From Alphaproteobacteria bacterium (GTDB lineage Bacteria; Pseudomonadota; Alphaproteobacteria; Sphingomonadales; Kordiimonadaceae): a stretch of 33,316 nt of DNA. Position numbers and translations under genes: made by a program. Location: NCBI GenBank assembly GCA_013372975.1, contig JABXIS010000095.1, positions 1 through 33,316 on the forward strand, written 5' to 3'. The notes below the pieces were generated by a model. It was not told where the DNA came from. It ran no database searches and saw nothing but the letters and a program-made list of their open reading frames with translations. Below are positions 1 through 33,316 of the stretch, piece after piece; the first letter of the stretch is position 1; each line of letters opens with the position of its first letter.

Positions 1-1162
1 CGCACATGCTTGCAGACTGCTCAGGCATTTCAACGATTGCCGGGTTCACATAATATGCGTCGCCATATTCATCAGCCAGGGCGCGGCCACCACCTGTTAC
101 AACGCCACCTTCGCCGCGAGCGGCTTCAAGGGCGCGCTCCATGGCATCGAATGACATTTTGTCGATCAGCGGGCCAACCAGTGTACCTTGCTTGAGCGGG
201 TCGCCGATACGGATGCTGCTATAGGCTTTCTTCAGGCGTGGCACCAGATCGTCATATACGCTCTCATGAACGATCAGGCGACGCGTGGATGTGCAGCGCT
301 GGCCTGCTGTGCCAACGGAACCGAACACGATACCGGGGATAGCCATTTCAAGGTCGGCAGAAGGCGCAACGATGATGGCGTTGTTGCCACCCAGCTCGAG
401 GATGCATTTGCCGAAACGCTCGGCGACACGTGGGCCAACTTCGCGGCCCATGCGTGTAGATCCAGTTGCGGAAATCAGCGGTACACGCTTGTCGTCAACC
501 AGCTGTTCGCCAACGTCGCGCATGCCGATGATAACACTTGAAAGGCCTTCTGGGGCATCATCGCCAAATTTGGCAATGGCCCGCTCGAGAATTTTCTGAC
601 ACGCAACGGCGGTCATTGGTGTTTTCTCTGATGGCTTCCAGATGCAAGGATCGCCACATGCCAGTGCAAGTGCGGCATTCCATGCCCATACAGCGACCGG
701 GAAGTTGAAGGCAGAGATGATGCCAACAGGGCCCAGTGGCTGCCAGTATTCACGCATGTGGTGACCTGGGCGCTCAGACGCGATGGTCAGGCCGTGTACC
801 TGGCGAGAAAGACCAACTGCGAAATCGCAGATGTCGATCATTTCCTGAACTTCGCCTTTGCCTTCTTCGAAGATCTTGCCGCATTCTGCTGTTACGAGGG
901 CACCGAGGGCGTCCTTGTATGTGCGCAGCTCTTCACCCAGCAGGCGAACCAGTTCACCACGACGAGGGGCCGGAACAGTGCGCCATTTCTTGAAGGCTTC
1001 AGTTGCGGCCGTGATTTTCGCGTCGACGGACTCTTTTGTGTCCATCTTCACGCGGCCCATCAGGCCACCGTCGATTGGGGAATGAACATCCAGATCGCCA
1101 TTTTCAAACTGGCTTGGGTTGATGTCCAGATCCTTGAGGATGTCAGCAACACGTGCTTGCAT
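1..1162 (-). CDS. Aldehyde dehydrogenase, ALDH7-like (probable alpha-aminoadipate semialdehyde dehydrogenase), C-terminus cut by window edge
   Basis: Translating the minus strand from the ATG at 1162 gives 387 residues that run off the left edge, so roughly the last 110-120 residues of a usual ~500-residue ALDH are missing. The catalytic motifs are visible: the general-base Glu256 in LELGG and the nucleophile Cys290 in GQRCTSTRR, 34 residues apart as expected. The segment ending EMPEQSASMC leads into the usual EETFAPIL-type region. The overall pattern (MDTKESVD, ISAFNFPVAVWAWN, VACQKILE) resembles ALDH7/antiquitin, which oxidises alpha-aminoadipate semialdehyde or its cyclic imine to L-2-aminoadipate with NAD(P)+. 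The gene starts 21 bp after the stop of the ThDP-enzyme gene and is the last visible gene of the saccharopine operon. That position supports the substrate assignment, which remains inference. A broad-specificity semialdehyde dehydrogenase is the alternative. Confidence 0.9.
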   Translation of the reverse strand, partial: MQARVADILKDLDINPSQFENGDLDVHSPIDGGLMGRVKMDTKESVDAKITAATEAFKKWRTVPAPRRGELVRLLGEELRTYKDALGALVTAECGKIFEEGKGEVQEMIDICDFAVGLSRQVHGLTIASERPGHHMREYWQPLGPVGIISAFNFPVAVWAWNAALALACGDPCIWKPSEKTPMTAVACQKILERAIAKFGDDAPEGLSSVIIGMRDVGEQLVDDKRVPLISATGSTRMGREVGPRVAERFGKCILELGGNNAIIVAPSADLEMAIPGIVFGSVGTAGQRCTSTRRLIVHESVYDDLVPRLKKAYSSIRIGDPLKQGTLVGPLIDKMSFDAMERALEAARGEGGVVTGGGRALADEYGDAYYVNPAIVEMPEQSASMC

Positions 1163-1183
1163 CGATATTCTCCTTGGAATGTC

Positions 1184-2845
1184 TTACTTGTTTCTCAGGC
1201 CCGAGAGTGTGGCCGTTGGGCCAATCGCTTCCGGGTCTATCTTGATTTCAATCAGCGCTGGTTTGCCGGCCTTGCGGGCGGCATCCAGTGCCGGGGCGAA
1301 TTCTTCCGTGGTTTGCACGCGGGCTGCGTGCAGGCCGAAACTTTCGGCAAAGGCCACGAAATCCGGGTTTGTCAGTTCGGTGCCTGACACCCGGTAAGGG
1401 TAGTCGCGTTCCTGGTGCATACGGATCGTGCCGTACATGCCGTTATTGAACACGAGGAAAATGACGTTCGCGTTATAGCGGGCGGCTGTTGCCAGCTCCA
1501 TGGCGCTCATCATGAAACAGCCGTCTCCGCCACAGGCGATGACTGTTTTCTCAGGCGCAATGATTTTGGCCGCAATACCCGCTGGCACGCCATAGCCCAT
1601 TGCGCCGGACGTTGGTGCAAGCTGGGTCGGGAAGGCGCGGTAATGATAAAAGCGGTGCAGCCATGCAGCATAGTTGCCGGCGCCGTTGCAGAAGATTGTG
1701 TCTTCCGGCAGCACCTCACGCATATGTTCATAAAGTGCCGCTACCTGTACATCACCGGGGTTTTCTGTAGGCGTTGTCCAGGCTTCATAGTCAGCGCGGG
1801 CATCTGCGGTATAGCCGGCCCATTTTTCGTTACCGACGAGTTCCATATCTGCCAACAGTGGTGCGATGGTTTGCGGTGTCGCATTGATTGCCAAATCAGG
1901 CTGGTACACACGGCCCAGTTCCTCGGCGCCCTGATGCATGTGGATAAGTGTCTGGCTTGGTACAGGCACGCTCAGACGCTCGTAACCACCAGTTGTCATC
2001 TCGCCAAGGCGTGGGCCCAGCACGAGGATCACATCTGCGTCCTGCATGCGCTTCACCAACTTGGGGTTCGCACCAATGCCCATGTCACCAATATAGTTGG
2101 CGTGGCTGTTGTTGAACCGGTCCTGACAGCGGAACGATACGCTGATGGGCAGATTGTTCTTTTCGGCGAATGTCTGGATCTGCGTAACGGATGCATCGTT
2201 CCAGCCGCTGCCACCCAGCATGATGAAGGGACGCTCTGAACCCTCAAGCAGGGTTTTCAGTTCGGCCATGTCTTCTGCGCCGGGATGTGCAAGCGCTGGC
2301 TTGTATGGCACGCACAGTTGTTCCGGGCACAATTCGCGCAACATGTCTTCCGGCAAAGCAAGAGCAACCGGGCCGGGGCGACCACTTGTCGCCACACGGA
2401 AGGCACGGCCAACATATTCCGCCATGCGGGACGGGTCGTTGATCTCGGCAGTCCATTTGGTGACTTCACTCAGGAACCGGCGGTAATCGATTTCCTGGAA
2501 GGCTTCGCGCTCTACCTGGTCGGCAGCCACCTGGCCAATGAACATGATCATTGGGGTGCTGTCTTGAAAAGCAGTATGGAGGCCGATGGTGGCATGGGTT
2601 GCACCCGGGCCACGGGTAACAAAACAGATGCCCGGCTTGCCGGTCATTTTGCCGTAGGCTTCCGCCATATTGGCGGCGCCCGCTTCGTGACGGCAGGTGA
2701 TGAACTTCAATCTGGTGTCGGCGTCATGGAAGGCATCCAGTGCCGCCAGATAGCTTTCACCAGGTACACCAAAGGCCGTGTCGGCGCCGTTTGCAATAAG
2801 CGCTTCGATCAGGGCCTGACCACCAGTGATTTGTTTGTTCGTCAT
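1184..2845 (-). CDS. Thiamine-diphosphate-dependent enzyme, acetolactate synthase/2-oxoacid decarboxylase-like
   Basis: This 553-residue protein has the full three-domain layout of the acetolactate synthase/POX family. The N-terminal pyrimidine-binding domain has FGVPGES, whose Glu30 would activate the cofactor, followed by CRHEAGAANMAEAYG. The C-terminal pyrophosphate-binding domain has GGDGCFMMSAMELATAAR followed by FNNGMYG, the GDG-x(~25)-NN signature. It lies 3 bp after the glutamate-forming saccharopine dehydrogenase gene and just before the aldehyde dehydrogenase, so it is co-transcribed with lysine catabolism genes. No acetolactate synthase small subunit or other ilv gene is nearby, which argues against branched-chain amino acid synthesis. 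A 2-oxoacid derived from lysine, such as 2-oxoadipate, is a possible substrate, but sequence alone does not show this. Confidence 0.9.
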   Translation of the reverse strand: MTNKQITGGQALIEALIANGADTAFGVPGESYLAALDAFHDADTRLKFITCRHEAGAANMAEAYGKMTGKPGICFVTRGPGATHATIGLHTAFQDSTPMIMFIGQVAADQVEREAFQEIDYRRFLSEVTKWTAEINDPSRMAEYVGRAFRVATSGRPGPVALALPEDMLRELCPEQLCVPYKPALAHPGAEDMAELKTLLEGSERPFIMLGGSGWNDASVTQIQTFAEKNNLPISVSFRCQDRFNNSHANYIGDMGIGANPKLVKRMQDADVILVLGPRLGEMTTGGYERLSVPVPSQTLIHMHQGAEELGRVYQPDLAINATPQTIAPLLADMELVGNEKWAGYTADARADYEAWTTPTENPGDVQVAALYEHMREVLPEDTIFCNGAGNYAAWLHRFYHYRAFPTQLAPTSGAMGYGVPAGIAAKIIAPEKTVIACGGDGCFMMSAMELATAARYNANVIFLVFNNGMYGTIRMHQERDYPYRVSGTELTNPDFVAFAESFGLHAARVQTTEEFAPALDAARKAGKPALIEIKIDPEAIGPTATLSGLRNK

Positions 2846-2848
2846 AAA

Positions 2849-4012
2849 TTAAATCTCGACATTTTCGGCGCGCATGGTGACGCCTGCATCTTTAAGTCCG
2901 CGCAACCAAACCTTCGCTTCGGTGGGGTCTGTGAGGGCGGCATGAACGCCTGGGGTGAATGCCCTACGGCGGACAGCTTTTACAGCTTGCGCAACGGTCA
3001 GGGAAACTGTCCGGGCCATCGCCGTTTGCCAGCCGCTTCCCACTTCGTCAAGCGCCAGCGATCCGGACCAGATAATATTGCCATCAGCGTCACGGGCGAT
3101 CAGGGCCACATAGAGGACAACCCGGTCTTCCTCGCCATCCATATAGGCATGATCGGCCCACAGTTTTTCAGACAGCGCTTTCAGGCCGTCTGCGTCCAGT
3201 GTTTCCACCTGCGTGAAGATGTCTGCCCATGCCTCTTTCCAACCGCCAAGGCGCAAGGTGCCGCGCACGAAGGTTTTCAGGTTTGCTTCACCATCAAGGC
3301 CGTATTCCTCGACGTAGGGCAGGCTGTTACGGTTTGGGTAAACCTCAAATGTTTCGCCGGCGATGTCGAGGCTGGACACATCGTGCCATACCTTCTCAAC
3401 CAGCTTTTCCCTGCCTGCGTCAATGCAGCGTGCAGGGTTGGTCAGTGCCTTCAAGACGCCGAAAGGTGTCCAGGAGAACTTGTAAGTAAAGTCTGTGTTT
3501 TCCGCGGGAATGCCGCCACAGTGAGACACAAACTCAATCTCATGGCCTTTGCCCAGTGCGCCGGCCTTCTTGGCCTCGTCTACAAGTATATGGGCCAGTA
3601 AGTGATCGATGCCGGGATCAAGGCCCACTTCGTTCACAAATGACAGGCCATGATCTTTCGCCGCACCGTCGAGCGCACGCATGGCTTCGTCCACATAGCT
3701 GGATGTTACAACGTGCGCCCCAACTTCCAGTGCCATATCCGCCACAGCAATATGGAGTGTGGCTGGCAGCATGGACACGATCACATCGCCAGCGTTTACA
3801 TGGTTCTTGAAATTCTCAACCGAACCCCGGTCTCCCAGGTTCAGTGCTGCAAATTCGAACGAGGTGCCCTCGGGCATCTGTTTTTTGAGGAATTGTGCCC
3901 GGTCATCTGTCATGTCCCATAGGGTGACAGCACTGGTTTCTGCAGCGAGGGCAACCAGCCCTGGGCCGGAAGCCAGGCCTGCGCCAATCCAGTGAATGCG
4001 ATGATCTGCCAT
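2849..4012 (-). CDS. Saccharopine dehydrogenase (L-glutamate-forming), LYS9-like
   Basis: The 387-residue protein begins with a Rossmann dinucleotide-binding segment (HWIGAGLASGPG, residues ~6-17). It then has the family hallmark NEVGLDPGIDHLLA near residue 127 and the saccharopine-dehydrogenase C-terminal domain (FVSHCGGIPA, YKFSWTPFGVL). It should cleave saccharopine to glutamate and 2-aminoadipate 6-semialdehyde with NAD(P)+. The ATG at 4012 lies 1 bp beyond the stop of the lysine-forming enzyme gene (4014-4016), so the two are probably translationally coupled. Together they are the two halves of the bifunctional enzyme found in plants and animals. The protein is cytosolic and has no signal peptide. 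Family assignment is firm; direction in vivo (catabolic) is inferred from the aldehyde dehydrogenase and Lrp-type regulator around it. Confidence 0.93.
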   Translation of the reverse strand: MADHRIHWIGAGLASGPGLVALAAETSAVTLWDMTDDRAQFLKKQMPEGTSFEFAALNLGDRGSVENFKNHVNAGDVIVSMLPATLHIAVADMALEVGAHVVTSSYVDEAMRALDGAAKDHGLSFVNEVGLDPGIDHLLAHILVDEAKKAGALGKGHEIEFVSHCGGIPAENTDFTYKFSWTPFGVLKALTNPARCIDAGREKLVEKVWHDVSSLDIAGETFEVYPNRNSLPYVEEYGLDGEANLKTFVRGTLRLGGWKEAWADIFTQVETLDADGLKALSEKLWADHAYMDGEEDRVVLYVALIARDADGNIIWSGSLALDEVGSGWQTAMARTVSLTVAQAVKAVRRRAFTPGVHAALTDPTEAKVWLRGLKDAGVTMRAENVEI

Positions 4013-4013
4013 A

Positions 4014-5090
4014 TCAGGAAGCCTTCCGTGCTGTCAGGGCCTCGCAGGCATGGTCAAAACATGCAGCGCAATTGTTCCACACCAGGTCACTATTCCGATT
4101 GGGCAATGATTTCAGGAAGGGCAGCAAAAGCCCCGAAAATTCCATACTGGCTTCGGTTGGCAGCAGCGATGGCAGATTATCAATGGCAATCAAGTCCAGA
4201 TCAGCAGTTACCGAAATGGCAGGCGTTTTCCAGCAGGTCGGCGCGTCATAGAGCGGCAGCGGATTGAAATCGCTGAACGGATCGCACGATACATCCGAAA
4301 TAACGCTCAGGCGATTGTCGCCTTTCACGTGATCTTTGGTCAGGAACGCCGGAATAGCATCTGCAACAAAGGCGCAATTGATCAGAATGTCGTGGTTAAG
4401 GATGGCATCGCGGTCCAGATCGGCTGTTTCTTTCCTGCCCCATTTGGTGACCTTGATGCCGTGGCGTTCAAGAATTTCTGCGGCACCCTTGCCACTGCGG
4501 CCACCTGCGCCAATAACCAGTGCCGTTGGCGTTTTGCTGTCTGTAGTCCGGCTTTTGATCAATTCGTCCAGGGCCTGGGCGCTTTCGAAGGGTGTCAGGC
4601 CATTGTTCACATAGGACTGACGGCCGGCTTTTTGGTCATGCCACTGCAAAAGAGCAAGGGCTGCGCCCATGTAGCCTGCCCAATAGCCGAACGCGACAAC
4701 GCGTCGGCCGCTTGCGTCTGTCATATATTCGATATCAAGGAGAGAGCCGCCACCTTTGAGGAAGCGAGCAAGCAATGTTTGCCAGCCAGCTTGTTCCTTG
4801 TAGGCATGAGCGAAATAAATGTGCGTGTGAATGAGGGTTTCCGGGGTGGCAGGCAGTTCCTTGAGGCCAAGGATAATGGCGTCCTTTGGTGCCTTTTCCC
4901 ACGCACCTGGCTCGGCCATGGTGCAACCGGCAGACTCGTAAAGCCCGTTCTCAAAAATACGCTTCTCGGATTTTTCGACGACAACGTCGACGCCCGATGC
5001 GATCAACTCTTTTGCACCGTCTGGCAAAAGGGGTGTGCGCCGTTCTGTTGTGCGCGCTTCCTCCCGAAGCCATAAAGTCAGCTTAGCCAT
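4014..5090 (-). CDS. Saccharopine dehydrogenase (NAD+, L-lysine-forming), LYS1-like
   Basis: The protein resembles yeast LYS1 over its length. It starts MAKLTLWLREEARTTERRTPL, contains the lysine/2-oxoglutarate-site pattern HIYFAHAYKEQAGW and FLKGGGSLLDIEYM, and has the nucleotide-binding stretch ALVIGAGGRSGKGAAEIL. In catabolism it would condense lysine and 2-oxoglutarate into saccharopine using a reduced nicotinamide cofactor. I place the start at the ATG at 5090 because alignment with the family begins there and a purine-rich GAGTGGG lies just upstream. A GTG at 5102 would add four residues and is possible. It is the first gene of the minus-strand operon, divergent from the Lrp/AsnC regulator across an AT-rich spacer. 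Confidence 0.92.
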   Translation of the reverse strand: MAKLTLWLREEARTTERRTPLLPDGAKELIASGVDVVVEKSEKRIFENGLYESAGCTMAEPGAWEKAPKDAIILGLKELPATPETLIHTHIYFAHAYKEQAGWQTLLARFLKGGGSLLDIEYMTDASGRRVVAFGYWAGYMGAALALLQWHDQKAGRQSYVNNGLTPFESAQALDELIKSRTTDSKTPTALVIGAGGRSGKGAAEILERHGIKVTKWGRKETADLDRDAILNHDILINCAFVADAIPAFLTKDHVKGDNRLSVISDVSCDPFSDFNPLPLYDAPTCWKTPAISVTADLDLIAIDNLPSLLPTEASMEFSGLLLPFLKSLPNRNSDLVWNNCAACFDHACEALTARKAS

Positions 5091-5177
5091 ATACCCACTC
5101 ACTACTTGGTTTTCTCCCGAAGCAGATACTCTAGTCGTTAAAGTGATGGCTATGAATAGCGATATGGTATATAAAAA

Positions 5178-5192
5178 CCGTCAAATTAACGG
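5178..5192. promoter_or_regulatory. Candidate operator dyad between saccharopine operon and Lrp/AsnC gene
   Basis: CCGTCAAATTAACGG is a dyad with 4-bp arms in a notably AT-rich spacer between two divergent genes. Read on the minus strand it contains TTGACG, a good -35 hexamer for the operon, although I find no convincing -10. A second AT-rich near-dyad follows at about 5191-5210, and a small one (GCTAT-GA-ATAGC) sits at 5149-5160. Lrp/AsnC proteins commonly bind such AT-rich dyads next to their own gene. The assignment rests on position and symmetry only. Confidence 0.35.
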
Positions 5193-5252
5193 AAATTGTT
5201 AAATTTTACCGGCATATTGTTGCCGGGTGATTTGTGTGGACGGGAGTTGGTC

Positions 5253-5678
5253 ATGGATTCCACAGATGAGAAATTGCTGGAGCTTTTAACGGCGAACAGC
5301 CGCGAGGGTACATCGTCCCTTGCGCGGAAGCTGGGGTTATCCCGGTCCACGGTTCAAGATCGCATAAATCGCCTGGTCGACAGGAAGGTGATCGCGGGCT
5401 TCACCGTCAAAAAACACCCGGAATTTGAAGGAAAAATGATCTCGGCACATGTGCTGCTGTCGATTGACCAAAAGTATGCCCAGCAAGCCATCGGCCTGAT
5501 GAAGACCCGGTCGCAGATCAAGACGTTGTTTGTGGTTTCCGGAGCCTACGATTTGATCGCGATCGTGAAAGCGCCAACCATGGAAGAGATTGACCAGACG
5601 CTGGACTTTATCCTTGCAATCAATGGCGTGAATAAAACCAACACTTCGCTGGTGCTGTCGGCTAAGAAGGAGACATAG
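5253..5678 (+). CDS. Lrp/AsnC family transcriptional regulator
   Basis: The protein has 141 residues, a normal length for the family. Residues 1-60 form the winged helix-turn-helix (SSLARKLGLSRSTVQDRINRL). The rest is the ligand-binding RAM/AsnC effector domain, including VVSGAYDLIAIVKAPTMEEIDQTLDFI. I chose the ATG at 5253 because GGGAG lies 6 bp upstream and the HTH then starts at the usual position; the frame is open to a TTG at 5196 but that extension is unlike the family. The gene is divergent from the lysine-degradation operon and is probably its lysine- or intermediate-responsive regulator as well as its own. That role is inferred from position. Confidence 0.92.
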   Translation: MDSTDEKLLELLTANSREGTSSLARKLGLSRSTVQDRINRLVDRKVIAGFTVKKHPEFEGKMISAHVLLSIDQKYAQQAIGLMKTRSQIKTLFVVSGAYDLIAIVKAPTMEEIDQTLDFILAINGVNKTNTSLVLSAKKET

Positions 5679-5808
5679 TTTTGCAAACGGAATGCCGTTG
5701 CACGGATTTCAACTTCCCCTCACCCAAGCGTGAAAAGCGTTGAATGGTATCTTGCGCACTTGTGAGGGTACAGAAAGGAAACCGAATTTTGAGGATTGTT
5801 ATTACTAT

Positions 5809-6738
5809 ATGACCGACAACAGAAATTCCACGCCAAGTCCTCTGGTCGCAGCAGAGCTGTGCCAGTCAGCCACATACGGCACGCCGGAAGAGGTTGCTGA
5901 TGGCGTTCTACGCATATTGGCCTGCAACGCCAAGGATTATACCGGTCCGGGAACCAACACATATATTGTTGGCAATCAGGACGTTTGGATTATTGATCCC
6001 GGGCCAGCAGACAAGGCTCATGTTGACGCTGTTCTTGCGGCGGTTGCCGGCCGGACGGTGCGTGGTATTTTGATAACCCACACCCATCTGGACCACAGCC
6101 CCGCAGCTGACCTTTTGAAAGCCGAGACGCAGGCGAAAACATACGGCTTTGGGCCATTGTCTGCTGATATTTTGGCCCTGACAGACGAGGAAGTGGATAC
6201 AGACTTTGTGCCGGACGTTTCGCTTGGCTGTGGTGCCCTCGTGGGGGAAGGCGATTGGCAGTTGATGGCGGTGCATACGCCGGGGCATTTCCCCAACCAT
6301 ATGTGCTATGCGCTGCCGCACAAGGGCATGTTGTTCTCTGGTGATCATGTGATGGGATGGTCCACTACCGTTGTGGTGCCGCCGCTTGGAAATCTTCGCG
6401 AATATATGGATAGCCTTGATAAGCTGGAGGCGGGCGGTGCCCGGCTAATGTTGCCAAGCCATGGGCCGGTGGTTGACGATTCCGTCGCCCGTATCCGGGA
6501 AGTACGCGATCATCGCATGATGCGGCATGAGCAGGTAGCGGGCTGTCTCGCGCAGGGCACTACCGATCCGATAGCGATTGTGGCCGAAATATATGAAGGG
6601 CTGACCCCGCGGCTTATGGAAGCCGCGGCAGGGTGTGTCCGGGCGCACCTTGAAGAGCTCGAGGTGGAAGAAGGAAAGCCAACAAGAAATTTGGACGATT
6701 CTACATATCAAAAAGTAGAAAACATATTTGTGACATAA
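5809..6738 (+). CDS. MBL-fold metallo-hydrolase, LACTB2/glyoxalase-II-like
   Basis: The 309-residue protein carries the metallo-beta-lactamase metal signature THTHLDHSP (His91, His93, Asp95, His96). It is followed by HTPGHFPNHMCY, FSGDHVMGW and LPSHGPVV, which supply the remaining metal ligands. The preceding GPGTNTYIVG and WIIDPGP are typical of the LACTB2/hydroxyacylglutathione hydrolase branch. The C-terminal ~70 residues (HRMMRHEQVAGCL to HLEELEVEEG) look like the small winged-helix tail seen in LACTB2-type proteins. The start is uncertain: the frame is open to a TTG at 5740, but similarity to the family begins after the ATG at 5809, whose ribosome-binding site is weak. The substrate, a thioester, ester or RNA, cannot be told. 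It follows the Lrp gene by 130 bp in the same direction. Confidence 0.85.
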   Translation: MTDNRNSTPSPLVAAELCQSATYGTPEEVADGVLRILACNAKDYTGPGTNTYIVGNQDVWIIDPGPADKAHVDAVLAAVAGRTVRGILITHTHLDHSPAADLLKAETQAKTYGFGPLSADILALTDEEVDTDFVPDVSLGCGALVGEGDWQLMAVHTPGHFPNHMCYALPHKGMLFSGDHVMGWSTTVVVPPLGNLREYMDSLDKLEAGGARLMLPSHGPVVDDSVARIREVRDHRMMRHEQVAGCLAQGTTDPIAIVAEIYEGLTPRLMEAAAGCVRAHLEELEVEEGKPTRNLDDSTYQKVENIFVT

Positions 6739-6804
6739 AAACTGTAAGACAACTGAACGGCCCAAGACTGTATAGCGGATATCATTTGCAGGAGAGTGTC
6801 AGTT

Positions 6805-7053
6805 ATGGTTTTGAAAGCGAAAATACTGGGCTTTATAGCGACGCTTTTGGGGGTTAAAATACTTGTTGATCTTTATGCTGGAAATCCCTCTGGCGGTATG
6901 GCAGTTGCTGCACAGTTTCTGGGTTTGCCTGATGTGGCAGCGACATTTGGAAGTTTTTTTCTGGCAGCGCTTGGGCTGGGGTTTGGTTTGAGAGCCCTGA
7001 TCTGGAACAAGGTGTGCATTGGAGATCAGTGCGCCATTGATAGCCAGCGCTGA
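6805..7053 (+). CDS. Small membrane protein of unknown function
   Basis: This 82-residue protein has two hydrophobic stretches (residues ~6-23, LGFIATLLGVKILVDLY, and ~48-66, TFGSFFLAALGLGFGLRAL) and a short tail with two cysteines (CIGDQC). GGAGAG lies 8 bp before the ATG at 6805; an in-frame GTG at 6796 would overlap that ribosome-binding site, so the ATG is preferred. I do not recognise the family. It follows the MBL-hydrolase gene by 66 bp in the same direction and ends in a hairpin that overlaps its stop codon. Confidence 0.7.
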   Translation: MVLKAKILGFIATLLGVKILVDLYAGNPSGGMAVAAQFLGLPDVAATFGSFFLAALGLGFGLRALIWNKVCIGDQCAIDSQR

Positions 7054-7066
7054 AGTGCTGGCTATC
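7039..7066. terminator. Hairpin between convergent genes, possible bidirectional terminator
   Basis: GATAGCCAGCGC and GTGCTGGCTATC pair as a 12-bp stem with one G-U wobble around a TGAA loop. It sits between the stop of the small membrane gene, which lies in the loop region, and the end of the histidine kinase gene on the other strand. There is no clear T-tract on either side, so it may be weak or act through RNA stability. Confidence 0.5.
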
Positions 7067-7078
7067 AAACGTCTGCAA

Positions 7079-8431
7079 TCAAAATGTTAGCGAAAACTTC
7101 GCGCCGCCGCCTTCGCGTTCATTTAATGTGACCGATCCGCCGTGCGCTATCATTACCTGTCGGGTAAGGGCAAGCCCAACGCCACTGCCTTCCCGTTTGG
7201 TGGTGAAGAAAGGCACAAAAATTTTCCGGGCGATCTCCGCTGGGATGCCGGGGCCATTGTCGGCCATCTCGATCACCACACGGCCACGTTTGTTGAGGCG
7301 CGCTGAGAGCCAGACGGTGGCACCGTCGGCCTCACCAAGAGCCTGTTCAGCGTTCCTGAGCATATTGATCAACACCTGTTCGATCATGTCCCGATCAGCG
7401 GTGACGTCCAGTTCGCTGGGCTCGATATGGGTGACCAAGCGAAGGCCCTTCTCCTCCCATTTTTGAGTTGAGAGGCTGCAGACATCCTTGAACAGGCTAT
7501 CCAGCCGGATCAGCGATTTTTCAGGCGGCGGCAGGCGCGTGAGGCGGCGATAGCTTGATACAAACTGCATCAGGCTATCTGACCGACGCGCAACTGTGTT
7601 GACCGCATCTTTCACATCCTTCAACTCGTCCACAACCTCCGGATTTTCAGTTACCTTGCCGGCAGCGTCGTCCACCAGATCTACAGCCGTCTTGGCAAGG
7701 CTGGCCACTGGCGTAATGGAATTCATGATTTCGTGTGTGAGCACACGCACCAAATCCTGCCAGGCTTGCAGTTGTGCCAGATCCAGTTCGCTCTGGATGT
7801 CCTGCAGGCTTACGAGTTTTTCGGCCTTGCCGCTGATAATGATCTGGGTTGCGGCGACGGCTAGCTGCTGTTCGGTACCGTCGATGCGGAAGGCGGTCAG
7901 GTGGCGTTTGCCTGGATGAACTTGTTCCAGATCTTTGGCAAAGGCGTCACCAAACTGAGTCAAATCGGCTAGCCGTGTCACGTGAGCACTACCGAACAGG
8001 CGACGGGCGGCGTTGTTCCAAAGCGTGATAGCGCCATCACCATGAAGGGATAGAAGCGGCACGGGTACATGCTCCACAAGCGCCTTCAAATGCCTGAGTT
8101 CTTCTTCCTGCCCAGCGCGAACGGACTGAAAGCGTTGCAGAATGTCTGAAAAGGTGTCTCCCAATTCCCCGAACCCGGCGCCCAGCCCATGAAGGTTAAA
8201 CCGTTGGCTGAAATCCGCATACCGTGCAGCCTCGAGAAAACGGCTAACTTCTGCATTTGTTTTGGAAACGAAACGAATGACTTCATAGGTCAGCCCGCAG
8301 GTGATTAGGAAGGCCAAAAGTGTGGCGGCATAATAGCCTGGCGTGGTGATCAGGTAGGTCAGCAAAACAAGGGCGCCCATGATAACAAACAGGCGACCGG
8401 CCAGCAGCAGGCTGAATTTCTTAAAGCCCAT
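7079..8431 (-). CDS. Membrane-bound PAS/HAMP histidine kinase of an NtrB-like two-component system
   Basis: The 450-residue kinase has two N-terminal membrane helices (~7-28 and ~33-52) with almost no periplasmic loop between them, so it probably senses the membrane itself or an intracellular cue. A HAMP-like linker (~50-105) and a PAS domain (~115-215) follow. The dimerisation helix has LTHEIMNSITPV with the phospho-accepting His233. The ATPase domain has NMLRNAEQAL (N box), MADNGPGIP (G1), FVPFFTTKREGSGVGLAL (F and G2). The gene overlaps the regulator gene by 11 bp, so the two are translationally coupled partners. The placement divergent from an exporter operon suggests that the exporter is its output; the signal is unknown. 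Confidence 0.93.
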   Translation of the reverse strand: MGFKKFSLLLAGRLFVIMGALVLLTYLITTPGYYAATLLAFLITCGLTYEVIRFVSKTNAEVSRFLEAARYADFSQRFNLHGLGAGFGELGDTFSDILQRFQSVRAGQEEELRHLKALVEHVPVPLLSLHGDGAITLWNNAARRLFGSAHVTRLADLTQFGDAFAKDLEQVHPGKRHLTAFRIDGTEQQLAVAATQIIISGKAEKLVSLQDIQSELDLAQLQAWQDLVRVLTHEIMNSITPVASLAKTAVDLVDDAAGKVTENPEVVDELKDVKDAVNTVARRSDSLMQFVSSYRRLTRLPPPEKSLIRLDSLFKDVCSLSTQKWEEKGLRLVTHIEPSELDVTADRDMIEQVLINMLRNAEQALGEADGATVWLSARLNKRGRVVIEMADNGPGIPAEIARKIFVPFFTTKREGSGVGLALTRQVMIAHGGSVTLNEREGGGAKFSLTF

Positions 8432-9839
8432 GTTTTTCCATCCTTCTGTAGAGCGCAGCCCGTGTTAAGCCCAGTTCCTTGGCGGCATGGCTGATATTAT
8501 AGCGCTGCTTCTTAAGGGCTTGCTCGATAGCGCTGCGTTCAAGGCGCTCCAGATTGAGGTCGGCTTCCTCATTTTCCGATTGAATTTGGGTGGTTTGGGG
8601 CTTGCGTTCGGCCATTGCGCCCGGCTGGTTGGGTTGCACTTCGAATTGGAAATCTGTGGCCTCGAAGACATCTCCTTCGCTCAGGATAACGGCGCGTTCA
8701 ATGGCGTGCCGAAGGGCGCGCACATTGCCGGGCCAGGGGTTGGCCATCAGCGATGCCATGGCAGCATCTGTAAACGCTTTGGGGTCGCGATGATATTTAC
8801 GGCAATAAAGGGTGCCGTAATAACGTGCGATTTCCGGAATATCCTCCGGACGTTCCCTAAGCGGAGGTAAATGCAGTTCGACGGTGTTCAAGCGAAACAA
8901 CAGGTCCTGCCTGAAGATGTCTTCGTCCCTGAGTTTATCGGGAGCAACATTGGTGGCTGCTACGACGCGTACATCAATGGGGATTTTCTTGTCCGAGCCT
9001 ACGGGCGTTACATGCCGCTGCTCAAGGACAGTCAATAGTTTGGCCTGCAAGTGCATGGGAAGATTACCGATTTCATCCAAAAACAGGGTGCCGCCATCGG
9101 CTGCCTGCAGTTGTCCGACACGATCTTCTCGGGCGTCTGTGAAGGCACCCTTCTTGTGGCCAAACAATTCGCTTTCAAACAGCGATTCCGTAACGGCCCC
9201 CAGATCGACAGACATAAACACCTTGTCCGCCCTTTGAGAGCGGTGGTGCAATTCCCGGGCGGCCAGCTCTTTGCCGGTACCATTTTCACCTAAAATCAAC
9301 ACATTGGCGTCCGTAGGCGCGGCCCGCTCGATCATAGTGAGCACGTCCCGCATAGGTGTGCTGTCCCCCAGGATCGGTTGCTTGGATGTGCTGACAGCTT
9401 TTGCCAGTACCTTGTTGGTTTTCTTGAGAGTTTCAGCCTCTGACCGGCTTTGGCGCAGTTTCACGCTGGCGGACAGGGTGGCAACAAGCTTTTCATTTTG
9501 CCAGGGTTTGGCGACAAAGTCGGTGGCGCCTTGTTTCATGGCCTCGACGGCCACACCCACACCGCCGTGTGCTGTGATCATCACCACCACCGCTTGCGGG
9601 TCGATTTCCAGAATTTTCTTGAGCCAGACAAACCCCTGCGCACCTGAGGATTCCCCGGGGCCAAAATTCATATCAAGGAGAATGGCATCAAAATCCTGTG
9701 CGGATAACAGCTCCGGAATGCGGTTCGGATCGCTACAGATTTCAACACTGCCATAATGACGCTTGAGCAGAAGTTTGCCCGCGACCAGAATATCTTCGTC
9801 GTCATCGACGATCAGGATTTTTCCTTTGTTTTCAGCCAT
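8421..9839 (-). CDS. NtrC-type response regulator with GAFTDA variant of the sigma-54 contact loop
   Basis: The 472-residue protein has a receiver domain (residues 7-120, phospho-acceptor Asp56, with the conserved TA at 89-90 and Lys111). It is followed by an AAA+ activator domain with Walker A GENGTGKE (184-191) and Walker B GGTLFLDEIG (249-258). A FIS-type helix-turn-helix closes it (SHAAKELGLTRAALYRRMEKHGL). The sigma-54-binding loop reads GAFTDA (231-236) rather than GAFTGA. Related regulators that accompany ABC exporters, especially in Bacteroidetes, also show this form as far as I recall, so loss of activity should not be assumed. The spacer upstream holds three shared dyads and a -24/-12 promoter facing the exporter operon, which supports a working sigma-54 activator. 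The dyads lie 30-90 bp from its own start, so autoregulation is likely. Confidence 0.95.
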   Translation of the reverse strand: MAENKGKILIVDDDEDILVAGKLLLKRHYGSVEICSDPNRIPELLSAQDFDAILLDMNFGPGESSGAQGFVWLKKILEIDPQAVVVMITAHGGVGVAVEAMKQGATDFVAKPWQNEKLVATLSASVKLRQSRSEAETLKKTNKVLAKAVSTSKQPILGDSTPMRDVLTMIERAAPTDANVLILGENGTGKELAARELHHRSQRADKVFMSVDLGAVTESLFESELFGHKKGAFTDAREDRVGQLQAADGGTLFLDEIGNLPMHLQAKLLTVLEQRHVTPVGSDKKIPIDVRVVAATNVAPDKLRDEDIFRQDLLFRLNTVELHLPPLRERPEDIPEIARYYGTLYCRKYHRDPKAFTDAAMASLMANPWPGNVRALRHAIERAVILSEGDVFEATDFQFEVQPNQPGAMAERKPQTTQIQSENEEADLNLERLERSAIEQALKKQRYNISHAAKELGLTRAALYRRMEKHGL

Positions 9840-9868
9840 ATTCTTTCAACTCGCTCCCCGTTTTTGTT

Positions 9869-9929
9869 TGTCCGGAACCGTACACAGATTGTTCATTTTC
9901 GTACAGTCAAAAGTGTTCGATATCGGACA
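9869..9929. promoter_or_regulatory. Three 16-bp dyads, probable enhancer (UAS) array for the NtrC-type regulator
   Basis: Three imperfect palindromes of equal length lie in tandem: TGTCCGGAACCGTACA (9869-9884), TGTTCATTTTCGTACA (9890-9905) and TGTTCGATATCGGACA (9914-9929). They share TGT-N-C(G/A)-N4-CG-N-ACA. Start-to-start spacings are 21 and 24 bp, near two helical turns, as expected for cooperative binding on one DNA face. Their centres lie about 86-131 bp upstream of the start predicted from the -24/-12 promoter, the usual range for NtrC-family enhancers. They are adjacent to the regulator gene, so the encoded regulator is the obvious binder. Binding is inferred. Confidence 0.75.
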
Positions 9930-9981
9930 TTTTATCTTTCTATGTTTGCTGAAGCCGCAGTTTTCTGCGACTTGCGCCTTC

Positions 9982-9996
9982 TGGCACGGTGCTTGC
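9982..9996 (+). promoter_or_regulatory. Sigma-54 (-24/-12) promoter of the exporter operon
   Basis: TGGCACGGTGCTTGC matches the sigma-54 consensus TGGCAC-N5-TTGC exactly, with GG at 9983-9984 and GC at 9995-9996 separated by the required 10 bp. Transcription should start near 10008. It lies 53 bp downstream of the last enhancer dyad and about 60 bp before the adaptor start codon chosen here, on the correct strand. Confidence 0.85.
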
Positions 9997-10068
9997 GCAT
10001 ATCTCATGCCAAACGGGCGAACAGGCTCGTGGAGGAAACACCAAATCCGGAAAAAACGGACGAAAGCG

Positions 10069-11475
10069 ATGGGTACAGTGACCGACATGGAACAAAAACA
10101 AAAATCCGGCCAAACGATCTCCATGCAGGGGGGCACAACTGGGCACAATGGCCCAAAAGGGCACACAGGGGCACACAGAATGGGCCCAAAAAGCGGTGCG
10201 GTGTCTGGTTCCGGCATGGATCGTCGTGTTGAAAAGAAAAAAACACCCTGGAAAAAAGTAGGCATCGCTGCGGTGGCAGTGGCGGCTGTGGGTTTTATCG
10301 CTACCATGATGATGGATGCATCCGGCGGTCGTAGTTTCCGGGTGGACGAAAGCCGTATCGTTGTCTCAAACGTGACCACCGGCACCTTCGAAGATTTCAT
10401 TCCGGTTCGCGGACGGGTGACGCCTTTGAAAACAGTTTTCCTTGATGCCATCGAAGGGGGACGGGTTGAGCGCGTTCTCGTGGAAGATGGCGCCATGCTC
10501 AAAGCAGGCGACATGATCGTGGAACTGTCCAACACTGGCCTGCAGCTTGATGTAACGCGCAACGAAGCGCTGGTGACCGAGCAGCTCAACAACATGCGCA
10601 CGATCGAGCTTCAGCTTGAACAGAACCGCCTGTCCCACAAGCGCAATATCGTTGAAATGAATTATCAGATCAAACGGCTTGAGCGGCAGGTGTTGCGTGA
10701 GCGCGAATTGATCAAAACCAACGCGATTTCACAGGCCCAGCTGGACCAGACGGAAGACGAGCTTGAATATTACCGCAACCGCCTTGAGATCACGCTCGAG
10801 AGCCAGAAAACCGACGCCGAGATGCAGGAAACCCAATTGGCCTTCCTGAAAGACTCTGGTGAGCAGCTTGAAAAAAACCTGAAGCTTGCCCGCAAGAACC
10901 TGGATGCCCTGAATGTACGGGCGCCAGTGGACGGCAAGCTTTCCGGCTTCAATGTTGAAATCGGCCAGAGCATTAACCGCGGTGGACGCCTTGGCCAGAT
11001 CGATGATCCGGACCGCTACAAGCTGACAGCAAATATTGACGAGTTTTACCTGGGCCGCGTGGATCTGGGCCAGGAAGCCATCTATGAGCGCGGCGGCGAA
11101 AGCTATTCGATGTCTATCGCCAAAATCTATCCCCAGGTTCAGAACGGCCAGTTTGAAGTGGACTTTGTGTTCGCTGGTGAAGGCCAGCCAGATGGCATCC
11201 GCCGCGGGCAGACGCTGCAAACCAAATTGACGCTTGGTGACGCGACTGACGCTGTGCTGATCCCGAACGGCGCCTTCTTCCAGGACACAGGTGGCAACTG
11301 GGTGTTTGTGGTGTCCGCTGATGGCTCGCAAGCTGTTAAGCGCACTGTGCGCCTTGGCCGCCGCAACAGCCGCTATATCGAGGTTCTAGACGGCCTTGAA
11401 GTTGGCGAGCGCGTGGTGACAAGCCCTTACACCAGCTTTGTGGACATGGACCGCCTGAAGCTGTCCGGTGAATAA
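10069..11475 (+). CDS. HlyD/MacA-type periplasmic adaptor (membrane fusion protein)
   Basis: With the start at 10069 the protein has 468 residues. It has a positively charged segment (MDRRVEKKKTPWKK), one membrane helix (~64-82), a lipoyl/barrel-sandwich half, a long coiled coil (~160-280, QLEQNRLSHKRNIVEMNYQ onward), the second lipoyl half (NVRAPVDGKLSGFNVEIGQ), and a beta-barrel and membrane-proximal domain (VLIPNGAFF, LDGLEVGERVV). It would link the inner-membrane ABC permeases to an outer-membrane channel, for which no gene is present here. The start is the weak point. The frame stays open to 9763, but that extension contains the enhancer dyads and sigma-54 promoter and cannot be translated from that promoter. 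Candidates are ATG 10069, ATG 10087 and ATG 10216; the last begins the family-like MDRRVEKKK, and none has a strong ribosome-binding site. First gene of the operon. Confidence 0.9.
   Translation: MGTVTDMEQKQKSGQTISMQGGTTGHNGPKGHTGAHRMGPKSGAVSGSGMDRRVEKKKTPWKKVGIAAVAVAAVGFIATMMMDASGGRSFRVDESRIVVSNVTTGTFEDFIPVRGRVTPLKTVFLDAIEGGRVERVLVEDGAMLKAGDMIVELSNTGLQLDVTRNEALVTEQLNNMRTIELQLEQNRLSHKRNIVEMNYQIKRLERQVLRERELIKTNAISQAQLDQTEDELEYYRNRLEITLESQKTDAEMQETQLAFLKDSGEQLEKNLKLARKNLDALNVRAPVDGKLSGFNVEIGQSINRGGRLGQIDDPDRYKLTANIDEFYLGRVDLGQEAIYERGGESYSMSIAKIYPQVQNGQFEVDFVFAGEGQPDGIRRGQTLQTKLTLGDATDAVLIPNGAFFQDTGGNWVFVVSADGSQAVKRTVRLGRRNSRYIEVLDGLEVGERVVTSPYTSFVDMDRLKLSGE
10131..10175 (+). repeat. Four GGGCACA copies encoding a short collagen-like tract
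   Basis: GGGCACA occurs at 10131, 10141, 10159 and 10169, spaced 10, 18 and 10 bp. In the adaptor frame the stretch reads GHN-GPK-GHT-GAH, four Gly-X-Y-like triplets in the cytoplasmic tail ahead of the membrane helix. It lies downstream of the predicted transcript start, so it is either a low-complexity protein tail or, if translation starts at 10216, a repeat in the leader RNA. Confidence 0.55.
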
Positions 11476-11580
11476 ACCGGAAACACAAAAACAGGTCCGA
11501 GTTACGACAGACAGGAACCCCGCCCACCAGAACGCCAAAAAGGCACCGGGCAAGAAGCACATGAGGAAAGGACACACGGA

Positions 11581-12264
11581 ATGCTCAAGCTTCACAATCT
11601 TTCAAAAGTATACCGCACAGACGAGGTGGAAACCGCAGCGCTCAACAGCGTGAATGTGGAAATCGAGTCCGGCGAATTTGTGGCCATCATGGGCCCGTCA
11701 GGCTGTGGTAAATCCACGCTGCTGAATATTATCGGCATGCTCGATAGCCCGTCATCAGGCGACTATATTTTCATGGGCGAGAATGTAGCTGGCTATAACG
11801 AAGCAAAGCTTTCAAATATCCGCAAGCAGAACATCGGTTTCATCTTCCAGAGCTTCAATCTCATCGACGAGTTGACTGTGGAAGAAAACATCGAGCTTGC
11901 GCTTCTCTATCACAATATCCCGGCATCAGAACGTCGTGAGCGCGTGGCCCATGTGATGGACAAGGTTGGCATCGCCCACCGCGCCAAACATATGCCAAGC
12001 CAGCTTTCGGGTGGTCAGCAACAGCGTGTGGCAGTTGCCCGTGCGGTTGTCGGCGATCAGGCCATGATTCTGGCGGATGAGCCGACCGGTAACCTCGATA
12101 GTGCCCACGGCCAGGAAGTGATGGAAATGCTGCAGCAGTTGAATGCTGAAGGTACCACCATCGTGATGGTTACACACAGCCCGGCACATGCCGACTATGC
12201 ACGCCGCACAATCAACCTCTTTGATGGCCATGTGGTGACAGAAAATCTGCGCGCCGCCGAATAG
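11581..12264 (+). CDS. ABC transporter ATP-binding protein, MacB/LolD type
   Basis: The 227-residue ATPase has Walker A GPSGCGKST (38-46), Q-loop FIFQSFNLI (~87-95), signature LSGGQQQRV (142-150), Walker B MILADEPTGNLD (162-173) and H-loop VTHS (197-200). SGCGKSTLLNIIGMLD and DEPTGNLD are typical of the LolD/MacB/FtsE-type class that drives mechanotransmission rather than moving substrate through the membrane. AGGAAAGGA precedes the ATG. It is the only ATPase in the operon and is followed by four permease genes, so it must presumably serve all of them. Confidence 0.96.
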   Translation: MLKLHNLSKVYRTDEVETAALNSVNVEIESGEFVAIMGPSGCGKSTLLNIIGMLDSPSSGDYIFMGENVAGYNEAKLSNIRKQNIGFIFQSFNLIDELTVEENIELALLYHNIPASERRERVAHVMDKVGIAHRAKHMPSQLSGGQQQRVAVARAVVGDQAMILADEPTGNLDSAHGQEVMEMLQQLNAEGTTIVMVTHSPAHADYARRTINLFDGHVVTENLRAAE

Positions 12265-12301
12265 AAAATAAAAAAATGGCCGCGACAGCGGGAGGATAAC
12301 A

Positions 12302-14782
12302 ATGTTTCAGAACTATATCAGCGTTGCATTCAGGAACCTGATCAAACACAAGCTTTATAGCGCCATCAATATCATCGGCCTGGCCGTTGGGTTGGCCGCT
12401 TGTGTGTTGATCACCCTGTTTGTGCGTGACGAACTTTCCTATGACACTTTCTGGGATGAGGCAGACAGCCTTTATCGGATGAACACAACCTTCAACGTAC
12501 CCGGTCGCGAGCCGTTTGTCACTGTGATGGCAATGGGGCCAGCCAAGGGTGCGCTTGAGCGCTATTTCTCGGAAGAGATCGAGGCGGTAACGCGCTTCAA
12601 TAACGAATGGCCTGTGATTCAGTATGATGACAAGGTCTTCAGTGAAGAGGTTTATTTCACAGACCCTACCACGGTGGACATGTTCTCATTGGACGTGATC
12701 GCCGGTGACCTGAAGGCGTCCCTCAATGACAACTCCACGCTGGTGGTGAATGAAAGTTTTGCGAAGAAGCACTTCGGTGACCGAGACCCAATCGGTCAGG
12801 TAATGACGCTGACTTACTATGCCACAACACGGGATTTCCGGATTGGGGCAGTTTACAAGGATCTGCCACACAATAGCGTTCTGGACTTTCAGGCTCTGAT
12901 CATGATTGACGAGGCCGATTTCGAGAACTTCCCGTGGGAATTTCAGCATTGGTTTTCTGTGAACAACAACATCTTTTTCAAGCTGAAGGACGGGGTGTCC
13001 ATCGATACAGTGAATGCACGCTGGAAAGATTTCACAGATACAATGATGGATGTTCGGGCGCAAATCGAGCCGGGCACCAATCCTTCTGACTTCGTTACTT
13101 TCTCAAGCCAGGCGCTTCTGGATATCCAGCTTTATCCCGCGGGTGACGGTGAGATGAAGCCAACCGGCGATATCAAGACAGTGATGATCTTCTCGGCCAT
13201 CGCGGGCTTGATCCTGCTGATTGCCTGTATCAACTTCATGAATTTGGCGACGGCGAAATCCACCCAGCGGGCGCGTGAGGTTGCTATCCGTAAAGTGATG
13301 GGTGCGCGTCGTGGCCAGCTTGTAACCCAGTTCCTGGGTGAATCCATCCTGCTTGCGCTTGTGGGCCTTGCGCTCGGCATCGTGCTGGTGGAATTGACGT
13401 TGCCGTTTTATGGCGATTTCCTCGGTCGTGAGCTGACCTTCTCCTACACGGACGGTATCACCATGGCCATTCTCTTGGGCCTTATCGCCTTTGTTGGCGT
13501 GTTGGGTGGTTTTTATCCAGCAATCGCGCTTTCGGGGTTCCTGCCAGCACGGGTATTGAAGGCCAACAAGTCTGCTGAAACGTCGGGTTCTGTTCTGCTC
13601 AGGAACGCGCTTGTTGTGCTGCAGTTTACCATTTCTATCGGCCTGATTGTTTCCACCGCGGTGGTCTATGGCCAGATGGTCTATGGCCAAAACATGGATC
13701 CGGGCTTCAAGAAAGACAATATGCTGGTCATCCGCAATGTCGGTGAAAAGGGCATGCTGCACCAGCAGGAAGCTTTTAAGCAGGAAGTGTTGCGCCTGAA
13801 CGGTGTGAACCATGCATCCCTTACCATGGGGCGTCCAGCGGACGGCAACGAGAGCAACACCAGTGTTGAAATTCCGGGTGATCCGGATGCTGGCAGCATT
13901 CTGCTTGGTCGTCAGGGTGTCGATGTCGACTTTTTCGATACCTATCAAATTCCGTTTGTGGCCGGCCGCAAGTATGAGGAAGACCGTGCACAGGACGGTG
14001 CGCCATCTTCAGACGGCGCCACGGATGGCGAGATCCTTCAGGGCTCGATCGTTGTGAACGAGCGCACAATTGCACGCCTTGGATTTGGGTCTCCGGAAGA
14101 GGCAATCGGCCGTGTGGTGCGCATGGGCGTGGGTGATGGCGTTCAGGCCGATCTGGAAGTGATCGGTGTAGTGCCGGATATCAATTTTCAGTCGCTCAAG
14201 CAGATCATCCGTCCTGAGATGTATGTCATGGATGATGGCTGGCGGGGTAACCTTACAGTCAACTTCTCAGGTGATCCGCAAGCGCTGCTGGCCCAAATTG
14301 AAAGCATCTGGCAACAGATGGCGCCAACTGTGCCTTTCTCCTACGAGTATGTTGACCAGGCGCTGGCGGAAGAGTTTGAAGCAGAGCAGGCGCTTGCCAC
14401 GATGCTTGGGGCCTTCTCGATGCTTGCAATCGCAGTGGCCTGCCTCGGCCTATACGGCTTGGCATCTTTCACGGCTGAGCGCCGCACGAAAGAGATCGGT
14501 ATCCGCAAGGTGCTGGGCGCCAGCGTTGTGGATATCGTTCGCCTCCTGATCTGGCAGTTCTCCAAACCTGTATTGGTTGCCAACCTGATCGCATGGCCGC
14601 TGGCGGCCTACGGCATGATGATGTGGCTTGAGAGCTTCCCGTACCGCTTGGATACATGGCTTCTTGCGCCGCTGTGTGTGGTGGCAGGCCTGATCGCGTT
14701 GACAATCGCGTGGGTAACAGTGGGTGGCAATGCCGCCAAGGTGGCACGTGCCAATCCAATCAAGGCCCTTCGGTACGAATAG
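12302..14782 (+). CDS. MacB/FtsX-type ABC permease, copy 1 of 4
   Basis: The 826-residue protein is an internally duplicated FtsX permease. A first membrane helix (~21-42) is followed by a periplasmic MacB-core domain (~45-280), three helices, a central helix (~440-460), a second periplasmic domain (~465-690) and three C-terminal helices, eight in all. The duplication shows in the paired cytoplasmic motif: REVAIRKVMGA (~325-335) and KEIGIRKVLGA (~730-740). It ends in NPIKALRYE. Single MacB permeases have four helices and work as dimers, so this chain could supply both halves. GGGAGG lies 8 bp before the ATG, and the gap to the ATPase gene is 37 bp. Its FLPARVLKANKS linker is nearly the same in copy 4, its closest relative here by eye. 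Confidence 0.93.
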   Translation: MFQNYISVAFRNLIKHKLYSAINIIGLAVGLAACVLITLFVRDELSYDTFWDEADSLYRMNTTFNVPGREPFVTVMAMGPAKGALERYFSEEIEAVTRFNNEWPVIQYDDKVFSEEVYFTDPTTVDMFSLDVIAGDLKASLNDNSTLVVNESFAKKHFGDRDPIGQVMTLTYYATTRDFRIGAVYKDLPHNSVLDFQALIMIDEADFENFPWEFQHWFSVNNNIFFKLKDGVSIDTVNARWKDFTDTMMDVRAQIEPGTNPSDFVTFSSQALLDIQLYPAGDGEMKPTGDIKTVMIFSAIAGLILLIACINFMNLATAKSTQRAREVAIRKVMGARRGQLVTQFLGESILLALVGLALGIVLVELTLPFYGDFLGRELTFSYTDGITMAILLGLIAFVGVLGGFYPAIALSGFLPARVLKANKSAETSGSVLLRNALVVLQFTISIGLIVSTAVVYGQMVYGQNMDPGFKKDNMLVIRNVGEKGMLHQQEAFKQEVLRLNGVNHASLTMGRPADGNESNTSVEIPGDPDAGSILLGRQGVDVDFFDTYQIPFVAGRKYEEDRAQDGAPSSDGATDGEILQGSIVVNERTIARLGFGSPEEAIGRVVRMGVGDGVQADLEVIGVVPDINFQSLKQIIRPEMYVMDDGWRGNLTVNFSGDPQALLAQIESIWQQMAPTVPFSYEYVDQALAEEFEAEQALATMLGAFSMLAIAVACLGLYGLASFTAERRTKEIGIRKVLGASVVDIVRLLIWQFSKPVLVANLIAWPLAAYGMMMWLESFPYRLDTWLLAPLCVVAGLIALTIAWVTVGGNAAKVARANPIKALRYE

Positions 14783-14802
14783 AAGGCCAGGATACGAATA
14801 AA

Positions 14803-14849
14803 AAAGGCTGGTGGGCCTGCACCTCCTCGTGGGGCCACCGCCAACCTTT
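14803..14849 (+). other. Imperfect intercistronic hairpin before permease copy 2
   Basis: In the 111-bp gap between permease copies 1 and 2, AAAGG-CT-GGTGG pairs with CCACC-GCCAA-CCTTT around a GC-rich centre. There is no T-run of terminator strength, so read-through is expected. It could act as a partial terminator or RNA-stability element setting relative expression of the permeases. Confidence 0.35.
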
Positions 14850-14893
14850 AAAAGCCGCAACAGACGGCAAATACGTTCCATAGCGAGGACAGC

Positions 14894-17320
14894 ATGTTCA
14901 AAAATTATATGACAACAGCCATCAGGAATTTGCTCCGGCACAAGCAATATACGCTGATCAATATCTTTGGTCTGGCGGTGGGGCTTGCAGCCTGCATGTT
15001 GATCCTTCTCTATGTCAGCTTCGAACTCTCGTACGACCGCTGGATACCGCACAATGATCGGGTGATGCGCGGGCAGGTGTATGCCTACGACCGGGACGGT
15101 AATTTTTCCGGCGACGAGGAATCGATCCAGCCGGTTACCACGCCGCTTTTTGCCGAACAGATTGACGGCATCGAACTCTATTCCAGATTGCTCGACGACA
15201 GTGTCGCGCTGGCGGTGGACAATCAGGCCTATGAGCAGGAAATCACCATCGCAGACCCGGATGTGTTTGAGTTGATGGGGATCACGCTGATCGAAGGCGA
15301 TGTTTCAACCGCCCTTGATAATCCGGATTCCATCGTACTCAGCGAAACCGACGCCCGCAGGATTTTTGGCAACACATCACCCCTTGGTCGGGTGGTGAAG
15401 ATCAATGGCGAACATGACCTTCGGGTAACCGGTGTTATGCCGGATTGGCCGCATGCTTCTGACCTCAATGTCAATGCCTTTATCCCTGCCAACACCGCTG
15501 TATTTGATCATACGCCGTGGCGCCTGAACAGCTGGGGGTCTTTCTCCGGACCAAGCTATTTCCGCCTCAAGGAAGGGGTTGATCCGGAAGTTGTGGCCAA
15601 AGAAATGAACGAACTGGCCATGCGTGTGGGACCGAGCAACCGTTATAAGGACCGTGTCGACCGTGGCATGAAGCCACAACATGTTTTCCACCTGACGAAA
15701 GCTGTTGATGCCCACCTGAAAAGCGATGCCAGTGGCGGCGACGGCCGTGGCAGCATGGCCAATCTGCTTACCGCTGGCGTAATCGCCTTCCTGATTTTGG
15801 CCATTGCCGTGATCAATGTAACGAACCTTGGCACCATGCTGGCGATGAAGCGGGTGCGCGAGGTGGCGATCCGCAAGGCGCTGGGGGCCGAAGGCCGGCA
15901 CCTCATGGTGCAGGTATTGGTGGAATCTGTTTCCCTTACCGTTCTTTCAATGCTGATTGGCGTTGCGATGGCGGAAGCCTCGCTGCCGATGTTCAGCGAG
16001 TTGATGAACCGAGCGCTGACCAGCAGCCTGATTTATGAGCCAGGCATGCTTCTGGTGCTGATCGGCGGCACACTGCTGGTGGGTGTTGTTTGTGGGCTAT
16101 ATCCCGCATTTGTTGCCGTGCGTTTCCGTCCGGTTGATTATCTCGCGGGCATGAAGCCAAAGGTGGGCAGCCGTTTCCGCAACGTCCTGATTGTTGCGCA
16201 ATTTGCGGCAACCATCGGCCTTTTGGCTACCTGTCTTGTGGTGTTCATGCAGGCCGAATATGCCAAAACCAAGGACGCGGGTTTTGATAGCAGCCAGCTT
16301 CTGGTTGTCAGCGGCACGTCACGTCCAGTCGTGCTGAACCGCGAGGAAGCGCTGAGGGATGCCTTCGCCAGGATTGAGGGCGTAGAAGGCGTGGCAGCTT
16401 CCCACGACATGCCGGGGCATGACTATAACAACTGGAATGGCCTGTTGCTGGACAATGGCAATTCCATTGATGTGCGCCGGTTCGCCATGTCGGCCGATCT
16501 TCTGCCCATGCTGGGCGTGAAACCGCTTGCCGGACGCCTGTTCGACAAAAACCGCGAGGCCGATGCGCGCACCACTCCCGAACACGGTGCATCGGGCGCG
16601 ATCATATTGAACGACCTTGCGGCGCGGGCGCTTGGCTTCGCCACCCCTGAGGAAGCCATCGGGCAGGAAGCCCGTACGTGGGGCGATTTCCGGTCGACCA
16701 TCGTTGGTGTGGTTGAGAACCTGCGTGTGCGGTCGGCCCGGTCTGAGCCCAGCCCGACCTATTATTGGATTGGGCCTCATGAATACCGCCATGTCGTGCT
16801 GAAGGTGCGCCGTCAGGGTATGGCCGACACGCTGGCGGAAATCGACCGCGTGTGGCGCGAATTTTTCCCTGATCTGCCTATTCGTCGCCAGTTTGTCGAT
16901 GAAACTTTTGCAGAGTTCTACGACACCGAGCGTCGGCAGGGCTGGCTCCTGTTGTTCAGTGCGGGTGTTATGACAGCAATTGCCGTGATGGGGCTTTATG
17001 GCCTGGCAGCGCTCGCGACCGAACGGCGCTCGAAAGAGATCGGCATCCGCAAGGTGCTGGGTGCGAAAAGCCGCAATATTGTCCGGCTGCTGGTGTGGCA
17101 GTTCTCAACCCCGGTGCTGATCGCCAACCTGATTGCCTGGCCGATCGCCTGGTATGGGCTGGCGCAGTGGCTGGAGGGTTTTATCGACCGTATAGGCCTC
17201 ACACCATGGCCGTTCCTGGTGGCGGGTACAGCCGTTCTTATGGTGGCCTGGATCACCATCATTGGCCATACGCTCAAGGTTGCGCGGCGCAGCCCGATCA
17301 AAGCCCTCAGATACGAATAA
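14894..17320 (+). CDS. MacB/FtsX-type ABC permease, copy 2 of 4 (divergent copy)
   Basis: This 808-residue paralogue keeps the eight-helix double-FtsX layout with REVAIRKALGA (~322-332) and KEIGIRKVLGA (~714-724), and ends SPIKALRYE. It is the most divergent of the four by eye. The linker after the fourth helix reads FRPVDYLAGMKPKVGSRFRNVL instead of FLPAR-LKANKS. The first periplasmic domain carries SIQPVTTPLFAEQIDGIELYSR, unlike the aromatic-rich stretch in the others. AGCGAGGACAGC precedes the ATG. Frame and length are intact, so it is not a decayed copy. Differences concentrated in periplasmic domains would fit a different substrate or adaptor contact, but that is inference. Confidence 0.92.
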   Translation: MFKNYMTTAIRNLLRHKQYTLINIFGLAVGLAACMLILLYVSFELSYDRWIPHNDRVMRGQVYAYDRDGNFSGDEESIQPVTTPLFAEQIDGIELYSRLLDDSVALAVDNQAYEQEITIADPDVFELMGITLIEGDVSTALDNPDSIVLSETDARRIFGNTSPLGRVVKINGEHDLRVTGVMPDWPHASDLNVNAFIPANTAVFDHTPWRLNSWGSFSGPSYFRLKEGVDPEVVAKEMNELAMRVGPSNRYKDRVDRGMKPQHVFHLTKAVDAHLKSDASGGDGRGSMANLLTAGVIAFLILAIAVINVTNLGTMLAMKRVREVAIRKALGAEGRHLMVQVLVESVSLTVLSMLIGVAMAEASLPMFSELMNRALTSSLIYEPGMLLVLIGGTLLVGVVCGLYPAFVAVRFRPVDYLAGMKPKVGSRFRNVLIVAQFAATIGLLATCLVVFMQAEYAKTKDAGFDSSQLLVVSGTSRPVVLNREEALRDAFARIEGVEGVAASHDMPGHDYNNWNGLLLDNGNSIDVRRFAMSADLLPMLGVKPLAGRLFDKNREADARTTPEHGASGAIILNDLAARALGFATPEEAIGQEARTWGDFRSTIVGVVENLRVRSARSEPSPTYYWIGPHEYRHVVLKVRRQGMADTLAEIDRVWREFFPDLPIRRQFVDETFAEFYDTERRQGWLLLFSAGVMTAIAVMGLYGLAALATERRSKEIGIRKVLGAKSRNIVRLLVWQFSTPVLIANLIAWPIAWYGLAQWLEGFIDRIGLTPWPFLVAGTAVLMVAWITIIGHTLKVARRSPIKALRYE

Positions 17321-17368
17321 TCAAAGACAAGGCGTGAAGCGCCACCAAAGACGACAGCGGAGTAAACC

Positions 17369-19801
17369 ATGTTTCAGAATTATATAAAGACAGCCATTCG
17401 AAGCCTGATGAGGAACAAGCTGTTTTCGGTGATCAATATCGCCGGGCTTGCCATCGGGTTGGCCGCCTTCATTCTGATCATCCTGTTTGTGAAAGACGAA
17501 TTTTCCTGGGACAGCCATTGGAGCCGCGCGGACGACATCTATCGTCTGGAGAATACCTACATCCGTGTGGACCAGCCTGACAGGGCTTCGCCCAATGCGG
17601 TTGATCCGCTCAAAGATATTTTCTTTGAAACCTTCCGTGAAGTGGAAGATGTGACCCGCTATATCAACGGTGCCATGACACTGAGGAATGGCGGGGAGCT
17701 GTTCGCCCAGCCGGTGTTTTTCGCGGATCCGAATTTCTTCGACTTTTTCGAACTGACCTTCCTTGAAGGCAGCGCCGATACGGCCCTTGTGAACCTGTCC
17801 GATGCAGTAATCAGCAAACGGACAGCCCAAAAATACTTCGGTGACGTGCCCGCCCTTGGCCGGACGCTTACGGTGCGCATGGGTGATGAATATCGCGATT
17901 ATTATGTCAGCGGCGTGGTTGAGGACCCCAAGGAGCGCTCATCTGTCGTGCATGACTTTGTGGTGCCTTTCAATCGGGAGGATTTTGTTGGTGCCCGCTG
18001 GTTCACGGAAGACTGGCGCTTCGCCATTCGCACCACCTTCGTGCGTTTCGCCTCGGGGACAGATATGGACCTCATTCGTGCTGAATTGCCGGCTATTGTT
18101 GAGCGGCATTTGCCAAAGGGCCAGCAAGGCCAGGAAAATGGCCGCAATTGGTCCATGAAACTGCACCTGGTTCCGATGCAGGACATTCACCTGTATGGTA
18201 ACGATGCCAATGCTGACCCTGATGTCCTCTTTGGTTTTGTGGGCGTTGCCGTCCTTATCCTTCTGATTGCGATGGTGAACTTCCTCAACCTTTCGATGGC
18301 GCGCACCGCGCACCGGGCACGGGAAGTGGCCATGCGTAAGGTTCTGGGGGCGGGCCGCGGCCAGGTGGTGCAACAGTTCCTTGGGGAATCTGTCCTTCTT
18401 GCGTCAGTTGCCTTGTTGCTGGCGCTTGCCATGGTTGAAGTGGCGCTGCCCTACTATAGCGAATTCCTGCGCACGATCGTTGCGCTTGACCTCATGAGCC
18501 AGCCAGCTCTTTTGGGTGCGCTTGTTCTGCTTGGTATTGGTGTTGGCGTGAGCGCCGGCAGCTTCCAGGCCACTTATTTCGCCATGCTGAAGCCGCGCGA
18601 TGTGCTCTATAGCAACACATCGGCCGACAACGGCACATCCAGGCTACGGCAAGCGCTGGTCATTGCCCAGTTCACAATCTCTGTGGCGCTGATGATCATT
18701 GCGTTTTTTGTGAATAAGCAAACAGACTATGCACGCCAGCTGGAATTGGGTTTCAAAGCGGACAATCTGATTGTTCTGTCTGGCACCAACAACCGGCGTT
18801 CAAACGAATTTAAAGCGCGGCTTCTTGAAAGTCCCTTCATCACGGCGGTTGGTCGCTCGTCTGACGTGCCGACAGAAGGCAGCGAAGACCGTCTGCATAT
18901 TCGTCCCGCAACCGGCGGTGAACCAGTGATGCTTGACGGCCTGCCCACAGATCCTGATTTCTTCAAAGTGTATGAAATTCCGCTATTGGCAGGCCGCTTC
19001 CTGACTGACACTGGGGTAGATGTTTTGCGTGATCGTGCGGAAGAACCAGTTTACGCCCCGGCCGCGAATATTGTTGTCAATGCCATGGGGGCAAAGCTTC
19101 TGGGGTTCGAAACACCTGAGGCCGCCATCGGCCAGCAAATGCCGGTGGATATGTCATCCACCTTGCGGATTGACGCCACCATTGTTGGTGTCGTGGGTGA
19201 CTTCCATTTCGACAGCGCGCGTGATGTGATTCGCCCTGGCATCTATTATGTGGATTTTGTCCGGAATTCTGACATGACAGTGCGCATCGACGGCGCCAAC
19301 CGGGAAGCCGCCATTGCGCATATCGAACAGGCATGGCGGGAAACATACCCGGACAACATCCTGCGCTACCGTTCCATGGCGGAACTGGTGGAAAGCCAAT
19401 ATCAAACCGATGACCAGCTTGGTGATGTGCTGTTGGCCTTCACGCTTCTGGCTGTTTTCATCAGCTGCATGGGGCTTTACGGGCTGGCGTCCTTTACAGC
19501 TGAGCGCCGTACAAAGGAAATTGGCATCCGCAAGGTACTGGGTGCGCGCCTTGGCGATATCGTGGGCATGATGATCTGGCAGTTTTCCAAGCCAATCCTG
19601 ATTGCAAACCTGATCGCATGGCCGGTAGCCTTCTATTTCCTCTATAGCTGGCTGGATGGTTTTGCCTACAGGATCGAGCTTGGCCTGTTGCCTTTTATCG
19701 GCATTGGCGGCGCGGCGCTGTTGATCGGCTGGATGACAGTTGCCGGCCATGCGCTGATGGTGGCCCGGTCCAACCCGATCAAAGCCCTGAGATACGAATA
19801 A
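17369..19801 (+). CDS. MacB/FtsX-type ABC permease, copy 3 of 4
   Basis: An 810-residue paralogue with the motif pair REVAMRKVLGA (~318-328) and KEIGIRKVLGA (~716-726). The N-terminus MFQNYIKTAIRSLMRNKLFSVINIAGLAIGLAAF matches copy 1 closely, while the interdomain linker LKPRDVLYSNTSADNGTSRLRQAL differs from all three others. The second periplasmic domain has the run DVPTEGSEDRLHIRPATGGE and a short acidic insertion (DRAEEPVYAPAANIVVN). CAGCGGAG lies before the ATG, and the gap after copy 2 is only 48 bp, which suggests these two are expressed together. The C-terminus NPIKALRYE is unchanged. Confidence 0.92.
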   Translation: MFQNYIKTAIRSLMRNKLFSVINIAGLAIGLAAFILIILFVKDEFSWDSHWSRADDIYRLENTYIRVDQPDRASPNAVDPLKDIFFETFREVEDVTRYINGAMTLRNGGELFAQPVFFADPNFFDFFELTFLEGSADTALVNLSDAVISKRTAQKYFGDVPALGRTLTVRMGDEYRDYYVSGVVEDPKERSSVVHDFVVPFNREDFVGARWFTEDWRFAIRTTFVRFASGTDMDLIRAELPAIVERHLPKGQQGQENGRNWSMKLHLVPMQDIHLYGNDANADPDVLFGFVGVAVLILLIAMVNFLNLSMARTAHRAREVAMRKVLGAGRGQVVQQFLGESVLLASVALLLALAMVEVALPYYSEFLRTIVALDLMSQPALLGALVLLGIGVGVSAGSFQATYFAMLKPRDVLYSNTSADNGTSRLRQALVIAQFTISVALMIIAFFVNKQTDYARQLELGFKADNLIVLSGTNNRRSNEFKARLLESPFITAVGRSSDVPTEGSEDRLHIRPATGGEPVMLDGLPTDPDFFKVYEIPLLAGRFLTDTGVDVLRDRAEEPVYAPAANIVVNAMGAKLLGFETPEAAIGQQMPVDMSSTLRIDATIVGVVGDFHFDSARDVIRPGIYYVDFVRNSDMTVRIDGANREAAIAHIEQAWRETYPDNILRYRSMAELVESQYQTDDQLGDVLLAFTLLAVFISCMGLYGLASFTAERRTKEIGIRKVLGARLGDIVGMMIWQFSKPILIANLIAWPVAFYFLYSWLDGFAYRIELGLLPFIGIGGAALLIGWMTVAGHALMVARSNPIKALRYE

Positions 19802-19808
19802 AACATAA

Positions 19809-19830
19809 GGCCCCGGCACGAACTGGGGCC
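19809..19830 (+). other. Small intercistronic hairpin before permease copy 4
   Basis: GGCCCC and GGGGCC form a 6-bp GC-only stem around a 10-base loop in the 59-bp gap between permease copies 3 and 4. No T-tract follows (ATAAATCC), so it is not a convincing terminator; a stability or processing element is possible. Confidence 0.35.
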
Positions 19831-19860
19831 ATAAATCCTGACACGTGAAGGAGCGAGAGA

Positions 19861-22368
19861 ATGTTTAGAAACTATTTCCTGACCGCATGGCGGCATATTC
19901 TGAAAAACAGGATGTTTTCAGCCATCAATATTTTTGGCCTGGCCATCGGTATGATGAGCTGCATTCTGATCCTTCTCTATGTCAAAGACGAGCTGACATA
20001 CGATACCTGGGTTCCTGAGGCCGAGAAGGTTGTGCGCATTCATTCGGCCTATTATCCGCAAGATCGCCCACCATTTCTGACTGTGCGGTCCGCAGGCCGG
20101 ATCATGGAGACGCTGAAGTCCTATGCCAGTGCTGAAGTGGAAGAGGGGGTTCGCCTGTTCAACAACAGCACCACCGTGCTGCATGAAGACAATGCCTTCA
20201 CAGAGCAGGTAACGTTTGTTGATCCGTCCTTCTTCCAGATTTTTGATATGCCGTTTGTAGTCGGGGACAGGGAGACCAGCTTCGAGAAGCCGATGGATAC
20301 AATCCTGACCGAAGAGATGGCGATCAAATATTATGGGCGCACTGATGTAGTGGGTGAGACCATAACCTTCTGCTGCATGCAAGGGCAGCCCATGGAAGCC
20401 CAGATTTCCGGCGTCATCAAGGATGTTCCGGAGAATTCCCACCTTCAGCTTGGTATCGTCATCTTGATGGACCCGACCATGTTCGATTTCGCGCCCAATA
20501 TCCTGAATACATGGACCAGCGTGAATGTTTATACCTATTTCAAGTTGCGTGACGGTGCGACGGCGGCTGACCTCAAGGAGCGCTATATCACATGGCTGGA
20601 TACAGAGAGCATTTTCACTGAACGCGAAGACCTGCCAGGCAAACCATCCGACTTTATCAAGCCGAATGTGATGCCGCTTCTCGATCTGCATCTAATGGCG
20701 CGAGCAGACGCAGGCAATATTGGTGACATAACCCCAATGGGTGACATCAATATGGTTTATGCCTTCTCCGTCGTGGCCCTCCTGATCCTGCTGATTGCTT
20801 CCATCAACTTTATGAATTTGGCGACAGCAAGGGCATCCAGACGTGCGCGAGAAGTGGCCCTCAGGAAGGTGCTGGGCGCAAGCCGGGCACAAGTTGCCAT
20901 GCAGTTCCTTGGGGAAGCTGTTGCCATCGCGGGGCTAGGGCTTTTGTTTGCTTTGGTCGCGGTTGAGCTTTCCCTGCCACTTTATAATGACGCCATCGGC
21001 AAGGAATTGTCATTCAATCTGTTTGGCAACCTGCCCATGCTTGCGGGCCTGATGGCAGTAGCTGTGCTGGTTGGCCTTCTTTCGGGCAGCTATCCAGCGG
21101 CCTACCTGTCGCGCTTCCTGCCAGCACGTATCCTCAAGGCAAACAAATCATCTGAACCTGAAGGGTCCGGGCGGTTCCGAGCAGCGCTAGTTGTGTCACA
21201 GTTCGCGATCTCCATCGGTCTTGTGATGTGCACGGCTGTTATCTACGGCCAGACAATCTATGCCAAAAGCAAGGATGTAGGCTACAGCCATGATGGCAAG
21301 CTGGCAGTCACCAGCATTGATGATATGCCATCTGCTGATCGGGTTCGGGCAGTTGTGCAGGAGCTGGAAAAAATTCCAGGCGTAAGCGATGTTGTTATGT
21401 CGTCTGAGGTGCCAAGTCAGGACAATGAAAACAACACTTATTTCCAACTACTTGATAGTGGCAGCAGCGCTGCATCTGAAGGGTCGGTTCTGAATTACCA
21501 CTCATTTGGCTTTGGCTTCTTCGAAGCTTACGGTATCGAACCGATTGCAGGGCGTACATTCAACGAAGCTTACGGCACTGACGAAATTACGCCAATTCCT
21601 GAAGGCGAAGATCGCGTGGGATCAGCAAGCCTGGTTCTGAATGAGTCTGCAGTTCGCGCTCTTGGCATCGCCTCTCCTGAGGCCGCTTTGGGCAAAACAT
21701 TGCGCGCCAATGTGTTCCGGGCTGGCAATTTTGAACTGACAATTGTCGGCGTAGTGCCGGATATCTATTTCCGTTCTCTCAAGTTTGGTGTTCGTCCAAC
21801 CGCCTATTGGGTGCATCCGACCACTTTCGGAGCAGCAACGCTCAGTTTCAGCACAAATGATATCAGCCGTGTGCTTGCGGATGTCGAAAATGTCTGGCGT
21901 CAGCATGCGCCGCAGACGCCGCTTGCGCATTCCTTCGTGTCTGACATGTTGGCGGCGCAGTATGATAGCGAAACCCGGCAGGCCAAGATGTTCGCGGCCT
22001 TCTCGGTGCTTGCTATCGTTGTGGCTTGCCTTGGACTATATGGCCTTGCCTCTTTCGCCGCTGAACAGCGCACCAAGGAAATCGGCATCCGCAAGGTTTT
22101 GGGCGCGCGTGTGCGCGATATTGTGCAGCTGTTGGTGTGGCAATTCTCCCGCCCCGTGCTGGTGGCCAACGCCATTGCATGGCCTGCAGGCTGGTATCTG
22201 ATGTCAGGCTGGCTGGAAGGATTCCAGTACCGGCTGGACGGTAGCTTTATCTGGGTCATGGCCCTTGTGGCTGGCCTGAGCGCCTTGTTGATCGCGTGGA
22301 TCACGGTGGCTGGCCGCGCCATTCATGTGGCCCAGGCAAATCCGATCCATGCCCTCAGGTATGAATAG
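19861..22368 (+). CDS. MacB/FtsX-type ABC permease, copy 4 of 4
   Basis: The longest paralogue, with 835 residues. It has REVALRKVLGA (~330-340) and KEIGIRKVLGA (~739-749) and ends NPIHALRYE. It shares FLPARILKANKS and the IDINFMNLATA-like fourth segment (ASINFMNLATARASRRAREVA) with copy 1. Its first periplasmic domain contains two adjacent cysteines (ITFCCMQGQPME) absent from the other copies; in the oxidising periplasm these could form a disulfide or bind metal, which is speculation. TGAAGGAG precedes the ATG. It is the last gene of the exporter operon: a short hairpin and a strong terminator follow within 70 bp. Confidence 0.93.
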   Translation: MFRNYFLTAWRHILKNRMFSAINIFGLAIGMMSCILILLYVKDELTYDTWVPEAEKVVRIHSAYYPQDRPPFLTVRSAGRIMETLKSYASAEVEEGVRLFNNSTTVLHEDNAFTEQVTFVDPSFFQIFDMPFVVGDRETSFEKPMDTILTEEMAIKYYGRTDVVGETITFCCMQGQPMEAQISGVIKDVPENSHLQLGIVILMDPTMFDFAPNILNTWTSVNVYTYFKLRDGATAADLKERYITWLDTESIFTEREDLPGKPSDFIKPNVMPLLDLHLMARADAGNIGDITPMGDINMVYAFSVVALLILLIASINFMNLATARASRRAREVALRKVLGASRAQVAMQFLGEAVAIAGLGLLFALVAVELSLPLYNDAIGKELSFNLFGNLPMLAGLMAVAVLVGLLSGSYPAAYLSRFLPARILKANKSSEPEGSGRFRAALVVSQFAISIGLVMCTAVIYGQTIYAKSKDVGYSHDGKLAVTSIDDMPSADRVRAVVQELEKIPGVSDVVMSSEVPSQDNENNTYFQLLDSGSSAASEGSVLNYHSFGFGFFEAYGIEPIAGRTFNEAYGTDEITPIPEGEDRVGSASLVLNESAVRALGIASPEAALGKTLRANVFRAGNFELTIVGVVPDIYFRSLKFGVRPTAYWVHPTTFGAATLSFSTNDISRVLADVENVWRQHAPQTPLAHSFVSDMLAAQYDSETRQAKMFAAFSVLAIVVACLGLYGLASFAAEQRTKEIGIRKVLGARVRDIVQLLVWQFSRPVLVANAIAWPAGWYLMSGWLEGFQYRLDGSFIWVMALVAGLSALLIAWITVAGRAIHVAQANPIHALRYE

Positions 22369-22382
22369 AAATCTCTCGCGTC

Positions 22383-22401
22383 GCGAAGGGCAACCCTTCG
22401 C
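22383..22401 (+). other. 8-bp hairpin just after the last permease gene
   Basis: GCGAAGGG and CCCTTCGC are perfectly complementary around a CAA loop, 14 bp after the permease stop codon and 14 bp before the main terminator. It may stabilise the 3' end of the exporter mRNA. Confidence 0.5.
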
Positions 22402-22414
22402 AGGCCGATTACTT

Positions 22415-22439
22415 GGGGGGCTTTGGCCCCCCTTTTTTT
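22415..22439 (+). terminator. Strong intrinsic terminator of the exporter operon
   Basis: GGGGGGC and GCCCCCC pair perfectly around a TTTG loop and are followed directly by seven T residues. It ends the adaptor-ATPase-permease operon. Confidence 0.93.
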
Positions 22440-22658
22440 GTTCGGAGGCCGGGCGAATCGGCGTCCCGCCAAGTGGGTTTATTCTCGCGGTTTGGCTCAT
22501 GCGCGACGGGAGGGGCATGCTGATTTAGCCTGAGGTCAGCACATACGGAGTAGGTATATCTTCTGTGTCGTGATGCACGCATTCCGGCGTGGATCGGTGC
22601 CGAATTTAAAGGTTTTATTTTACCCTTAATGATTGAAATCTTTTTAAATCAATGACTT

Positions 22659-22674
22659 AGTGGAAGCTTCCACT
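22659..22674. repeat. Perfect 16-bp palindrome
   Basis: AGTGGAAGCTTCCACT is a perfect palindrome, and the half-element GAAGCT recurs right after it (22675-22680). It lies 200 bp upstream of the first DUF2336 gene in the AT-rich part of the spacer. A homodimeric repressor or activator site is the simplest reading; no known regulator consensus is recognised. Confidence 0.55.
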
Positions 22675-22784
22675 GAAGCTCTCTGAAGTGTTTTCCTGGA
22701 TTCCCTGGCTTGAAGCAGCGCATGGCCAGAACATGTAAGCCCCTGAAAAATCGATTCAATTTTAATTATCATTTTATCCATTCG

Positions 22785-22813
22785 TTGACGGTTTCCTTAT
22801 GTGTTTATGAGAT
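22785..22813 (+). promoter_or_regulatory. Weak sigma-70-like promoter candidate for the DUF2336 genes
   Basis: TTGACG, a 17-bp spacer and TGAGAT lie about 60 bp upstream of the DUF2336 start codon. The -35 is good (5/6) and the -10 is mediocre (4/6). Confidence 0.3.
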
Positions 22814-22873
22814 GGTGTCACCCATCAGGCATGTAACAAATGGTTTTGATCAGGCACGATTGGAGCCGATACG

Positions 22874-23890
22874 ATGGATTTTAATGCTGTGACACTGGTT
22901 GATGCAGTACAACTTGAGAAGATTGTTCTCGCCAAGCGTGTGGGGCAGTTCCTCGTGAAGGAACAGTCCGAAGAAGAACGCGCAACCGTTGAGAATGTCG
23001 CTCGGGTTTTGGCGCAGGACGTGTCGCAACAGGTTCGCGAAGTACTGGCCTTTGAACTGCGCAAATGCGAAGTGCTTGCCTTCGATCTTGCAGAAAAGAT
23101 TGCTCGCGACGTGGAACTGGTGTCTGGCCCGTTTCTGGGTGAAACCAAAGTCTTTACCGATAAGGAATGGATACGCCTGATCCCGGCGCTGGAAGAGCAT
23201 GCGCTCAAGACGCTGGCGCGTCGGTCTGATCTAAGCGAAACCGTTTCTACTGCTGTGGCCACTTATGGCAACGAACCAAGCGTGACCACACTCGTTCGCA
23301 ACGACCGGCTTGAAATGCCGGAAAAGGCCAGCGGCAAGGTTGTGGACCGCTTCAGCGACAATGTTCGCATGATGGACCACCTAAGCGCCCGCATGGACCT
23401 GCCTTTGGCAGTAGTCGAGCGGATTGTGAACAAGGTTTCTACCCATTGTCGGGACCTGTTGGTTTCGCAATATGCCATTGATCAGGATGTGGCTGGGCAG
23501 ATTGCCGAAGACAATAAAATCGATGTGCTTTGGGACAAGCTCAAAAACGCCAATGGCCCGCAGGTGCATGCCTTTGTCACTGATCTCAGGAATGACCGGC
23601 GCCTGACGTATCTCCTGGTGGTAGAGATAGCCGAGCGTGGCTGCGCGGCCTTCATGGAAAGTGCGCTGGCGCTGGAGGCAGGGCTGCCAATCGGTCGCAT
23701 TCGTGAAATTCTGACGCTCGAAGACCCTCAGGCCTTCGTGCGGTTGATGCAAATGGCCAATGTCAGCAAGACAATGGCTCCTCGTTTTCTCAAACTGGCC
23801 AAGCGTTTTTATGGCGAAGGCATAGAACAGAAAGAGGGCGAGGTAATCAATATCCCTCGGGCAGAGCAGGCGGAGGGTGCAGTCGCATGA
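22874..23890 (+). CDS. DUF2336 family protein, copy A
   Basis: The 338-residue protein is rich in predicted helices and polar, with no signal peptide or membrane helix, so it is probably cytosolic. Its N-terminal half shows the alphaproteobacterial DUF2336 pattern: KIVLAKRVGQFLV, ERATVENVARVLAQDVSQQVREVLAFELR, LPFDLAEKIARDVELVSGPFL-like text, then EEHALKTLARRSDLSETV. Repeating helical pairs with conserved LA-R/DVS positions suggest a HEAT-like scaffold. GGAG lies 8 bp before the ATG. No function is known to me for this family. A second copy follows 184 bp later, and the spacer between them holds nothing recognisable. Confidence 0.85.
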   Translation: MDFNAVTLVDAVQLEKIVLAKRVGQFLVKEQSEEERATVENVARVLAQDVSQQVREVLAFELRKCEVLAFDLAEKIARDVELVSGPFLGETKVFTDKEWIRLIPALEEHALKTLARRSDLSETVSTAVATYGNEPSVTTLVRNDRLEMPEKASGKVVDRFSDNVRMMDHLSARMDLPLAVVERIVNKVSTHCRDLLVSQYAIDQDVAGQIAEDNKIDVLWDKLKNANGPQVHAFVTDLRNDRRLTYLLVVEIAERGCAAFMESALALEAGLPIGRIREILTLEDPQAFVRLMQMANVSKTMAPRFLKLAKRFYGEGIEQKEGEVINIPRAEQAEGAVA

Positions 23891-24074
23891 TCCGTGGCCC
23901 GGTGGCAGCCGGGCAAACCAGGGCTGGGGGGTCCTCTGGAAAATCAAGGGAGCTGGGCGGCCGGGTGTGTTTTGCCCGCCGTTAAGACAATTTTTACAGG
24001 CACTCGTGATACTTTGAGGTGGGTGTCAAACTGGTGAATGCTGCAGAAGCAGCTTTCGATGATGGAGTCACGTG

Positions 24075-25055
24075 ATGAGTTTGGACCCAGAAAATCTAGC
24101 CAAGGCCGATCCGGTGGCCAAGGTGGTGCTCGCCAAAAGGGCGTCGCGCTTCCTGAATTCCGATAATCAGGCAGAAGATGAACTGGCAACAGTTGAGAAT
24201 ATTGCGCGGGCGTTGGCGCAGGATATATGTCTGGAAGTGCGAGAAACGCTTGCATTTGAGCTGAGGTTCTGTGAAAGCCTGCCCTATGATCTGGCGGCGC
24301 GTATCGCAACAGATGTGGAAAGTGTTTCTGGGCCTTTCATTGAGGTGACAAAAGCCATCACTGATGATCAATGGGCTGCACTTGTGCCGCATCTGGAAGA
24401 ACATGCGCAGATGCGGTTGGCCAAACGGGCTGATCTTGGCGAACATACAGCCTTTGCTATTGCCAATTCGTCGCCCAAATCACCGGCCGGCATGATGATC
24501 AAGAATGTTTCCATTCGCTTGTCAGAGCGCGTTTGTGGCCGCACCATGGACCGCTTCGGTGAAGAAGCCGACATGATGGAGGCGTTAAGTCGCCGTGAGG
24601 ACTTGCCGCTTAGGGTAGTGGAGCGGATCGTGGATATGGTCTCAGGCGAATGCCGCAAACTCCTGATGGAGAAATATCCGGTAGCGTTTGAGGTGGCAGA
24701 CAAAGTTGCCCAGACCAGCGCTGACGAAGTTTTATGGGGCAAGATTGCGAAAGCAGGCCCCGCGCAAGTGCATGGTTATGTGCTTGATTTGAAGCGCGAA
24801 GGGCGGCTGAATGAAGCCTTGGTGATCAAAATGGCGGGGCGCGGCAGCTTCCAGTTTCTGGGTAGTGCGCTGGCGATTGAAGCGGGGATTACCCTTGGGG
24901 ATGTGCGCCGTGTTATCGAGACAGGTGATCTCAGGCGTATGCTGCAACTGGTGCACCGCGCCGGGTTCAGCAAAGACGCTGCCATGAAGATCATGCGCAT
25001 CCTGAAGAAGAATGAATTGAGATTTGCACGCAGCGAAGGGGCCAGCATGCATTAG
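24075..25055 (+). CDS. DUF2336 family protein, copy B
   Basis: A 326-residue paralogue of the preceding gene, alignable along its whole length: KVVLAKRASRFL, ELATVENIARALAQDICLEVRETLAFELR, DLAARIATDVESVSGPFIE, EEHAQMRLAKRADLGEHT, DLPLRVVERIVDMVSGECRKLL. GGAG lies 7 bp before the ATG at 24075; an in-frame GTG at 24072 is less well spaced. The C-terminus is basic (KIMRILKKNELRFARSEG), while copy A ends with an acidic tail, so the partners or sites of the two may differ. A terminator follows, so the pair form one transcription unit. Confidence 0.85.
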   Translation: MSLDPENLAKADPVAKVVLAKRASRFLNSDNQAEDELATVENIARALAQDICLEVRETLAFELRFCESLPYDLAARIATDVESVSGPFIEVTKAITDDQWAALVPHLEEHAQMRLAKRADLGEHTAFAIANSSPKSPAGMMIKNVSIRLSERVCGRTMDRFGEEADMMEALSRREDLPLRVVERIVDMVSGECRKLLMEKYPVAFEVADKVAQTSADEVLWGKIAKAGPAQVHGYVLDLKREGRLNEALVIKMAGRGSFQFLGSALAIEAGITLGDVRRVIETGDLRRMLQLVHRAGFSKDAAMKIMRILKKNELRFARSEGASMH

Positions 25056-25093
25056 GCTATCAGATATTTGAATGCCCGGTGGTGTTGGGAGTG

Positions 25094-25126
25094 AAGGGCG
25101 TAGACCTTATGGGTCTGCGCCCTTTT
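25094..25126. terminator. Intrinsic terminator after the DUF2336 pair
   Basis: AAGGGCGTAGACC and GGTCTGCGCCCTT form a 13-bp stem with one T-G wobble around a 5-base loop, and T residues follow. It lies between convergent genes and its AA/TT flanks allow some function in both directions. Confidence 0.85.
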
Positions 25127-25137
25127 CATTAGGGGCG

Positions 25138-25587
25138 TTATTCGCTTGCACTGCCTTTGCCGATCATCTGGAGAAGATCGTCCTTTTTGCGAAGCACGAG
25201 CCAGACGCCGCAGAGAAAGGCAATGATCGCCATGTAGAAAAGCGTACCATCTTCCTGCATTTCGCCGTTTTCCATCCATTGTACCGTAACTCCCAATGGG
25301 CTGAACAGGTGGAAGGTGATGGCGCCTGCCATGATGCCTACGGTCAGAAGCGCACCCAACGCCCGCATGGCCGGGATCAGCAAAAGGATGCAGGCGACAA
25401 GCTCTGCCGCGCCTATGATATAGCCGCCGGTGGTGCGGAAAAACTCAAGCCCCAGGAATTGGCCAACCACATCAAAGATGTGCGCGGTTTCAGCTGATCC
25501 GCCGAATTTGAAGGGCAGGCTGCCGCCCAGGATAATGACAATCGCCAGCGCGGGCAGCCATTCAATATGTTTCTTGATAAAATCCAT
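25138..25587 (-). CDS. DoxX-like four-helix membrane protein
   Basis: The 149-residue protein has four hydrophobic helices (ALAIVIILGGSLPFKFGG, FFRTTGGYIIGAAELVACILLLIP, ALGALLTVGIMAGAITFHLF, LFYMAIIAFLCGVWLVL) and the GG..KF and GY..G..EL pattern of DoxX/DoxD-related proteins. The ATG at 25587 is preferred over an upstream extension because GGGAGAAGAAG precedes it and the family's lysine-tryptophan start (MDFIKKHIEWLP) follows. It is the last gene of a minus-strand operon, 16 bp after the ATP-grasp gene. DoxX-like proteins are mostly uncharacterised; roles in respiration or membrane integrity have been proposed. Confidence 0.75.
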   Translation of the reverse strand: MDFIKKHIEWLPALAIVIILGGSLPFKFGGSAETAHIFDVVGQFLGLEFFRTTGGYIIGAAELVACILLLIPAMRALGALLTVGIMAGAITFHLFSPLGVTVQWMENGEMQEDGTLFYMAIIAFLCGVWLVLRKKDDLLQMIGKGSASE

Positions 25588-25603
25588 CGTCTTCTTCTCC
25601 CGG

Positions 25604-26737
25604 TTAGTGGGTGATTGGATAGTGGCCTGTGAGGCGTTTTTCATGCCACCAGGCCTTGATCAGTTTTCTGAGCGGTGTTGGCTTGTGCCCGAGCCGCCTG
25701 TTTTTCGCGCCAATGGCATAAAGGTGCCCGAACTGGCGCATCAGGGTGCCGTAGGCCTCATAGAGTTTGGTGCGCGAATCCCAGATATGGGTAGCTTCGC
25801 CACCTGCGCCATTTACTTCAATGATGCGGAAGCCGTGCCCGGCTTTGAATGCGTCAAAGTCGCCGAAGCGCACATCAAAACGGCCGACAAAAAAATCACC
25901 CATTGATTTGGCGATCTCGTCAAACCGATCTGTCATGGCGTCTGTGATCTCATCATTGCCATTCCTGAAAATGGTGCCGCGGCAATGGTTGCCTGCGAAG
26001 GCCAGACGCACTTTTTCGCCCGCCGGAATTACCTCCGACAGGCGGCTGCGGTGGCGTTCCAGATAGAGGTGCGCCAGTTTGCCAGCACGGGCGTCCGCAA
26101 AGATCAGCTCCCTCAGGGTGTGTGTGCCGTCGCCTGTGACGCTTGGGAAATATTTTAGGGTGAGGCTGATAACGCGGCCTTTTTCCTCGTCCGGGTGGCG
26201 CACGTAGAAGACGCCTGCTTCACCTTCGGCATCCACAAGGGTTTGCAGGATGAAGTTGGCGCCCGGCGGGAAAGACCGGATATAGGCCTGAAGGTCGGTG
26301 TCAGATTTCACCACCTGAACGCCCGCACCGCGCATGCCGATATCGGGTTTGGCTACCAGCGGATAGACCAGCCCCGCCTCACGCATCTCGGTTTTTGCCT
26401 CATCCAGCGTGCGGCCTACGGCATCTTCGCCGCGCCAGCGTAATATCTTCACGTAAGGCGACACCCATGCGCGCGCACTTTCGCCTATCTGACGCAGCAC
26501 GTCATGTTTGCTTTCGCCCACAAGGCCGGAATATGGCAGCGAAGGGTTTGATCCTGTGGGCAGCGTGAGGCCCAAATGCCTGAGAGATAGCCATCCGCAA
26601 TAGAGCGCGATTGGCGTATAGAAAAGATGGGCCGGAGCAAATTCGAACCAGCTTGTTTCCGCCGCGCTGGCATCCAGTGCAGGCATGCCCGCATGGGGTT
26701 TGTCTGATGCGTTCAGGGCAAGAAGGTCCATCTGCAT
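25604..26737 (-). CDS. ATP-grasp domain protein, probable carboxylate-amine/thiol ligase
   Basis: A 377-residue protein. The central ATP-grasp fold shows the lysine-bearing strand YPLVAKPDIGMRGAGVQVV (~127-145), FILQTLVDAEGEAGVFYVR and the metal-binding end FRIIEVNGAGGEATHIWD (~320-337), where Glu and Asn would bind magnesium. The N-terminal ~90 residues are unlike D-Ala-D-Ala ligase and include a hydrophobic stretch (HLFYTPIALYCGWLSLRHLG) that could touch the membrane. The predicted chemistry is ATP-driven acyl-phosphate formation followed by ligation. The substrate is unknown. It lies 8 bp after the DedA gene, so the two may act on the same envelope-associated molecule. Start: ATG 26737; ATG 26731 is a near alternative, and ribosome-binding sites are weak. 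Confidence 0.8.
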   Translation of the reverse strand: MQMDLLALNASDKPHAGMPALDASAAETSWFEFAPAHLFYTPIALYCGWLSLRHLGLTLPTGSNPSLPYSGLVGESKHDVLRQIGESARAWVSPYVKILRWRGEDAVGRTLDEAKTEMREAGLVYPLVAKPDIGMRGAGVQVVKSDTDLQAYIRSFPPGANFILQTLVDAEGEAGVFYVRHPDEEKGRVISLTLKYFPSVTGDGTHTLRELIFADARAGKLAHLYLERHRSRLSEVIPAGEKVRLAFAGNHCRGTIFRNGNDEITDAMTDRFDEIAKSMGDFFVGRFDVRFGDFDAFKAGHGFRIIEVNGAGGEATHIWDSRTKLYEAYGTLMRQFGHLYAIGAKNRRLGHKPTPLRKLIKAWWHEKRLTGHYPITH

Positions 26738-26745
26738 GCTGCGGC

Positions 26746-27339
26746 TTACTCCATCTGAGCCGCGTAGCGGCTGCGTCTGACAAGTTTGTGTGTGGCGATT
26801 ATGGCACCCAAAGCGACCAGAATTGCTGCTGCCACGCCCGCAGGGCCCCCGAATGTAGCCGCTGCCTTCTGCACTTCGCTCACGAACAGGACCATCAGGC
26901 TAACCCACACGGCTGCGGCCACGCTCATCACCAGCGTGAAATGCAGGAGCGGCATTCTGAGAAAACCGAAGGTCAGATAGGTGGGCAGGCGGGTGCCTGG
27001 CAGGAAACGGGAAACAAACAAAACGGGGGTGCTGCGGCCTTCAAGCCAGCGTCTGAAATCGCGCGCCTTCCTGAGCGGCAGGCGGCGCCTGAGCCAGCGG
27101 CTTTTCTGCGCCAGCGCACCAAGGCCATAAAGCCCCACATCGCCTGCGGCAATGCCAATGGCCACGGCGCTTATCACCAGGGTTGCGCTTGCCATGCCGG
27201 CACCGACAAGCAGGCTGCCGGTGATCAGGGTGCCGTCTTCGGTGACGAGGGTGGCAAGTGCCAGCACAAGCGCCAGAAGAAGCGGTTCTTGCGCCACTCC
27301 TTCAGCCCAGGCCCAGATTGTGTCTGGTGTGATTGTCAT
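26746..27339 (-). CDS. DedA/SNARE-associated family membrane protein
   Basis: The 197-residue protein carries the DedA pattern: an N-terminal re-entrant-like segment with an acidic pair (LVTEDGTLITGSLLVGAG), the GD-GLYGLGALA segment, and the conserved basic motif VSRFLPGTRLPTYLTFGFLRM (~107-127). Four to five hydrophobic segments follow. Some DedA proteins are now known as undecaprenyl-phosphate or phospholipid flippases, so a lipid-transport role in the inner membrane is likely by family. First gene of the DedA-ATP-grasp-DoxX operon. A GGGAGAGG stretch abuts the start codon. The spacer to the divergent arsC is about 195 bp and includes a PHO-box-like element. Confidence 0.85.
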   Translation of the reverse strand: MTITPDTIWAWAEGVAQEPLLLALVLALATLVTEDGTLITGSLLVGAGMASATLVISAVAIGIAAGDVGLYGLGALAQKSRWLRRRLPLRKARDFRRWLEGRSTPVLFVSRFLPGTRLPTYLTFGFLRMPLLHFTLVMSVAAAVWVSLMVLFVSEVQKAAATFGGPAGVAAAILVALGAIIATHKLVRRSRYAAQME

Positions 27340-27418
27340 CCTCTCCCTTTCCCCATGCCTATTACCGGTGCCTTTGGGGTGTCTGTCAAGCGGCTTGATG
27401 GGCGCATGAAAAAGCGAC

Positions 27419-27436
27419 TTGTCATCAAACTGTCAC
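27419..27436 (+). promoter_or_regulatory. PHO-box-like direct repeat upstream of arsC
   Basis: TTGTCAT-CAAA-CTGTCAC is two 7-bp direct repeats with an 11-bp period, matching the PhoB consensus CTGTCAT-N4-CTGTCAT at 12 of 14 positions by eye. It lies 100 bp upstream of arsC and points the same way. Geometry downstream is imperfect: TACCAG follows 11 bp after the box and is a poor -10, while CATAGT (27441) is a better hexamer but too close. The divergent DedA operon starts 80 bp away on the other side. Confidence 0.55.
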
Positions 27437-27535
27437 ACCGCATAGTGTACCAGCCTGCTAGGCGATTTTGCCGCCGGGCGAAAGGGGTTACACGGCCCTT
27501 TGACGCAAATGTGTTGGTGGCTTGAGGAGGGTGTG

Positions 27536-28030
27536 ATGGCAAAAAATATCAATATTCTGGTTCTTTGTACGGGCAATTCCGCCCGTTCGGTGCTTAGCGA
27601 GGCCATCCTGAACAGGCGTGGCGAAGATCGCATCAGGGCCTATAGTGCGGGCAGCAAGCCAACAGGCAAGGTAAACCCGTTTGCCATCAAACTTCTGGAT
27701 GGCAAGGGCTATGATACATCGGGATTCCGATCCAAAAGCTGGGATGAGTTTGCGGCAGTGGACGCACCAGAGATGGATGTGGTGATCACTGTGTGCGATA
27801 GCGCGGCGGGGGAAACATGCCCTATCTGGCCGGGTGCACCCGTGACTGTGCATTGGGCCTTCCCTGATCCTGCCTATGTGGAAGGCACGGACGCAGACAA
27901 ACTTCAGGCTTTTTCTGATGTGTATGATGCCATCGATCCTTTGATCGAACGCTTGGTCGCGCTTGATATTGCATCCATGGATGCACCTGCCGTAAAAGCG
28001 GCGCTGAATGACATTTACAAAACACGCTAG
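27536..28030 (+). CDS. arsC: Arsenate reductase, thioredoxin-coupled low-molecular-weight phosphatase type
   Basis: The 164-residue protein has the phosphatase-like P-loop CTGNSARS (Cys11-x5-Arg17). It also has the two further cysteines used by the thioredoxin-coupled ArsC class: Cys88 in VCDSAAGE and Cys95 in TCPIWPG, seven residues apart as in the Staphylococcus aureus pI258 enzyme. It would reduce arsenate to arsenite in the cytoplasm via a relay of disulfides resolved by thioredoxin. GAGGAGG lies 5 bp before the ATG at 27536, which fixes the start against the longer frame from 27500. The next gene is an aquaporin-family channel 16 bp downstream. No ArsR-type repressor is nearby; the PHO-box-like repeat suggests phosphate control instead. 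Confidence 0.9.
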   Translation: MAKNINILVLCTGNSARSVLSEAILNRRGEDRIRAYSAGSKPTGKVNPFAIKLLDGKGYDTSGFRSKSWDEFAAVDAPEMDVVITVCDSAAGETCPIWPGAPVTVHWAFPDPAYVEGTDADKLQAFSDVYDAIDPLIERLVALDIASMDAPAVKAALNDIYKTR

Positions 28031-28046
28031 AGCAGGGAAATCAGGC

Positions 28047-28712
28047 ATGAAGCTGACACAGAAATTGACGGCAGAGTTTGTGGGCACATTGATGCTTTTG
28101 GCCACTGTGGTGGGTTCAGGCATCATGGGTGAAACGCTGGCTGCCGGGAACACGGCGGTCGCACTTTGGGGCAATACAGCGGCCACTGGCGCTATCCTTG
28201 TTGTGTTGATCCTGATGTTCGGGCCCATCTCTGGCGCCCATTTCAACCCGGCAGTAACGCTTGTGTTTTTGGCGCAGGGCCAGCTTAAGCGCACGGAAGC
28301 AGGGGCCTATATCGCTACACAGATCGTTGCGGCTATTGCGGGTGTCCTTCTTGCCCATGCCATGTTTGATATGGCGCTTGTGCAAACATCCACCCACGTG
28401 CGTACAGGCTCAGGGCAGTGGATCAGCGAGGGCGTGGCCACCTTCGGCCTGCTGGCGGCAATCCTTGGTACACTCAGGAGCAAGCCTGATGCCGTGCCCT
28501 ATGCTGTGGGCCTCTATATCACGGCGGGATACTGGTTTACGGCCAGCACCAGTTTTGCCAACCCGGCCGTTACCATTGCGCGGTCCTTTACCGATACTTT
28601 TTCGGGCATTGCCCCTCAGGATGTGGCGGCTTTTATCGGCATGCAGATTGTGGGTGCCTTTATCGCTATGTTCTTGTTCAAAGCCTTCGGTCAGGATAAA
28701 GTGGACGCCTAG
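28047..28712 (+). CDS. Aquaporin/MIP-family channel, AqpS-like (probable arsenite exit channel)
   Basis: The 221-residue protein has six membrane helices and both pore motifs: HFNPAVT (Asn67-Ala69) and FANPAVT (Asn172-Ala174). The residue after the second NPA, normally the arginine of the aromatic/arginine selectivity filter, is Val175. That should widen or neutralise the constriction and points away from a strict water channel. In Sinorhizobium meliloti the channel AqpS is paired with ArsC and lets arsenite flow out down its gradient; this two-gene unit has the same logic. The ATG at 28047 follows the arsC stop by 16 bp with AGCAGGGAAAT upstream. There is no ArsB or Acr3 pump here. Confidence 0.88.
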   Translation: MKLTQKLTAEFVGTLMLLATVVGSGIMGETLAAGNTAVALWGNTAATGAILVVLILMFGPISGAHFNPAVTLVFLAQGQLKRTEAGAYIATQIVAAIAGVLLAHAMFDMALVQTSTHVRTGSGQWISEGVATFGLLAAILGTLRSKPDAVPYAVGLYITAGYWFTASTSFANPAVTIARSFTDTFSGIAPQDVAAFIGMQIVGAFIAMFLFKAFGQDKVDA

Positions 28713-28721
28713 TCCACTTTT
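28698..28721 (+). terminator. Hairpin spanning the channel gene's stop codon
   Basis: AAAGTGGAC and GTCCACTTT form a perfect 9-bp stem around GCCTA, followed by only one more T. The stop codon TAG lies in the loop/stem junction. It could terminate weakly between the arsenic genes and apt, whose start is 15 bp further on, or simply trim the message. Confidence 0.5.
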
Positions 28722-28735
28722 GAGAAGGCAACCAC

Positions 28736-29266
28736 ATGAAGGACTTGAAGTCCTACATCCGGACCATTCCGGATTTCCCGTCTGATGGAATACAGTTCCG
28801 CGACGTGACCACCCTTTTCGGAAACCCTGCAGCCCTTAAACACACGATCGACCTACTGTTCGGCCATTTCAGAAATGACCGGGTTCAGATGGTGGCCGGT
28901 GTCGAAGCACGTGGTTTCATCCTTGGCGGCGCACTGGCGTGCCGTTTGGGCGCGGGCTTTGTGCCCATCCGCAAGAAAGGCAAACTGCCCCACCAGACGG
29001 TGGAAGAAAGCTATTCGCTCGAATATGGCGAAGCCACGCTAGAGATGCATCTGGATGCGTTTGGGGCGGGCGACCGTGTGCTTTTGATAGACGATCTGAT
29101 CGCCACTGGCGGTACGGCAGATGCCGCTGTCAATCTGATTGATCATCTTGGCGGTGACGTGGTTGGGGCTGGCTTCGTGGTAGACTTGCCGGACCTTGGC
29201 GGCAGTGCCAGGTTGAAATCCCGGTGTGACAAGGTGGTCAGTCTTGTCACTTTCGACGGCGAATAA
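28736..29266 (+). CDS. apt: Adenine phosphoribosyltransferase
   Basis: The 176-residue protein matches bacterial Apt throughout: YIRTIPDFPSDGIQFRDVTTLF at the N-terminus, GVEARGFILGGALA, the flexible loop VPIRKKGKLP, EYGEATLEMH and the PRPP-binding signature VLLIDDLIATGGTA (115-128). It salvages adenine to AMP with phosphoribosyl pyrophosphate in the cytosol. Length is normal. It lies 23 bp after the channel gene on the same strand, so part of its message may come from the arsC promoter, with a hairpin between. A good terminator follows. Confidence 0.96.
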   Translation: MKDLKSYIRTIPDFPSDGIQFRDVTTLFGNPAALKHTIDLLFGHFRNDRVQMVAGVEARGFILGGALACRLGAGFVPIRKKGKLPHQTVEESYSLEYGEATLEMHLDAFGAGDRVLLIDDLIATGGTADAAVNLIDHLGGDVVGAGFVVDLPDLGGSARLKSRCDKVVSLVTFDGE

Positions 29267-29290
29267 AGCCCCCCAATAAGCATTTGCAAG

Positions 29291-29325
29291 CAAAGCCGAG
29301 ACAGCATATGTCTTGGCTTTGTTTT
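29291..29325 (+). terminator. Intrinsic terminator after apt
   Basis: CAAAGCCGAGACA and TGTCTTGGCTTTG form a 13-bp stem with one G-T wobble around GCATA, followed by TTTT. Confidence 0.88.
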
Positions 29326-29355
29326 GTTATTACATAATGATTTTCAGGGGAATTT

Positions 29356-30213
29356 ATGGGGAAAATTTTTGGGCTTGTTGCTCTGTTTGTCTGTGCTGTT
29401 ACGGCGCATGCAGAAGAAACCATTGTTGCAGGCACATGGCACAGCATGATGTCAAAGGTGATGGGCGAGGAACGCGCCTATGCGGTTTACCTGCCGCCAT
29501 CTTATGAAGATGAAGAGCGCCGGTTTCCCGTGATATATGTGCTGGATGGTGACCAAACCCGCTTCAAGGGGGTAAGTGCGTTGGTGGAGAACCTGAGCAC
29601 CGAAAATATGGAAGGGCAGATCCCGCAATTTATCGTGGTCGCCATCCCGAATACGGACCGCACGCGGGACCTGACACCAACCCACACGCTGGCCTTTTTC
29701 AAGGACCAGACATCAGATGAGCTGGCTACCAGCGGCGGCGCAAGCCGGTTCCTCCAGTTTTTTGAGGATGAGCTGATCCCGCATATGGATGCGACCTACC
29801 GCACCACGGATAGCCGCATGCTGGTGGGGGAAAGCTATGGTGGCTTGTTCACAGCCAATGCGCTGCTGAGCGGCCGTAATATCTTCAGCCACTATCTGGT
29901 GACTGACGCCACCTATATCTGGGACAATAATTACCTGAACCGCGCGCTGGATGAGCAGTTGGCCGAGGGCTATGCCCCGGAAGGAAAAATCTATTTCTCA
30001 TTCGCCAACAATGCAGCCTTCGGGGAAATGGGCGAAACCAACCTCGCCTGGGGCAAGGCTTTTGCCGCCAAGCTTGAAACGGCCCAGTCAGATCGGTTCC
30101 ATGTTCGGCACCAGTATTTCGAGCATGAAAGCCACGGCACTGTGGCACTGCAAAGCTGGTACCATGGCTTCCGCTATTTCTATGAAGGCGACGGCAAAAA
30201 GGGTGAAAAATAA
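29356..30213 (+). CDS. Secreted alpha/beta-hydrolase, putative esterase (esterase D/IroE-like)
   Basis: The 285-residue protein starts with a Sec signal peptide (MGKIFGLVALFVCAVTAHA, likely cleaved after residue 19) and so acts in the periplasm or outside. The body has the putative-esterase layout: YAVYLPPSY, FPVIYVLDGDQTRF, the nucleophile elbow GESYGG (Ser160) and a C-terminal HESHGTVAL (His260) as the likely catalytic base. Family members include siderophore esterases such as IroE and S-formylglutathione hydrolases. No iron-uptake gene is nearby, so the substrate is open. AGGGGAATTT precedes the ATG. It is flanked by terminators on both sides and is therefore probably a single-gene unit. 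Confidence 0.85.
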   Translation: MGKIFGLVALFVCAVTAHAEETIVAGTWHSMMSKVMGEERAYAVYLPPSYEDEERRFPVIYVLDGDQTRFKGVSALVENLSTENMEGQIPQFIVVAIPNTDRTRDLTPTHTLAFFKDQTSDELATSGGASRFLQFFEDELIPHMDATYRTTDSRMLVGESYGGLFTANALLSGRNIFSHYLVTDATYIWDNNYLNRALDEQLAEGYAPEGKIYFSFANNAAFGEMGETNLAWGKAFAAKLETAQSDRFHVRHQYFEHESHGTVALQSWYHGFRYFYEGDGKKGEK

Positions 30214-30247
30214 CGCAATTTGCGACAATTAATTGTCTTTAATTGCG
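30214..30247. repeat. Nested 34-bp AT-rich dyad directly after the esterase stop
   Basis: CGCAATT (30214) and AATTGCG (30241) frame a perfect inner palindrome ACAATTAATTGT (30225-30236), all with one symmetry centre at 30230.5. The outer and inner arms are separated by unpaired TGCG and CTTT. No T-run follows, and a separate terminator lies 34 bp downstream, so a protein-binding site is as likely as an RNA hairpin. Confidence 0.5.
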
Positions 30248-30280
30248 AAATAATTGATGCAAATTTCGAAAATACACATA

Positions 30281-30307
30281 GGGCCTGAACGGATGTTCGG
30301 GCCCTTT
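30281..30307 (+). terminator. Intrinsic terminator after the esterase gene
   Basis: GGGCCTGAAC and GTTCGGGCCC form a 10-bp stem with one T-G wobble around GGAT, followed by TTT. Confidence 0.75.
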
Positions 30308-30346
30308 CCGTTACGGAAACCTGAGAATATATAGAGTTTTATTTGT

Positions 30347-30361
30347 TGGCATGGTTGCTGC
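30347..30361 (+). promoter_or_regulatory. Sigma-54-like element upstream of the repeat protein
   Basis: TGGCATGGTTGCTGC has GG and GC separated by exactly 10 bp and fits TGGCAC-N5-TTGC at 8 of 10 positions. It lies about 115 bp upstream of the next start codon on the right strand. The element is short and no enhancer dyad like the one at 9869 is visible nearby, so this may be chance. Confidence 0.3.
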
Positions 30362-30475
30362 GCTTGTTGAGGCGAAAAGGCAATCGGATGCGAACGAAAC
30401 GTCGCCAGGTAAAACGCGTTTCCAAAATCGCAACAGGCAACTCCCGATGGCTTTCTTGGAAAGAGGAGATGTCAC

Positions 30476-32062
30476 ATGAGATCAGTTACTTTTATTCTGG
30501 ATACACAAACCGGTGATGACGGCATGGCACCCGCCACTATTACTATCACCGAGCAGGCCGATGGTTCGCTTTTGGTTCAGGTCAGCAATGATCAGGACGC
30601 CGATGGCCTGATCGGCGATATTCGCGGGCTGTTTTTCGATGTTGCCGACGACAGCCTTCTGGGCACCCTTCTGTTTGACGGGACCCAGATCACGGAAGTT
30701 GAACAGGATGGCAGTGTGTCCAACCTGGGCGGTGGTGTTACCACAAATGGCATTCCTGACAGCCCCTATGAAGTTGGGGTGGAGTTTGGCACGCCGGGCA
30801 TGAGCACAGACGATTATCAGATGGTCAGCTTTGTGCTGTCATCTTCAGCACGCGCGCTCACGATTGATGATCTGGCGCTCGAAAGCATTGCTGTGCGCCA
30901 GACCTCAGTATCGTCAGCAAACGGTAGCCGCGATGATTCCGACAAGCTTTATGGCAATATGCCTTACCCAGTGAATGCCGTGGATGATGCCGCAGAAACG
31001 CTGGAAGACGAAGTGGCCACGGGCAATGTGTTTGCCAATGATATTGATCTGGATGCAGGCGATGCGGACGGTGATGGCATCCCCGATGGCCTAGTGGTGA
31101 CAGCCATAGATGGCGATGCCGGTGCCGTTGGCTCGGCCCTTGAACTGGCGCCCGGCATAGTCGTGACAGTGAACACTGATGGCAGCTATACCCTTGATGC
31201 CACAGATGCCGACTGGCTTGCAGAAGGCGAAGTGTGGGAGGGCGCTGTTACCTACAGTGTGTCTGACGGCAATGGCGGTTCTGACGATGCGGTACTCTCT
31301 CTTGCTGTCACCGGGGTGAATGACAGCCCTGATGCGGTGGATGACGCCGCAGCAACTGACGAGGCCACGTCTGTTTCCGGCTCTGTTCTCCCCAATGATA
31401 GCGACCCTGATCTTTCTGATGTGCTTGCTGTAACAGCCGTGAACGGAGATGAAGCTGCCTTGGGACAGGAGATCATGCTTGCGTCCGGTGCGCTGCTAAC
31501 CCTCAACGCAGATGGTACTTATGACTATAATCCGAACGGTGCGTTCGATGGCCTGAACGATGGTGACATTGCTACCGACAGCTTTACCTACGCCATTTCG
31601 GATGGCAACGGTGGCACTGATACAGCAACAGTAACCATCACCATCGATGGCATTGGAGCGCCAGAGCCTGAGGATCAGGATCACTTCGGCACCTTCACCA
31701 ACAAGAAGGGTGTCGAGCAGGATATCTCAAATGTGGTGCTGTATCTGGATGATGGCAGCGGCGATATCCTGAAGGTGAAGATTGATGGCTGGTCCGGTGA
31801 AACCGATCTCGATGATGTGGATCTGGGCAGCTTCATGGAAAACATGGGCTATGACGAATATGAGCTGCTCGCTGTGTCGATCAAGGTTGGCAACAACCAC
31901 AACCGCGATCTGGGCCCGGGTGAGGGCCAGTTCTTCCTGCTGGATGGCGATGAAGATATTGACTATGTGGCGGGCGGCGATGTGCCTGACGGCTTCACGC
32001 TCGATATCCTTGGTGCCAAGGCGGACGATACTGTGATGTATGATCCTGCCTTGTTCATGTAA
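30476..32062 (+). CDS. VCBS/cadherin-like repeat protein, acidic, probably exported
   Basis: A 528-residue, strongly acidic protein. Residues 1-165 form a unique N-terminal domain (VTFILDTQTG, LIGDIRGLFFDVADDSLL). Two VCBS/cadherin-like repeats follow at ~167-281 and ~282-395: each starts NxxDAVDDAA-like, has VFANDIDLD or VLPNDSDPD, VTAIDGD or VTAVNGD, an NTDGSY or NADGTY strand, and ends SDGNGG. A third acidic C-terminal domain (~400-528) ends MYDPALFM. Such Asp-rich repeats usually bind calcium and occur in adhesins or type I-secreted proteins. There is no Sec signal peptide, no RTX nonapeptide repeat and no secretion gene nearby, so export by an unlinked type I system is only likely. AGAGGAG lies 7 bp before the ATG. 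Confidence 0.85.
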   Translation: MRSVTFILDTQTGDDGMAPATITITEQADGSLLVQVSNDQDADGLIGDIRGLFFDVADDSLLGTLLFDGTQITEVEQDGSVSNLGGGVTTNGIPDSPYEVGVEFGTPGMSTDDYQMVSFVLSSSARALTIDDLALESIAVRQTSVSSANGSRDDSDKLYGNMPYPVNAVDDAAETLEDEVATGNVFANDIDLDAGDADGDGIPDGLVVTAIDGDAGAVGSALELAPGIVVTVNTDGSYTLDATDADWLAEGEVWEGAVTYSVSDGNGGSDDAVLSLAVTGVNDSPDAVDDAAATDEATSVSGSVLPNDSDPDLSDVLAVTAVNGDEAALGQEIMLASGALLTLNADGTYDYNPNGAFDGLNDGDIATDSFTYAISDGNGGTDTATVTITIDGIGAPEPEDQDHFGTFTNKKGVEQDISNVVLYLDDGSGDILKVKIDGWSGETDLDDVDLGSFMENMGYDEYELLAVSIKVGNNHNRDLGPGEGQFFLLDGDEDIDYVAGGDVPDGFTLDILGAKADDTVMYDPALFM

Positions 32063-32077
32063 GCGCCGAACAGGTTT

Positions 32078-32107
32078 GGGCCTCGGCACTGCCGGGGCCC
32101 GCTTCTT
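32078..32107. terminator. GC-rich hairpin between convergent genes
   Basis: GGGCCTCGGC and GCCGGGGCCC form a 10-bp stem with one T-G wobble around ACT, followed by pyrimidine-rich GCTTCTTCC. The downstream tract is poor in T, but the stem is strong and the position, 16 bp after the repeat protein's stop, fits a terminator. Confidence 0.65.
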
Positions 32108-32112
32108 CCGAC

Positions 32113-32607
32113 CTAGTCATCATCCGGGGTGCGGCGGCGGATATTTTCATATTCGGTGCCGTCCCGCCGGGTGTAGCTGAAGCTTTCGCCCTTGCTGATG
32201 GCCACAAGGTCTGCTTCCGGATATTGGCACACATCGTCGTTGGTGCGCGTGCCCACTTCCAGCGCGAGGGCGGTTTTGCCTGACTTGTTTACCAGATGGT
32301 GGCCATCGGGGTCACCCGCCTTGAAGCCTGCGGCATCGCCTGCCTGCAACAGTTCTTCGCCCGCGTCTGTGATCAGGGTTACTTCGCCCTCAAGCACATA
32401 GACAAACTCATCTTCCCGGTCGTGCCAATGCCGCTGGGCTGACCATACGCCGGGCTCGAGCCTCAGGAGGTTCACACCAAACTGTGTCAGGCCCGCCACG
32501 TTGCCGAGCTGGCGTTTGCCACGTGCCCGCACAGGCCCGTCATAGGGTGGTGGATAGAGGGTACCCACCAATTCAGGCACAGACTTCACTTCGATCTTCT
32601 TGCTCAT
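32113..32607 (-). CDS. Cupin-domain protein
   Basis: The 164-residue protein is a single-domain cupin. Motif 1 reads HWHDREDEFVYVLEGE with the metal-binding His-x-His and Glu; motif 2 is GDAAGFKAGDPDGHHLVN with the later His. GGGGAGCAAACC precedes the ATG. The C-terminal YTRRDGTEYENIRRR tail is seen in many alphaproteobacterial cupins of unknown role. The metal site is intact, so it could be an enzyme or a sugar- or metabolite-binding protein. It is transcribed away from the terminator of the peptidase gene, so it has its own promoter. Confidence 0.85.
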   Translation of the reverse strand: MSKKIEVKSVPELVGTLYPPPYDGPVRARGKRQLGNVAGLTQFGVNLLRLEPGVWSAQRHWHDREDEFVYVLEGEVTLITDAGEELLQAGDAAGFKAGDPDGHHLVNKSGKTALALEVGTRTNDDVCQYPEADLVAISKGESFSYTRRDGTEYENIRRRTPDDD

Positions 32608-32620
32608 GGTTTGCTCCCCA

Positions 32621-32650
32621 AAAGAAAAGGGCGGGGATGATCCCGCCCTT
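32621..32650 (-). terminator. Intrinsic terminator of the M14 peptidase gene
   Basis: Read on the minus strand, AAGGGCGGG and CCCGCCCTT form a 9-bp stem around a 6-base loop, followed by TTTTCTTT. It ends the peptidase transcript 28 bp after its stop. Confidence 0.88.
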
Positions 32651-32677
32651 CATGATGTAGTGCATGCACCGCTGACT

Positions 32678-33316
32678 TTAAAGCTCGTCGATCATCCGGT
32701 GCAGCGTGTCGATGCATGCGCGGCCCAGATGTCGGCAGCGCTCCGGCGACCAGCCGTAATCCGAATCGGGCAGGTCGGCATTGTCCTTGAACGGCATCTC
32801 AAGCGTCATGGCCAGGCAACCATGGGCCTCTGCCACATAGTTGGTGCACATGGACAGGTTGGCTTGCCCCGGCTCGTCTTCGTCGTAACCGTGGGTACGC
32901 TGGAAGTCGGGCGACAGTTTCATCAGGATGTTCTGATACATGTCGATCAGTTCCATCTGGCGGTCCTTCAGGCTTGGGATGCCTTCAAAGCCCGCGATGA
33001 AATTATAGGGCAGCGCCTCATCGCCGTGCACATCCAGATGGAAGTCACAGCCTGTTTCCGCCATCTTTTCGCGCACCAGATAAACCTCGGGGCTCTTATC
33101 CATAGTGGCACAGTTCCACTCGCGGTTCAGGTTGGCGCCTGCGGCATTAGTGCGCAGGTGGCCGCGTTTCGATCCGTCCGGGTTCATGTTAGGCACAATA
33201 TAGAAGTGGGCTTTTTCCAGAAGCTTGCGCGCCACCGGGTTATCCATATCCAGGAGATAGTCAAGCGCACCTTCCATCCACCATTCGGCCATGGTCTCGC
33301 CGGGGTGCTGGCGGGC
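32678..33316 (-). CDS. M14-family zinc carboxypeptidase, N-terminus cut by window edge
   Basis: The reading frame continues to the right edge beyond the internal ATG at 33292. The bases at 33293-33316 translate to ARQHPGET, which contains the M14 zinc motif HPGET (His and Glu ligands). Visible are 212 residues: the motif, then [29 protein letters not shown], the third ligand in FHLDVHGDE, and the region LAMTLEMPF, which holds the candidate catalytic Glu. The pattern NPDG...[11 protein letters not shown] is typical of the cytosolic-carboxypeptidase-like branch. It removes C-terminal residues from peptides or side chains. The start lies outside the window, so the internal ATG is not the true start. 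Confidence 0.92.

Follow-up and report, generated by a model that had tools for sequence, protein, structure and literature searches.

Three dyads beside an NtrC-type regulator gene of a marine bacterium: very probable docking sites of a signal-driven switch for a multi-part export pump, with lone pump genes and an unnamed tiny protein as likely further targets

The window, i.e., the whole stretch of DNA that was analysed, comprises 33,316 nucleotides of a contig (JABXIS010000095.1) from a marine alphaproteobacterium of the Kordiimonadaceae (assembly GCA_013372975.1). Two neighbouring genes on the reverse strand encode a histidine kinase (7079..8431) with two hydrophobic stretches joined by a very short loop, a PAS and an HATPase domain, and an NtrC-type response regulator (8421..9839) with a receiver, an AAA+ sigma-54 interaction and a Fis HTH domain. 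Across a spacer, an exporter operon runs on the forward strand. It starts with an HlyD/RND-type periplasmic adaptor (10069..11475, start codon uncertain, 10069 or later), followed by an ABC ATPase of the DarD/MacB/LolD-like type (11581..12264) and four MacB/FtsX (ADOP-like) permeases (12302..14782, 14894..17320, 17369..19801, and 19861..22368), the ATPase and the permeases being assigned by family model matches. The permeases were named ADOP-like, since they scored 280.8–336.9 bits against the ADOP model (TIGR03434) with its cutoff of 622.3. An identity as the darobactin exporter (DarB/C/D) was rejected, with the adaptor reaching 234 of 450 bits, the ATPase 276.1 of 375, and the permeases at most 134.2 of 700. 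Two consecutive DUF2336 proteins are encoded after the operon (22874–25055).

The spacer holds three 16-bp dyads without strand assignment, all of the shared form TGTNCRNNNNYGNACA: dyad 1 (TGTCCGGAACCGTACA, 9869..9884), dyad 2 (TGTTCATTTTCGTACA, 9890..9905), and dyad 3 (TGTTCGATATCGGACA, 9914..9929). The first-pass annotation had placed three palindromes at 9869, 9890, and 9914, and exact matching recovered them there, with steps of 21 and 24 bp from one start to the next and no further exact copy within the window. The term palindrome suits dyad 3 (14 of 16 self-complementary positions, the best of the three) and dyad 1 (12 of 16), while dyad 2 is imperfect (8 of 16), yet keeps the common core. 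Dyad 1, a predicted upstream activator site, was found to be kept in orthologous spacers; dyad 3 is present in part of the orthologs only. The array is located 29–90 bp upstream of the regulator's own start codon. Dyad 3 ends 52 bases before a strong match to a sigma-54 (-24/-12) promoter of the exporter operon (TGGCACGGTGCTTGCG, 9982..9997, forward strand), in agreement with the annotated placement between the regulator gene and such a promoter. Genome-wide, the single-dyad motif was rarer than its reversed-pattern control (9 versus 15 matches per strand), thus only the cluster of dyads carries meaning.

The regulator domains PF00072, PF00158, and PF02954 were found above the Pfam cutoff. With its receiver, AAA+ sigma-54 interaction domain, Fis HTH, and adjacent kinase the protein resembles NtrC, ZraR, and PrsR; however, it stayed below the curated NCBIfam cutoff of every model among the best 25 of 78 matched, including PrsR (TIGR02915, 358.5 versus 502.6 bits), NtrC (321.5 versus 558.6), and ZraR (291.9 versus 760). 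By these scores it was not accepted as the PEP-CTERM regulator PrsR, nor as NifA (286.9 bits against 528.85 for TIGR01817). The GAFTGA loop for sigma-54 contact was exact in 51 of 91 orthologs, and variants were GAFTDA in the window and 26 others, GSFTDA (5), GSFTGA (4), GAFTNA (3), and GSFTNA (1). The window regulator hence carries the predicted sigma-54 contact loop of the NtrC family as the variant GAFTDA. It also contains an LLDMNF-type motif with the putative phospho-acceptor aspartate, for which one strict pattern matched 63 of the 91 orthologs. The regulator had been called an orphan, which is wrong in the two-component sense, because its gene shares 11 bp with that of the histidine kinase, and in the orthologous loci L009–L118 a match to a kinase adjoins the regulator. 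Judged by hydropathy only, the two most hydrophobic 17-residue windows of the kinase N-terminus were separated by 2–14 residues in 87 of 87 kinases (4 of 91 loci were dropped), which indicates a kinase without an evident periplasmic sensor domain. By analogy with Bce-type kinases, our guess is that it may sense within the membrane or through the transporter.

Regulator orthologs were collected from 59 genomes, the bacterium's own included (30 loci listed), and from a collection of named genomes (80 loci kept of 102), the titles of which range from Kordiimonas to Colwellia, Woeseiaceae, and other Gammaproteobacteria. After dropping two of the loci L009–L118 that lacked the regulator N-terminus and removing duplicates, 91 distinct spacers including that of the window were compared. 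The adaptor gene lies divergently across the spacer in 88 of them. At least two exact sites were found in 82 spacers and at least three in 21, and with one mismatch allowed at least two sites were present in 90 of the 91. Two exact sites occurred in none of 4,550 mononucleotide-shuffled spacers. The first-pass annotation had named the loss of the dyads from such spacers as one point at which its proposal would fail, and it withstood this comparison. The 21-bp step accounted for 78 of 120 gaps between sites, and outside the dyads both length and sequence of the spacer varied between relatives. Only two spacers (L099 and L118) were found without an exact site. L118, the most distant ortholog of the set (55% identity), has a single site with a mismatch, and in these two the binding specificity has perhaps drifted.

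A strict sigma-54 pattern was detected in 61 of the 91 regulator spacers and was absent from 30, chiefly those of Colwellia and relatives. Relaxed promoters such as TGGAACGATTATTGGA became visible in many of 19 strict-negative spacers read alongside the window. A scored search yielded matches at at least 13 of 16 positions in 89 of 90 regulator spacers, a figure without shuffle control. Scored against a general IHF consensus, IHF-like sites with at most one mismatch were observed in 66 of 89 regulator spacers (versus 17% of shuffles) and in 31 of 45 remote promoters described below (versus 14% of shuffles). The dyad-promoter interval of the window contained no good IHF site, the best one having 3 mismatches. 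A tandem enhancer and a sigma-54 promoter that in many relatives enclose an IHF-like site would describe a looping enhancer.

For the search beyond the regulator spacer, a pair was defined as two exact dyads 3–12 bp apart and looked for in the 59 genomes, own included. It was present in 34 genomes and its reversed control pattern in none. The genome search proposed in the first-pass annotation had been uninformative for the single dyad. The line for a regulator ortholog was drawn between 414 and 331 bits, corresponding to at least 50% identity, which left 36 genomes in and 23 out. Exact pairs were found in 34 of the 36 genomes with the ortholog versus 0 of the 23 without (Fisher p 2e-14, optimistic due to kinship). 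As the pair is located at the regulator gene itself, this co-occurrence largely reflects linkage. Counting only pairs away from the regulator spacer, the comparison gave 22 of 36 versus 0 of 23 genomes (p 4e-7, again made optimistic by kinship), and 21 of 36 versus 0 of 23 (p 1e-6) without the G029 pair, which lies inside an exporter operon. Two genomes, G012 and G016, possess the regulator and no exact pair; in their spacers one site is exact and a second has one mismatch. A total of 14 of the 36 regulator-bearing genomes had no exact pair elsewhere. Among 19 genomes reached via the named, mostly gammaproteobacterial loci, 17 contained the pair and 16 of these only at the regulator, thus the dispersed regulon is lineage-specific. 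In G065 (Alteromonadaceae) a second pair with a weaker promoter (L281, G065:C22:425996–426033) is located before a lipoprotein-like gene of approximately 465 codons.

Altogether, 45 remote pairs away from the regulator spacer were found in 22 genomes, 37 in a first and 8 in a second set, none with a regulator gene beside it. All of them precede sigma-54 matches, and the regulon, held to be unknown in the first-pass annotation, is no longer wholly so. In the first set, all 37 pairs had a match of at least 14 of 16 positions 30–120 bp downstream, taking whichever side scored better, a cutoff chosen after this set had been seen, versus 3.2% of 7,400 random positions in those loci scored alike. 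The second set gave 8 of 8 at the same cutoff. The distances from pair to promoter (n = 45) clustered at 39, 51–52, 60–64, and 69–74 bp, approximately whole helical turns. Downstream of the pairs, 38 MacB/FtsX permeases, 5 microprotein copies, 1 TolC-type outer membrane channel (Pfam OEP match), and 1 other transcript were found. The first long reading frame was a permease homologous to those of the window in 31 of 37 loci of the first and 7 of 8 of the second set. Inspecting approximately 8 kb on each side of the 38 permease loci, or up to the contig end, no ATPase or adaptor homolog was detected in 37 of them. A second permease lies in tandem at two, and six show only weak kinase matches. 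At the one exception (L348, G029:C90:4656–4693), an exporter operon that includes adaptor and ATPase genes, the pair and its sigma-54 match lie between permease genes, possibly as an internal promoter. In a further case (L280, G052:C75:11801–11837), an exact pair and a full-score sigma-54 match are followed by no permease, but by a microprotein-like leader without a similar reading frame. From these arrangements, the lone pump genes and the unnamed tiny protein are likely targets of the same switch.

In the bacterium's own genome (G000) the permease-family profile gave four full-size matches, all in the operon of the window, plus weak partial ones, thus the scattered-permease regulon is seen in relatives and not in the own genome. 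Likely own targets are the exporter operon, the microprotein behind an exact pair, and an S41-type peptidase. The peptidase emerged when six genomes were searched for mismatched pairs, which added a single own-genome target with a good promoter: a one-mismatch pair (L307, G000:C59:16529–16565) with a sigma-54 match 53 bp on, before the gene of a probably secreted S41-type protein. Pairs with 3 mismatches occurred at about control level in the six genomes. The own microprotein has 35 residues (MAFLNEV...RRRTRRYK), and its gene follows a dyad pair and a sigma-54 promoter (G000:C13:109482–109805, L185 and L203). A terminator-like hairpin comes after it, and related proteins are encoded at the corresponding position in five other genomes. 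Reading frames of this kind, 31–39 residues long, preceded by a good ribosome-binding site and ending in an RRRxRRYK-type C-terminus, were present in 5 of the 37 first-set loci, own included. A sixth locus (G002) has a mismatch in one of its two dyads and encodes 42 residues. Comparing the acyltransferase-anchored loci (30 of 33 matches), pair, promoter, and reading frame occurred together in 6. The other 24 lacked all three; what they showed in total was two solitary dyads with one mismatch, a single weak match to the promoter, and two short frames that were unrelated and had no ribosome-binding site. When the six microproteins were made into a profile, it found the same 6 of 59 genomes only (E 1.1e-12 or better, next best 0.0096), and two microproteins submitted to Pfam gave no match. 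By eye, the stop codon is followed in four loci by what resembles a hairpin with a T-run, and the conserved arginines use differing synonymous codons across the six; because of the latter, an untranslated small RNA is disfavoured.

We consider it very likely that an NtrC-type two-component system uses a tandem enhancer to activate the exporter operon, and that in many Kordiimonadales it also activates a permease regulon scattered over the genome. The sites, promoters, spacing, downstream genes, and co-occurrence can be read from the DNA itself, and the dyads very probably are the docking sites of the switch. They would act as a tandem enhancer, with the response regulator of the adjacent gene using them as upstream activator sites. 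The partner kinase would phosphorylate the regulator, which would then assemble on adjacent dyads and contact the sigma-54 RNA polymerase at 9982–9997 by DNA looping, in many relatives probably aided by IHF. As a result, the adaptor-ATPase-permease operon would be switched on. Binding to the dyads probably also limits transcription of the regulator and kinase genes, because the array lies so close, 29–90 bp, to the regulator start codon. In many Kordiimonadales the same tandem sites before scattered single genes, mostly lone MacB/FtsX permeases, with the microprotein in six species and the TolC-type channel in one, would form a dispersed exporter regulon under one two-component system, and the lone permeases presumably use the ATPase of the operon. 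More tentatively, the system may be a mix-and-match exporter governed by a membrane-embedded kinase and a sigma-54 activator, in which one adaptor-ATPase set is common to many separate enhancer-controlled MacB-like permeases, and the RRxRRYK microprotein could be a dedicated part, be it exporter regulator, cargo, or feedback signal.

Several NtrC-family paralogs are encoded in each genome (7–21 matches), and TGT-N10-ACA is also the NifA enhancer according to the accessible part of PMC2820453. Another activator of the family might accordingly bind the dyads in place of the adjacent regulator. This is improbable, since none of the 23 genomes without the ortholog has the pair, though all 23 hold paralogs, and since the sites are found at the regulator gene in alpha- and gammaproteobacterial loci alike. 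Even less credence was given to the dyads as conventional repressor operators, or as a site solely for autorepression of the regulator gene, unrelated to the sigma-54 promoter. Their closeness to the regulator start codon in the window, and at 13 bp in several gammaproteobacterial relatives (starts inferred by alignment), would fit such a role. However, the 45 further pairs precede sigma-54 matches at helically phased distances with no regulator gene beside them. Chance palindromes or a structural RNA or terminator element, to which the scarcity of single copies relative to the control genome-wide would lend itself, can hardly be reconciled with dyad conservation, spacing, and promoter association in spacers that otherwise vary between relatives, and were rated as extremely improbable. 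The adjacent NtrC-type regulator, already put forward in the first-pass annotation, is the binder to which position, spacer conservation, presence and absence across genomes, and paired sites at other sigma-54 promoters point.

Bce-type detoxification modules possess intramembrane-sensing kinases. The present system shares with them a short-loop two-helix kinase together with FtsX-type permeases, but where those modules use an OmpR-type regulator it has one of the NtrC type and sigma-54, and it includes a periplasmic adaptor and several large permeases. Adaptor, ATPase, and MacB-like permease families are common to DarBCD and MacAB-TolC; in contrast, all components of the window remained below the Dar cutoffs, the operon has four permeases, and lone permease genes exist elsewhere in relatives. 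The NifA enhancer, as given in the accessible part of PMC2820453, also precedes a -24/-12 promoter and agrees with the present dyads in its 16-bp length, its outer bases, and the spacing of its half-sites. Here, however, an inner C and G are fixed too, the dyads form a tandem array with 21-bp steps, a response regulator with a receiver domain is proposed as the activator, and exporter genes instead of nif genes are the targets.

According to a survey from 2025, which spoke of a previously unrecognised axis, COG0577 permeases of Gammaproteobacteria and two further classes are enriched in sigma-54 promoters; in its accessible text neither an activator nor an enhancer motif was named for these permeases, and the word Kordiimonas is absent from its main text (PMC12316311). 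By word counts on the accessible text, FtsX, MacB, and HlyD are absent from a survey from 2011 (PMC3162934), and the accessible part of PMC7910581 held nothing on exporters. Among the listed results of searches in the open-access literature, no published description of the dyad motif, the regulon, or the two-component system was found. Regulator and enhancer are of a known type; what is new is the scattered lone-permease regulon with its new microprotein. A two-component system found from Kordiimonadales to Gammaproteobacteria thereby gains a predicted enhancer motif, regulator, and target set, and the adjacent regulator becomes a candidate activator for the sigma-54/permease-family link described in the accessible part of PMC12316311. 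A single exporter is predicted to work together with dozens of lone permease genes and with a microprotein that has no name yet.

The sequence CGACAGC was noticed in the microprotein leaders (L203–L206, L210, and L226), often repeated and ahead of the Shine-Dalgarno sequence, and also before some permeases, with a copy in the window at 12283–12289. As a regulon-wide leader element it was rejected, with 7 of 37 transcripts carrying it (approximately 0.8 expected), 5 of these 7 for the microprotein. In the leaders it could be an RNA-level element.
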